Positions 1 through 51,087 of a stretch of 51,087 nucleotides of DNA are shown here, piece by piece. This DNA is from an uncultured Acidobacteriota bacterium. Its GTDB lineage: Bacteria > Acidobacteriota > Thermoanaerobaculia > UBA5066. Each line of letters starts with the position of its first letter. The first letter of the stretch is position 1. The stretch spans positions 1-51,087 of the forward strand of contig CAIMWE010000236.1 of assembly GCA_903845115.1 (NCBI GenBank). Reading direction: 5' to 3'. The translations under genes and the position numbers were made by a program. The notes beneath the pieces are model-generated. The model was given only the letters and a program-made list of their open reading frames with translations, was not told the DNA's origin and did not search any database.

Positions 1-1398
1 ACGTTCCTCCTCTTCCTGAAGATGGCCCACGAGCAGACCCAGCCCCCCTGGAGCCGGGCCTCCATCGTCCCGGATCGGTGGACCTGGCCCGGGCTCCTGA
101 AGCGGGAGGGGGACGACCTGGAGACCCACTACCGGCATCTCCTGGAGGCGCTCGGCAAGGAGCAGGGGATGCTGGGCCTGATCTTCCGGAAGGCCCAGAA
201 CAAGATCCAGGACCCGGCCAAGCTCCGCCGCCTGATCGTCGACCTGATCGACCACGAGCAGTGGATCTCGCTCGACGTCGACGTGAAGGGGGACGCCTAC
301 GAGGGCCTCCTGGAGAAGAACGCCCAGGACACGAAGGGGGGCGCCGGGCAGTACTTCACTCCCCGGGCCCTGATCCGGGCCATCGTCGACGTCGTGCGGC
401 CCCAGCCCGGCGAGACGATCTGCGACCCGGCCTGCGGCACCGGCGGGTTCCTCCTGGCCTCCCACGACTTCATCCAGCGGGAGAACCCGCACCTCGACAA
501 GACGCAGAAGAAGAACCTGAAGCTGAAGAGCCTCCGGGGCGTGGAGCTGGTCGACGACGTCACCCGGCTCTGCGCCATGAACCTCCTGCTCCACGGCGTC
601 GGCCCGGTGGGCGACGAGGCGGAGCCCCCGGTCTCGACGAAGGACAGCCTGGCCAGCCACCCCGGCAAGTACTTCCACGTCGTCCTGACGAACCCGCCGT
701 TCGGGAAGAAGTCGAGCGTCGCCTACGTGACCGAGGAGGGCGGGCAGGAGCGGGACGCCCTGACGATCCTGCGCGACGACTTCTGGGCCTCCACCAGCAA
801 CAAGCAGCTCAACTTCGTCCAGCACGTCCGGTCGATCCTGGAGATCCACGGCCGGGCCGCGGTCGTCGTCCCCGACAACGTCCTCTTCGAGGGGGGCGCC
901 GGGGAGACGGTCCGGAGGAAGCTCCTCGCCCAGTGCGACGTCCACACGCTCCTCCGCCTGCCGACCGGGATCTTCTACGCCCAGGGGGTGAAGGCGAACG
1001 TCCTCTTCTTCGACCGGAAGCCGGCCGCCGAGGCGGCCTGGACGAAGAAGCTCTGGATCTACGACCTCCGGACGAACGAGCACTTCACGCTGAAGACGAA
1101 CCCGTTGAAGAGGGAGGATCTCGACGAGTTCGTGGCCTGCTTCAGGCCGGAGAGCAGGAACACGCGGAAGGCGACCTGGTCGGAGAAGAACCCCGAGGGC
1201 CGGTGGCGGGCCTACGGCTACGACGAGCTGGTCGCCCGCGACAAGGCCAGCCTCGACATCTTCTGGCTGCGGGACACGTCCCTCTCCGACGCCGACAACC
1301 TGCCGGACCCCGACGTCATCGCCGCCGAGATCGCCGAGGACCTTCGCGCCGCCCTGGAGCAGATCGCGGAGATCCAGGGGGACTTATCCCGGCCCTAG
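1..1398 (+). CDS. hsdM: Type I restriction-modification DNA methyltransferase subunit M (5' end outside window)
   Basis: N6-adenine methyltransferase subunit of a type I restriction-modification complex; it transfers methyl from S-adenosylmethionine to adenine in a site chosen by an HsdS partner. The frame is open from base 1 (TFLLFLK before the first ATG at 22), and those residues match the usual HsdM N-terminal helix, so the real start lies upstream. Seen motifs are the SAM-binding DPACGTGGFLL from about 424 and the catalytic NPPF at 691-702. The C-terminal helix ends IAEIQGDLSRP, as in full-length HsdM. No hsdS or hsdR follows; the next sequence is an opposing toxin-antitoxin remnant, so any partner genes must lie upstream. 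Confidence 0.9.
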   Translation, partial: TFLLFLKMAHEQTQPPWSRASIVPDRWTWPGLLKREGDDLETHYRHLLEALGKEQGMLGLIFRKAQNKIQDPAKLRRLIVDLIDHEQWISLDVDVKGDAYEGLLEKNAQDTKGGAGQYFTPRALIRAIVDVVRPQPGETICDPACGTGGFLLASHDFIQRENPHLDKTQKKNLKLKSLRGVELVDDVTRLCAMNLLLHGVGPVGDEAEPPVSTKDSLASHPGKYFHVVLTNPPFGKKSSVAYVTEEGGQERDALTILRDDFWASTSNKQLNFVQHVRSILEIHGRAAVVVPDNVLFEGGAGETVRRKLLAQCDVHTLLRLPTGIFYAQGVKANVLFFDRKPAAEAAWTKKLWIYDLRTNEHFTLKTNPLKREDLDEFVACFRPESRNTRKATWSEKNPEGRWRAYGYDELVARDKASLDIFWLRDTSLSDADNLPDPDVIAAEIAEDLRAALEQIAEIQGDLSRP

Positions 1399-1399
1399 A

Positions 1400-1609
1400 A
1401 CGTGCCAAGCGGAGGAACGCGGGCGGTCGAAGGACTTTCGAGTCAGGCCTCACCCATGGCCTCGAGAAAGCGGCGGACCCGGCGCTGATTTCGTCGGCGA
1501 CCGCAGAAGGGGTGATGAACGTGAGCGTCAGGCGACCCACGACGTCGAGGAGATCGGCCCGGCCGAGGGAGACGAGCGGACCCGTGTCGATGACGGCCAG
1601 CTCACTCAT
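1400..1609 (-). pseudogene. Truncated PIN-domain toxin (DUF3368-like), 3' part missing
   Basis: The start ATG at 1609 overlaps the stop of the antitoxin gene (ATGA), the usual coupling in UPF0175/PIN modules. The first ~60 residues look like a PIN nuclease: MSELAVIDTGPLVSLGRADL with the first catalytic Asp, then FITPSAVADEI with the conserved acidic Glu. Homology ends near the junction with the hsdM 3' end (about 1400-1440). The frame stays open to 1316, but the last ~37 residues are Arg/Pro/Ser-rich antisense of hsdM. The remaining catalytic acidic residues of a ~155-residue PIN domain are absent, so it should be inactive. The breakpoint position is approximate. Confidence 0.65.
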
Positions 1610-1869
1610 CTGCTCCGGGCAAACGCCACCTCGTCGTCCGCGTCCTCCGGCCTCAGGTTGCTCATCGAGATCCCGATGCGCTGAAGCGAGAGGAGGAAGT
1701 CGACTCTGCTGCGCCCGCAAAGCTCGGAGGCTTTTCCGGACGACAGCCGCCCCAGCTCGTAGAGCTTCGCGGCCAGAAGAAACGGAGCCTCCCGCTCGAA
1801 TTCCTCGCGTGTGAGGCTGAGCCCCAGGAGAACGGAGTCGTCGTAGGTGATGCTGAGGCTGTGAGTCAT
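1606..1869 (-). CDS. UPF0175 family antitoxin
   Basis: Small protein of about 87 residues with the UPF0175 pattern: a beta-strand start (SLSITYDDSVLLGLSL), a helix with AAKLYELGRLSSGKASEL, then a helix-turn-helix-like GRSRVDFLLSLQRIGI and an acidic tail. This family acts as antitoxin and probable autorepressor for PIN-domain RNases. I chose the ATG at 1869 because family members begin just before the first strand; a GTG at 1899 is in frame but has no better ribosome-binding site. The gene overlaps the PIN start by four bases. Because the toxin is truncated, this looks like an orphaned antitoxin. Confidence 0.75.
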   Translation of the reverse strand: MTHSLSITYDDSVLLGLSLTREEFEREAPFLLAAKLYELGRLSSGKASELCGRSRVDFLLSLQRIGISMSNLRPEDADDEVAFARSR

Positions 1870-1974
1870 CTCGATGTCCCGCCGGGGTCCGTTCTCCACC
1901 TGCCCGCAAATCGCCGAGTGCGGGGGTGGCCACTGACCTTCAGCATGGTCGCCGGGCCTCTCGGGAGCGCGGGA

Positions 1975-2367
1975 TCAGTTCCGCTCGGCCTCCCAACTTC
2001 CGGCCAGGAATTTCGCGGAGCTGGTGTTCCAGTTGCCCTTGACTCCGGTCTCCGTCCGGTGGCCTTCGAACTCCTCCTGGGAGATGACCCGGGAAAAATG
2101 GACGGACGTGCCGGAGATCCAGACTTCATCGAGGCGTTCCCACTCTTTCAGGGCATCGAAATAGATCCGCCCGGTGTAGCGGTGCTTTCCCCACTCGATC
2201 TGGAGCTTTCCCGTGAGGACGTTGGGCCGCTCGACCGGGCCGGTGAACGTCTGCCGAAAGCGCCACTCGCCGACGGCCCAGCTGTTTTTCTCGCTGGGCG
2301 TCGATGCGCATCCAAACAGGGCGAGGAGAAGGAACGCAGCGACGAGCGGGCGAGCCTTGCGATTCAC
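1975..2367 (-). CDS. Hypothetical lipoprotein
   Basis: 130-residue protein with a lipoprotein signal peptide: positive N-terminus (NRKAR), hydrophobic stretch, and lipobox LFGC with the acylated Cys at residue 20. The mature part is mostly beta, with aromatic strand segments such as EWRFRQTFTG and TGRIYFDAL, which may form a small barrel or sandwich. The start is GTG at 2367, supported by AGGAGGT seven bases upstream. I do not recognise the family. It lies upstream of the antitoxin on the same strand and diverges from the small membrane protein gene to its right. Confidence 0.65.
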   Translation of the reverse strand: MNRKARPLVAAFLLLALFGCASTPSEKNSWAVGEWRFRQTFTGPVERPNVLTGKLQIEWGKHRYTGRIYFDALKEWERLDEVWISGTSVHFSRVISQEEFEGHRTETGVKGNWNTSSAKFLAGSWEAERN

Positions 2368-2594
2368 GTCGAGGACCTCCTTTTCGGATGAACGGTCGGT
2401 CTAGCTTGAGCTTCGCGGTAGCTTACCCCGGCCCGACAGCCGCCGAACCGAGGCCGTGGTCATCTCGAAGTGGCGGGCCAGAAGGTTCGTGGGTCAGCGG
2501 GCGCGCCAGGTGGATCTCTTCTTCGTCCGCTGGCTTCCTCCCGGCGGGCCTGCCCGCGCCCCGGGGACGCCCGGTTCTCGCGTATCGTTCGGAG

Positions 2595-2936
2595 GTGGAA
2601 CCGGCGCTCACGGAGTGGTCGCGGAAGATCGGGTGGCTCGCCATGTCGCGCCTCGGTATCGCCCTGGGCTGGATCGAGGTGATGATGCAGGTCCTCCGGG
2701 AGACTCCCGAGTTCTGGACGAACGCCGGCGGCTATCCCGTCTGGATGCGGGACGGGGCCCGGGAAGTGTTCTACCCGCTCCTGTTCCTGAGCGTGGCGAA
2801 CCTGGCGGGGCTCGTCTGGATCCTGCTCAGCCCTCCGGCCCGGTCCTGGCCGGTGCTGCGGCGGCAGCTCTCCTGGGTCGCCGCGATCGTCGTGCTCCTT
2901 CTCGTCACGGTGGCCATAGGGGTCTGGGACGAGTAG
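2595..2936 (+). CDS. Hypothetical small membrane protein
   Basis: About 113 residues from a GTG at 2595, or 97 from an ATG at 2643; neither has a convincing Shine-Dalgarno. Three hydrophobic stretches are visible: around SRLGIALGWIEVMMQVL, VFYPLLFLSVANLAGLVWIL and the C-terminal AAIVVLLLVTVAIGVW. The frame is open further upstream to 2304, but that part is Arg/Pro/Ser-rich and looks non-coding. Family not recognised. It ends shortly before the minus-strand terminator of the cell-shape operon. Confidence 0.5.
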   Translation: MEPALTEWSRKIGWLAMSRLGIALGWIEVMMQVLRETPEFWTNAGGYPVWMRDGAREVFYPLLFLSVANLAGLVWILLSPPARSWPVLRRQLSWVAAIVVLLLVTVAIGVWDE

Positions 2937-2981
2937 GCGTCCCGCGAAAGGGCGAACGGGCGGGACGGCGAAGGAGTCACC

Positions 2982-3011
2982 AAAAAAAAAGAGCCGCCTT
3001 CAGGGGCGGCT
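2982..3011 (-). terminator. Intrinsic terminator of the mre-rodA-rng operon
   Basis: Read on the minus strand, AGCCGCC and GGCGGCT (3011-3005 and 2998-2992) form a GC-rich stem with a six-base loop, followed by nine T. It sits 126 bases past the rng stop codon. Bases 3012-3136 between it and rng contain no gene that I can support. Confidence 0.85.
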
Positions 3012-3136
3012 GTTAGGGAGGAGAGGTTGGAGTGTGCGTCTGCGATCTCTTAAGCAGAGCGCGTGCCAGCGCTGCGGCGCCGAATCGGCTCTTCCGGCAG
3101 GCTCCTCTCCCCCGCCCGGGCCTACCCAGCTAAACT

Positions 3137-4672
3137 TCACGTTTCCAGCATGATATCGAAACGTTCATGGTGGAGGTGCTCGTCCGCCTGGACCCGGACG
3201 GGGATGCCGATTCGCTCCTCCACCTCTTCCATGAGACGTCTCTCATCGGTCGAGAGATACCGGTGGATCTCCGGGTGGACACGGAGGAAGAGCGCGTGCC
3301 CCTCCTCGGCCTGGACCCTCCGGAGGATCTCCCGCCGGATCTCGAAGATGATCGTGGGGACGCTCTTGATCCTCCCGACGCCGGAGCAGTACGGGCAGGG
3401 CATGGTGAGGGCCCTCTCGAGACTCTGCCGCTGACGCTTCCGGGTGATCTCGACCAGCCCGAACTCGGAGACGGGGAGCATCCGGTTCTTGGACCGGTCC
3501 TTCTTCAGCTCGGTCTCCAGCGCCTCCACCAGGATGTTCCGGTTCCCCTCCTCCTCCATGTCGATGAAATCGACCACCAGGAGCCCCCCGAGGTCCCGGA
3601 GCCGGATCTGCCGGACGATCTCGTTGACCGCCTCGAGGTTGGTCTTCATGATCGTCTCCTCGAGACGCTTGTTTCCCACGAACTTCCCCGTGTTGACGTC
3701 GATCGCCACCAGCGCCTCGGTCTGGTTGATGACGATGTAGCCGCCCGATTTCAGCCACACCTTCGACTTCAGGGCGTTCTCGATCTCGCTGTCGATCCCG
3801 TACTCCTCGAACAGGGGCCGCGACTTCACGTACAGCTTGACCTTGGACGCGAGGGCCGGCTGGACCTGGTCCAGGAACTCCACGATCCGCTGGTAGTTCT
3901 CGTCGTCGTCGACCCAGAGCGTCGCGAAGTCCGAGCCGAAGATGTCCCGCGCCGCGCGGAGGGTCAGGTCGATGTCACGGTGGAGGAGCGCCGGCGCGCC
4001 GGAGCGTTCCCCCTTCCGGCGAATCTGCTCCCAGAGCTTGACGAGGTACCGCCGATCGGCGTTGAAGTCCTCGGCGGCGCGCCCCTCGCCGGCCGTCCGG
4101 ACGATGTAGCCCCCGGGCCCCTTGTGGAAGCCCTCCAGGATCTCCTTCAGGCGGGCCCGCTCTTCCTCGTTCTCGATCCGGCGGGAGATCCCGATGTGGC
4201 CGATCGTCGGCATGTAGACCAGGGTCCGCCCCGGGAGCGTGACGTGCGTCGTGATCCGGACCCCCTTGTTCGCGATCGTGTCCTTGATCACCTGGACCAC
4301 CAGCTCCTGGCCTTCCCGGAGGAGCTCGTCGATGGACGGAAGGGGCCGGACCGCCTCCGCCTCGGGACCACCCTCCACCGGGACCGGCTCCGGCGGGACG
4401 GCCAGCGTCTCCTCGGTCGCGCCGAACCGGTCGAAGTCCTCGACCTCCTCCCCGACGTCCGCGACGTAGAGGAAGGCGTCCTTCTCCAGGCCCACGTCGA
4501 CGAAGGCGGACTGCATCCCCGGCAGGACCCTCGTCACCCTCCCCTTGTAGATGTTGCCGACCACCCCGCGCTGCCGGCGCCGTTCGATCTGGACCTCGGC
4601 CACGCGACCGTCCTCGAGGACTGCGACACGGGTCTCGCGGTCGCTGGTGGAGACGAGAAGTTCTTTCTGCAT
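3137..4672 (-). CDS. rng: Ribonuclease E/G family endoribonuclease (RNase G type)
   Basis: Single-strand-specific endoribonuclease for rRNA maturation and mRNA decay. At 511 residues it has the compact RNase G form without the long degradosome scaffold of RNase E. An S1 domain occupies about residues 35-125 (NIYKGRVTRVLPGMQSAFVD). The catalytic metal ligands are Asp325 (VAIDVNTG) and Asp368 (VVDFIDM), 43 residues apart as in E. coli RNase E. The Zn-link CPYC has Cys426 and Cys429, which holds the dimer pairs together. The ATG at 4672 follows AGAGGA and lies seven bases after the rodA stop, so it is the last gene of the cell-shape operon. Confidence 0.93.
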   Translation of the reverse strand: MQKELLVSTSDRETRVAVLEDGRVAEVQIERRRQRGVVGNIYKGRVTRVLPGMQSAFVDVGLEKDAFLYVADVGEEVEDFDRFGATEETLAVPPEPVPVEGGPEAEAVRPLPSIDELLREGQELVVQVIKDTIANKGVRITTHVTLPGRTLVYMPTIGHIGISRRIENEEERARLKEILEGFHKGPGGYIVRTAGEGRAAEDFNADRRYLVKLWEQIRRKGERSGAPALLHRDIDLTLRAARDIFGSDFATLWVDDDENYQRIVEFLDQVQPALASKVKLYVKSRPLFEEYGIDSEIENALKSKVWLKSGGYIVINQTEALVAIDVNTGKFVGNKRLEETIMKTNLEAVNEIVRQIRLRDLGGLLVVDFIDMEEEGNRNILVEALETELKKDRSKNRMLPVSEFGLVEITRKRQRQSLERALTMPCPYCSGVGRIKSVPTIIFEIRREILRRVQAEEGHALFLRVHPEIHRYLSTDERRLMEEVEERIGIPVRVQADEHLHHERFDIMLET

Positions 4673-4679
4673 GGTCCTC

Positions 4680-5780
4680 TCAGACGTTCACGAACCGGCG
4701 GTAGGCGACGGACAGGCAGAGGCCCGCCATCCCCCAGCACGCGATCAAGGAGGAGCCCCCGTACGAGACGAACGGGAGGGTGATGCCGGTCGTCGGCAGG
4801 ACGCCGACGTTCATGGCGACGTTGACCAGGGCTTCGGTGGTGATGTTGATGGTCAGGATGAGCGTGAGCATGGCCCCTCCCCGGTCCCGCGCGTCCCGCG
4901 CGATCGCGAAGCCCCGGGCCAGGAACAGCCCGTAGAGCCCGAGGATTCCCGAGACGCCCAGGAACCCCCACTCCTCGGCCAGGGCCGCGAAGATGAAGTC
5001 CGTGTGGCGGACCGGGAGGAACCCGAGGCGGCTCTGGGTCCCCTTCATCCATCCCTTGCCGGCGATCCCGCCGGACCCGATCGCGATGCGCGCCTGGCGG
5101 ACCTGGTACCCGGCTCCCTGCGCCGCGAGGCCGGGGTCGAGAAACGTCCGGATCCGGTCCTTCTGGTACTCCTTCAGCAGGAACCACGACCCGCCGACGA
5201 GAAGCGTCCCGAGCACGATCAGCAGGATCCACCACCGCGCCCGGAGGCCGCCGAAGAAGAGGGCGGTCCCCGCCATCGGCATGTAGGTGAGCGCGACGCC
5301 GAGGTCAGGCTGGAGGAGGATCAGGATGACGGGCACCCCGATCGTCCCCGCGATCGCCGCGACCGTCTTGCCGGAGAGGAACGGCCGGTCGTCGCCCTCC
5401 AGGAGGCGCGCGAGCAGCAGCGCAACCGAGAGCTTCACGAACTCCGAGGGCTGGATCTGGAAGCCTCCCCACAGCCGGATCCACGACTTCGATCCGGCGA
5501 TCCTCGGGCCGAAGAGCGGGAGGTAGACGAGGACCAGGAGCGAAGCGGCGAATATCCACGGCGAGTACCGGAGGAGGATCCGATAGTCGATGAAGGCCAG
5601 CACCGCGGCCGCGGCGAGCCCGAAAACGACGAACAGGAGCTGCCGGCCGGAGAGGCCGGCGCGGAACGTGCCGAACGTGGTCGAGTAGACCATCGCGATC
5701 CCGACGGCCGTCAGGACGACGAAGGCCAGGAGGAACGTGAGGTCGATCCGGCGCGGGAGGAAGACGGCGAGGCGCGACAC
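4680..5780 (-). CDS. rodA: Rod-shape SEDS peptidoglycan polymerase RodA
   Basis: SEDS-family glycosyltransferase that polymerises lipid II during side-wall elongation, working with the PBP2 encoded just upstream. The 366-residue protein has about ten transmembrane helices and the conserved block GSKSWIRLWGGFQIQPSEFVKL, plus the C-terminal block GVLPTTGITLPFVSYGGSSL typical of FtsW/RodA. The start is GTG at 5780, three bases after the mrdA stop, consistent with translational coupling and matched expression of polymerase and transpeptidase. Confidence 0.93.
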   Translation of the reverse strand: MSRLAVFLPRRIDLTFLLAFVVLTAVGIAMVYSTTFGTFRAGLSGRQLLFVVFGLAAAAVLAFIDYRILLRYSPWIFAASLLVLVYLPLFGPRIAGSKSWIRLWGGFQIQPSEFVKLSVALLLARLLEGDDRPFLSGKTVAAIAGTIGVPVILILLQPDLGVALTYMPMAGTALFFGGLRARWWILLIVLGTLLVGGSWFLLKEYQKDRIRTFLDPGLAAQGAGYQVRQARIAIGSGGIAGKGWMKGTQSRLGFLPVRHTDFIFAALAEEWGFLGVSGILGLYGLFLARGFAIARDARDRGGAMLTLILTINITTEALVNVAMNVGVLPTTGITLPFVSYGGSSLIACWGMAGLCLSVAYRRFVNV

Positions 5781-5783
5781 CGG

Positions 5784-7670
5784 TCAGCCTCCGTTTCCCG
5801 CGCCCGCCGCGGGCGCTTCCTGGGCCGCTGCGGGGCGCGCGGCCGCTTCGGCCCCGGGCAGGGCCGGGCGAGGCTTCTGGAGCCACGCCGCGCAGAGCTT
5901 CGCCGCGAGCGGGGCCGCGGCGCTCGCACCGTGCTCGCCGTGCTCCACGAACACGACGACCACGATCTTCGGGTCGCTGCGGGGGGCGAACCCCGCGAAC
6001 CACCCGTGGTCCTTCAGCTCGTAGGAGAGGAGGTGCGCCTTCTTCGTGTCCTTCTGCCCGACCACCTGGACCGACCCGGTCTTCCCGCAGATGTCGAGGC
6101 CGGCCACCCGGGAAGCGTACGCCGTGCCGCCCGGCACGTTGACGACGCGCCAGAGGCCCTCGACGATCGTCTCGCGGACGCCCGGCGGAAACGGGACCGA
6201 TTCCTTGACGGGCGGGCGATAGATGAACCGCTCCCCCGACCGGAAATTCTCCCCGATGTGGAACAGGTGGGGCGTCGGGAGCGCCCCGTCCGCGTTCGCG
6301 AGAGCCGCGAACGCCCGGGACATCTGGAGCGGCGAGACGAGAACGGGCCCCTGGCCGATGACCGCCGAGATCGTCTCCCCGGGGTACCAGGGATGCTTCC
6401 TCACCGACAGGCTCCACGCGTTCGACGGCACGATCCCTACCTTCTCGTGGGACAGGTCGATCCCCGTGGGGCGTCCGAAGCCGAAGGCGTGCCCGGCCTC
6501 CGCGAGCTCGTCGATCCCGAGGCGCTTCCCCATCGTGTAGAAGTAGACGTCGCAGGAGACCTGGAGGGCGGTCGCGAGGTCGACGCTGCCGTGGACCCCG
6601 TGGCAGCGGAAGCTCCGGCCGTAGAACGTGGCGGCTCCCGAGCAGTGGACCCGCTCGGACGGGTCGATCCCCCGCTTCAGGATCCCGTAGGCCGCGAAGG
6701 CCTTCCAGACCGACCCCGGCGAGTAGAGATTCTGCAGGACCCGGTCGTTCAGCGGGTGGTCCGGATCCTCCAGGATCTCGGCCCACTCCTTCCTCGAGAC
6801 CCTTCTCGTGAACAGGTTCGGGTCGACCGAGGGGGACGAGACGAACGCGAGGATCTCTCCCGTCTTCGGGTCGAGCGCGACGGCCGCGCCGACGCGGCTC
6901 GCGAAGTACTCCTCGGCGATCTGCTGGAGTCCCAGGTCGATCGTCAGGTAGAGCGTGTTGCCGGGGACCGGCTCGACCCGCTCCAGCTCGGCCGTCTCGC
7001 GCCCGTAGGAGTCGATGATGAACGTCCTGGCCCCCGACGATCCGGCGAGGAGGTCCTGGTAGGCGGCTTCCACCCCCTTCTGCCCGACGGCCTCCCCGGG
7101 CCGGACCCGTCCCGACATCCTCGCGAGCTGGATCTGGGAGACCTCGCCGAGCTGGCCGAGGGCGTGGGCGGCGACCGTCCCGTTCTTGTAGGTCCGCCGC
7201 TCGGAGGTCTGGACGACGAACTCCGGGTGCTCGAGCGTCCGTGCCTCGATCGCCCCCACCTCGGCGAGCGTGAGGTTCTCCTCGAGCAAGACGGGGACGA
7301 AGTCGTAGTTCGTCCGGTCCCGTTCGACCTTCTTGAGGAGGTCGTCCCGCGACCGCCCCAGGAGCGCCGCGATGAACTGGAGGGATCCGTCCAGGTCCCG
7401 GGTCTCGCGGCGGTAGAGAAGGAGCGCGAAGGAGGGCTCGTTCTCGGCCATCGCCACCCCGTTGCGGTCGAGGATCAGGCCCCGCGGGGCCGTCACGGGG
7501 ACCGAGCGCTCCCGGTTGTTCTCCGCCTGCCGGGCGAATTCGTCGCCCCGCAGGACCTGCAGGACCCAGTAGACGCCGAAGAGGGCAAGGAAGACGACCC
7601 ACGCGCCGATCGCGAGCCGCTCGAGCCGGACGAGGACGGGCCGCCGATCCTCCCGGGCGCTCTCGGTCAC
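5784..7670 (-). CDS. mrdA: Penicillin-binding protein 2, elongation-specific transpeptidase
   Basis: Class B PBP that cross-links peptidoglycan in the elongasome. 628 residues from a GTG at 7670 that overlaps the mreD stop (GTGA); the frame is open further upstream but that stretch is antisense-type Arg/Gly/Pro. It has one N-terminal membrane helix (LAIGAWVVFLALFGVYWVLQ), then the dimerisation domain (NRERSVPVTAPRGLILDRNG) and the transpeptidase domain. Active-site motifs are SVWK with nucleophile Ser320 and Lys323, SCD in VSCDVYFY, and KTG at Lys530. Confidence 0.93.
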   Translation of the reverse strand: MTESAREDRRPVLVRLERLAIGAWVVFLALFGVYWVLQVLRGDEFARQAENNRERSVPVTAPRGLILDRNGVAMAENEPSFALLLYRRETRDLDGSLQFIAALLGRSRDDLLKKVERDRTNYDFVPVLLEENLTLAEVGAIEARTLEHPEFVVQTSERRTYKNGTVAAHALGQLGEVSQIQLARMSGRVRPGEAVGQKGVEAAYQDLLAGSSGARTFIIDSYGRETAELERVEPVPGNTLYLTIDLGLQQIAEEYFASRVGAAVALDPKTGEILAFVSSPSVDPNLFTRRVSRKEWAEILEDPDHPLNDRVLQNLYSPGSVWKAFAAYGILKRGIDPSERVHCSGAATFYGRSFRCHGVHGSVDLATALQVSCDVYFYTMGKRLGIDELAEAGHAFGFGRPTGIDLSHEKVGIVPSNAWSLSVRKHPWYPGETISAVIGQGPVLVSPLQMSRAFAALANADGALPTPHLFHIGENFRSGERFIYRPPVKESVPFPPGVRETIVEGLWRVVNVPGGTAYASRVAGLDICGKTGSVQVVGQKDTKKAHLLSYELKDHGWFAGFAPRSDPKIVVVVFVEHGEHGASAAAPLAAKLCAAWLQKPRPALPGAEAAARPAAAQEAPAAGAGNGG

Positions 7671-8170
7671 CGGACCCTCCTCCGCCGGCGGGCCGCGAAG
7701 CGGGCTCTCCAGGGGATCCGGACCAGGACGGCGAGCGCCGAGCCGGCCGCGGCGGTCAGGAGGGCCCTCACGACGGCTTCCTGCCCTCCCCAGTGCAGCG
7801 GCTCGCCGCGGAACAGGGAGAGCAGCAAGGCGAGGGCCAGGCTCTCGACGAGGACGGCGCCGGCCAGGAGCCCCGCCGCCCACGACGACTTCTCCACCAC
7901 GAAGCGGGTCTCGGCGGTCGCGAGGAGGTAGCCCAGCAGGACCTTCGTGAAGACGTGGAGGCCCAGGAGGCGCGGAGGGGTCCGGAGGAGGTCCTCGAGG
8001 AGGCCCGCCACCAGGCCCGTCGCCATCGCGCGATAGACCGTCCCTCCCCGGGCGTTGTCCGCGACGAAGAGGAGGAAGAGATCGGGAGAGGACGGGATGG
8101 ACACCGCCCCGAGTCCGAAGGTCCCGAGGACCGCGCCCGCGAGGCCGGCCGCGAACCGCAGCGGCTTCAC
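7667..8170 (-). CDS. mreD: Rod shape-determining protein MreD
   Basis: 167-residue integral membrane protein of the elongasome linking MreC to the other membrane components. It is mostly hydrophobic with about five helices and an Arg-rich C-terminus, normal length for MreD. Sequence conservation in the family is low; the call rests on topology plus position between mreC and mrdA. It starts with GTG at 8170 overlapping the mreC stop by four bases and overlaps mrdA in the same way, so three genes are chained by GTGA junctions. Confidence 0.85.
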   Translation of the reverse strand: MKPLRFAAGLAGAVLGTFGLGAVSIPSSPDLFLLFVADNARGGTVYRAMATGLVAGLLEDLLRTPPRLLGLHVFTKVLLGYLLATAETRFVVEKSSWAAGLLAGAVLVESLALALLLSLFRGEPLHWGGQEAVVRALLTAAAGSALAVLVRIPWRARFAARRRRRVR

Positions 8171-9072
8171 GGGGCGCGCCTCGCCGGGCTCCCGCGCCCG
8201 GAGGAGCGCGGGGCGGGAAGGAGCGATGTCGGGTCGGACCCGGACTCCCTGGGAGCGAGGGGGGGGAAGACGAAGACCGTCGTTTCGCTCTCGGGCTTCG
8301 CCGTGAGCCGGACCGGCAGCTCGAGGAAGAGCGACGTCCCGCCCTTTCTCACCGTCTCGATCGTCCCGACGGGAAGGTCTCGCGGGTAGATGCCGTCGGT
8401 CCCCGACGTGACGACGAGATCGCCGGCCACGACGTCGGCGACCACGGGAACGTACTCGACCGAGATCCCCGCGGTGCCGCTTCCCCTGGCCACCGCGACC
8501 CGCCCGGACCTCGGGAGGAGGACGCCGACCGCCGCGAGGCGGTCGGACAGCAGCTGGACCCGCGCCGTCTGATCGCCCGTGCCCACCACCCGCCCGAGGA
8601 GGCCGTGGACGCCGACGACGACGCCGGCGACTTCCAGCCCCTCCGCCCGGCCGCGGTCGAGGAGGGCGGAGTGAAACGGGCCGGCCGTGACGAGGGAGAC
8701 CATCCGCGCGACGCGGCTGGCCGGGGGCGCCAGGGGATGGGCGGAATAGAGCGCGAGGAGGCGCTGCCGTTCCCTCTCGGCGTCGCGGAGGATCGAGAGC
8801 TCCCGCTCCAGCTGGAGGACCTGGCTCTCGAGGGCGTCATTTCGCGCGAGCAGGCGCTCGCGTCCCGAAACCCGCTCCCGGAGGGCGCCCACGGCCTCCC
8901 GGAGACCGGTCACGCTCCGGACTCCCAGGCCCAGGACGTCCAGGAGCCACCCCTCCGCGACCGTCTGGCCGCCCGGACGACGGACCTGCAGCGAGAGCGC
9001 GACGACGCACCCCGACAGGAGCAGCACGAGGGTCGCCAGGCGACGGCGTCCGGCGAAGGGTACGAACGGCAT
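8167..9072 (-). CDS. mreC: Rod shape-determining protein MreC
   Basis: Periplasmic scaffold that activates PBP2-RodA. 301 residues: an N-terminal anchor (LATLVLLLSGCVVALSLQV), a coiled coil around residues 60-105 (ERLLARNDALESQVLQLERE), then two beta domains including GPFHSALLDRGRAEGLEVAGVVV and GLLGRVVGTGDQTARVQLLSD, the MreC signature. The C-terminal 30 residues are a Pro/Ser/Arg-rich tail. ATG at 9072, 21 bases after mreB. Confidence 0.92.
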   Translation of the reverse strand: MPFVPFAGRRRLATLVLLLSGCVVALSLQVRRPGGQTVAEGWLLDVLGLGVRSVTGLREAVGALRERVSGRERLLARNDALESQVLQLERELSILRDAERERQRLLALYSAHPLAPPASRVARMVSLVTAGPFHSALLDRGRAEGLEVAGVVVGVHGLLGRVVGTGDQTARVQLLSDRLAAVGVLLPRSGRVAVARGSGTAGISVEYVPVVADVVAGDLVVTSGTDGIYPRDLPVGTIETVRKGGTSLFLELPVRLTAKPESETTVFVFPPLAPRESGSDPTSLLPAPRSSGRGSPARRAP

Positions 9073-9093
9073 TGACGCTTGGGGCCTTCCTCC

Positions 9094-10161
<1,068 letters not shown>

Positions 10162-11619
10162 TCAATAAATCTGGATGACGACGTTCTCGCGGCGGATCGA
10201 CTGGTTCCCGGCCCCGTCCGTGGCGCGCACCTCGACGGTGTTGAGGCCTTCCTTGCTGAAGGAGATCACCTTCCGGAACGTGCCCGTCGCGTCGGTCTCG
10301 GTGGGCTCGCCGTTCACGGTCACGCTCGCCCCGGAGTCGGTCTTCCCGGTCACGATCACGATGGTCCCGTTCACCTGCGGGTGCTGGAGGGCGAGGGTCG
10401 GGGGGGCCGTCTCGGGGCCGGCGCCCGCGGCCCCGCTCGCGAGAACCTTGAACTTGCGGGGGGCGGACCACTCCGACGCGAGGTTGCCCTTTCCGAGAGC
10501 CGCGACCCGCCAGAAGAAGGTCCCCTCCTCGTTGACGGTGACCGTGGCCTCGTTCCGGACACGATCGGAGAGGTCCGCGATCACCGAGTCGGGGAGGAAG
10601 AGCCGGCTGTGGGCGATCTGCAGCCGGTACCGGAGGGCGTCCTTGACGGCCGTCCAGCGCATCTCGACCGGGGCCTTCTTCTTCGGGTCGAACGAGGCGT
10701 TCTCGTCGGGCCGGACCAGGACGGGCGTCTCCGGGAGGTGGACCTTCTGGCTGATCGCCCCGCTTCCGGCCGAGGCGACGGCTCGCTCACGATCGCGCAG
10801 CGTGACCTTGGACTCGCGGGTCGAGAGCGTCGCCTGGCCGCGATAGGTGGAGAGCCCGGTGGACTTCGCCTGGTCGACGTCCACCCCGACGCTCGACCGC
10901 TGGGAGATGTCCGCCGTCGCGGCGTCCGTCTTCACGATGGACCTCGACCCCTCGCCCGTGTTGACGTCCACGGTTCCCACGATGAACTTGATCTCGGAGC
11001 GGCGCTTGTCCTCCTCCGGCCCCGCCGTCAGCACGGACGAGCGATGGACCTCGAAGAGCGTCTCCGGCCGGATCCGGTACATCGTGCCGTCGGCGGCGAC
11101 GACGTCCGCGCCCCCGCTCGCCCCCGTCTTGATGAAGTCCCCCTCGAAGAGCTGCATGCCGGCCCGGGCCGCCTCCCAGGTGGCCCTCGAGGCACGCTGG
11201 ATCTCGACCTTGCCCCCGCACTCGAGGATCGCGGCGTCGCCGCGGGCGGTGGCCACCCCGCTGATGAGGCGCCGGGCGGCCTCCTGGACCGCCAGGGCGT
11301 CGTTCAGGGCTTCCTGGACGTTCCCGGTCTTCAGGTAGGCGCGCGCCTGCCCGAGGAGGGCCGTGGCCGACTCGAGTTCGTCCTTCACCCTCGGGGCGTG
11401 GGGGACCGCCTGCGCTTTTCCGATCAGGACCTCGGCCTCCGCCACCTCTCGCGCCGCCTTGCGGGGAAGGCTATCCGGCTTCGGGTAAAGGAAATAGATC
11501 GCGATGCCCGCGATGCAGAGCACGCCCAAACCAGCCAGGACCCACTTCAGCAGGTTCTCTTTCGAGATGTAATACCAGTCGAGTTCGACTTCGTAGCGGT
11601 TGCCCGATTTCTTCGTCAT
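10162..11619 (-). CDS. Membrane-anchored FecR-domain / Ig-like repeat protein
   Basis: 485 residues, first gene of the cell-shape operon. The order is: cytoplasmic N-terminus of about 25 residues, one membrane helix (WVLAGLGVLCIAGIAIYFLY, ~26-46), an Ala/Glu-rich helical region (~50-125), a FecR-like beta domain (~130-270, with ARAGMQLFEGDFIKTGASGGADVV, and sugar-binding-like GTMYRI), a fibronectin-like segment (~300-395, MRWTAVKDALRYRLQIA ... GTFFWRVAAL) and a C-terminal Ig-like domain (~405-485, VTGKTDSGASVTVNGEPTETDATG). FecR domains often sense or bind envelope polymers. A role in binding peptidoglycan or in coordinating with MreBCD is inference from operon position only. Confidence 0.8.
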   Translation of the reverse strand: MTKKSGNRYEVELDWYYISKENLLKWVLAGLGVLCIAGIAIYFLYPKPDSLPRKAAREVAEAEVLIGKAQAVPHAPRVKDELESATALLGQARAYLKTGNVQEALNDALAVQEAARRLISGVATARGDAAILECGGKVEIQRASRATWEAARAGMQLFEGDFIKTGASGGADVVAADGTMYRIRPETLFEVHRSSVLTAGPEEDKRRSEIKFIVGTVDVNTGEGSRSIVKTDAATADISQRSSVGVDVDQAKSTGLSTYRGQATLSTRESKVTLRDRERAVASAGSGAISQKVHLPETPVLVRPDENASFDPKKKAPVEMRWTAVKDALRYRLQIAHSRLFLPDSVIADLSDRVRNEATVTVNEEGTFFWRVAALGKGNLASEWSAPRKFKVLASGAAGAGPETAPPTLALQHPQVNGTIVIVTGKTDSGASVTVNGEPTETDATGTFRKVISFSKEGLNTVEVRATDGAGNQSIRRENVVIQIY

Positions 11620-11657
11620 GTCGCCCGGTCCCTGTGCCTTCCGGGGGCGGAAAAATC

Positions 11658-11663
11658 ATTCTA
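11658..11663 (-). promoter_or_regulatory. Candidate -10 box for the FecR-like/mre operon
   Basis: On the minus strand TAGAAT (five of six consensus bases, within CTATAGAATG) lies 38 bases upstream of the ATG at 11619, leaving a ~32-base leader with AGGGA as a possible ribosome-binding site. No clear -35 hexamer is visible. The same TAGAAT occurs before two other genes in this window. Confidence 0.35.
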
Positions 11664-11779
11664 TAGCACCCGGGGGTCGGGCGCCTTTACCAGCCGATCC
11701 GGGTACGATATCGTTCAGGGTTCCGTCCCGGCCTCCGGGGCCCCGATCGAGATCTCTTTCCCCTGGTATTGGAGAAACC

Positions 11780-13723
11780 ATGCTCAAAGCGTTCCGGGAA
11801 AACTTCAAGCACCTCAAGTGGGTCCTGTGGCTCGTCATCGGAGTCTTCGTCATCTTCGTCTTCGTGGACTGGGGGATGGGGACGACGCGAGGCACCGCGG
11901 AGCAGGACGTGGCCGCGCACGTCGGGAGCTTCCGGATCACGACGGCCGAGTTCCAGCGGGAGTACCGGGACTCCGAGGATCGCTACAAGCAGATCTACGG
12001 GAAGAACTTCACGCCCGAGCTCGCGAAGGCGATGAAGCTCCCGGAACAGGTGATCACGGGCCTGGTGGACCGCCACTTCTTCAAGGAGGAGGCGGCGCGG
12101 CTGGGGATCTCGGTCACCGACGACGAGGTGATGGCCCGGGTCCTCAAGATGAAGGACAACCAGGGCCGTCCGATCTTCGTCCGGGACGGCGTCTTCGTCG
12201 GCGAGGCAACCTACCGGCGGATGCTCGCGGGCGCGAACATGACGCCGGCGGACTTCGAGAACCAGACGAGGAACCAGGCCCTCCTGGAGAAGCTCAACCG
12301 CTTCTTCACCGAGTCCACGTTCGTGACCGACGACGAGGCCGAGGCCGACTTCGCGTCGCGGACGGTCAAGGCGAAAGTCTCGTACGTCCTCCTCCCGTCG
12401 GCCCGCTCGGCCGCACCGGCCATCGCGGACGCGGAGGCCGAGGTGTACTTCAAGGCGAATCAGGCCGCGTACGTCCTGCCGGAGAAGAGGAAGGCGGCGT
12501 ACCTCCTCGTCGACTCCACGAAGATCCGCTCCGCGATCAACGTCTCGGACGCGGACGTCGCCGCCGAGTACAACGCGAACCTCGACCAGTTCAAGAAGAA
12601 GGAAGAGGTCCACGCGCGCCACATCCTCTACAAGAGCGACGGCACGCCGGCCCAGGACACCGCCGCGAAGGCGAAGGCCGACTCCGCCGTGAAGCGGATC
12701 AAGGCCGGGGCGAGCTTCGAGGCCGTCGCGAAGGCCGAGTCCGACGACCCCGGCTCCAAGGCCTCCGGGGGAGACCTCGGAAGCTTCGACCGGGGGCGGA
12801 TGGTCAAGGAGTTCGAGGACGCCGTCTTCGGTGCCGATCCGGGCGCCGTCGTCGGCCCCGTGAAGACCCCCTTCGGCTTCCACGTCATCCAGGTCGTCGG
12901 GAAGACCGCCGAGCGCACCCAGCCGATCTTCGAGGTCTCGGCGATGATCCGCCAGCGCCTGATCGACCAGCGGACGGCCGACGAAGCCCGCCGCGTCGCG
13001 CGGGACCTCTCGGACCGGGCCCGCAAGAAAGGCGACAACGTCTCCGCGGACGACCTACGCAAGCTCGCGGGGGCCACGGTCACCTTCGGCGAGACGGAGT
13101 TCCTCTCCCGCAACGACGCGGTTCCGGCGCTCGGGCCGAGCCCCGCGTTCGGCCAGGCGCTCTTCTCGCAGAAGGTCGGGGAGACTTCCGACCCGGTCAG
13201 CTCGACGCGCGGCGAGACCGTCCTCGTCGTCCAGGAGGTCCGCAAGCCGGGACCGGCCCAGTTCGCCGAGGTGAAGTCCCGGGTGATCGCGGACCTGGCC
13301 CGGAAGAAGCAGGACGAGGCGACGCTCGCGGCGCTCGGCGGCGCCGCGCCCGCGGGGTCCGCGCCGGAGGCGGCCGCGGCCAAGCTCGGGCTGAAGGTCG
13401 AGACCCCCGAGGCCTTCGGGAAGAGCGGCCCCATTCCCGGCCTCGGCACGGGGAAGGAGATCCTCGACGCCGTCTTCGCCTCGAGCCCGGGAGAGGTGAA
13501 GGGGCCGTTCCTCGTCGCGGGCCAGGGGGCCGCGCTCGTGAAGGTCCTCGAGAAGAACCCGTTCGACCGGAAGGCGTTCGACGCCCAGAAACCGCAGATC
13601 GTCGACCAGCTCAAGAACCAGAAGTCGGGGAGGATCCTCCAGACCTTGCTCGTCCGGCGGCGCGCCGAGTCGAAGATCGACATCAACAAGGATGTCCTCG
13701 CCCGTTTCGGGGGGAACGGCTGA
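11780..13723 (+). CDS. ppiD: Membrane-anchored peptidyl-prolyl isomerase, PpiD/SurA family
   Basis: Periplasmic chaperone-isomerase. 647 residues from the ATG at 11780, which has GGAGA five bases upstream; the open frame before it is not coding-like. Order: cytoplasmic N-tail, membrane helix (WVLWLVIGVFVIFVFVDWGM, ~15-35), SurA_N-type chaperone helices (~50-250), a PpiC-type parvulin domain (about residues 275-375: VHARHILYKSD, SGGDLGSFDRGRMVKEFEDAVF, TPFGFHVIQV) and a second helical chaperone region. Length and anchor match PpiD rather than soluble SurA. It diverges from the FecR-like/mre operon and is followed by ruvA. Confidence 0.88.
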   Translation: MLKAFRENFKHLKWVLWLVIGVFVIFVFVDWGMGTTRGTAEQDVAAHVGSFRITTAEFQREYRDSEDRYKQIYGKNFTPELAKAMKLPEQVITGLVDRHFFKEEAARLGISVTDDEVMARVLKMKDNQGRPIFVRDGVFVGEATYRRMLAGANMTPADFENQTRNQALLEKLNRFFTESTFVTDDEAEADFASRTVKAKVSYVLLPSARSAAPAIADAEAEVYFKANQAAYVLPEKRKAAYLLVDSTKIRSAINVSDADVAAEYNANLDQFKKKEEVHARHILYKSDGTPAQDTAAKAKADSAVKRIKAGASFEAVAKAESDDPGSKASGGDLGSFDRGRMVKEFEDAVFGADPGAVVGPVKTPFGFHVIQVVGKTAERTQPIFEVSAMIRQRLIDQRTADEARRVARDLSDRARKKGDNVSADDLRKLAGATVTFGETEFLSRNDAVPALGPSPAFGQALFSQKVGETSDPVSSTRGETVLVVQEVRKPGPAQFAEVKSRVIADLARKKQDEATLAALGGAAPAGSAPEAAAAKLGLKVETPEAFGKSGPIPGLGTGKEILDAVFASSPGEVKGPFLVAGQGAALVKVLEKNPFDRKAFDAQKPQIVDQLKNQKSGRILQTLLVRRRAESKIDINKDVLARFGGNG

Positions 13724-13778
13724 GTACCGCGGCGCCCGCGCCCCGGGCGTCCCGGCGGAGACGGGGCGGCCCCCTGCG

Positions 13779-14372
13779 GTGATCGGACGGCTTTCCGGAG
13801 TCCTCCTCGAGTCGCGGCCGGACCGTGTGCTGATCGACGCGGGCGGGGTCGGCTACATCGTCGCGATTCCGCTCGGCACCTACGCGGCGCTCCCTCCCCC
13901 GGGGGAGCGGGCGACGCTCCACGTCCACACCCACGTCCGCGAGGACGCGCTCCAGCTCTTCGGGTTCGCCACTCCCGCGGAGCGCACCCTCTTCGAGAGG
14001 CTTCTGTCGGTCTCCGGGATCGGCCCTCGGGTGGCCCTGACCGTCCTCTCGGGCCTTCCCCTTCCGGAGCTGGTCCGCGCGATCGTCGGGCAGGACGCCG
14101 GGCGGCTCTCGACGATCCCCGGGGTGGGGAAGAAGCTGGCCGAGCGCCTCGGGCTCGAGCTGAAGGAGAAGCTCGGCGACCTCGGCATCCCGTCTTCGGC
14201 GGGGGCGCCGCTCCCCAGGGGATCGGTGGCCGAGGACGCCCTCGGAGCGCTCGTCAACCTCGGCTACCGGGAGGCCCAGGCCCTGGCGGCCGTCGAAGCC
14301 GCCGCGAGGGAGTCCCCGCCGTCCGACCTCTCCACCCTCATCCAGGAAGCCTTGAAGCGGCTGGCGAGGTAG
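13779..14372 (+). CDS. ruvA: Holliday junction branch-migration protein RuvA
   Basis: DNA-binding subunit that holds the four-way junction for RuvB. 197 residues from the GTG at 13779, beginning VIGRLSGVLLE as in other RuvA proteins; codons before that in the same frame are not conserved in type. It has the OB-fold N-terminus, then two helix-hairpin-helix motifs (LLSVSGIGPRVALTVLSGL and LSTIPGVGKKLAERLGLELK) and the C-terminal domain III (EDALGALVNLGYREAQALAA) that contacts RuvB. The ruvB start follows after three bases. Confidence 0.93.
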   Translation: MIGRLSGVLLESRPDRVLIDAGGVGYIVAIPLGTYAALPPPGERATLHVHTHVREDALQLFGFATPAERTLFERLLSVSGIGPRVALTVLSGLPLPELVRAIVGQDAGRLSTIPGVGKKLAERLGLELKEKLGDLGIPSSAGAPLPRGSVAEDALGALVNLGYREAQALAAVEAAARESPPSDLSTLIQEALKRLAR

Positions 14373-14375
14373 GCC

Positions 14376-15401
14376 GTGGACGAGCGCATCCTCTCCGGAG
14401 TCCTCCGGACCGAAGAGAGCGGCCCCGAGGTGACGCTGCGGCCGAAGTCCCTCTCGGAGTTCATCGGCCAGCCGAAGCTCCGCGAGACGCTCGGCGTCTT
14501 CATCGAGGCGGCGCGGAACCGCCGGGAGCCCCTCGACCACGTCCTCCTCTTCGGCCCGCCGGGCCTCGGGAAGACGACGCTGGCCCACATCGTCGCGAGG
14601 GAGATGGGGTCCCAGATCCGGGTGACGGCCGGACCGGTCCTCGAGAAGGCCGGCGACCTCGCGGCGATCCTGACGAGCCTCTCCCCGGGGGACGTCCTCT
14701 TCATCGACGAGATCCACCGCATCCCGCCCGCCGTGGAGGAGATCCTCTACCCTGCGATGGAGGACGGGAAGCTGGATCTGGTCATCGGCTCGGGCCCCGG
14801 AGCCCGGACCGTCGAGCTGAAGCTCTCCCCCTTCACCCTGATCGGCGCGACGACCCGCGCGGGCCTCCTGTCCCAGCCGTTCGCCGCCCGCTTCGGCATC
14901 ACGCACCGCCTCGACTACTACGGCGCCGACGCCCTCCGGACCATCGTCCTCCGGTCGGCCGAGATCCTGGGGTGCCCCATCGAAGGCGACGGCGCCACCG
15001 AGATCGCCCGGAGGAGCCGCGGGACGCCGCGGATCGCCAACCGCCTCCTCCGGCGCGTCCGCGACTACACCGAGGTGGCGGGGGCGTCCGCGATCACGGC
15101 CGGGGGCGCGCGCTCGGCCCTCGATCGGCTGGAGGTGGACCACCACGGCCTCGACGACCTCGACCGCCGCATCCTGACGACGATCATCGACCGCTTCGGC
15201 GGCGGGCCCGCGGGCCTCTCGGCGATCGCCGCCTCTCTCGGCGAGGACAAGGGGACGCTCGAGGACCTCTACGAGCCATTCCTCCTCCAGTCGGGGTTCC
15301 TGACGAGAACGCCGCGCGGGCGGGTCGTCACCGCGCTCACCTACCGGCACCTCGGCCTGAAGCCGGGAGGGAGCGAGGGCCCGGGCTCCCTCTTCGGCTA
15401 G
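14376..15401 (+). CDS. ruvB: Holliday junction ATP-dependent helicase RuvB
   Basis: AAA+ motor of RuvAB branch migration. 341 residues, full length. Walker A is [10 protein letters not shown] around residues 59-68 and Walker B is FIDEIHR; the sensor segment [21 protein letters not shown] is a RuvB hallmark, and the C-terminal winged helix is [18 protein letters not shown]. The GTG start at 14376 is three bases after the ruvA stop. ruvC is not in this window. Confidence 0.95.
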
Positions 15402-15408
15402 CCCGGCG

Positions 15409-16308
15409 ATGGGCATCCGCCGGGGACTCCTCGTCTACAACCCCGTCGCGGGCCAGCGGGACCGGCGTCCCGCCATGGAGGCGCTCGCCCGCGAGTCGGC
15501 CGGACTCGGCCTGGACCTCGCGCTCCTGCCGACGCGCCGCTCGGGCGACGCCGCCGGCCTCGTTTCGAGCGGACTCCGCTCCTCTCCCGACCTCGTCGTC
15601 GTCGCGGGGGGAGACGGGACGGTGGCCGAGGTCGCGGGGGCGCTCGTCGGCAGCGCCGTCCCGATGGCCGTGGTCCCCACCGGAACCACCAACGTCGTGG
15701 CGCGGGAGTTCGGGGTGAGGTCCTTCGCCCTCGCCGGGCGATCGTTCCACTCCGGCCGGACCGCGCCCCTGGCGGTCTGGCCCTCCGCCGGGCGCCACTC
15801 GGTGATCGGTACGGGCGTCGGGTTCGACGCCCGCGTCATGAGCCACGCGGTGCCGCTCCTCAAGCGGCTCTTCGGCCGGACGGGGATCTCCTGGACGGCG
15901 ACGAGGGAGTGGATGAAGTACGAGTTCCCCCCGATCGAGGTGACCGGCGTCGACGCCGGGGGAAACGCTTTTCGCCGGGAGGCGACCTTCGTCCTGTCGA
16001 CCAACACGAAGCGCTACGGCGGGGACGCGATCCTTTCCCCCGGCGCCGACCCCGGGGACGACCTCCTCGACCTCGTCCTCTTCACGTCCCGGTCCACTGT
16101 GGATCTCTTCCACTTCTACCGGCTCCTGCCGCGCGGGCGCGCCGGGCAGCTCTCGGTCCGGGGGGTCGACCACTTCCCGGTCCGCTCCTTCACCGCCCGG
16201 TCGCTGGCCGGCTACGAGCTCGAGGTCCAGGTGGACGGCGACGGCGCCGGCACGACGCCCGTCTCCGTCGGTCCGGCGACCGGCTTCGTGCGCGTCCTCC
16301 TGCCTTAG
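15409..16308 (+). CDS. Diacylglycerol/lipid kinase family protein
   Basis: 299-residue protein of the DAGK/sphingosine kinase/YegS fold, which phosphorylates a lipid hydroxyl with ATP at the membrane face. The nucleotide-binding loop VVAGGDGTVAEV is at residues ~64-75, followed by VVPTGTTNVVARE and GTGVGFDARV, all family hallmarks. The start ATG lies seven bases after the ruvB stop. The exact lipid substrate cannot be told from sequence; diacylglycerol recycling is the usual assumption. Confidence 0.85.
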   Translation: MGIRRGLLVYNPVAGQRDRRPAMEALARESAGLGLDLALLPTRRSGDAAGLVSSGLRSSPDLVVVAGGDGTVAEVAGALVGSAVPMAVVPTGTTNVVAREFGVRSFALAGRSFHSGRTAPLAVWPSAGRHSVIGTGVGFDARVMSHAVPLLKRLFGRTGISWTATREWMKYEFPPIEVTGVDAGGNAFRREATFVLSTNTKRYGGDAILSPGADPGDDLLDLVLFTSRSTVDLFHFYRLLPRGRAGQLSVRGVDHFPVRSFTARSLAGYELEVQVDGDGAGTTPVSVGPATGFVRVLLP

Positions 16309-16357
16309 CCGGAATCGCTGCGGAGCGACGGCCGTCCCTGGCCATCGGGGGGGAAGA

Positions 16358-16780
16358 GTGGGACGATCGCGCAGAGCTCAGATGACCTCCCGCTCCGCCA
16401 GCCCCCCGCCGCCCCCCGGCCCGCCCCTCGTCGACTGGCCGGCGTTCGAGGACGAGTACGACCGGCAGCAGCCCGTCGTCGAGCGGCTCGTCTCCACCGT
16501 CCTCCAGAGCCGCTCCGGCGACCCGGACAAGCTGCGGGCCGCGGCCGCCTCGGGAGACGTCGGCACGATCCGGTTCGTCGCTCACGGCCTCAAGACGGTC
16601 GGCGGCCTGATCAAGTGCCAGCGCCTTCGCGACGTGGCGCGGAGCGCCGAGCAGGCCGCCCGCGACGGAGCCCCCGGAGCGCCCGCGCTGGCGGTCGAGC
16701 TGGCAGAGACCCTGGCCCTGACGCTGGCCGAGCTGGGGGCCCGCTTCCCTGGCGCCGTCCCCGGCCCCGCCGGCGGCTGA
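16358..16780 (+). CDS. Hpt (histidine phosphotransfer) domain protein
   Basis: 140 residues. After a Pro-rich N-terminus comes a single Hpt four-helix bundle: FVAHGLKTVGGLIKCQRLRDVA matches the (A)HxLKGxxxxxG pattern, with His76 as the likely phospho-accepting residue. Such proteins shuttle phosphate between hybrid kinases and response regulators. The GTG at 16358 follows a G-rich run; an ATG at 16382 is a possible alternative start. It lies 49 bases after the lipid-kinase gene and converges on nadB. No kinase is adjacent; the closest candidate partners are the REC-containing proteins at 33-36 kb. Confidence 0.65.
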   Translation: MGRSRRAQMTSRSASPPPPPGPPLVDWPAFEDEYDRQQPVVERLVSTVLQSRSGDPDKLRAAAASGDVGTIRFVAHGLKTVGGLIKCQRLRDVARSAEQAARDGAPGAPALAVELAETLALTLAELGARFPGAVPGPAGG

Positions 16781-16797
16781 CCGGCCGGCCGACTCCG

Positions 16798-18402
16798 TCA
16801 GTTCTTCCGGTAGTGGCACCCGCGGGAGACCGGGTTCTTGAGGGCCGCCTGGGCGATGAGGTAGCTCGCGTGCACGCCGTGGAAGAGGTCGACGATCTCT
16901 TTCGAGATCTTCGTCTCGTGGTAGAAGCGCTGGAGCCGCTTCTCCAGGTCGCGAATGTCGGCCACCGCACGGCCGAGGCGTTCGGCGGTCCGGACGATCC
17001 CGACGTAGTTCCACATGGTGTTCCGGATCGTCGTCCAGTCCTGCTGGATCAGCGCCGGGTCCTCGTTCCGGGCGCTCCCCGGCGACTTCCAGTCGGGAAT
17101 CGCCCGGAAGACCCGCTCCGGGAAGGTCTGCCCCGCTTCGACCCGGTCCGAGATCGACGCCGCCGCGCTCTCGCCCCAGACGAGCCCTTCCAGGAGCGAC
17201 GTGGAGGCGAGCCGGTTGGCGCCGTGGAGGCCGGTGCAGCTCGTCTCCCCGACCGCGTAGAGGTGCCGGATGGTCGTCTTCCCCTCGAGGTCGACGAGGA
17301 CGCCGCCGCAGAAGTAATGGGCCGCGGGGACCACCGGGATCGGCTCCTTGGAGATGTCGATCCCGAACCTGGCGCAGGTCGCGGCGATCGTCGGGAACCG
17401 GTCCGCGATCGAGAGCCGGTTGTGCTTCTTGTAGTTGTGAACGAGATCGAGGAAGACGCACGGGTCGCCGCGGGTCGTCATCTCCTCGACGATCGCGCGG
17501 GTGACGACGTCGCGCGGGGCGAGGTCCTTCCGCTTGGCGTCGTAGCGGTGCATGAAGGCCTCGCCGGAGCGGTTCACCAGGATCGCCCCCTCGCCCCGGA
17601 GCGACTCCGAGATGAGGAAGGCGCCGGCGTCGGGGTGGTAGAGCGTCGTCGGGTGGAACTGGACGTACTCCAGGTTCAGGACGGCGGCCCCGGCCCGGTG
17701 CGCCACCGCGAGCCCGTCGCCGATCGCGTGGCGGGTGTTCGTGGTGTGGAGAAAGAGGCGGCCGACCCCGCCGGTGGCCAGGACGGTGAAATCCGACAGG
17801 ACCGTGTGGACCTTCCCCGTCCGGTCGAGGATGTAGGCCCCCAGGCACGGGTCCTGCAACGCGTACCGCTGACCGACGTCGGTGGAGTGGTGGCGGGCCG
17901 TGATCAGGTCGATGGCAGTCGCTTCCGGCCAGATCGTGATCCGCGCCTCGGTCCGGACCCTCCGGAGCATCGCTTCCTCGATCGCCCGGCCCGTCGCGTC
18001 GGCCGAGTGGACGATCCGGGCGACGGAATGGGCCCCTTCGCGCGTGAAATCGAGCTCCCCGCGGGTGGTGCGCGAGAAGGGGACGCCCACCTCCTCGAGC
18101 AGCAGCTCCTCCACCACGCGCGGCCCGCGCTCCGCCAGGAAACGGACCGCCTCCGGATTGCAGAGTCCCGCCCCGGCGCGGAGGATGTCCTTCTCGAGCG
18201 ACGCGGGGGAGTCGTTCTTCCCGAAGTAGATGATCCCGCCCTGAGCCCAGGCCGTGTTGCAGTCGTCCGGCTCGACCGCCTTCGTGACGAGGTGGACCTT
18301 GAGCCCGCGGCGCGCGAGGACGAGGGCGGTCGTCAACCCCGCGATCCCGGTCCCGATGACGAGGACCGGCGTCCGGAACCGGTCGGGGATCTCTCGCTTC
18401 AC
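16798..18402 (-). CDS. nadB: L-aspartate oxidase NadB
   Basis: FAD enzyme oxidising L-aspartate to iminoaspartate, the first step of de novo NAD synthesis. 534 residues with the FAD-binding GTGIAGLTTAL near the N-terminus, the active-site-region NTAWAQGGIIYF, and HGANRLASTSLLEGLVWGESAA near residues 370-395. The C-terminal helical domain (WNYVGIVRTAERL) is present. The GTG start at 18402 overlaps the nadC stop (GTGA). nadA is not adjacent, so quinolinate synthase must be encoded elsewhere. Confidence 0.93.
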   Translation of the reverse strand: MKREIPDRFRTPVLVIGTGIAGLTTALVLARRGLKVHLVTKAVEPDDCNTAWAQGGIIYFGKNDSPASLEKDILRAGAGLCNPEAVRFLAERGPRVVEELLLEEVGVPFSRTTRGELDFTREGAHSVARIVHSADATGRAIEEAMLRRVRTEARITIWPEATAIDLITARHHSTDVGQRYALQDPCLGAYILDRTGKVHTVLSDFTVLATGGVGRLFLHTTNTRHAIGDGLAVAHRAGAAVLNLEYVQFHPTTLYHPDAGAFLISESLRGEGAILVNRSGEAFMHRYDAKRKDLAPRDVVTRAIVEEMTTRGDPCVFLDLVHNYKKHNRLSIADRFPTIAATCARFGIDISKEPIPVVPAAHYFCGGVLVDLEGKTTIRHLYAVGETSCTGLHGANRLASTSLLEGLVWGESAAASISDRVEAGQTFPERVFRAIPDWKSPGSARNEDPALIQQDWTTIRNTMWNYVGIVRTAERLGRAVADIRDLEKRLQRFYHETKISKEIVDLFHGVHASYLIAQAALKNPVSRGCHYRKN

Positions 18403-19322
18403 GCGCGCCGGCTGCCACGCCGGTTGCGGGGCATGCGCGGGGAGGTCACGTCCACGTCGAGGCCGATGTCGATGGCCCTGACGGAGTGCGTCACCGCGCC
18501 GACGGAGACGTAGTCGACGCCGGCCTGGCCCGCCTCGCGCGCCCGCTCCGGCGTCATCCCCCCGGACGCTTCCACGAGGATCCTCTGTCCGGTCGCCTCG
18601 GTGAACAGCCGGATGTCCGCGACCGCGGCGAGGATCTGGGCGATCGTCATGTTGTCCAGGAGGATCCGCTCGGCGCCGGCGTCGAGAGCCTGGTGGACCT
18701 CGTCGAGGTCGCGGGCCTCGACCTCGAGGAAGAGGTCCCGGAGCGGCCGGTTCAGGTCGCGGAAGTCGGTCGCCCGCCGCGTCGCGTCCCAGACGCTCCC
18801 GGAGCCGTCGGCGTGGTTGTCCTTGACGAGGAAACCGAAGGCAAGGCCGAAACGGTGGTTCTCGCCCCCGCCGCAGCGGACGGCGTACCGCTCGAAGAGC
18901 CGGAGGCCCGGCGTGGTCTTGCGGGTGTCGAGGAGCCTCGTCCGCGTCCCCTTCAGGGCGTCGACGTAGAGGCGCGTCAGCGTCGCGACGCCCGAGAGCC
19001 GCTGCAGGAGGTTGAGGGCGACCCGCTCCGCCGCGAGGACCGTGATCGCGGGCCCCTCGATCCGCGCCAGAACCTTCCCCTTCGGGACGCGGGCCCCGTC
19101 CTCCACCAGGAGCTCGACCTTCGCGGCCGGGCGGAGGAAGGCGAAGATCCTCGGGAGGAACGCCGCTCCGGCGATCACGGCCCGCTCGCGGGTGACGATC
19201 CGGGCGGAGACCCGCACGGCCGGACCGAAGACGGCGAGCGAGGTGACGTCCTCGCCGTCCTCCGCGAAGGCCCGCGAGAGGAGGTCGTCCAGCGGCCGGG
19301 CAAGATCTTTCGGGAGCTTCAC
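18399..19322 (-). CDS. nadC: Nicotinate-nucleotide pyrophosphorylase (carboxylating)
   Basis: Quinolinate phosphoribosyltransferase, converting quinolinate and PRPP to nicotinate mononucleotide. 307 residues from the GTG at 19322 (VKLPKDLARPLDDLL); the long open frame upstream is antisense of the transporter gene. Hallmarks are NLLQRLSGVAT, LDTRKTTPGLRLFERYAV, GGGENHRFGL and ILLDNMT, plus the phosphate-binding VEASGGMT. The ribosome-binding site is weak and the gene starts 11 bases after the transporter stop, so it is probably co-transcribed with it. Confidence 0.93.
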   Translation of the reverse strand: MKLPKDLARPLDDLLSRAFAEDGEDVTSLAVFGPAVRVSARIVTRERAVIAGAAFLPRIFAFLRPAAKVELLVEDGARVPKGKVLARIEGPAITVLAAERVALNLLQRLSGVATLTRLYVDALKGTRTRLLDTRKTTPGLRLFERYAVRCGGGENHRFGLAFGFLVKDNHADGSGSVWDATRRATDFRDLNRPLRDLFLEVEARDLDEVHQALDAGAERILLDNMTIAQILAAVADIRLFTEATGQRILVEASGGMTPERAREAGQAGVDYVSVGAVTHSVRAIDIGLDVDVTSPRMPRNRRGSRRA

Positions 19323-19333
19323 CGCAAGAGATT

Positions 19334-20497
19334 CTACGGCGTCGGCCGCACCAGGAAGAGAGAGAGAAGGACGGCGACGGCCAGGAGCAGCCCGGAGACG
19401 ACCAGGAATGGGCCCCAGAACCGGCGCCGGAAGGCGCGTCCCTTCAGGTACAGGTCCGCCCCGATCAGGTTGGCGAGCGACGCGATCGGCGTCCCGCACC
19501 CTCCCGCGTTGACGCCGTAGAGGAGCGCGGTGAAAAGGGAGCCGCCCCCCGCCGCCGCCGCCGCCGGAGCGAGGAGGAGGGCCGCGGGAACGTTGGAGAC
19601 GACCTGGGAGACGAGGGCCCCGGAGAGAACGAACCCCGCGGGAGCGGCCCCGAAGGTCCGGATCGGGTCGAGCGCCGTCGCGAGAGCGGACCGGTGCAGC
19701 CCCTCGATCCCGACGAAGAGCGCCGCGAAGACGGCGACGAGCGTGAAGTCGACCCGGAAGAGCCGGCGCCCGAGGTAGAGACAAACCGGGATGGCGGCGG
19801 CGAGCGGGGCCATCCGCGGAAGGACGCCGAAAAGGGAGAGCAGCTGCGCCGCGAGGAGGAGGCCCGCCATCGCCGAAAGCGTCCGGTGGACCCTGATTCG
19901 CCTCCGAGGAGGGCGGACGAGGGACCGCCGCCGGATCAGGAGGGGGATCGTCGCGACGAGAGCCACGCCCATCCCGGCGACCCAGGGGAGCTGGGCCGCC
20001 AGGAATGTCCTTCCCGTGAAGGCGCCCGCCCGGAACAGGAAGAGGTTCTGCGGGTTGCCGGTCGGGGTGAGACAACCCAGCAGGTTGGCTGCCGCGATCT
20101 CCAGGATCACCACCTTCGCCGGGTCGAAATCGGGGGCGGCCCGCTCGAACGCGAGGGTGAAGGGGACGAGGAGGAGGAGGGCGACGTCGTTCGTGACGAG
20201 GGCCGCGAGCCCCCCGGCGAGGAGAATGGCGGCCAGGGCCAGCGCCCGTTCCGAGCGAACCCTGAAGAGGATCCGGTGGACCACCAGGTCCAGGCCGCGC
20301 GAGAGGCGTGCACATTCGGCGGCCAGGATCAGGACGAAGAAGAGCTCCAGGAGCCCGAGATCGAGAAGCGACGGAATCTCACGAGCCCCGACCGTCCCGA
20401 AGGCCAACGCCAGCAAAGCGAGCGAGAGGGAAACGACGAGCATCCAGGGCGGATAATAGAGAGTCCGGCGATCCGGCCCCGGCTCTCGCCGCTTCAC
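19334..20497 (-). CDS. Ion transporter superfamily (ArsB/SLC13-like) permease
   Basis: 387-residue membrane protein with about ten helices. The paired motifs TNDVALLLLVPFTLAF and VVSNVPAALLLAPAAAA, together with GCLTPTGNPQN and NAGGCGTPIASLANLIG, are the re-entrant Asn/Pro/Gly signatures of the ion transporter superfamily (ArsB, NhaD, citrate/dicarboxylate carriers). The substrate is unknown. The GTG at 20497 has no ribosome-binding site; an ATG at 20443 is an alternative. It is the first gene before nadC-nadB, so a link to dicarboxylate, aspartate or quinolinate transport is possible but only inferred from context. Confidence 0.75.
   Translation of the reverse strand: MKRREPGPDRRTLYYPPWMLVVSLSLALLALAFGTVGAREIPSLLDLGLLELFFVLILAAECARLSRGLDLVVHRILFRVRSERALALAAILLAGGLAALVTNDVALLLLVPFTLAFERAAPDFDPAKVVILEIAAANLLGCLTPTGNPQNLFLFRAGAFTGRTFLAAQLPWVAGMGVALVATIPLLIRRRSLVRPPRRRIRVHRTLSAMAGLLLAAQLLSLFGVLPRMAPLAAAIPVCLYLGRRLFRVDFTLVAVFAALFVGIEGLHRSALATALDPIRTFGAAPAGFVLSGALVSQVVSNVPAALLLAPAAAAAGGGSLFTALLYGVNAGGCGTPIASLANLIGADLYLKGRAFRRRFWGPFLVVSGLLLAVAVLLSLFLVRPTP
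20452..20457 (+). promoter_or_regulatory. Candidate -10 box for the S46 peptidase gene
   Basis: GATAAT lies 63 bases upstream of the TTG start at 20521, within the 5' end of the diverging permease gene. No clear -35 is seen. The position would give a ~57-base leader carrying the strong AGGAGG site. Confidence 0.25.
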
Positions 20498-20520
20498 TTC
20501 GGAACGACAGGAGGATTCCC

Positions 20521-22707
20521 TTGAAGCCGACTCTTTCCGCTGCCCTCTTGCTGGGCGCGTTCACCCTTCTCCCGGTTTCCCCCCTTCCCGCGAACGAGGG
20601 GATGTGGATGCCGCAGCAGATCCCCGCGCTCGCGTCCCGCCTGAAGGGCCTCGGCTTCACCGGGGACCCCGGCACCTTCGCAGACCTGACCGGCTTCCCG
20701 ATGGGGGCCATCGTCTCCCTCGGCGGCTGCAGCGCGTCCTTCGTCTCCCCGGACGGCCTGATCGTCACGAACCACCACTGCGTCCAGGGGGCGCTCCAGT
20801 ACAACTCCACTCCCGACCGGAACCTGATCGAGAACGGGTTCCTGGCGAAGAGCCGGGGAGAGGAGCTCTGGAACGGCCCCGGCTCCAGGGTCTTCGTCAC
20901 GGTCTCGGTCAAGGAAGTCACCGACGAGATCCTCGGCGAGATCCCGGCGAAGGCCACGGACCGCCAGCGCTTCGACTGGATCGAGCGCCGGACGAAGGAG
21001 CGGACGGCCGGCTGCGAGAAGGGCGGCCTCCGCTGCCGGGTCGCCTCCTTCTTCGAGGGGAAGAGCTACTTCGAGATCTCCCAGCTGGAGATCAACGACG
21101 TCCGGCTCGTCTACGCACCCGGGAAGGGGATCGGGAACTTCGGGGGCGAGACCGACAACTGGCAGTGGCCCCGGCACACGGGCGACTTCGGGTTCTACCG
21201 GGCGTACGTCGGAAAGGACGGAAAGCCCGCCGGCTTCTCGAAGGAGAACCTTCCCTATCACCCGAAGCACTGGCTGACCGTCTCCACGAAGGGGGCGGCG
21301 CCCGAGGACCTGGTCTTCGTGGCCGGATACCCGGGCCGCACCCAGCGTCACGAGACCTACGAGCAGGTGAAGGAGCGCACCGAGTGGACGCTCCCCCGTG
21401 CGATCCGGCGCTCCCGGGAGCAGCTCGCGCTGATCGAGGAGGTCACGAGGGGAGACAAGGCCCTCGTGATCAAGGCCGAGCAGCGCAAGCGGGGCCTCAA
21501 CAACGGCCTCACGAAGAACGTGGGCGTCCTGGACGGCCTCGTCCGCGGAGGCCTGCTGGCCAGGAAGGAGGCCCAGCAGCGGGACCTGGTAGCGTGGATC
21601 GCGGCCGACGGGTCGAGACAGGCCGAATTCGGCGCCGCCCTTCCAGCGCTCCTGGCGATGCAGGCCGAACGCGAGAAGAGCCGGGAGCAGAACGCCGTCC
21701 TCGCCGGGCTCAACGCCCCGGGGTCCCTCCTCCAGACCGCGGACACTCTCTGCCGCAACTCGCTGGAGAGGCCCAAGAAGGACCTGGACCGCGACCCCGC
21801 GTTCCAGGAGCGCAACTGGTCCCGGACCCGGGAGGCCCTCGAGAGGATGGAGAAGACCTACGACCCCCGCCTCGACCGGGCCTTCTTCCGGTACTCCCTC
21901 CTCGAGGCAGCGGCCCTCCCCGCCGGCCAGCGGATCGCCCCTCTCGACACGGCGATCGGCCTGACGGCGGGAATGCCTGCCGCTTCGGCCGCGAAGGCGG
22001 TCGACACGTGGCTCGACGCCGCCTACCCGAAGGCAACGCTGGGCGACAAGGCGGTCCGGCTCGCCTGTTTCACCAGGCCGATCGAGGAGATCGCGGCGTC
22101 GGGAGATCCGTTCGTGAGGCTGGCGATCGCGCTGCATCCGCTCCACGAGGCGGTCCGCGAGAAGGAGAAGTCCGACGAAGGGCGCCGCTCGCTCCTCGGG
22201 CCCCGGTACATGCAGGCTCTTCTCGCGAAGGAGGGCGGCCTCGTCGCTCCCGACGCGAATTCCACTCTCCGCGTCACCTACGGGACGCTGAAGGGAGTCT
22301 CCCCGCGCGACGGGATGACGTACTCCCCGCAGTCGACCCTCCAGGGGATCGTGGAGAAGCACACCGGAAAGGGCGAGTTCGACGCCCCGAAGGCGGAGCT
22401 CGACGCGATCCAGGCTCTCCGGTCAGGCCGGAAATCCCCCTATGTCGACCCGAAGAGGAAGGACGTCCCGGTCGACTACCTCTCCGACGTCGACACGACG
22501 GGCGGGAACTCCGGGTCGGCCACGCTCAACTCGAAGAACGAGCTGGTCGGTCTCCTCTTCGACGGCACCTTCGACACGGTCGCCTCGGACTTCCTCTTCG
22601 ACCGGGAGAAGACGCGGTCGATCCACGTCGACACCCGGTACCTCCTCTGGGTGATGACCGAGGTCGACCGGGCGACGAACGTCCTCGAGGAGATGAAGCT
22701 CAACTGA
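20521..22707 (+). CDS. S46 family dipeptidyl-peptidase (DPP7/DPP11-like), secreted
   Basis: Periplasmic serine exopeptidase releasing dipeptides from peptide N-termini. 728 residues from a TTG at 20521, chosen because AGGAGG stands about six bases upstream and the next residues form a signal peptide (KPTLSAALLLGAFTLLPVSPLPA). The mature start NEGMWMPQQIP is typical of S46. Catalytic triad: His86 in VTNHHC, probable Asp222 in HTGDF, Ser664 in GGNSGS; GGETDNWQWPRHTGDF is a family signature. Specificity (hydrophobic versus acidic P1) was not resolved. It opens a run of secreted peptidases on the same strand. Confidence 0.92.
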   Translation: MKPTLSAALLLGAFTLLPVSPLPANEGMWMPQQIPALASRLKGLGFTGDPGTFADLTGFPMGAIVSLGGCSASFVSPDGLIVTNHHCVQGALQYNSTPDRNLIENGFLAKSRGEELWNGPGSRVFVTVSVKEVTDEILGEIPAKATDRQRFDWIERRTKERTAGCEKGGLRCRVASFFEGKSYFEISQLEINDVRLVYAPGKGIGNFGGETDNWQWPRHTGDFGFYRAYVGKDGKPAGFSKENLPYHPKHWLTVSTKGAAPEDLVFVAGYPGRTQRHETYEQVKERTEWTLPRAIRRSREQLALIEEVTRGDKALVIKAEQRKRGLNNGLTKNVGVLDGLVRGGLLARKEAQQRDLVAWIAADGSRQAEFGAALPALLAMQAEREKSREQNAVLAGLNAPGSLLQTADTLCRNSLERPKKDLDRDPAFQERNWSRTREALERMEKTYDPRLDRAFFRYSLLEAAALPAGQRIAPLDTAIGLTAGMPAASAAKAVDTWLDAAYPKATLGDKAVRLACFTRPIEEIAASGDPFVRLAIALHPLHEAVREKEKSDEGRRSLLGPRYMQALLAKEGGLVAPDANSTLRVTYGTLKGVSPRDGMTYSPQSTLQGIVEKHTGKGEFDAPKAELDAIQALRSGRKSPYVDPKRKDVPVDYLSDVDTTGGNSGSATLNSKNELVGLLFDGTFDTVASDFLFDREKTRSIHVDTRYLLWVMTEVDRATNVLEEMKLN

Positions 22708-22798
22708 GCCGGCCTCCTGGAACGACGGAAACCCGCGCCCGATTCCTTCCATCCACGGGAGCGCCGACCCTCCGGCCCCCATCCTTCTCGAGGTGACC

Positions 22799-24595
22799 AT
22801 GAAACGCCGATCCAGGCCCGTCCTCTTCACGATCGCCCTCTGGGGCGTGACCGCCGGCAGCGCTCCGCTTCTCTCCGCCGAGGCGAAGAAGTCCGATCCG
22901 AAGGCCGAGATCAAGGTCGAGGAGAGGACCCTCTCCAACGGGATGCGCCTCCTCCTCTATCCCCGCCCGGACGAACCGACGATCTCGGGCGGCTGGGTCG
23001 CTCACGTCGGGAGCGCCAACGAGCGACCCGGGATCACCGGGATCAGCCACCTCTTCGAGCACATGATGTTCAAGGGGAGCCAGGCGATCGGGACGAAGGA
23101 CTACAAGAAGGACCTCGAGATCATCGCGGAGCAGGAGAAGGTCCGCGGCGAGATCCGGGCCGAGGAGGCGAAGCTGCGCACGGCGTACCGGAGAGGCGAG
23201 ATCGACGACGTCACGAGGCCCGAGAACAAGTCCGCCCGGCAGAAAGAGCTGGAGAAGAAGTTCGACGAGCTGGTGAAGGCCCAGCGGGAGATCCTGGTCA
23301 AGAACGAGTTCGACCGGATCTACACGAAGGCCGGCGGCTCCGGAATGAACGCCTTCACCAACAAGGACATGACGGTCTACTTCATCACCGTCCCGAAGAA
23401 CAAGCTGGGGCTCTGGATGTGGATGGAGTCGGACCGTCTGGCCAGTCCCGTCTTCCGGGAGTTCTACGCCGAGCGGGACGTGGTCTTCGAGGAGCGGCGG
23501 CTCCGGACGGAGTCGACGCCGACCGGCAAGCTGGAGGAGGCCTTCGAGGAGATGTTCTGGCACGGCCACCCCTACACGTGGCCCGTCATCGGATACCCCT
23601 CGGACATTCCCGCGATCACGAAGGCCCAGGCCGACGACTACTTCTCCCTCTACTACGCGCCCAACAACCTGACGGCGATCCTGGTCGGCGACTTCGACCC
23701 GAAGGAGGCGGTGGCTCTCGCCGAGAGGTACTTCGGCAGGATTCCCCGGGGCAAGACTCCCCCGCCGGAGATGACCACGCTCCCCCCCAGGTGGGAGGCC
23801 GAGATGCGGCTCATCGGCGAGGCCGAGACGAACCCCCAGGTCGCAATCGACTGGCACACGGTGGCGTTCCAGCACAGGGACAGCTACCCGCTCCAGGTCC
23901 TGGCCCAGCTCCTCAACGGCCGGACCGGGCGCCTCTTCAAGGGGCTCGTCCTGCCGGTCGACGCGGTCGCGACGAGCGCTTCAGCCGCCCAGGAGTCGGG
24001 CAGGTACGCCGGCTCCTTCGGGATCGCGGCGGAGTGCAAGGAAGGGAAGAGGCCGGAGGAGACCGAGAAGGCGATTGACGCCGAGATCGAGAAGCTCCAG
24101 AAGGAGCTGGTCCCGGCGGAGGAGCTCCAGAAGGTCAAGAACAACTCCGCCGCGAACTCGTTCCGCCGCCTCTCGAGCAACATGGCGATCCTCATCCAGA
24201 CCCTCGTGAACGACGGGCTGGGCGACTGGCGCGAGATCAACGAGGGGCCCAAGCGGATCCAGGCGGTGACGGCCGAGGAGGTCCGGCGCGTCGCACAGAC
24301 TTACCTGACGAAGGAGAACCGCGGGGTCGCCGTCTTCACCCGCAAGGGATCCGCGGCCGCACCGTCCCCCGACGAGGCGGCGCTCGCGTCGCTCCCCGAG
24401 CAGGCCAGGCCGATGGTGAAGCAGCTCCTCCAGAGGGTGGGGACCGAGAAGGACCCCGAGAAGCTCAAGGCGATGATCTCGCAGATGGAGTCCCAGTCGT
24501 CCTCCGTTCCTCCCGAGATGAAGAAGGGGCTCGACCTCGTCCTTGCCCGCGCCAAGGAACGGCTCGCGGAGCTGGCGAAGCCGGAGAAGAAGTAG
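22799..24595 (+). CDS. M16 zinc metallopeptidase, catalytic subunit
   Basis: 598-residue secreted peptidase with a signal peptide (RPVLFTIALWGVTAGSAPLLSA). The inverted zinc motif HLFEH gives His84, Glu87 and His88; the likely distal ligand is Glu231 in RDVVFEERR. Between them is a Lys/Glu-rich helical insertion of about 65 residues (~105-175) longer than in standard M16 enzymes. The second M16 domain follows from about residue 270. The ATG at 22799 is preceded by AGGTGA. The next gene, nine bases on, encodes a partner lacking the zinc site. Confidence 0.9.
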   Translation: MKRRSRPVLFTIALWGVTAGSAPLLSAEAKKSDPKAEIKVEERTLSNGMRLLLYPRPDEPTISGGWVAHVGSANERPGITGISHLFEHMMFKGSQAIGTKDYKKDLEIIAEQEKVRGEIRAEEAKLRTAYRRGEIDDVTRPENKSARQKELEKKFDELVKAQREILVKNEFDRIYTKAGGSGMNAFTNKDMTVYFITVPKNKLGLWMWMESDRLASPVFREFYAERDVVFEERRLRTESTPTGKLEEAFEEMFWHGHPYTWPVIGYPSDIPAITKAQADDYFSLYYAPNNLTAILVGDFDPKEAVALAERYFGRIPRGKTPPPEMTTLPPRWEAEMRLIGEAETNPQVAIDWHTVAFQHRDSYPLQVLAQLLNGRTGRLFKGLVLPVDAVATSASAAQESGRYAGSFGIAAECKEGKRPEETEKAIDAEIEKLQKELVPAEELQKVKNNSAANSFRRLSSNMAILIQTLVNDGLGDWREINEGPKRIQAVTAEEVRRVAQTYLTKENRGVAVFTRKGSAAAPSPDEAALASLPEQARPMVKQLLQRVGTEKDPEKLKAMISQMESQSSSVPPEMKKGLDLVLARAKERLAELAKPEKK

Positions 24596-24604
24596 GAGAC
24601 GACG

Positions 24605-26119
24605 ATGAGGACCTTCAGGCCAATCCCCTTCCTCCTCGCCGCCGCGCTCGCCACCCTGGCGTCCGCGCGACCGGCCCTCGCCGCGGGAATCCCCGACCGC
24701 CCCGAGAAGCTGACGTTCCCCCCGTTCACGTTCTCGCCCCCCTCCGCGGCCGCGTACCGGACGACCCTCCCCTCGGGTCCCGTCGCCTACGTCGCCGAGG
24801 ACCGGGAGCTTCCCCTCGTGTCGATCTCCATCACACTTCGCGGCGGGCGCTACCTCGACCCCGCCGGAAAGGAGGGGCTGGCCGAGCTGACCGGCTACCT
24901 CCTCTCCCGCGCCGGCACGAAGAGCTTCACGGCGGAGGAGCAGGAGGAACGTCTGGCCTTCCTGGCCGCGAACGCGGGCTCGTCCATCGGGGACGACCGC
25001 GGCGGCGTCTCGCTGAACCTCCTGTCGAAGGACCTCGACGAGGGGCTGAAGATCCTGCGCGAGATCCTGACCGAGCCCCGCTTCCAGGAGAGCCGTTTGA
25101 CGCTCCGGAAGGAGCAGCTGCTCACGGAGATGAAGACCCGGAACGACGAGTCCCAGGAGATCGAGTCCCGCGAGCGCTCCTTCCTGGCGCTCGGCGAGGG
25201 CTTCTTCTCGAATCGCTTTCCGACGAAGGCGTCGATCGACTCCATCCGGCGCGAGGACCTGGTCGCGTTCCACCGCGAGTGGTTCGACCCCCGGAACATG
25301 ATCGTCGCGGCTTCCGGCGACTTCTCGAGGGCCGAGATGGTCAAGAAGCTCGACGCCCTCTTCGCCGCGTGGCCGTACCAGGGCAAGGCCGCCCCCGCCG
25401 TCCCGAAACCCGACCACCAGATGCCGGCCGGCCTCTTCCTCGTCGACAAGGACGTGAACCAGGGGCGGGTCTCCATCCTGCTGCCCGGCGTGCTCCGGAC
25501 GGACCCCGACTTCTTCGCGATCCAGCTGATGAACGACATCCTGGGCGGCGGAGGGTTCACGAGCCGCATCACGAACCGGGTCCGGTCGGACGAGGGCCTC
25601 GCCTACTCTGCCAGCTCCCGGGTCTCGGGCGGCGTCTGGTTTCCGGGCCTCGTCTCGGTCAGCTTCCAGTCGAAGGTCCGCACCTGCTCCTACGCGACGC
25701 AGATCGTCCTCGAGGAGATGGGGAGGATGAAGTCGGCCGAGGTCACCGACGAGGAGCTCCTCACCGCCAAGAGATCCTTCGTCGAGACCCTCTCCCGGCG
25801 GTTCGCGACCAAGAGTCAGACCATGGGCCTCTTCGTCGACGAGGAGCTCACCGGCCGCTTCGGGCTCGACCCGGCTTACTACTCCAATTTCCGGGCGAAC
25901 GTCGAGAAGGTGACGAAGGCGGACGTGAAGCGGGCGGCCGAACGCCTTCTGGCGACCGGCTCCGCCACCGTGCTGGTCGTCGGGAAGAAGTCCGACCTCC
26001 TGAGCCCGGACCCGAAACACCCGGTCCCGTACCCGTCGCTGACCGGCGGGAAGGTCACCGACCTTCCGCTCCGCGACCCGATGACGATGAAGCCCGTCGC
26101 CGCGCCCCCGTCCCGGTAG
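24605..26119 (+). CDS. M16-like peptidase, non-catalytic partner subunit
   Basis: 504 residues with a signal peptide (FLLAAALATLASARPALA). The fold is M16, but where HxxEH should be there is GLAELTGYLLSRAGT, so zinc cannot bind. It carries a glycine-rich loop LGGGGFTSRI at residues 313-322, as in the regulatory alpha subunit of mitochondrial processing peptidase. Placed nine bases after the active M16 gene with GGAG before its ATG, it very likely forms a heterodimer with it. The intrinsic terminator downstream closes this operon. Confidence 0.88.
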   Translation: MRTFRPIPFLLAAALATLASARPALAAGIPDRPEKLTFPPFTFSPPSAAAYRTTLPSGPVAYVAEDRELPLVSISITLRGGRYLDPAGKEGLAELTGYLLSRAGTKSFTAEEQEERLAFLAANAGSSIGDDRGGVSLNLLSKDLDEGLKILREILTEPRFQESRLTLRKEQLLTEMKTRNDESQEIESRERSFLALGEGFFSNRFPTKASIDSIRREDLVAFHREWFDPRNMIVAASGDFSRAEMVKKLDALFAAWPYQGKAAPAVPKPDHQMPAGLFLVDKDVNQGRVSILLPGVLRTDPDFFAIQLMNDILGGGGFTSRITNRVRSDEGLAYSASSRVSGGVWFPGLVSVSFQSKVRTCSYATQIVLEEMGRMKSAEVTDEELLTAKRSFVETLSRRFATKSQTMGLFVDEELTGRFGLDPAYYSNFRANVEKVTKADVKRAAERLLATGSATVLVVGKKSDLLSPDPKHPVPYPSLTGGKVTDLPLRDPMTMKPVAAPPSR

Positions 26120-26145
26120 CCCGGCGTCCTTTCCCGTACGATGGG

Positions 26146-26178
26146 GCCTCCCGCTCTCCCGGAGCGGGAGGCTTTTTT
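26146..26178 (+). terminator. Intrinsic terminator after the M16 pair
   Basis: A perfect 11-base-pair stem (26146-26156 with 26162-26172, GCCTCCCGCTC) with a five-base loop and six T. It lies 27 bases after the M16 partner stop and 28 bases before the next gene, which therefore needs its own promoter or read-through. Confidence 0.92.
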
Positions 26179-26205
26179 CGTGCGAAGCCGTTACCGGAGG
26201 TATCG

Positions 26206-28383
26206 ATGCGCCGTTCGCCTCTTCTCGCCCTCGTCCTGCTCTCGGTTCTCTCCCCGGCCCGCGGAGAGGAGCCGAAGGCGCGGCTGACCCTCGACCGGAT
26301 CACCGCTGTCCCGCCGCTCGCGGGGCAGGAGCTCCGGAGAGGACGGTGGCGGGACGACCGGCGGTTCACGTGGCTCTCGCCCGACGAGAGCGAGCCGAAC
26401 GGGCGGGTCTCGCTCCACCAGTTCGACTCCGTGGACGGGCGGACCGGAAAGCTCCTCGACCCTCCGGCCGTCTCCGTGGGAACCGAGGGAAAGCTGGCGG
26501 AGACGAGGCCCCTCCCGCTCTCGACGTACGAGTGGAACCCGGCCGGCACCGCCCTGCTCCTGAGCGGCGAGAACGACCTGTGGCTCCTGGAAGTCCCCTC
26601 GGGCTCCGTCAGACGCCTGACGCGCGGCGACGCCGCCGAGGAACACCCGGTCTTCTCCCCCGACGGTTCGCGCATCGCGTTCGTCAGGAGCCACGACCTG
26701 TGGACGGTGGAGGTCGCGAGCGGGCAGGAGACCCGCCTGACGACGACGGGGAGCGCGCACGTCCTGAACGGCGAGCTCGACTGGGTCTACGAGGAGGAGC
26801 TCGCGGGGCGCCGGAGCGGCCGGGCCTACGAGTGGTCGCCCGACTCCAGGTCGATCGCCTACCTTCGCCTCGACGAGAACCGCGTTCCCGAATACCCCAT
26901 CGTCGACTTCCTCCCGGTCCACGGGCAGGTACGGCAGCAGCGGTATCCGAAGGCGGGCGATCCGAACGCCATCCCTTCCCTCCACGTGGTCTCGCTCGAC
27001 GGGACCGAGACCGCGGAGGCCCGCCCGGTTCCCGACGACGTCTACATCGGACCCGGCGTCAGCTGGACGCCCGACTCGAGAGCGGTGGCCTGGGTCCACG
27101 TGAACCGCGCCCAGACCCGGGTCGAGTTCCGCCTTCTGGCCCGGGACGGCGGCCCGGCGCGGACGATCCTCGTCGAGGAGGACCCGGCCTGGATCAACGA
27201 GGTCGAGCCCCCCCGGTTCCTCGGCGACGGGTCGTTCCTCTTCCTCTCGGAGCGGTCCGGTTTCCTGCACCTCTGGCACGGGAGGACGGACGGGTCGGCT
27301 CCGCGTCCGGTGACGAGCGGGGCCTGGATGATCGACCGGGCGTGGGAGGTCGACGAGGCGGGCGGCGCCCTCCTGTTCAGCGCCACCGAGAAGGACCCCC
27401 GCGAGCGGCACGTCTACCGGGCGCGGCTCGACGGGAGCGGCCTGACGAGGCTGACGAAGGGACGCGGCGTCCACGTCCCCGTTTTCTCCCCCGGGGCGGC
27501 CCTCTTCGCCGACACGTTCTCGGACGTCGACACGCCGCCGGCGACGGTGGTCGCCCGCGGGGACGGGACCCTCCTGGGGACGGTTCACCAGCCGAAGGGC
27601 GCCTGGACCTCCTACCGGCTCGCCTCGACCGAGTTCCGGTCGTTCCGGGCACCCGACGGCACCCTGCTCCACGCCCGTCTCGTCCGGCCGGCCGGCTTCG
27701 ACCCTTCCCGGAAGTACCCGGTCATCGTCTCCGTGTACGGCGGGCCGCACGCGCAGCTCGTCGTCGACCGCTGGGGGGCCACCTCCTTCTTCGATCACCT
27801 CTGCGCCGAGAAGGGCTTCCTCGTCTGGTCGGTCGACAACCGTGGCTCGTGGGGGCGCGGGCACGCGTTCGAGACGCCGCTCCTGCGGCGGATGGGAGAG
27901 ACCGAGCTGAAGGACCAGCTGGCGGGAGTGGAGGAGCTCCGCAAGCTCCCCTTCGTCGACGGCTCGCGGATCGGGATCTCCGGCTGGTCGTACGGCGGCT
28001 TCCTCGCGCTGTATGCCGCCACGCACGCGGGAGGGACCTTCCGGTGCGCCGTCGCCGGCGCTCCCGTCACCGACTGGAGGTTCTACGACTCGATCTACAC
28101 GGAGCGGTACATGAAGCTCCCGTCCGAGAACGCGGCCGGATACCGGGACTCCTCCCCGCTGACCTCCGCCGACCGGCTCGGCTCGAAGCTCCTCGTCCTC
28201 CACGGGACCTCGGACGACAACGTCCACCTCCAGCAGACGGTCGCTCTCGTGGACGCGCTGACGAAGGCCCGCAAGGACTATTCCCTCGTCCTCCTCCCCG
28301 GACAGAAGCACGGGCCAAAAGACCCGGCTTCTCGTCTTTACGTGAACCAGCGGGTCCTGGAGTTTTTCGAGAAGAACCTCTGA
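26206..28383 (+). CDS. S9B prolyl dipeptidyl-peptidase (DPP-IV-like), secreted
   Basis: Serine exopeptidase cleaving X-Pro dipeptides. 725 residues from the ATG at 26206 with GGAGG five bases upstream. A signal peptide (LLALVLLSVLSPARG) is followed by an eight-bladed beta-propeller containing DWVYEEEL, the Glu-Glu pair that binds the substrate N-terminus in DPP-IV, and the alpha/beta-hydrolase domain from about residue 470. Nucleophile Ser595 in GWSYGG, Asp in GTSDDNVH and His in GQKHG complete the triad. It converges on the nucleotidyltransferase fusion gene 12 bases further on. Confidence 0.93.
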   Translation: MRRSPLLALVLLSVLSPARGEEPKARLTLDRITAVPPLAGQELRRGRWRDDRRFTWLSPDESEPNGRVSLHQFDSVDGRTGKLLDPPAVSVGTEGKLAETRPLPLSTYEWNPAGTALLLSGENDLWLLEVPSGSVRRLTRGDAAEEHPVFSPDGSRIAFVRSHDLWTVEVASGQETRLTTTGSAHVLNGELDWVYEEELAGRRSGRAYEWSPDSRSIAYLRLDENRVPEYPIVDFLPVHGQVRQQRYPKAGDPNAIPSLHVVSLDGTETAEARPVPDDVYIGPGVSWTPDSRAVAWVHVNRAQTRVEFRLLARDGGPARTILVEEDPAWINEVEPPRFLGDGSFLFLSERSGFLHLWHGRTDGSAPRPVTSGAWMIDRAWEVDEAGGALLFSATEKDPRERHVYRARLDGSGLTRLTKGRGVHVPVFSPGAALFADTFSDVDTPPATVVARGDGTLLGTVHQPKGAWTSYRLASTEFRSFRAPDGTLLHARLVRPAGFDPSRKYPVIVSVYGGPHAQLVVDRWGATSFFDHLCAEKGFLVWSVDNRGSWGRGHAFETPLLRRMGETELKDQLAGVEELRKLPFVDGSRIGISGWSYGGFLALYAATHAGGTFRCAVAGAPVTDWRFYDSIYTERYMKLPSENAAGYRDSSPLTSADRLGSKLLVLHGTSDDNVHLQQTVALVDALTKARKDYSLVLLPGQKHGPKDPASRLYVNQRVLEFFEKNL

Positions 28384-28395
28384 CGTCGACCCGAC

Positions 28396-29769
28396 CTACT
28401 TGGCCTCGACGTCCTCGACCTCGTCGGGGTTGAAGGCCCTGGGAGCGACCCATCCGTTCCTGCCGAACAGGGCGCCGAGGGCGAGGCGGACGAGCCCCGG
28501 GGTCTCGCGGCGCGCCTCGAACGCGTCCATCAACGCGGGAATCTCCGCCGGTGCCGCCGGCGGGACGAGCATCCGGGAGGGCGCGAGAAGGCCGACGAGG
28601 CCCTCGCGCCGAACGGAGCTCCAGCCCTCCCCGAGTCCGGCCTCTTCTGCCGGCGAGAGGGGCGCCACCCCGGCGAGGGCCAGCCGGCCCGAGGCGAGAG
28701 CGAGGACGAGGGGGAGATCCCGGAGGACCGGGACGGCGGTCTCGAACTGGAACGTCCGGATCGCCACCCTCACCGGAAGGCCGTCCGCCGCCGCCTCCGT
28801 TCCGTTCAGGTTCCACGTGACGGGACGGGTCGCGTGCCCGGCATTCGCGACGAAGCCCCACGCGAACGCGAGGGGCCAGAGCGGAAGGGAGGCGAGGAAC
28901 GCCACCAGCCCGACCGCCCGGTCGCCGAACGACGGAGCTGTCCGCCGGCCGGCACCGCGAGGGGGGAGGAGGTCGGTGAGCCAGGAAGCCGCTCCGTCGG
29001 CCGGCCGGACCACGAGGTTCCCGGAGACGACCGCGTTCTCGAGACTCACGCCGGCCGGGACGATGCTCCGGGGCAGGACGCTGACCTCGCGCAGCTTGGC
29101 GGTCGCGCAGACGATGGCTTCCTCCCCCACCGTCGTCCCCGCCTCGAGCACGGCCCCGGGATAGACGAACGCCCGCGGCGACACGGCCGGGGCCTCGGCC
29201 CGATCGATCTCCCGGTACGAGGCGACCGACTCGATCAGCCGGCACGGCCGCTCCAGGACGAGCCTCGCCTCGTTCTTCCGGGTCGTCCAGTCGGGCGACG
29301 CCGGCTCCAGGGGGAAGTCGGCCTTCTTCAGCGCCCCGGGGCTGACCTTCCACAGTCCGGCCGGGCGATCGGCAACGACCCCGGCGACGAGGGGCTCCGC
29401 GGCCTCCTCGGCCTTCTCCAGGAACTCCCCCACCAGCTCGTGGTTCCCGACGTCCCCCCGCAGGACGAGGGTTTTGCCGTCCAGCCGGTGCTCCAGGCGC
29501 CGCAGGACGTCGCCGGTCGACTCTTCGCCCTCGCGGCGGACGTACTCGAGCGCGATCCCCCACCGGATCCCCTTTCCGAACCGGCGCTGCAGCTCCTCTC
29601 CCCGGGGGCCGGTCACGACGAGCGCCGACCGGATCCCGGCGGAGACGAGCGCCAGGAGCATCCGCTCGAAGACGGGAACGGCCTGGACCGGGAGGAGGGC
29701 GGGGATCGTGCGGGAGCCGAGCGGGCCGAACGCGGAGCCGTCGCGGTCGGCGAGGAGAACGGTTGTCAT
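28396..29769 (-). CDS. Nucleotidyltransferase-like / beta-helix / sugar-transferase-like fusion protein
   Basis: 457 residues with three parts. Residues ~1-150 resemble a sugar-phosphate nucleotidyltransferase (MTTVLLADRDGSAFGPLGSRTIPALLPV, ALVVTGPRGEEL), but the G-x-G-T-R-L loop is replaced by DGSAFG. Residues ~185-250 show hexapeptide left-handed beta-helix turns (AFVYPGAVLEAGTTVGEEAIV). Residues ~270-420 resemble the membrane-embedded polyprenyl-phosphate sugar transferase domain (hydrophobic AVGLVAFLASLPLWPLAFAWGF, then DLPLVLALASGRLALAGVAPLS, equivalent to LPQLWNVLKGDMSLVGPRP), but the KFRTM motif is absent. No ribosome-binding site precedes the ATG; see the adjacent promoter. Function unknown, probably in surface polysaccharide synthesis. 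Confidence 0.65.
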   Translation of the reverse strand: MTTVLLADRDGSAFGPLGSRTIPALLPVQAVPVFERMLLALVSAGIRSALVVTGPRGEELQRRFGKGIRWGIALEYVRREGEESTGDVLRRLEHRLDGKTLVLRGDVGNHELVGEFLEKAEEAAEPLVAGVVADRPAGLWKVSPGALKKADFPLEPASPDWTTRKNEARLVLERPCRLIESVASYREIDRAEAPAVSPRAFVYPGAVLEAGTTVGEEAIVCATAKLREVSVLPRSIVPAGVSLENAVVSGNLVVRPADGAASWLTDLLPPRGAGRRTAPSFGDRAVGLVAFLASLPLWPLAFAWGFVANAGHATRPVTWNLNGTEAAADGLPVRVAIRTFQFETAVPVLRDLPLVLALASGRLALAGVAPLSPAEEAGLGEGWSSVRREGLVGLLAPSRMLVPPAAPAEIPALMDAFEARRETPGLVRLALGALFGRNGWVAPRAFNPDEVEDVEAK

Positions 29770-29778
29770 TGACGGCGG

Positions 29779-29784
29779 ATTATG
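29779..29784 (-). promoter_or_regulatory. Candidate -10 box giving a leaderless transcript
   Basis: CATAAT on the minus strand ends nine bases before the ATG at 29769, with no Shine-Dalgarno in between. A start site at or next to the ATG would make the message leaderless. It overlaps the stop region of the GT39-like gene upstream, so it would be an internal promoter. Confidence 0.3.
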
Positions 29785-31552
29785 AGGGAGGCGGCAACGT
29801 GCCGCGGGAGACGAAGACCCTGAAGCCGAGTTTCCTCCCCGCGCGCGCCTCGACCTGAGGGGAGACCTCGTCGGTGGCCGACTCCAGCCAGTCGCGGACC
29901 CGGCGCGGCGGTGTCGCCAGACCGATGGGGCCCGCTCCCTGCGTGACCCAGAACACCGGCGAATCCGCGGAGGCCTGGGCGGGGTCCTCGATACCCACCC
30001 ACGTCCGGCCGCGGCGGAAGAGGTGAAAGGCGAGGGCGTCCGGGTCCGGGGCGACGAACGACAGGTCCCCGGGCCTCCGGCGCGCGACGAGCGGAGCGAT
30101 CTGGTCCGCCGTCTCTCGGATCCCGATTCGGTGGGTGAGGAGGTCGCGGCGGATGAAGCCGGCCGATTCCACCCCGGCCGCCACCAGGAGGACGGAGAGG
30201 ACGGCCAGGGCGAGCCTTCCCGAGAGGAGGGAGCCGGACCGGCGGGAAAGCAGGAAGACCGCGCCCGCCGCCGTGGCGGCGATGGACGCCAGGACCGCTC
30301 CCGACGAGAGCGGCGCCTGCCGGCCGCCGAAGAGAGGGTCGTTCGGGAAGGCCATCAGGTAGGCCGCCGCGACGAGGACGAGGAGACCGGAGGAGAGGGC
30401 CGCGACGATCTCGGCTCGACGCTGCCCCGGCGACTCCGAGGGAGAGAGGAGGGCGGCGCTCCCGAACCCGACGAAGGCGGCCATCGCCGGCATGACGAGG
30501 GTCGACGAGAGCTGGAGCGTTCCGGAGACCGCCACGGCGACGAGGAGCTCGACGCCGTAGACCACCCAGAGGATCGTGTGGGAGAGGCGGCGCTCGCCGG
30601 TGGTCGCCCCGGACGCCGACTCCTCCTCCCCGATCTGGCGGGAGAGATACGCGATCCCCACGCCGGCGAGCGGGAGGAACAGGAAGAGCGTTCCCACGAG
30701 CGTCCGGAGGTCCGCGCCGAACGCCGTCGGCTCGAGCGCCCCCCGCGTCCAGTCCCCCGCCGCACCGAAGGCGCTCCGGAACTGGAACGAGAAGGCGGCC
30801 GGACGGAGCGCGGCGATCAGGAGAAGGTGGGAGCCGCCCACCGCCAGGAAGGTCCCGGCGAGGAGGGCGGCTGTCAGGCGGGAGCGGCCGAGGGAGAGGA
30901 CCCGCCGGCGGGCGAGCAGCGCGAGCACGAGAGGCGCGAGGAAGAGGCCGACGGCATGCCCTTTCGAGAGGAAGCCCAGCCCGAAGAACGCTCCGGCGAG
31001 CGCCCCTTCCCACGGAGAGTCCTCCTCGAAGGCGCGGAGCCCGAAGATGATCCCTCCCAGGCCCAGGGCCACGAGGGCCGGCTCGGCGGACGCGGCCCGC
31101 GAGGAGGAGACGAGCGGCGGGAAGAGGGCCGCGAAGGCGCCGGCCAGGTGCCCCGCGGGCTGCCCGTAGCTCCGCCGGACGATTCGCTCGAGGACGAAGG
31201 CCCCCACGAGCCCGGCGAAGACCGAGGGGAGACGGATCGCCCACTCCTCCGCCCCGAAGACGCGGACGACGAGGCTCAGCAGAGCCGGGAAAAAGACCGG
31301 CGTCCCCGACGGCGGACCGAGCGGCGTCCGGGAGAGGCCGAGGAACTGCTCGAATCCTCCCTCGACGAGATTGCGCGCGCCCACGACCCACGGCCCCTCG
31401 TCGGGCCCGAAGAGGTCCGGCACGCCGAGCTGGACGAGGCGGAGCAGCGCTCCCGCGAGGAGCGCCGTCGCGAACAGCAGGCGACCCGAGGCGCCGGGTC
31501 CTTCCGGAAGCGCGCTCTGGCGGGATTCCACGGGCCGGGAGTATACGGACAC
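29780..31552 (-). CDS. GT39-like membrane glycosyltransferase (ArnT/PMT family)
   Basis: 590-residue polytopic membrane protein with about 12 hydrophobic helices. The Asp-Glu pair in FGPDEGPW (Asp51-Glu52), in the first periplasmic loop after helix 1, is the catalytic signature of ArnT/PMT-type enzymes that transfer sugar from a polyprenyl-phosphate donor. The C-terminal ~80 residues form a soluble domain. The GTG at 31552 has GAAAGG four bases upstream. It diverges from the GT2 gene, with 32 bases between the starts. Acceptor unknown (protein, lipid A or glycan). Confidence 0.8.
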   Translation of the reverse strand: MSVYSRPVESRQSALPEGPGASGRLLFATALLAGALLRLVQLGVPDLFGPDEGPWVVGARNLVEGGFEQFLGLSRTPLGPPSGTPVFFPALLSLVVRVFGAEEWAIRLPSVFAGLVGAFVLERIVRRSYGQPAGHLAGAFAALFPPLVSSSRAASAEPALVALGLGGIIFGLRAFEEDSPWEGALAGAFFGLGFLSKGHAVGLFLAPLVLALLARRRVLSLGRSRLTAALLAGTFLAVGGSHLLLIAALRPAAFSFQFRSAFGAAGDWTRGALEPTAFGADLRTLVGTLFLFLPLAGVGIAYLSRQIGEEESASGATTGERRLSHTILWVVYGVELLVAVAVSGTLQLSSTLVMPAMAAFVGFGSAALLSPSESPGQRRAEIVAALSSGLLVLVAAAYLMAFPNDPLFGGRQAPLSSGAVLASIAATAAGAVFLLSRRSGSLLSGRLALAVLSVLLVAAGVESAGFIRRDLLTHRIGIRETADQIAPLVARRRPGDLSFVAPDPDALAFHLFRRGRTWVGIEDPAQASADSPVFWVTQGAGPIGLATPPRRVRDWLESATDEVSPQVEARAGRKLGFRVFVSRGTLPPPS

Positions 31553-31584
31553 CGGGCCTTTCGAGACGCGGTACTCTGTCCCGG

Positions 31585-32430
31585 ATGGCCCACGCCGGCT
31601 CGCGATCGGGGAAAAGCACAGGGGCCGTGGACGAGCGTTCCCGGCTCTCCGTCACGTTGATCGCGAGGGACGAGGAGGACCGGCTGCCCGACGCTCTCGC
31701 GTCCGTCGCGTTCGCCGACGAGGTGGTCGTGGTCGTCGATCGGGCGTCGACCGACCGGACCGAGGAGATCGCGAGAAACTTCGGTGCCAGGGTCCTCGTC
31801 CGGACGTTCGAGGGGTTCGGCGACCAGAAGAACGCGGCCCAGGAGGCGGCCCGAGGTCCGTGGATCCTCTCGCTGGACGCCGACGAGATCGTCTCCCCGG
31901 GCCTGGCCCTCGAGATCCGCGCCCGCCTGCTCGAGCTCGCGAAGGAGGGGGGCGGCACCCCCGGGGTCGTCGCCTTCCGGATCCCGATCCTCCTGGAGTT
32001 TCTCGGCCGCCCTCTCCGGTTCGGCCGGGACACCATCGTGCGGCCGATCCGCCTCTATCACCGGGACCACGCCCGCTTCAGCCTGGACCCGATCCACGAG
32101 AAGGTCCTCGTCCGCGGCCGGCTCGACGCCTTCGACGAGTCGATCCTCCACCACTCCTACCGCGACCTGACGCACTACCTCGAGAAGCTGGACCTCTACA
32201 CGACGCTCGCCGCGGAATCGAAGCGGAGCGCCGGACGCTCCGGGCCGCGCTTCCTCCCTCTCCGGGTGGCCTGGGAGTTCTTCGACCGCGCCTTCCTGCG
32301 GCTCGCCATCCTCGACGGGGCGCCCGGCCTGACCTTCGCGGTCCTCTCGGCCACGAACACGCTGCTGAAGTACCTGAAGCTGGCCGAGCTGTCCGAGGGA
32401 GCCGGAGCGGGACGCCGGTCCTCACGATGA
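31585..32430 (+). CDS. Family 2 glycosyltransferase (WaaE/KdtX-like)
   Basis: 281-residue GT-A enzyme, cytoplasmic. It has the nucleotide-sugar-binding start SVTLIARDEEDRLPDAL, then EVVVVVDRASTDRTEEIA and the metal-binding SLDADE (Asp98, Asp100). The HEKVLVRGR and LHHSYRDLTHYLEKLDLYTTLAA segments are typical of the WaaE group that adds glucose or related sugars to lipopolysaccharide core. Its stop overlaps the start of the deacetylase gene (ATGA), so the two are translationally coupled. Confidence 0.87.
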   Translation: MAHAGSRSGKSTGAVDERSRLSVTLIARDEEDRLPDALASVAFADEVVVVVDRASTDRTEEIARNFGARVLVRTFEGFGDQKNAAQEAARGPWILSLDADEIVSPGLALEIRARLLELAKEGGGTPGVVAFRIPILLEFLGRPLRFGRDTIVRPIRLYHRDHARFSLDPIHEKVLVRGRLDAFDESILHHSYRDLTHYLEKLDLYTTLAAESKRSAGRSGPRFLPLRVAWEFFDRAFLRLAILDGAPGLTFAVLSATNTLLKYLKLAELSEGAGAGRRSSR

Positions 32431-33209
32431 TCGAGGCGGTCGGCGCCGCCGCGAGCCTCTCCGCCCTGGCGTTCTCGCTACGATTTCACTGGTGGCGCCC
32501 CGCGAGACGGGGCGTCCCGATCCTCATGTACCACCAGGTCGGTCCCCACCGGACCGGCTCGGCGCTCAACAAGTGGCGCGTTCCCGGACACGCGTTTCGC
32601 CGCCAGGTCGAGTGGCTCGCGCGAAAGGGCTACCGGGGCATCTCTCTCCGGGGCCTCCTCGAGGGGGAGCGTCCGGGGCCGGAGAAGCCGGTCGTGATCA
32701 CCTTCGACGACGGGTTCGACGGGGTCCGGACGGTGGGCCTTCCGATCCTCCGCGAGCACGGCTTCCTCGCGACGGTCTTCGTCGTCGCCGGGCGGCTGGG
32801 CGGCATCGACGACTGGAACGACGAGCGTCCCGGGGAGAGGCTGGTGGACGCCGACGGGATCCGCGAGCTCGCCGCCGGGGGGCTCGAGATCGGGTCGCAC
32901 GGGATGAACCACCGGAACCTGATCGGGCTCGACGAGGAATCGCTCGCCCTGGAGACCGCGGGAAGCCGGCGGGTCCTGGAGGAAGTCGCGGGCGCGCCGG
33001 TTCGGTCCTTCTGCTATCCATTCGGCGGGTTCGACGACCGAGCAGCGGAGGCCGTGCGCGGAGCCGGCTACCGGGCGGCGACCGTGATCCGGAGCGGACT
33101 CGGCGACCCCGCCGGGGATCTCTACCGCTTACGGCGCATCCCCGTCCGCGGGACCGATCCCTTTCTCGACTTCGCCCTCGCTCTGACCCGTGGCCGGTCG
33201 AAGTTCTAG
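32427..33209 (+). CDS. Polysaccharide deacetylase (NodB/CE4 family), membrane-anchored
   Basis: 260 residues. The N-terminal hydrophobic stretch (VGAAASLSALAFSLRFHW) suggests an anchor or uncleaved signal. NodB domain motifs: YHQVG, ITFDDGFDG with the catalytic and metal Asp94/Asp95, SHGMNH with metal ligands His158 and His162, and SFCYPFGGFDD. CE4 enzymes remove N- or O-acetyl groups from surface polysaccharides or peptidoglycan. Coupled to the GT2 gene by an ATGA overlap; its stop shares the palindrome CTAG with the opposing response-regulator gene. Confidence 0.9.
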   Translation: MIEAVGAAASLSALAFSLRFHWWRPARRGVPILMYHQVGPHRTGSALNKWRVPGHAFRRQVEWLARKGYRGISLRGLLEGERPGPEKPVVITFDDGFDGVRTVGLPILREHGFLATVFVVAGRLGGIDDWNDERPGERLVDADGIRELAAGGLEIGSHGMNHRNLIGLDEESLALETAGSRRVLEEVAGAPVRSFCYPFGGFDDRAAEAVRGAGYRAATVIRSGLGDPAGDLYRLRRIPVRGTDPFLDFALALTRGRSKF

Positions 33210-33598
33210 CCCGGGGTCTCCGGCCCGCCGCCCACCGCGTCCGCGAGCCGCCGGAGGATCTCCTCCTCGTCGAACGGCTTCGTCAGGTAGGCGTCCGCTC
33301 CCGCCGCCAGGCCTTCGCGCTCGTCCTTCTTCTGGCCCCGGGCTGTCAACAGGATGACGTGAGTCGAGCGGAGGGACGGATCGCCCTTCACCTCCCGGCA
33401 CACCTGCAAGCCGTCCTTGCGGGGCATCTCGATGTCCAGGAGGACCGCCGCGGGCCTCCGGCTCCGGATCAACGAGAGCGCCTCCTCGCCGTTGGCCGCG
33501 AGGAGGACCGTGTACCCCTCCGACTCGAGGATGTACGCGGCCGTCTCCCGGATCGACGGCTCGTCGTCGGCGATCAGGACCGTCGGCGGAAGCGGCAT
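33206..33598 (-). CDS. Single-domain response regulator (REC)
   Basis: 130 residues, only a receiver domain with no output domain. The acidic pocket is Asp11-Asp12 (IADDE), the phosphorylation site is Asp55 (VLLDIEMP), Thr85 (LLTAR) and Lys107 (LTKPFD) complete the active site. It follows the PP2C gene with only three bases between (33599-33601) and so belongs to the kinase-phosphatase operon, where it could act as a phosphate sink or bind a partner such as the Hpt protein. Confidence 0.88.
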   Translation of the reverse strand: MPLPPTVLIADDEPSIRETAAYILESEGYTVLLAANGEEALSLIRSRRPAAVLLDIEMPRKDGLQVCREVKGDPSLRSTHVILLTARGQKKDEREGLAAGADAYLTKPFDEEEILRRLADAVGGGPETPG

Positions 33599-33601
33599 GG
33601 C

Positions 33602-35122
33602 CTAATCGCCTCCCTGACGGTGGAGGACGAGGAAGGTGACGTCGTCGTTCGTCCGGCGTTGACCCAGGTGGCCCGCCAGCGCGGCGCGGAGCCCGACCGA
33701 GGTCTCCTCCGCGGTCTCCCGGCGCGGCCGGGAGGCGAGCCACCCCATCAGCCGCTCCTCGCCGAACGGCCCGGCCGGCCCTTCCGCCTCGGTCACGCCG
33801 TCGGTGAAGAGGAGAAGCCGGTCGCCCGGCTCGAGGGTCACGTGGTCCTCCCGGTAGACCTCCTCCTCGATGATCCCCGCCGGCGCCCCGCCCAGGCCGA
33901 ACGCGGTGACGGTCCCGCCCCGGCCCTGCACGAGGGCCGGGGGGTGCCCGAGGGAGCAGAGGCTCGCCCTTCCGTCGCCGTCCACCTGGATCAGCGCGGC
34001 GGTCAGGTAGAGGCCGGAATCGCCCGCGTCGGCGACCATCAGGTCGTTCAGGGACCGGGCCGCTTCCGCCGGAGAGAGGTCCATCGAGACCAGGACCCGG
34101 AGTGCGGCGTTCATCGAGGCCATCAGCAGAGCGGCCGAGATGCCGTGCCCGGACACGTCGCAGACCGCTGCCCAGAGGCCCCGCCCGCCCCGTTCGGCGA
34201 CCTGGAAAAAGTCGCCACCGACCCACGCCGCCGGCTCGCACATGCCGAAGACCTCGAAGCCGGGGATGCGGAACGGGCCGCGGGGAAGGAGAGCCCGCTG
34301 GATCGTCGCCGCGATCTCCAGCTCTCGCTTCACCGCCTCGGACCGGCGGGCCTCCTCCAGGAGCCGGACGTTGTCGAAGGCGATCCCGGCCTGCGCGGCG
34401 ATGGCCACGATGAGCTTCTCGTCCTTGGCCCGGAACGGCCTTCCCCCGTGGCGGTCGGTCACGTTGATGACGCCGATGGGGATTCCGTTCGACAGGATCG
34501 GGACCGAGAGGAACGAGCTCGCCCTGGCGTCCCGGTGGAGGAGCCCGGCGAGGTCTTCCCCTTCCTCGATCGTGGCGGTGTCCTCGACCAGGATCGCCTC
34601 GCCCGTCCGGTACACCCGGTCGGCGATCCCTCTCTGCGGAACGACGGTGCCGATGTGGAAGGACGGGCCGGGCCCGATTGCCGCCGTCACGACCAGCCGC
34701 CCGTCTTCACGTGAGAGGAGGATCGAGGCGCGCGAGACCCCGAAGAGCCGGGCGATCCTCCCCAGGAGCTTCCGCGCGGTCTCCTCCCGCGTCGCCTGGA
34801 CCGTCATCGAGGTCGCCACTCCCGTCAGGAAGTTCAGCTCCTTCCACAGCCGCGCGGTCTGAGCGGCGAGGTCCCGCCGGGCCAGCCGGTGCTGGGAGAG
34901 GAGCGAGAGGAGCTCGGCCGCCTCGTGGACGCGGGCCTGCTCCTGCCCGCAGGCCGCGCCGCGCAGGGCCACCCGGGCGATCTCCTCGCCGTTCGCGATC
35001 ACCGGCTCGCCGTCGCCGCCCGGCGGCGAGGCCTCGAGCGGGAGGTTCGTGAGCAGCCGGAGCGAGGCGAGCCATCCCGCGAGGTCGTCGGCCGTGATGT
35101 TCGCCGCGACGTCCGGCATCAC
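33602..35122 (-). CDS. GAF-domain PP2C-type (SpoIIE/RsbU-like) serine phosphatase
   Basis: 506 residues, soluble. The N-terminal ~100 residues are helical; a GAF sensor domain follows at ~105-275 (LARLFGVSRASILLSREDGRLVV, SVPILSNGIPIGVINVTDR), then a coiled linker and an SpoIIE-type PP2C domain at ~300-505 with EIAATIQRALLPRG, WVGGDFFQV, AVCDVSGHGISAALLM, LLLFTDGVTEAEG and NDDVTFLVL; the Asp residues in GGD, CDV and TDG bind Mn/Mg. Such enzymes usually dephosphorylate anti-anti-sigma factors, but none is in this window. GTG at 35122 overlaps the kinase stop; ATG at 35119 is equally possible. Confidence 0.9.
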   Translation of the reverse strand: MMPDVAANITADDLAGWLASLRLLTNLPLEASPPGGDGEPVIANGEEIARVALRGAACGQEQARVHEAAELLSLLSQHRLARRDLAAQTARLWKELNFLTGVATSMTVQATREETARKLLGRIARLFGVSRASILLSREDGRLVVTAAIGPGPSFHIGTVVPQRGIADRVYRTGEAILVEDTATIEEGEDLAGLLHRDARASSFLSVPILSNGIPIGVINVTDRHGGRPFRAKDEKLIVAIAAQAGIAFDNVRLLEEARRSEAVKRELEIAATIQRALLPRGPFRIPGFEVFGMCEPAAWVGGDFFQVAERGGRGLWAAVCDVSGHGISAALLMASMNAALRVLVSMDLSPAEAARSLNDLMVADAGDSGLYLTAALIQVDGDGRASLCSLGHPPALVQGRGGTVTAFGLGGAPAGIIEEEVYREDHVTLEPGDRLLLFTDGVTEAEGPAGPFGEERLMGWLASRPRRETAEETSVGLRAALAGHLGQRRTNDDVTFLVLHRQGGD

Positions 35123-36294
35123 GCCCCCGGAGGCGCTTCGGCTTCCGGGAGGGCGACCGTGAACTGGCTCCCCTTCCCCAGCGCCGACCGGAGGAGGATC
35201 CGACCGCCCAGCCGCTCGACGATCTCGCGGCAGATCGAGAGGCCCAGGCCCGTTCCCTGCGGCTTCCCGTTCTGGGTGTCGGTGACCTGGCGGAACCGCT
35301 CGAAGACCAGCTTCTGGTTCTCCGGGGCGATCCCGATCCCGTTGTCCTCGACGGCGATCAGGTAGGCCCCGCGGCCGGACGCCGAGGCGACCGCCCAGCG
35401 GGCCGCCTCCTCCGGGGAAACCCGGGCGGACGCGATCCGGATCGTCCCCCCGCTCGACGTGAACTTCACCGCGTTGGAGGCGAGGTTCACCAGGACCTGC
35501 GTGAGGCGGTCCCGGTCGCCCCGGACGTACCCGAGCCCGGGCTCGGCCGGGCGGACCTGGACCTGGAGGGAGATGCTCTTCTCCTGCGTGACCGGACCGA
35601 ACATCTCGGCCGCCTCGAGGACGACCTCCTCCGCCCAGAAGGTCTGGTCCCTCCAGCCGCCCTGCCCCTCCTCGAGGCGGGTCAGGTCCAGAACGCCGTC
35701 CAGGAGCCGCGTCATCCGGTTGGTCTGCTCGACGATGATCGGCGCGAACTTGGCCACCGTCTCCGGGCGCTCCGTCCCGTATCGGACCAGGATCTTCGCG
35801 GCCGACGAGATGGCCGTCAGGGGGGTCCGCAGCTCGTGCGACACAGAGGCGAGAAACTCCGTCTTGAGGCGCTCCGCTTCCGTCGCCCCCGCCCGCGCGC
35901 GCTCGAGCTCGTCGTAGGTCCGTTTCACCGCCAGGAGGGCGCGGACCCTGAACTGCAGCTCGAGCGAGTCGACCGGCTTGGAGATGAAGTCGTCGGCGCC
36001 GGCGTCGAGCGCTTTCTTCTTCGAGTCGGCGTCGGTGAGGGCCGTCACGACCACGATCGGGATCAGGCGGGTGGCGGGGTCGGCCTTGAGTCGCCTGGTC
36101 GCCTCGATTCCGTCGATCCCCGGCATCATCACGTCCATCAGGATGAGGTCCGGCGCCTCCGCGCGGGCCCTCGCGATGGCGGTCTCTCCGTCGGCGGCCG
36201 AGAGGGGAACGTACCCGAGTACCTTCACCATCTTGGAGAGAACCAAGACGTTCGCCGAGACGTCGTCGACGACGAGGATGCGCGCGGCGTGCAT
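35119..36294 (-). CDS. Response regulator-histidine kinase (REC-HisKA-HATPase)
   Basis: 391 residues with inverted hybrid order and no membrane segment. The REC domain comes first (Asp54 in LILMDVMMPG, Lys106 in SKPVDS), then a coiled coil and HisKA with His153 in SVSHELRTP, then HATPase with LVNLASNAVKFT (N box), DNGIGIAP (G1) and GTGLGLSI (G2). REC-first kinases take phosphate or signals from another kinase. An in-frame GTG at 36324 would add ten residues. Its last bases overlap the PP2C gene, so sensing and phosphatase output are coupled. It diverges from truA. Confidence 0.9.
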   Translation of the reverse strand: MHAARILVVDDVSANVLVLSKMVKVLGYVPLSAADGETAIARARAEAPDLILMDVMMPGIDGIEATRRLKADPATRLIPIVVVTALTDADSKKKALDAGADDFISKPVDSLELQFRVRALLAVKRTYDELERARAGATEAERLKTEFLASVSHELRTPLTAISSAAKILVRYGTERPETVAKFAPIIVEQTNRMTRLLDGVLDLTRLEEGQGGWRDQTFWAEEVVLEAAEMFGPVTQEKSISLQVQVRPAEPGLGYVRGDRDRLTQVLVNLASNAVKFTSSGGTIRIASARVSPEEAARWAVASASGRGAYLIAVEDNGIGIAPENQKLVFERFRQVTDTQNGKPQGTGLGLSICREIVERLGGRILLRSALGKGSQFTVALPEAEAPPGA

Positions 36295-36381
36295 CGACTC
36301 CGGGTCGGCTGCTTGGGGTTTCACTCCAGGCTCTTCACGTCGGGCGGGACATTGACGGCCCCTGAGGGGAGAATACTCCCG

Positions 36382-37239
36382 ATGGCGGCGACGAGGCAGG
36401 TCTCGCGGCAGGGCCGGGCGCGCCCTCCGGAAATCCGGACGGGCGAGACCGTCCTCCGGGCGACGATCGAGTACGAGGGGACCAGATTCCGGGGATGGCA
36501 GGCGCAGATCAACGCACGGACGATCGGGGGGGCGTTGAACGAGGCCGTCCGCGAGCGGCTGGGGAACGAGGTGAAGGTCAACGGCGCCGGCAGGACCGAC
36601 GCGGGGGTGCATGCCTTCGGGCAGGTGGCTTCTCTCCACCTCCCGCCTGGAGTCGCGCCGGGCCCGCCAGAGCGCCTCCGCCGCGACCTGAACGACCTTC
36701 TCCCCCCGGACATCAACATCCTCTCGATGAGGGAGGCGCGTCCCGGCTTCCACGCCCGGCACGACGCCCGGCTCCGGACGTACCGCTACCGGTTCTCGCG
36801 CCGCCGGACGGCGTTCGGGAAACCCTTCGTCTTCTGGATCAAGGACGCCCTGGCGGCCGACAAGATGGCGGAGGCCGTCGCGGCCCTCTCGGGAAGGCTC
36901 GACTTCCATTCGTTCTGCGAGAACCCGGAGGGTCACGAGTCGACGCTCGTCGACGTGGCGTTCGCCGAGGTCCTGGTCCCGCCCGATGCCCCGGACCTCG
37001 TTCTCTTCCGCATCGGCGCTTCCCATTTCCTCTGGAAGATGGTCCGGCGCCTCGCGGGGACGCTGGCGGAGATCGGCACGGGCCGCCTCCCACCCGGCGA
37101 GATGTCCCGGCTCCTCGCGGAGCGGTCGTCCCGGACCGCTCCCTGGACCGCGCCGCCGTCAGGGCTGTTCCTCGAGTCGGTCGTCTATCCCGGCGAGGCT
37201 CCGCCGGCCGCTATCCCCGCCCTCCGGCCCGCGTTCTGA
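36382..37239 (+). CDS. truA: tRNA pseudouridine(38-40) synthase
   Basis: Isomerises uridines 38-40 in the tRNA anticodon arm. 285 residues from the ATG at 36382, with GGGGAGA about nine bases upstream; the ~20-residue extension before LRATIEYEGTRFRGWQ is basic and unconserved in type. The catalytic Asp73 is in GAGRTDAGVHA; RTYRYRFSR and FLWKMVRRLAGTL are further TruA hallmarks. TTGACG at 36352-36357 could be a -35, though no good -10 is spaced from it. Confidence 0.93.
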   Translation: MAATRQVSRQGRARPPEIRTGETVLRATIEYEGTRFRGWQAQINARTIGGALNEAVRERLGNEVKVNGAGRTDAGVHAFGQVASLHLPPGVAPGPPERLRRDLNDLLPPDINILSMREARPGFHARHDARLRTYRYRFSRRRTAFGKPFVFWIKDALAADKMAEAVAALSGRLDFHSFCENPEGHESTLVDVAFAEVLVPPDAPDLVLFRIGASHFLWKMVRRLAGTLAEIGTGRLPPGEMSRLLAERSSRTAPWTAPPSGLFLESVVYPGEAPPAAIPALRPAF

Positions 37240-37259
37240 GCCCCGGGGGCCCGTCCGGT

Positions 37260-37288
37260 TTGACCGGCCCGGGCGCCCGTGTTTTCAT
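37260..37288 (+). promoter_or_regulatory. Sigma70-like promoter placed for a leaderless transcript
   Basis: TTGACC at 37260-37265, a 17-base spacer, then TTTCAT at 37283-37288. The -10 ends six bases before the GTG start at 37295, so transcription should begin at or next to the start codon. No Shine-Dalgarno is present. Confidence 0.45.
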
Positions 37289-37294
37289 GCCGCG

Positions 37295-38641
37295 GTGAAC
37301 CGGTCGACCCGCCGCTCCTCGTCTCCCCTCTTCGCCGCCCTCCTCGCCCTCGCGTCCGCCCGCGCCGCCGCCGCCGTGGCGGCCGCGCCGCCCCCCGCGG
37401 CGGCGGCCTCCTCGCCCCGCCTGGCCGTCCCCTTTCTGGAGGGCCGCCCCTTCGCAGAGGTCGTGAAGCGCGCCCGGGCCGAGAAGAAGCCGATCATGGT
37501 CGACCTCTACGCCACCTGGTGCGGTCCGTGCAAGATGCTCGACCGCGCGACCTTCGCCAACGAGGAGTTCGGGGCGTGGGCGAAGCTGACGCTGGTGTCG
37601 GCCAAGGTCGACGCGGAGAAGGGGGAGGGGCGCCGTCTCGCGCGCCGTTACGCGGTCCACTCCTTCCCGACCGTCCTCTTCCTCGACTCTTCGGGCGACG
37701 AGCTCGACCGGCTGACGGGAGCGTACGAGGCCGGTTCGTTCCGGACCAGCGCGGAGGCGATCCTGGGCCGGAAGAGCCAGCTGCAGCTCGCGATCGATCG
37801 CCTCGGCAAGGAATGGAGCCTGGAGGCCGCGCTCGGCGTCGCGTCCGTGCTCGCCCAACGCAACGACCTTGCCCGCCTCCGCCCCCTCGTGCTTCGCCTG
37901 GTCCGCGAGGACCTCGACCTCGAGCATTCCGAGACTCTCGAGGCGCTCGGTGTCCTCGCCGCTCTAGAGGACTATGACGGTCACCTCTCCGTGGAGACCG
38001 CCGACATGGTCTCGTCGTTCCTCCCGCGACTCGGGAGCGAACCTCGCCGCGCCATGATGGCGGGGTACCTGGCCCGCGACCTCGCCCGCGCCGGAGACCC
38101 GGCGCGGACTCGTGCGCTCGTGGAGGTGACCCTTCGCGCGGTCGGAGAGGGGAGCGTGTTCGGTCCCGACCTCGTCGCCGCCCTCGGGCAGGCGCAGAGG
38201 AAGGCCGGGCAGTTCAACGAGGCGGCGGCCTCGTTCGCGAAGGCCTTGAAGCTCGGGGAAGCCGCACAGAAACCCCCGGCGTGGGCGGCCGAGCAGAAGA
38301 TCGAGCTGGCCGCGGCGCTGGCGGGAGCCGCCAAGGGCGCGGAGGCGGAAGCGACGCTCCGGGACGCCCTGCCGGCCGCCGGGAACGACGCCGCGCTGCT
38401 GGCCGCAGGCGCGCGGGTCTGGCTGGCGCTGAAGAAGCCGGACGAAGCCACCGCCCTCTCCCGACGCGCGGTCGCCCTCTCGCAGGGAGAGGACGCCCGG
38501 GCTCAGGCAGCTCTCGGCGCGTCGCTGCTGGCGAGCGGGGACCGCAAGGGCGCCGCGGCAGCCTACGGGCGCGCCCTCGAATTCTCGCCGGACGACGGGG
38601 AGATCCGCCGCGAGATGGCCGGGCTGAAGAAGAAGGGCTAG
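37295..38641 (+). CDS. Secreted thioredoxin-fold protein with TPR-like repeats
   Basis: 448 residues from the GTG at 37295. An Ala-rich signal peptide (LFAALLALASARAAAAVAA) precedes a thioredoxin-like domain at ~50-160 with the redox CGPC (Cys76, Cys79) in VDLYATWCGPCK, and FPTVLFLDSSGDE including the cis-Pro region. Residues ~165-445 are Ala-rich helical repeats resembling TPRs (AGQFNEAAASFAKALKLGEAA, GDRKGAAAAYGRALEFSPDD). It may be a periplasmic thiol-disulfide factor with a docking surface. Its stop shares CTAG with the opposing DUF4149-like gene. Confidence 0.82.
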   Translation: MNRSTRRSSSPLFAALLALASARAAAAVAAAPPPAAAASSPRLAVPFLEGRPFAEVVKRARAEKKPIMVDLYATWCGPCKMLDRATFANEEFGAWAKLTLVSAKVDAEKGEGRRLARRYAVHSFPTVLFLDSSGDELDRLTGAYEAGSFRTSAEAILGRKSQLQLAIDRLGKEWSLEAALGVASVLAQRNDLARLRPLVLRLVREDLDLEHSETLEALGVLAALEDYDGHLSVETADMVSSFLPRLGSEPRRAMMAGYLARDLARAGDPARTRALVEVTLRAVGEGSVFGPDLVAALGQAQRKAGQFNEAAASFAKALKLGEAAQKPPAWAAEQKIELAAALAGAAKGAEAEATLRDALPAAGNDAALLAAGARVWLALKKPDEATALSRRAVALSQGEDARAQAALGASLLASGDRKGAAAAYGRALEFSPDDGEIRREMAGLKKKG

Positions 38642-39174
38642 AGAACCTGGGCCTCGGTCCCTTCGGGAGCCGGCGGACCGGCCGCACGCGGGCGCCGCGC
38701 CGCGAGGAAGAAGATTCCGCCCGCCGAGAGGATCCGCACCGCGAGCGCGAGCGACGAGTAGCCGTGCAACCGGCCCCAGGCCTTCCGGAGGGGGTCGCTC
38801 TTGTCGACGAGGTCGATGGCCACCGGCATCCGGTCCCGCAAGGCGACCATCTCCGGCGTGATCACCAGGAGGGAGGCGAAGGCTCCCGCGAGCGCCACGA
38901 CCAGGAGACGGACGATCAGTCCCGCCGGGACGGGGGGATCGTCCCCGGTGTTCCTCGCGACGACGACGAGGACGAGGAGAAGGGCGACCATCCCGAACGA
39001 CCCGACGTCGAGGGCGTCCAGGAGCGCGCGGTTCACGAGGCCGCCCACGTGACGGCTCCCCGCCGTGTCGAGGACGATCCGCGCGCCCGCGGCCGCGAAG
39101 AAGAAGAGGGCCCCGCACCAGAGCGCGGAGAAGAAGAGGAGCAGCGTCCGGGAAAGGTGGGCCCGGCCCGTCAC
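38638..39174 (-). CDS. DUF4149-like membrane protein
   Basis: 178 residues from the GTG at 39174, which overlaps the mqnD stop (GTGA); a longer start at 39192 is possible but lies inside mqnD. Four hydrophobic helices are visible (LLLFFSALWCGALFFFAAAGARIVL, GMVALLLVLVVVA, VRLLVVALAGAFASLLVI, LALAVRILSAGGIFFLAA). The WCGALFFFAAAGARIVL start and the WGRLHGYSS loop before the last helix are typical of DUF4149. Function unknown; coupling to mqnD hints at a membrane or respiratory role. Confidence 0.7.
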   Translation of the reverse strand: MTGRAHLSRTLLLFFSALWCGALFFFAAAGARIVLDTAGSRHVGGLVNRALLDALDVGSFGMVALLLVLVVVARNTGDDPPVPAGLIVRLLVVALAGAFASLLVITPEMVALRDRMPVAIDLVDKSDPLRKAWGRLHGYSSLALAVRILSAGGIFFLAARRPRAAGPPAPEGTEAQVL

Positions 39175-40061
39175 CGCTCCTCCCGGACCCACTCCGGCTC
39201 GACGTGCGACGGGATCGCCCCGGCCGCGTGGGCGCGATCGAGGAAGAGCCGCACGGCCTTCCGTCCCTTCTCCCCGTACGAGCGAGTCCAGTCGTTCACA
39301 TACATCCCGACGAACCGGTCCGTCCGCTCCTTCGTCAGGCCGCGGGAGAACCTCATCGCGTCCAGCAGCGCGGCCTCGCGGTTGGCCAGCGCGTACTCGA
39401 TGGACGCGCCCAGGGCCCGCGAGATCTTCGCGATCGTCGCTTCGCCGAGGTCCTTCCGGACCGCGTTTCCCCCGAGCGGAAGGGGGAGCCCCGTCTCCTC
39501 CTTCCAGAGGACGCCGAGATCCGCCAGGAGACGGAAGCCGTCGTCCTTCCAGGTGAGCTGCCCCTCGTGGATCAGGACTCCCGCGTCCACCTCGCCGGCC
39601 AGCACCGCGTCCCCGATCCGGTCGAAGGGGACGACTACCGGCTCGGTGCCGGGCGCGTAGAGGCGCGTCGCGAGAGCCGCCGACGTCAACGTCCCGGGGA
39701 TCGCCACCTTTCGCCCCCGGAGATCCGCGAGCGACGCCGGCGCGCCAGGACCGGTCCGGCAGACCACGCAGGGGCCGTAGCCGTCCCCGAACGACGCCCC
39801 GTGAGGCAGCAGGACGTAGCGGTCGGCGAGGTAGGCGTACGCGTGGATGGAGACCGCGGTGATCGCCAGCTCGCCGTTCAGCGCGCGGCGATTCAGCGTT
39901 TCGATGTCCGCGAGCTCGTGCCGGTACTTCAGTCCCTCCGTGTCCACGGCGTTCTGTCGAAGCCCGTAGAACATGAAGGCGTCATCGGAGTCGGGCGAAT
40001 GCGCGAGGACGATCTCGTTCGCGAAGTCGTCGGGGGAGACCGGTCGGTTCGTCGTGCTCAT
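39171..40061 (-). CDS. mqnD: 1,4-dihydroxy-6-naphthoate synthase / MqnD family (futalosine menaquinone pathway)
   Basis: 296 residues with the periplasmic-binding-protein-like fold of the MqnA/MqnD family. The N-terminal SPDSDDAFMFYGLRQNAVDTEGL, then IETLNRRALNGELAITAVSIHAYAYL, DAGVLIHEGQLTW and EETGLPLPLGGNAVRKDLG all match MqnD rather than MqnA. It would release dihydroxynaphthoate from cyclic dehypoxanthinylfutalosine. The ATG at 40061 follows AAGGAAG. No other mqn gene is in the window, so the pathway is otherwise encoded elsewhere. Confidence 0.82.
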   Translation of the reverse strand: MSTTNRPVSPDDFANEIVLAHSPDSDDAFMFYGLRQNAVDTEGLKYRHELADIETLNRRALNGELAITAVSIHAYAYLADRYVLLPHGASFGDGYGPCVVCRTGPGAPASLADLRGRKVAIPGTLTSAALATRLYAPGTEPVVVPFDRIGDAVLAGEVDAGVLIHEGQLTWKDDGFRLLADLGVLWKEETGLPLPLGGNAVRKDLGEATIAKISRALGASIEYALANREAALLDAMRFSRGLTKERTDRFVGMYVNDWTRSYGEKGRKAVRLFLDRAHAAGAIPSHVEPEWVREER

Positions 40062-40119
40062 CGCGTCTTCCTTCTCTCGCGTGCCGCTGCCGTCGCGATT
40101 CGGTTTGTCGTCGTCGGCG

Positions 40120-40125
40120 ATCCTA
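40120..40125 (-). promoter_or_regulatory. Candidate -10 box for mqnD
   Basis: Minus-strand TAGGAT, 58 bases upstream of the mqnD ATG, leaving a ~52-base leader that includes AAGGAAG. No clear -35. The rest of 40126-40200 shows no gene. Confidence 0.25.
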
Positions 40126-40210
40126 GCGCGTGTCCTCGTCGCTCCGGCCGATCTCCTCCGTCCGTTTTTTCGGAAGATGAAAGAAAAGCGACGCGTCAAG
40201 AAAAAAATTC

Positions 40211-40238
40211 TTGATTCGCGGTGGGAAATTCTTACAAT
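40211..40238 (+). promoter_or_regulatory. Sigma70-like promoter of the micro-histone-like unit
   Basis: TTGATT at 40211-40216, a 16-base spacer and TACAAT at 40233-40238, both close to consensus and set in an AT-rich stretch (about 40195-40260) that stands out from the GC-rich surroundings. Inverted arms CTTGATT (40210-40216) and AATCAAG (40236-40242) frame the promoter and could be an operator. Predicted start site near 40245. Confidence 0.6.
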
Positions 40239-40244
40239 CAAGTC

Positions 40245-40438
40245 GGAACAAAAAAAACGGCGACGTGATCACTAGTCACTTCGCCGTTTCACGGAAACCC
40301 CGAATCTTTGAAACCGATCTAATGACGGCAGCCGACAGATCGGAAGACGCGTGGCCCCCGTCCTGCGAGGGACAGCCAAATTAGCACGCGGCTTTCGGGC
40401 CTGTCAATCAACTCTGCCAAGAGGAGGTGACATAAACC
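40245..40438 (+). other. Structured 5' leader of the micro-histone-like gene
   Basis: The 377 bases between mqnD and the small gene hold no other coding frame I can support. From the predicted start site the ~194-base leader contains the strong hairpin at 40255-40289, a second stem CCGATCT/AGATCGG (40314-40320 with 40337-40343) and a short GTCC/GGAC stem near 40360-40375, and it ends with a perfect Shine-Dalgarno AGGAGGTGA at 40422-40430. It matches no riboswitch class that I recognise. Confidence 0.45.
40250..40289 (-). terminator. Hairpin with minus-strand T8 tail (also a leader hairpin on plus)
   Basis: Nine base pairs AAACGGCGA/TCGCCGTTT (40255-40263 with 40281-40289), one C-T mismatch, then GTGA/TCAC (40265-40268 with 40276-40279) around a seven-base loop. 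On the minus strand it is followed by eight T, a good intrinsic terminator for leftward transcripts; the nearest leftward operon is glmU-glmS-uvrD, ending about 900 bases away. On the plus strand only three T follow, so there it is more likely a leader structure. Confidence 0.5.
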
Positions 40439-40513
40439 ATGGCAACGAAGAAGGCCCCCAAGAAGGCAGCCAAGAAGGCCGCGAAGAAGCCCGTCAAGAA
40501 GGCCAAGAAGTAG
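40439..40513 (+). CDS. 24-residue Lys/Ala-rich histone-H1-like micropeptide
   Basis: ATG at 40439 to TAG at 40511-40513, only 24 codons. Apart from Met, Thr, Val and two Pro, every residue is Lys or Ala, arranged as repeated Lys-Lys pairs every four residues (MATKKAPKKAAKK at the start). This is the composition of bacterial histone-H1-like tails (HctA/AlgP/Lys-rich C-terminal domains) without any globular part. Reality is supported by a perfect AGGAGGTGA Shine-Dalgarno, its own promoter and its own terminator. It probably binds nucleic acid or another polyanion by charge; this is inference. It could also be a leader peptide, but no gene follows before the terminator. Confidence 0.65.
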   Translation: MATKKAPKKAAKKAAKKPVKKAKK

Positions 40514-40550
40514 TTCTAACCCTTTAGTATTTAAGGTTTTCCGGGATACG

Positions 40551-40579
40551 GGGGCTCTTTTTGGGCCCCTTATTTTTTT
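40551..40579 (+). terminator. Intrinsic terminator of the micropeptide unit
   Basis: GGGGCTC (40551-40557) pairs with GGGCCCC (40563-40569) with one G-U pair and a five-T loop, followed by TTATTTTTTT. It is 38 bases after the micropeptide stop codon. Confidence 0.75.
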
Positions 40580-40664
40580 GCCTGGCCCCCGTCCCCGAGG
40601 CCCTGGGGACGGCCCGGATCCCCCGCCCGATTTCCACAGGCACCCGGGGCTCTTTTCCACGGCA

Positions 40665-40685
40665 GTATATGGAGAGTTATATACT
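40665..40685 (+). promoter_or_regulatory. Palindromic operator overlapping the padR -10 box
   Basis: GTATAT (40665-40670) and ATATAC (40679-40684) are perfect inverted arms separated by eight bases, the arm spacing usual for PadR dimers. TATACT at 40680-40685 is a near-consensus -10 inside the right arm and ends six bases before the GTG start at 40692. Bound PadR would block its own promoter, and the transcript would be leaderless. No clear -35 is visible. Confidence 0.55.
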
Positions 40686-40691
40686 TTCCGG

Positions 40692-41189
40692 GTGTCCCTT
40701 CCCCACGTCCTCCTCGGGCTCCTTTCCCGCGGTCCGGCGAGCGGATGGGACCTCCACGCCCGCATGTCGAGGGATCCTTCGCTCGGCTGGGACGCGGACC
40801 TCGCCCAGATTTACCCGGCGCTCCGCCTCCTCTTGCGCGGCGGCTTCATCGCGATGAAGCGTCGCCGGTCGGTGAAGGGGCCGGCGCGTCGCGAGTACCG
40901 TGTGACCTCGGCGGGCCTGCGGGAGTTCCGGGAGTGGCTCGCCGAACCTCCCGGGCTCCCGCGCACGAAGGACACCGCGCTCGCGCGCCTCGCCTTCCTC
41001 GAGAAGCTCCGCCCGGTCGACCGGCGGGCCCGCCTCGTCGCATACCGCGGCCTGGTCGCCGAGGCGCTCCGGGCCGCGGCCCCGGTTTCGACGGCCGCGA
41101 AACGCCGCCGTCGCGCGCTGCTCGAGACCGAGCTGGCCTGGGTCGACGCCGAGGCGATGCTCCTCGCCGTGCAGGCCGGCGACGGTTGA
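40692..41189 (+). CDS. PadR family transcriptional regulator
   Basis: 165 residues from the GTG at 40692. The N-terminal winged helix shows LPHVLLGLLSRGPASGWDLHARM, LAQIYPALRLLLRGGFIAMKRR and REYRVTSAGLREFREWL, the PadR signature, followed by a helical C-terminal dimerisation domain (~85-165). The palindrome overlapping its -10 box suggests autoregulation. No transporter or enzyme gene follows on the same strand, so its targets lie elsewhere. Its TGA stop abuts the opposing uvrD stop in the palindrome TGATCA. Confidence 0.85.
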   Translation: MSLPHVLLGLLSRGPASGWDLHARMSRDPSLGWDADLAQIYPALRLLLRGGFIAMKRRRSVKGPARREYRVTSAGLREFREWLAEPPGLPRTKDTALARLAFLEKLRPVDRRARLVAYRGLVAEALRAAAPVSTAAKRRRRALLETELAWVDAEAMLLAVQAGDG

Positions 41190-43475
41190 TCAGCCCGGGG
41201 AAAGGTTCGCGAACCGGGCCACGAATTTCTTCTTCCCCGCCCGGTCGAAGTAGACGGTGAGCTTCTCCGCGTCGCCCGACCCCTCGATCGTGAGGACCAC
41301 GCCCGGCCCGTACTCCGGGTGGACCACCCGTCCGCCCCTGCGGAACCCGGACGCCGTCGGAGGCGGCGGGGTCCGCCTCATCGTGCGGTGCGGAGGGGGC
41401 GGTGGAGAGGAACGCCGGAACGGGGCCCTCGTGGGCTCCTGCGACTCGCCTTCGTAGTCCGGGAAGAGGCCGCCCTCCCGCGCCGAGCCGTTCCACCCCG
41501 ACCCGCCTCCCCCGCCGCGCGAGGAGAGGTCCTCGCGGCGAAGGAGCTCCGACGGGATCGCGTCCAGGAACGGCGAGGGCTCGCGGGAGACCCACTCCCC
41601 CCGCACCATTCGCCGCCGCGCGACCGACAGGGTGAGCCGGTCCCGCGCGCGCGTCATCCCCACGTACGCCAGGCGCCGCTCCTCCTCGAGCTGGTCCTCG
41701 TCCTCCCTGGACGAGGCGTGCGGGAGCGAGCCGTCCTCCACTCCGGTCAGGAAGACCTCGTCGAACTCGAGCCCCTTGGCCGAGTGAAGGGTCATGAGGA
41801 GGACTCCCTTCTTCTCGTCCGCGTCGTCGCTGTCCGAACGGAGAGTGACCGCGTCCAGGAAACCCGCGACCCCCGGGTCGTCCGCGTCGCCGGCGGCTGC
41901 GAGCCGCTCGTGCTCCCGCGCGGCCGACACCAGCTGGTCGAGGTTCTCCCGGCGCGCTTCGTCCTGGGGGTCCGTGCTCTCCGAGTAGAGCGCGAGGAGC
42001 CCGGTCTCCCGGAGGACGGCGTCCACCGCTTCTCCGGCTCCCCGGTCGCCCGACGTCTCCGACGAGAGCCGCGAGACGAGGCCGCGGAACTCGCCGAGGG
42101 CTTTTCGCGCGCGCTCCGTCAACCCGACGACCGGGCCGTCGAGCGTCCGCAGGAGCGACGTCCCCCCCGCCTCCGCGGCGGCCGCCACCGCGTCCAGCGT
42201 CGCGGCCCCGACGCCGCGGGCCGGGACGTTCACCACCCGGCGGAACGAGACGTCGTCGTCTCCGTTCTGGCAGAGCCGGAGGTACGCGAGGGCGTCCTTG
42301 ACCTCGGCCCGTTCGTAGAAGCGGGTGCCGCCGACGAGGAGGTACTTGATGTTCGAGCGGAGGAGCTCGTCCTCGAACGGCCGGGACTGGGCGTTCGTCC
42401 GGAACAGGACCGCGATCTCCGTCCCGGCCGCCGTCCGGCGGGCCGCCGCGATCCGGGAGACGACCTCCCTCGCCTCGTCGCGCTCCTCGTCGACGACGAG
42501 GAGGCGGACCTTCTCCCCTCCGGTCTTCTCCGCCCGCAGGGTCTTTCCGAGCCGGCGCCGGTTCTCGGCGACGACCGCCCCGGCGGCGGCCAGGATCGGC
42601 GCCGTCGACCGGTAGTTCCTTTCCAGGCGGACCGTGCGCGCCCCGGGGAAGACCTTCGAGAACTCCAGGATGTTCCCGACGTCCGCCCCCCGCCAGCGGT
42701 AGATCGACTGGTCCTCGTCGCCGACCGCGAAGATGTTCTCCCGCTCCCCCGCGAGCCTCCGGACCAGGTCCGCCTGGATGCCGTTGGTGTCCTGGTACTC
42801 GTCGACGAGGAGGTGGACGATGCTCCTCCGGAGGAGCTCGAGAACGTCGGGCCGCTCTCGGAGGAGGCGGACGCTCCGCAGGAGGAGGTCGTCGAAGTCC
42901 AGGGCGGAAGAGGAAGCGAGCCCCTTCTCGTAGGCGACGTGCACGGCCCGGAGCTGCTCGCCGGCCAGCTCGCCGAACCGGACGGCGTAGGTCGAGGGAT
43001 CGAGGCCGGCGTTCTTCGCGTGCGAGATGCGGGACTGGAACGACCGGGGAGTGAAGGCCCGGTCCGTCACGTTCGCGGCCTTCATCGCCTGCTTGACGAG
43101 CGCGAGCTGGTCGTCGGCGTCGAAGACGACGAACGACCGCGACAGCCCGGCCTCGGCGGGGAAGCGCCGCAGGAGGCGGACGCCGAACGCGTGGAACGTC
43201 CCGACGAACGAGCGGGGGCGCGCGGTCCCGAGAAGGTCCGCCACCCGCTCCTTCATCTCGCCCGCCGCCTTGTTCGTGAACGTGAGGGCCACGATCCCTT
43301 CCTGGGGAACGCCGTGGGCGACGAGCCAGGCGAGCCGGCGGGTCAGGACGCGGGTCTTCCCCGATCCGGCGCCGGCGAGGACGAGCAGCGGCCCACCCGG
43401 GTGGGAGACGGCGGCCGCCTGTTCCGGGTTGAGGCCACGAAGGAGCTCTGCGGTCGCGTCGTTTCCGTTCAGCAA
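41190..43475 (-). CDS. pcrA: ATP-dependent 3'-5' DNA helicase UvrD/PcrA
   Basis: Superfamily 1A helicase for nucleotide-excision and mismatch repair. 761 residues with LNPEQAAAVSHPGGPLLVLAGAGSGKT (Q motif and Walker A), LLVDEYQDTNG (Walker B), GDEDQSIYRWRGAD, LERNYRST and LMTLHSAKGLEFDEVFLTG, and a C-terminal Tudor-like domain (HPEYGPGVVLTIEG) that binds RNA polymerase in PcrA. The start is TTG at 43475 with no clear ribosome-binding site, 28 bases after the glmS stop, so it is probably the last gene of the glmU-glmS operon. Confidence 0.93.
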   Translation of the reverse strand: MLNGNDATAELLRGLNPEQAAAVSHPGGPLLVLAGAGSGKTRVLTRRLAWLVAHGVPQEGIVALTFTNKAAGEMKERVADLLGTARPRSFVGTFHAFGVRLLRRFPAEAGLSRSFVVFDADDQLALVKQAMKAANVTDRAFTPRSFQSRISHAKNAGLDPSTYAVRFGELAGEQLRAVHVAYEKGLASSSALDFDDLLLRSVRLLRERPDVLELLRRSIVHLLVDEYQDTNGIQADLVRRLAGERENIFAVGDEDQSIYRWRGADVGNILEFSKVFPGARTVRLERNYRSTAPILAAAGAVVAENRRRLGKTLRAEKTGGEKVRLLVVDEERDEAREVVSRIAAARRTAAGTEIAVLFRTNAQSRPFEDELLRSNIKYLLVGGTRFYERAEVKDALAYLRLCQNGDDDVSFRRVVNVPARGVGAATLDAVAAAAEAGGTSLLRTLDGPVVGLTERARKALGEFRGLVSRLSSETSGDRGAGEAVDAVLRETGLLALYSESTDPQDEARRENLDQLVSAAREHERLAAAGDADDPGVAGFLDAVTLRSDSDDADEKKGVLLMTLHSAKGLEFDEVFLTGVEDGSLPHASSREDEDQLEEERRLAYVGMTRARDRLTLSVARRRMVRGEWVSREPSPFLDAIPSELLRREDLSSRGGGGGSGWNGSAREGGLFPDYEGESQEPTRAPFRRSSPPPPPHRTMRRTPPPPTASGFRRGGRVVHPEYGPGVVLTIEGSGDAEKLTVYFDRAGKKKFVARFANLSPG

Positions 43476-43503
43476 GGGGCGGTATGGTACCCCGTCGCCC
43501 GGC

Positions 43504-45348
43504 TCATTCGACGGTGACCGATTTCGCGAGGTTCCTCGGCTGGTCCACGTCGCAGCCGCGGCGCCGCGCGACGTGGTAGGCGAGCAGCTGGAGGGGCAGC
43601 ACCGACACGATCGGCTGGAGGTGCGTGATCACCGTGGGCATCTCGAGGGTGTGGTCCGCGAACGACTTCACCTCGGTGTCCCCCTCCGACACGAGAGCGA
43701 CCAGGATCCCGTCGCGAGCCTTGACCTCCCGGAGGTTGGAAGCGACCTTCTCGTAGAGGGCGTCGCGCGGCACGATCCCGACGATGGGCATGGCCGGGTC
43801 GATCAGGGCGATCGGCCCGTGCTTCATCTCGCCCGCGGGGTATCCCTCCGCGTGGACGTAGGAGATCTCCTTTAGCTTCAGCGCCCCCTCCAGGGCGATC
43901 GGGTAGTGGATTCCCCGGCCCAGGAAGAGCGCGTCCCTCATCGACTGGAGCCGGGTCGCCAGCTTCTCGATCTCGCCGTCGAGGGCGAGGGCCCGGGCCA
44001 TCGCCGCGGGGAGGGCGGCGATTCCCTTCAGGAACGGGTCGTCCGGCGCGAGCGGGGCCCGCTGCCGGGTCGCCCGGACGTAATGCGCGAAGAGGGCCAG
44101 GACGACGAGCTGCGTCGAGAACGCCTTCGTCGAGGCGACACCCACCTCGGGGCCGGCGTGCGTCGCCAGGACGCCGTCCACCAGCCGGCTGATCGTCGAC
44201 CCGGGTACGTTCACGACCCCCACCGTCCGCGCCCCGAGCCGTTTCGCCTCCTGGAGCGCGGCGACCGTGTCCGCGGTCTCGCCGGACTGCGAGATGCCGA
44301 TGACGAGGCAGTCGGGCCCCACGATCGGCGAGCGGTACCGGAACTCCGAGGCGTAGTCGACCTCGGTGGGGATCCGGGCGATCTCCTCGAGCAGGAACTT
44401 CCCGACGAGCCCGGCGTGCCAGCTGGTTCCGCAGGCCACGATGTGGATCCGGTCGATCCCCGCGAGGAGGGACGCGGGGACGCCCATCTCCTCCTCGTCG
44501 AAGACGCCGGTCTCCAGGGAAAGCTTGTTCCCGATCGTCTCGACGACGACCGTCGGCTGCTCGGCGATCTCCTTCGCCATGAAGTGGGGGTAGCCCCCCT
44601 TCTCGGCCGATACCGGGTCCCAGGTCGCCCGCCGGACCTTCCGGGTGCACGGCTCCCCCCGGAGGTCGGTGACCTCGACCGAATCCGCGGTGAGACGTAC
44701 GAAGTCGCCGTCCTCGAGGAAGACGAGGTCGCGCGTGTAGGAGATCAGCGCCGCCGGGTCGGAGGCGACCAGGTTCTCGCCCTCCCCCTTCCCGAGGACG
44801 ATCGGGGGACCCGACTTCGCCACGTAGAGGACGCCCGGCTCGTCGGCCGACATCACGACGAGGGCGTACATGCCGCGAAGGCGGCCCAGGACCGACCGGA
44901 CCACCTCGGCGAAGGGACGGCTCGGCGCCGCCCGCCGCGCGGCGCCGAGCGCCTGGGCGACCACCTCGGTGTCGGTCTCGGAGACGAACCGGACGCCGCC
45001 CGCGACCAGCTCGTTCTTGATCTCGATGAAGTTCTCGATGATCCCGTTGTGGATGACGACGATGCGTCCGCTGGCGTCGCGGTGAGGGTGGGCGTTCTCC
45101 TCCGAGGGGCGCCCGTGGGTGGCCCAGCGGGTGTGTCCCACGCCGCAGTTTCCCTTCAGCGGCTCGCCGGCGAGCTTGTCCGTGAGGTTCCGGAGCTTCC
45201 CCTCGCTCCTCACGACGTGGAGGGCGCCGTCCGGACCGAGGACCGCCACGCCGGCCGAGTCGTAGCCCCGGTACTCGAGGCGGCGCAGACCATCGATGAG
45301 GACCGGAGTCGCTTCCTGGGGCCCGACGTAGCCGACGATTCCGCACAT
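43504..45348 (-). CDS. glmS: Glutamine-fructose-6-phosphate aminotransferase (isomerising)
   Basis: Makes glucosamine-6-phosphate from fructose-6-phosphate and glutamine, the entry step to UDP-GlcNAc. 614 residues. Cys2 (MCGIVGYVG) is the glutaminase nucleophile; LEYRGYDSAGVAVL and HTRWATHG belong to the glutaminase domain; two SIS isomerase domains follow (ACGTSWHAG, GISQSGETADT, EGALKLKEISYVHAEGY). It ends with the conserved NLAKSVTVE. The ATG at 45348 is five bases after the glmU stop, so no glmS ribozyme can precede it. Confidence 0.96.
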   Translation of the reverse strand: MCGIVGYVGPQEATPVLIDGLRRLEYRGYDSAGVAVLGPDGALHVVRSEGKLRNLTDKLAGEPLKGNCGVGHTRWATHGRPSEENAHPHRDASGRIVVIHNGIIENFIEIKNELVAGGVRFVSETDTEVVAQALGAARRAAPSRPFAEVVRSVLGRLRGMYALVVMSADEPGVLYVAKSGPPIVLGKGEGENLVASDPAALISYTRDLVFLEDGDFVRLTADSVEVTDLRGEPCTRKVRRATWDPVSAEKGGYPHFMAKEIAEQPTVVVETIGNKLSLETGVFDEEEMGVPASLLAGIDRIHIVACGTSWHAGLVGKFLLEEIARIPTEVDYASEFRYRSPIVGPDCLVIGISQSGETADTVAALQEAKRLGARTVGVVNVPGSTISRLVDGVLATHAGPEVGVASTKAFSTQLVVLALFAHYVRATRQRAPLAPDDPFLKGIAALPAAMARALALDGEIEKLATRLQSMRDALFLGRGIHYPIALEGALKLKEISYVHAEGYPAGEMKHGPIALIDPAMPIVGIVPRDALYEKVASNLREVKARDGILVALVSEGDTEVKSFADHTLEMPTVITHLQPIVSVLPLQLLAYHVARRRGCDVDQPRNLAKSVTVE

Positions 45349-45353
45349 ACCGT

Positions 45354-46781
45354 TCAGGCCTCCTTCGTCTTCGCGTCCCTGGCGGCCTGCCGGCGCTTCC
45401 GATAGGCCGCTCCACCTCCCGGGATGGTCGTCTGGGGCACACGGGAGGTGGCGAGAGCGTCCGCCGGGACGTCCTTCGTCACGGTCGCCCCCGCGCCGAT
45501 CACCGCCCCGTCGCCGACCGAGACCGGCGCGACGAGCTGGACGTCCGACCCGACGAACACCCCCGCCCCGATCCGGGTCAGATGCTTGTCGAAGCCGTCA
45601 TAGTTGCAGGTGATCGTGCCGGCGCCGACGTTGGTGCGCTCCCCGATCACGACGTCCCCGAGGTACGTGAGGTGGTTCGCCTTCGCGCCTCGCTCCAGCC
45701 GGGCTTTCTTCGTCTCGACGAAGTTCCCGACGTGGACGTCCGGCCCGAGCTCCGTCCCTTCCCGCAGCCGGGCGAACGGCCCGACGACCGCCCCCTCTCC
45801 GACGACGGACCGGTCGATCACGCAGTACGGCCGGACCTGGGCCCGCGCGCCGATCACCGAATCGCTGATCACCGACCCCTGGCCGATCCGGGCCCCGGCC
45901 CCGACGCGCGTGGCTCCCGTCAGCGTCGAGAACGGCTCGAGCACCGCGTCCGGCTCGATGACGACGGTCTCGTCGAGGGTGATCGTCTCCGGCCGGAGCA
46001 GCGTGGCGCCCCCGTCGAGGGCGGCGTCCGCGGCCCGCCGGCGGAGGATGGCGTCGACCTCGGCCAGGTCGCGGCGCGAATTGACGCCGAGGATCTCTCG
46101 CGCGTCGGACACCGGGACGCCGACGACCCTCCGGCGCTCGGTCACCGCGATCCCGACCAGGTCCGTCAGGTAGTACTCGCCCTGAGCGTTCTCCGTCGTC
46201 AGGAGGGGGAGCGCGTGGCGGAGGAAGTCCCTCTCGAACAGGTAGACGCCCGCGTTGATCTCGTCGACGCGGCGCTCGCCCTCGGTCGCGTCCTTCGCCT
46301 CGACGATCCGGAGGACCGACCCCGACTCGTCCCGCACTACCCGGCCGTACGAGCCGGGATCGGGCAGCCTGGCGGTCAGAAAGGCGACGGCGGCCGGGGC
46401 GGTCCCGTCCATCGCGGCGGCGAGGAGTGACAGGGTCCCGGCCTTCAGGAGCGGGACGTCGCCCGAGAGGACGAGGACCCGGGAGGCGGTTCCGAAGGCC
46501 ACCGCGGCGACCCGGAGCGCATCTCCCGTCCCCCGGGGCGGGTCCTGCACGACCTGGACCGCGGCCGGCGCGGCCGCCGCCAGCCAGGGGCCGACCGTCT
46601 CGCGGCCGGCGCCGACGACCACGATCCGGGGGCCGGCGCTGCCGAGCCGCTCCGCCGTCGCGAGGACGTGCCCGAGGAGCGGCTTCCCGGCCGCCGCGTG
46701 GAGCACCTTCGGCAGGGCGGTCTTCATCCGGACCCCCTTGCCGGCCGCGAGAATGACGACCGCGAGCTCGGGAGAGGTCAT
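45354..46781 (-). CDS. glmU: Bifunctional GlcNAc-1-P uridyltransferase / GlcN-1-P acetyltransferase
   Basis: Catalyses the last two steps to UDP-GlcNAc for peptidoglycan and lipopolysaccharide. 475 residues. The uridyltransferase domain has VVILAAGKGVRMKTALPKVLH and QDPPRGTGDALR; the acetyltransferase left-handed beta-helix runs from about residue 255 with VGNFVETKKARLERGAKANHLTYLGD and NVGAGTITCNYDG. Its ATG overlaps the stop of the HTH-TPR gene by four bases, so it is translated downstream of that gene. Confidence 0.95.
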   Translation of the reverse strand: MTSPELAVVILAAGKGVRMKTALPKVLHAAAGKPLLGHVLATAERLGSAGPRIVVVGAGRETVGPWLAAAAPAAVQVVQDPPRGTGDALRVAAVAFGTASRVLVLSGDVPLLKAGTLSLLAAAMDGTAPAAVAFLTARLPDPGSYGRVVRDESGSVLRIVEAKDATEGERRVDEINAGVYLFERDFLRHALPLLTTENAQGEYYLTDLVGIAVTERRRVVGVPVSDAREILGVNSRRDLAEVDAILRRRAADAALDGGATLLRPETITLDETVVIEPDAVLEPFSTLTGATRVGAGARIGQGSVISDSVIGARAQVRPYCVIDRSVVGEGAVVGPFARLREGTELGPDVHVGNFVETKKARLERGAKANHLTYLGDVVIGERTNVGAGTITCNYDGFDKHLTRIGAGVFVGSDVQLVAPVSVGDGAVIGAGATVTKDVPADALATSRVPQTTIPGGGAAYRKRRQAARDAKTKEA

Positions 46782-47449
46782 CCTGCCAGCAGCTCGGAGA
46801 AGCCCGGAGCCCCCCGGAGCGGCGCGAGGTCGGCCTCCATCCGCGCCTGGATCCGATTCTGCTGGTCGGCGTGAATCGCCTTCTTCAGGTTCGCAAGGGC
46901 CTGCTCGCCGTCACCCGCGAGAGCGTGACAGCAGGCCGCGAGGTAGTGGATCCGGCCTTCCTCGTCGCGCCCGCCGGGCATCTTCTTCAGCAGCTCGAGG
47001 GCCTTCGGGAGGTTTCCCCGGTTCTTCTCGAACACGGCCGCGTTGAAGATCTCGTCCGGAGCGCCGCCTGCCGGAAGGCGGGCCTTCTTCCCGCCGCGGC
47101 AGGCGTTCACGTAGACCTTGGCCCGGTCGACCAGGTCCTTCTCGTCGGCATAGTCGGCGATCAGCTCCTCGAACCGGCGCGCCGCGCCGTCGAGGTCCCG
47201 TTTGTGAAAGAGGTCGATGGCCTTCTCGTAGACCTTTCGTGCGGCGGAGAGCTCCCGGACCTGGTCGCGGTAGGTTCCGGGGGACTTCTTCAGCGGCACC
47301 GCCGGCACGGCCTCGAGCCGGAGCTGTTGTAGCCGTTTTTCCACTTCTGCCAGGGGGAGCTTCAGCTCCTGCGACAGGGTCTGAAGATCCATCCGGCCAT
47401 GGTTCGCTCGCAGCCAACGGGAATCTTCTTCGGTCCACTTCCTGTTCAT
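46778..47449 (-). CDS. Myb/SANT-like HTH and TPR-like repeat protein
   Basis: 223 residues, no signal peptide. The first ~45 residues (KWTEEDSRWLRANHGRMDLQTLSQEL...) resemble a SANT/Myb-like three-helix HTH such as those in GcrA-type or phage DNA-binding proteins. The rest is helical with TPR-like repeats (KVYEKAIDLFHKRDLDGAARRFEEL, NLPKALELLKKMPGG, HYLAACCHALAGDGEQALANLKKAI). Family not recognised. The start of glmU overlaps its stop (ATGA), so its level is tied to UDP-GlcNAc synthesis; whether it regulates that pathway is unknown. Confidence 0.65.
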   Translation of the reverse strand: MNRKWTEEDSRWLRANHGRMDLQTLSQELKLPLAEVEKRLQQLRLEAVPAVPLKKSPGTYRDQVRELSAARKVYEKAIDLFHKRDLDGAARRFEELIADYADEKDLVDRAKVYVNACRGGKKARLPAGGAPDEIFNAAVFEKNRGNLPKALELLKKMPGGRDEEGRIHYLAACCHALAGDGEQALANLKKAIHADQQNRIQARMEADLAPLRGAPGFSELLAG

Positions 47450-47597
47450 CGAACATCCTCTCGGATCGCGATCCGGTCTCGTGGTCCAGTGGCCCGTGGG
47501 CCTGGCGAGCCGCGTATTTTCTTCTCCCCGCCAACAGCCGTCAAGGCGCCTGCCGGGCGCTCCTTCCCGGCCGGGCGCCGGACCGGGGCCCCGCGGA

Positions 47598-47603
47598 TAG
47601 AAT
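47598..47603 (+). promoter_or_regulatory. Candidate -10 box for the secreted TPR gene
   Basis: TAGAAT, 46 bases before the ATG at 47650, giving a ~40-base leader that contains GGAGG. No convincing -35. The 200-base divergent gap 47450-47649 holds nothing else that I can name. Confidence 0.35.
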
Positions 47604-47649
47604 GTGTTCTCGTTCGGCGCCCTCCGACGCGCCGGATACGGAGGATTGA

Positions 47650-48603
47650 ATGAACGTATCTAGGCGGAGGCATGCGGCCTGCGTCCTGCTCCTGGTTCTC
47701 CCCCTTCTGCTCACCGCTCTCGCCGCCATCGCCGGCTCGCAGGGCCGGGTCATCGGAAAGGTCACCGACGGGAAGGGGAACCCCGTCGAGGGCGTGAAGG
47801 TCACGATCACCACGTCGGCGCTCCCGAAGTTCAAGCTGGAGATGGTCACCGACAAGGACGGGAAGTGGCAGACGATCCTGAACGACGCCACGATTCTCTA
47901 CACCTACCTGTTCGAGAAGTCGGGATACCTCCCGGTCAGGACCGACAAGAAGGTGCCGGTCGCGTCGACCGGCGAACCCCTCAACGTCGAGCTCCTGACC
48001 ACCGATCAGGCGATCTCCAAGGGGGTGGTCAAGACGGTCGAGGACCCGTTCACGAAGGCGTTCAACGAGGCCGTCGACAAGCTCAAGGCCGAGGACTTCG
48101 ACGGCGCCTGGGCGAGCTCGCAGGAGGCGCTGGCCCTCGGTCCCGACAAGCCGATGGTGTGGAAGCTCTCGGCGAGCATCGCCCAGAGGCGGAAGGACTG
48201 GGACAAGGTGATCGAGACGGCCGAGAAGGCTCTCGCCCTCGATCCCGAGAACACCGACCTCTACGGCGCGCTGATCGAGGCCTACAAGGCGAAGGGAAAC
48301 AAGGCGAAGGTCGCCGAGTACGAGAAGAAGTTCGCGGCGGCCAACCCCGACAAGCCCGAGATCCTCTACAACCAGGCGGTCGAGCTCTACAACAAGGGGG
48401 ACGCGAAGGCGGCCGAGCCGATCCTGAAGCAGATCCTCGTGGCGAACCCCGACTACGCCAACGCGCACTACCTCATCGGCATGTGCTACGTGAACCTCGG
48501 CAACGTGCCGGAGCTGAGGAAGCACTTCAAGGAGTACCTCCGCATCGAACCGAAGGGGAAGGAAGCGGGCACCGCCAAAGACATGCTGGACGCGTTCAAA
48601 TGA
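47650..48603 (+). CDS. Secreted carboxypeptidase-regulatory-like / TPR protein
   Basis: 317 residues with a signal peptide (ACVLLLVLPLLLTALAAIAG). Residues ~30-115 form a CarboxypepD_reg-like beta sandwich (GRVIGKVTDGKGNPVEGVKVTI, DGKWQTILN, KSGYLPVR). Residues ~130-315 are TPRs with clear spacing (DWDKVIETAEKALALDPENTD, KPEILYNQAVELYNKGDAKAA, YANAHYLIGMCYVNLGN). It is probably a periplasmic scaffold. ATG at 47650 with GGAGG upstream; its stop overlaps the udk start (ATGA). Confidence 0.8.
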   Translation: MNVSRRRHAACVLLLVLPLLLTALAAIAGSQGRVIGKVTDGKGNPVEGVKVTITTSALPKFKLEMVTDKDGKWQTILNDATILYTYLFEKSGYLPVRTDKKVPVASTGEPLNVELLTTDQAISKGVVKTVEDPFTKAFNEAVDKLKAEDFDGAWASSQEALALGPDKPMVWKLSASIAQRRKDWDKVIETAEKALALDPENTDLYGALIEAYKAKGNKAKVAEYEKKFAAANPDKPEILYNQAVELYNKGDAKAAEPILKQILVANPDYANAHYLIGMCYVNLGNVPELRKHFKEYLRIEPKGKEAGTAKDMLDAFK

Positions 48604-49214
48604 CGCCCTTCATCATCGGCGTCGCCGGGGGAACGGGCTCCGGCAAGACCACCGTCGTCAACGCGATCGCCCGGAAGGTGGGGGAGGAGCGGCTCGCCAT
48701 CCTGCCCCACGACGCCTACTACCGCGACTACGTCGACCTCCCCAAGGACGTCCTGGACGGGAAGAACTTCGACCATCCCGATTCGCTCGAGACCGACCTC
48801 CTCATCCGGCACGTGAAGGCCCTGAAGGCCGGAGCGACGGTCGAAGCTCCGATATACGATTTCAAGGTCCACCGCCGCGCCCCCGAGACCCGGCGGATCG
48901 AGCCCAAGCGGGTGATCGTCGTGGACGGGATCCTGATCTTCGCCGAGCCGGCCCTCCGCCCCCTTTTCGACGTGAAGATCTTCGTGGACACCGACGCCGA
49001 CGTCCGGCTGATCCGGCGGATCCGCCGGGACGTCGCCGAGCGGGGCCGGACCGTGGAGAGCGTGGTCCAGCAGTACGAGATGACCGTCAGGCCGATGCAC
49101 CTCGAGTTCGTGGAGCCCTCGAAGCGCTGGGCCGACCTGATCATCCCCGAGGGCGGCGAGAACACCGTCGCCCTCGACTTCCTCTTCGCAAGGCTCGAGC
49201 AGCTCGTCCGCTGA
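48600..49214 (+). CDS. udk: Uridine kinase
   Basis: Phosphorylates uridine and cytidine in pyrimidine salvage. 204 residues with Walker A GGTGSGKTT (residues 10-18), HDAYYRDYVDLPKD, FDHPDSLETDLLI, APIYDFKVHRR and VIVVDGILIFAEPALRPLFDVKIFVDTDADVRLIRRIRRD, all standard for uridine kinases. The ATG at 48600 overlaps the stop of the TPR gene by four bases. Its link to that secreted protein is only positional. Confidence 0.93.
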   Translation: MTPFIIGVAGGTGSGKTTVVNAIARKVGEERLAILPHDAYYRDYVDLPKDVLDGKNFDHPDSLETDLLIRHVKALKAGATVEAPIYDFKVHRRAPETRRIEPKRVIVVDGILIFAEPALRPLFDVKIFVDTDADVRLIRRIRRDVAERGRTVESVVQQYEMTVRPMHLEFVEPSKRWADLIIPEGGENTVALDFLFARLEQLVR

Positions 49215-49277
49215 CCCCCGGGGGCCTGGGTCCCTCGTCTCTCCCTCCCGGGCGAGGAGAGGTAGCGCGTGAGCGCG

Positions 49278-49306
49278 CAGGGGAACCCGGGCCAGCGGTT
49301 CCCCTG
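49278..49306 (+). repeat. Ten-base-pair hairpin between udk and tyrS
   Basis: CAGGGGAACC (49278-49287) is perfectly complementary to GGTTCCCCTG (49297-49306) around a nine-base loop, preceded by a small GCGC-GTGA-GCGC hairpin at about 49265-49276. There is no T-run, so it is not an ordinary terminator. The 215-base gap 49215-49429 has no gene that I can support. Confidence 0.5.
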
Positions 49307-49415
49307 ATAAATGATGGCCGCCCTCGGCGAGGCGCGAAGCGTCCTCGGTAGCGCCGAAGGTGTCCATCGCCGACCGTCTACGAGCCCCGCCGGCATCCCA
49401 TCTAGACCGGTCGCC

Positions 49416-49421
49416 TAGAAT
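49416..49421 (+). promoter_or_regulatory. Candidate -10 box for tyrS, near-leaderless
   Basis: TAGAAT ends eight bases before the tyrS ATG at 49430, with CGGCCACC between and no Shine-Dalgarno. The predicted transcript would start at or within a base or two of the start codon. Confidence 0.4.
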
Positions 49422-49429
49422 CGGCCACC

Positions 49430-50674
49430 ATGAGCTTCGCCCCCGTTCCCGAGCAGATGGATCTCCTCCTGAAGGGGATCGACAAGTGCGTGCAGCCCGA
49501 CGAGCTGGAGAAGAAGGTGGCCCGCGCCCTGAAGACGGGCAAGCCGCTCCGCGTGAAGGTCGGGTTCGACCCCTCCGCCCCGGACCTCCACCTCGGGCAC
49601 ACCGTCGTCCTGAGGAAGATGCGCCACTTCCAGGAGCTGGGGCACGAGGTGATCTTCTTGATCGGGGACTTCACCGGGATGATCGGCGACCCCACCGGGA
49701 AGAAGGCGACCCGCCCGCAGCTGACCCGGGAGGAGGTCCTGGCGAACGCGGAGACGTACAAGGCGCAGGTCTTCCGGATCCTCGACCCGGTGGCGACGAA
49801 GATCGACTTCAACTCGCGCTGGCTCTCGGCTCTCGGCGCCGACGGGCTGGTCCGCCTCTGCGGCAAGTACACGGTCGCCCGGCTCCTCGAGCGAGACGAC
49901 TTCTCGACCCGCTTCAAGGCCGGGAAGCCGATCTCCGTCCACGAGCTCCTCTACCCGCTCTGCCAGGGGTACGACTCGGTCGCACTGGAAGCCGACGTGG
50001 AGCTGGGGGGCACCGACCAGCTGTTCAACCTCCTCGTGGGACGGGACCTGATGCGCGAGTGGGGGCAGGAAGCCCAGGTTGTCATGACCCTCCCCCTCCT
50101 CGTCGGCCTGGACGGCGTCGAGAAGATGTCCAAGTCCCTGGGCAACTACATCGGCGTCCACGAGAGCCCCGACGAGATCTTCGGCAAGGTGCTGTCGGTC
50201 TCCGACGACCTCATGTGGACCTACTACACGCTGCTGACCGACCGGAGGCCCCACGAGATCGACTCCCTGCGATCCGCCGTAGCTTCGGGCGCGCTCCATC
50301 CCAAGCGGGCCAAGATGGACCTGGCCCGGCAGATCGTCACCGATTTCCACGGGGTCGATTCCGCGGCTGCCGCGGAGGCGGAATTCGAGCGGCGGTTCGC
50401 GAAGGCCGACGGTCCGGTGCAGGTCGACGAGGTCGCTTCGCCGGTTCCCCTTCCCGAGGCCATGGCCACCCTGGTCGCCGCTCTCGGCCTCGCCCCGAGC
50501 AAGAACGTCGCCCGCCAGAAGGTGCGGGAAGGGGCCGTCTCGGTTTCCGACGACGGGCGCGACTGGAGGAAGGTGGAGAACCCCGCCGAGCCGTTCGACG
50601 TCTCGCCCGGCGGATTCCGGTTCGTGAAGGTCGGGAAGCGGTTCCTGAAGGTCCTCTCAGCCGGAAAGGACTGA
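49430..50674 (+). CDS. tyrS: Tyrosyl-tRNA synthetase
   Basis: Class I aminoacyl-tRNA synthetase charging tRNA-Tyr. 414 residues. The HIGH-type motif is LHLGH in DPSAPDLHLGHTVVLRK, the KMSKS loop is EKMSKSLGN, and GGTDQLFNLLVGRDL is a TyrRS hallmark; the length and the FTGMIGDPTGKK segment fit the TyrZ/TyrS2 group. A C-terminal S4-like RNA-binding domain follows from about residue 345 (LGLAPSKNVARQKVREGAVSV). No T-box leader is present upstream. Confidence 0.94.
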   Translation: MSFAPVPEQMDLLLKGIDKCVQPDELEKKVARALKTGKPLRVKVGFDPSAPDLHLGHTVVLRKMRHFQELGHEVIFLIGDFTGMIGDPTGKKATRPQLTREEVLANAETYKAQVFRILDPVATKIDFNSRWLSALGADGLVRLCGKYTVARLLERDDFSTRFKAGKPISVHELLYPLCQGYDSVALEADVELGGTDQLFNLLVGRDLMREWGQEAQVVMTLPLLVGLDGVEKMSKSLGNYIGVHESPDEIFGKVLSVSDDLMWTYYTLLTDRRPHEIDSLRSAVASGALHPKRAKMDLARQIVTDFHGVDSAAAAEAEFERRFAKADGPVQVDEVASPVPLPEAMATLVAALGLAPSKNVARQKVREGAVSVSDDGRDWRKVENPAEPFDVSPGGFRFVKVGKRFLKVLSAGKD

Positions 50675-50742
50675 GAGGGCCAGCGGTCCCCTCGGGATCC
50701 TCCGGGCGTCGAAGACAGAGCGAACGCCCGCTCGCCGCCCGA

Positions 50743-51042
50743 TCAGCCGGCGTCGGGGCCGGTCTCGTCCTTCGCGAGCGCCGCGGGAACGACGGCGGCG
50801 CCGAGGAGGAGGACGCCCAGGGAAAGGGCGACCTTCGCCAGGGTCTCTTTCGATCTCGACTCGGCCGCGGCCTTGGTCGGAGATTCCTCCGCCGGGTGGC
50901 AGCACGACCCGAGCTCCTGTCGAGCGGCCTCGGACGCCGCAGCCCGAAGGGCCTGCTGATGGAAGAGGACCCCCAGGCCGAACGCCGCGGCCGAAAGGAC
51001 GGCGAACGGCAGACCCCACGCCCTTCGAATCCGGCCCGTCAT
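50743..51042 (-). CDS. Hypothetical small membrane protein with Cys pair
   Basis: 99 residues with two hydrophobic helices (LPFAVLSAAAFGLGVLF near the N-terminus and VALSLGVLLLGAAVVPAALA near the C-terminus), joined by a charged loop holding GSCCHP. The Cys-Cys-His cluster could bind a metal or form a disulfide. The ATG at 51042 overlaps the stop of an upstream gene (ATGA). Family not recognised. It converges on tyrS; the 68 bases between show no clear terminator. Confidence 0.55.
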   Translation of the reverse strand: MTGRIRRAWGLPFAVLSAAAFGLGVLFHQQALRAAASEAARQELGSCCHPAEESPTKAAAESRSKETLAKVALSLGVLLLGAAVVPAALAKDETGPDAG

Positions 51043-51086
51043 TTCTCGAGCTTACCCTCCAGAGCCCGGAGCCGCTCGGACGCTCG
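51039..51086 (-). CDS. 3' end of an unidentified gene (5' part outside window)
   Basis: The last 15 codons and the TGA stop are visible, reading RASERLRALEGKLEK, a heptad-like charged helix. Its stop overlaps the start of the small membrane protein gene by four bases, the same ATGA coupling seen elsewhere in the window. The product cannot be named from this fragment. Confidence 0.45.
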   Translation of the reverse strand, partial: RASERLRALEGKLEK

Positions 51087-51087
51087 G

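What the first reader, a model, noticed from the sequence alone, without database searches (positions are those of the whole stretch)
40195..40579. Free-standing transcription unit for a 24-residue Lys/Ala micropeptide
Seen: a near-consensus promoter (TTGATT-N16-TACAAT), a ~194-base leader, a perfect AGGAGGTGA Shine-Dalgarno, a 24-codon frame made almost only of Lys and Ala with two Pro, and an intrinsic terminator, all within ~370 bases and in an AT-rich island. Known: Lys/Ala/Pro repeats form the DNA-compacting tails of bacterial H1-like proteins, which usually are longer. Inference: a minimal histone-tail peptide, probably highly expressed, acting on the nucleoid or RNA. Genes this short are routinely skipped in annotation.
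Basis: partly seen in the sequence, partly recalled or inferred. Interest (0 to 1): 0.75.

Follow-up and report, generated by a model that had tools for sequence, protein, structure and literature searches.

The report
Lysine-rich micropeptide gene with switching leader
In one order of uncultured Acidobacteriota, a free-standing gene makes a tiny lysine-rich peptide of 19-25 residues behind a conserved RNA leader that can fold in two ways, one of which hides the ribosome-binding site; neither the leader nor the peptide matched a catalogued family.

Summary
They are conserved as one unit, beside the same padR (and mqnD) genes, in 16 of 16 genomes (three families, one order of Acidobacteriota) in which the region is assembled. 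The frame behaves as coding: 19-25 codons, 44-58% Lys, synonymous changes exceeding non-synonymous. In the home family CUGUC can pair either upstream (P2, SD open) or downstream past the SD (SD hidden); the second helix also covaries. Best reading: a polycationic, nucleic-acid-binding micropeptide whose translation is set by a two-state leader. Feedback by the peptide is the trigger I favour, weakly. Nucleoid binding is untested. The unit was not found outside this order (samples of 149 class and 396 phylum genomes). Not ordinary, but unproven: the genomes appear to be MAGs and no expression data were available.

The parts
40195..40215 (+). Inverted repeat CAAG-N9-CTTG with an A-tract, overlapping the -35 box (possible operator or UP element)
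   Evidence: Sequence; kept in most of f1 and as the palindrome CAAGAAATATTTCTTG in f2
40211..40238 (+). Promoter TTGATT-N16-TACAAT
   Evidence: Only site; counterpart in nearly all relatives
40255..40289 (+). P0, hairpin close to the predicted 5' end of the mRNA
   Evidence: Folds; 12 cells changed on both sides against 4.0 in shuffles
40327..40418 (+). P1-P4 leader element: P1 40327-40331/40414-40418, P2 40334-40338/40401-40405, P3 about 40341-40351/40387-40398, P4 40360-40363/40370-40373; conserved CCAAATTAGCAC 40376-40387 and CAATC after P2
   Evidence: covariation; distribution; coordinates
40402..40432 (+). Alternative hairpin hiding the SD: 40402-40406 with 40428-40432; exclusive with P2
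40422..40430 (+). Shine-Dalgarno AGGAGGTGA
   Evidence: GGAGGTG invariant in relatives
40439..40513 (+). ORF of the 24-residue Lys/Ala micropeptide
40550..40578 (+). Intrinsic terminator
   Evidence: conserved in relatives

Best explanation
This is a conserved one-gene transcription unit. Its mRNA starts with a hairpin (P0), carries a folded element (P1-P4) immediately before a strong SD, and encodes a polycationic micropeptide. Shown by sequence comparison: the unit, the coding frame, the P0-P4 folds and, in the home family, a second helix that pairs the 3' strand of P2 (CUGUC) with UGACA just past the SD. Inferred: the two folds are ON (P2 formed, SD open) and OFF (SD inside a hairpin) states of a translational switch, P0 protects the 5' end, and the peptide binds nucleic acid (DNA or RNA) through charge. 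For the trigger I favour feedback by the peptide on its own leader (about 0.3); a small ligand, ion, temperature or another protein is also possible. Feedback is favoured because the element is single-copy and always sits before the same gene.
For: Conservation of the unit in 16 of 16 genomes with the region assembled. Coding pattern and kept Lys composition. Leader covariation: 29 cells changed on both sides against 9.7 in shuffles, 90.8% paired against at most 45% when slid; P0 likewise. The SD-hiding helix: own arms -10.4 against swapped -9.0 kcal/mol, P 0.0016 for all and 0.02 with one per genus; pair counts. One leader match per genome.
Against: No transcript, ribosome footprint, probing or binding data. 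The SD-hiding helix is clear only in f1; f3 could use another stretch, and f2 shows no clear equivalent. All evidence comes from related sequences of one order, and the A4 alignment was fitted to the model. Lys-rich composition alone does not identify a target.
Confidence: 0.55

Rival explanations
1. The leader is a riboswitch: P1-P4 with its conserved CAAnnTAGCAC and CAATC is an aptamer for a metabolite or ion (for instance a polyamine or Mg2+), and the micropeptide is the effector.
For: Nearly invariant bases that are mostly unpaired in the model and two exclusive folds around the SD.
Against: No Rfam match; one copy per genome, always before the same gene, whereas metabolite riboswitches often precede several genes.
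Confidence: 0.2
2. The folds only stabilise the mRNA and keep the SD open; expression is constitutive and the alternative hairpin is incidental.
For: A strong SD, a hairpin near the 5' end and an intrinsic terminator; UGA after GGAGG is also part of the SD complement, so part of the second helix would be kept anyway.
Against: The part of the second helix beyond the SD also stays complementary while its sequence changes; nearly invariant bases outside helices.
Confidence: 0.2
3. A Lys attenuator: the Lys-rich frame is a leader peptide and the terminator controls the gene downstream.
For: Half of the codons are Lys and a terminator follows 37 bases after the frame.
Against: The next gene is a PadR regulator, not a lysine gene, and has its own promoter-like TATACT and palindrome. 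The most conserved part is upstream of the frame, and Ala is nearly as common as Lys.
Confidence: 0.05
4. The transcript is a non-coding RNA and the frame is an accident.
For: The leader is more conserved than the frame.
Against: Start, frame, stop, SD spacing (5-10 nt after GGAGGTG) and Lys composition are kept in 16 genomes, with pS above pN.
Confidence: 0.03

Closest known systems
Bacterial H1-like Lys/Ala/Pro tails (AlgP, PhaF; Hc1/Hc2)
   Same: Composition: Lys, Ala and Pro in short repeats; such peptides from AlgP bind DNA in vitro (PMC9239181).
   Different: 19-25 residues with no head domain, against a 154-aa repeat on a 124-aa helical domain in AlgP; here a structured leader RNA precedes the gene; no Pfam or NCBIfam match; DNA binding untested.
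Type 2 glutamine riboswitch (downstream-peptide motif, RF01704)
   Same: A conserved structured 5' leader before genes for small proteins, restricted to one bacterial group (PMC6316151).
   Different: No Rfam match here; single copy instead of multiple; different bacteria and proteins; no ligand known.
Autoregulatory ribosomal-protein leaders, and small basic ribosomal proteins such as bTHX
   Same: A short basic protein with a structured leader before its own gene (from general knowledge).
   Different: No bTHX above cut-off in 61 genomes, so this is not bTHX; no r-protein leader of Rfam matched.
Leader-peptide attenuators (for example ilvB-II of Corynebacterium)
   Same: A short frame rich in one amino acid, associated with a conserved RNA (PMC10272879).
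   Different: No lysine gene follows; the conserved RNA lies before the frame, and padR has its own promoter-like site.

Membership tests
Bacterial H1-like proteins | Lys/Ala/Pro-rich basic repeat | tested here: met
   Peptides of 16 genomes, 44-58% Lys
Bacterial H1-like proteins | Match to a curated family model | tested here: not met
   No Pfam or NCBIfam match; 20-25 aa is very short for such models
Bacterial H1-like proteins | Binds or compacts DNA | not testable with these tools
   Needs a binding assay
Riboswitch | Conserved, covarying 5' leader with two exclusive folds around the SD | tested here: met
   Leader covariation; second helix in f1 only
Riboswitch | Match to a known class | tested here: not met
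   No Rfam family at the leader
Riboswitch | Binds a ligand | not testable with these tools
   Needs probing with ligands
Ribosomal protein bTHX | Match to PF17070 | tested here: not met
   None over cut-off in 61 genomes; the Thermus control rings; the window peptide has no Pfam match
Amino-acid attenuator | Leader peptide rich in the regulated amino acid, then a terminator, before a gene for that amino acid | tested here: not met
   First two features present, but the next gene is padR with its own promoter-like site

The most novel reading that the evidence does not exclude
A new class of cis-regulatory RNA that senses its own micropeptide product (or a polycation or other ligand) and switches translation of a head-less, histone-tail-like peptide of about 20 residues.
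Probability: 0.35. Interest if true: 0.8.

Novelty: new variant of a known kind. Interest (0 to 1): 0.6.

Why it matters
If right, a conserved 75-base gene is guarded by an uncatalogued two-state RNA leader more than twice its length. It would show that Lys/Ala tails, usually seen as appendages, can be maintained as free proteins under their own RNA control. It also gives a compact (~370 bp) system that can be moved into E. coli and tested. Gene finders tend to miss such genes, so the family would stay invisible without the leader as a handle; the covariance model provides that handle.

Tried and rejected
Rfam on the window and on seven related loci: nothing at the leader. Leader beyond the order: none among 149 class genomes or 396 phylum genomes, both with strict filters; permissive filters on 39 relatives gave none outside the order. 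The exact-pattern scan of genome contigs gave 28 hits, 12 of them strong model hits, all Acidobacteriota; the other 16 are about what chance would give (my estimate, roughly 17), and the best of them, Lampropedia, lies before a Cas9-like gene. Apparent absence in G003, G009 and G013: contig ends, or the whole region missing, so not evidence of loss. bTHX: absent. Upstream ORF of 37-38 codons in f2/f3 that ends in the SD: rejected as a selected protein, because the differences I counted by hand in f3 avoid third positions (sequences). A pattern search for similar starts elsewhere in the class gave only a 137-aa protein outside the order. Literature searches found no description; subscription papers are mostly not covered.

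Full report
Check of the observation. The promoter is the only sigma-70-like site found in 2.4 kb, and the frame is the only short Lys-rich ORF in the window. GC falls from 0.70 in the window to 0.35 in the promoter and about 0.55 in the leader. The neighbours are a menaquinone-biosynthesis gene (VitK2_biosynth, mqnD-like, divergent), a PadR regulator and a UvrD-type helicase.

Conservation. A DNA search of 61 genomes found the unit, usually from promoter to terminator, in 11 of the 14 genomes of the family (f1, own genome included) and part of it in one genome of another family. A covariance model of the leader extended this to f2 (2 of 2) and f3 (3 of 3). The same 16 genomes hold the padR gene next to it. 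The three f1 genomes without it have contig ends at mqnD or inside uvrD, or lack mqnD, uvrD and padR altogether, so their absence is best read as missing data. GenBank titles of matching contigs are Acidobacteria/Acidobacteriota MAGs, one of them named Thermoanaerobaculia. No match was found elsewhere in the class or phylum samples, with the caveat that those runs used strict filters.

The frame. All 16 leaders are followed, 5-10 nt after GGAGGTG, by an ATG and 19-25 codons ending in TAA or TAG. Examples are MPAKKKAAKKSTKKAKKGKK, MATKKKAAKKATKKGGKKKK and MATKKKAAPKKKATAKKSSKKK. Lysine is 44-58%, nearly always AAG. The synonymous proportion of differences exceeds the non-synonymous in all compared pairs that differ (0.40 vs 0.04 for window and G011). 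Repeats make the alignment uncertain between distant pairs. The peptide matches no Pfam or NCBIfam model. Longer Lys/Ala proteins and tails occur in the class, among them a separate 56-58 aa gene in two relatives.

The leader. The window leader folds better than shuffled sequence (z -3.4). The relatives show a nested rod P1-P4 whose 3' end lies a few bases before the SD. On 15 sequences 29 cells are changed on both sides with pairing kept, against 9.7 in shuffles, and 90.8% of cells pair against at most 45% when the partner is slid. P1 changes from GGCAG/CTGCC to GGTAG/CTACC in f2. P0, close to the predicted 5' end, covaries as well. CAAnnTAGCAC and CAATC, mostly unpaired in the model, are nearly invariant in f1 and largely kept in f2 and f3. 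Caveats: the alignment was fitted to the model, and the sequences are related.

Two states. Minimum-energy folds often hide the SD, by pairing CUGUCA with UGACAG beyond it. The outer part of that helix differs between genera but stays complementary: GGAC/GUCC in G012 and G008, GGAC/GUUCC in G010, GGCUC/GAGUC in G006, GUUCUG/CAGAAC in G007. Own arms pair better than arms swapped between genomes (-10.4 vs -9.0 kcal/mol; P = 0.0016 for all, 0.02 with one per genus), and pair counts agree. In the window itself this helix is among the weakest (-5.4). CUGUC cannot be in P2 and in this helix at once. This is the basis for the switch, which remains inferred. In f3 another stretch (CACCUC in P3) could hide the SD, and in f2 no clear equivalent was seen.

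Function. The peptide is a head-less polycation. Lys/Ala/Pro peptides of this composition bind DNA in vitro in the AlgP case (PMC9239181). That makes nucleic-acid binding likely but does not choose between nucleoid, ribosome, other RNA or polyphosphate. Single copy and constant association with one gene make autogenous control the trigger I would test first, at about 0.3.

Comparison. Its works-like relatives are r-protein autoregulatory leaders and the type 2 glutamine riboswitch that controls small-protein genes (PMC6316151). It is a member of neither on the tests made here. The Corynebacterium ilvB case (PMC10272879) warns that a conserved RNA can be a leader-peptide attenuator; here the downstream gene and its own promoter-like site argue against that.

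Verdict. Mechanism and trigger are open.

Noticed in passing
window 40665-40692: Palindrome GTATATGGAGAGTTATATAC with a -10-like TATACT about 7 bases before the likely padR GTG start; a similar TATAT..TATAT element precedes padR in f2/f3. padR may be leaderless and self-regulated.
   Followed up: partly
window 40195-40215; L048 and L049 upstream of the -10: Inverted repeat CAAG..CTTG overlapping the -35 box, a perfect palindrome CAAGAAATATTTCTTG in f2: a possible operator or UP element.
   Followed up: no
L045-L049, about 106-109 bases before the SD: f2/f3 leaders hold an open frame of 37-38 codons that spans P1-P4 and stops at the TGA inside the SD; differences within f3 avoid third positions, so no sign of protein-level selection.
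   Followed up: partly
L031 and L032, around 1501-1566: Two relatives (G005, G011) carry a separate 56-58 aa Lys/Ala gene starting MATKKAAKK, a possible longer cousin of the micropeptide.
   Followed up: no
L020, around 1501-1545: A class relative (G020) has a Lys/Ala stretch fused to what looks like a SWIB-type domain (by eye, not searched).
   Followed up: no
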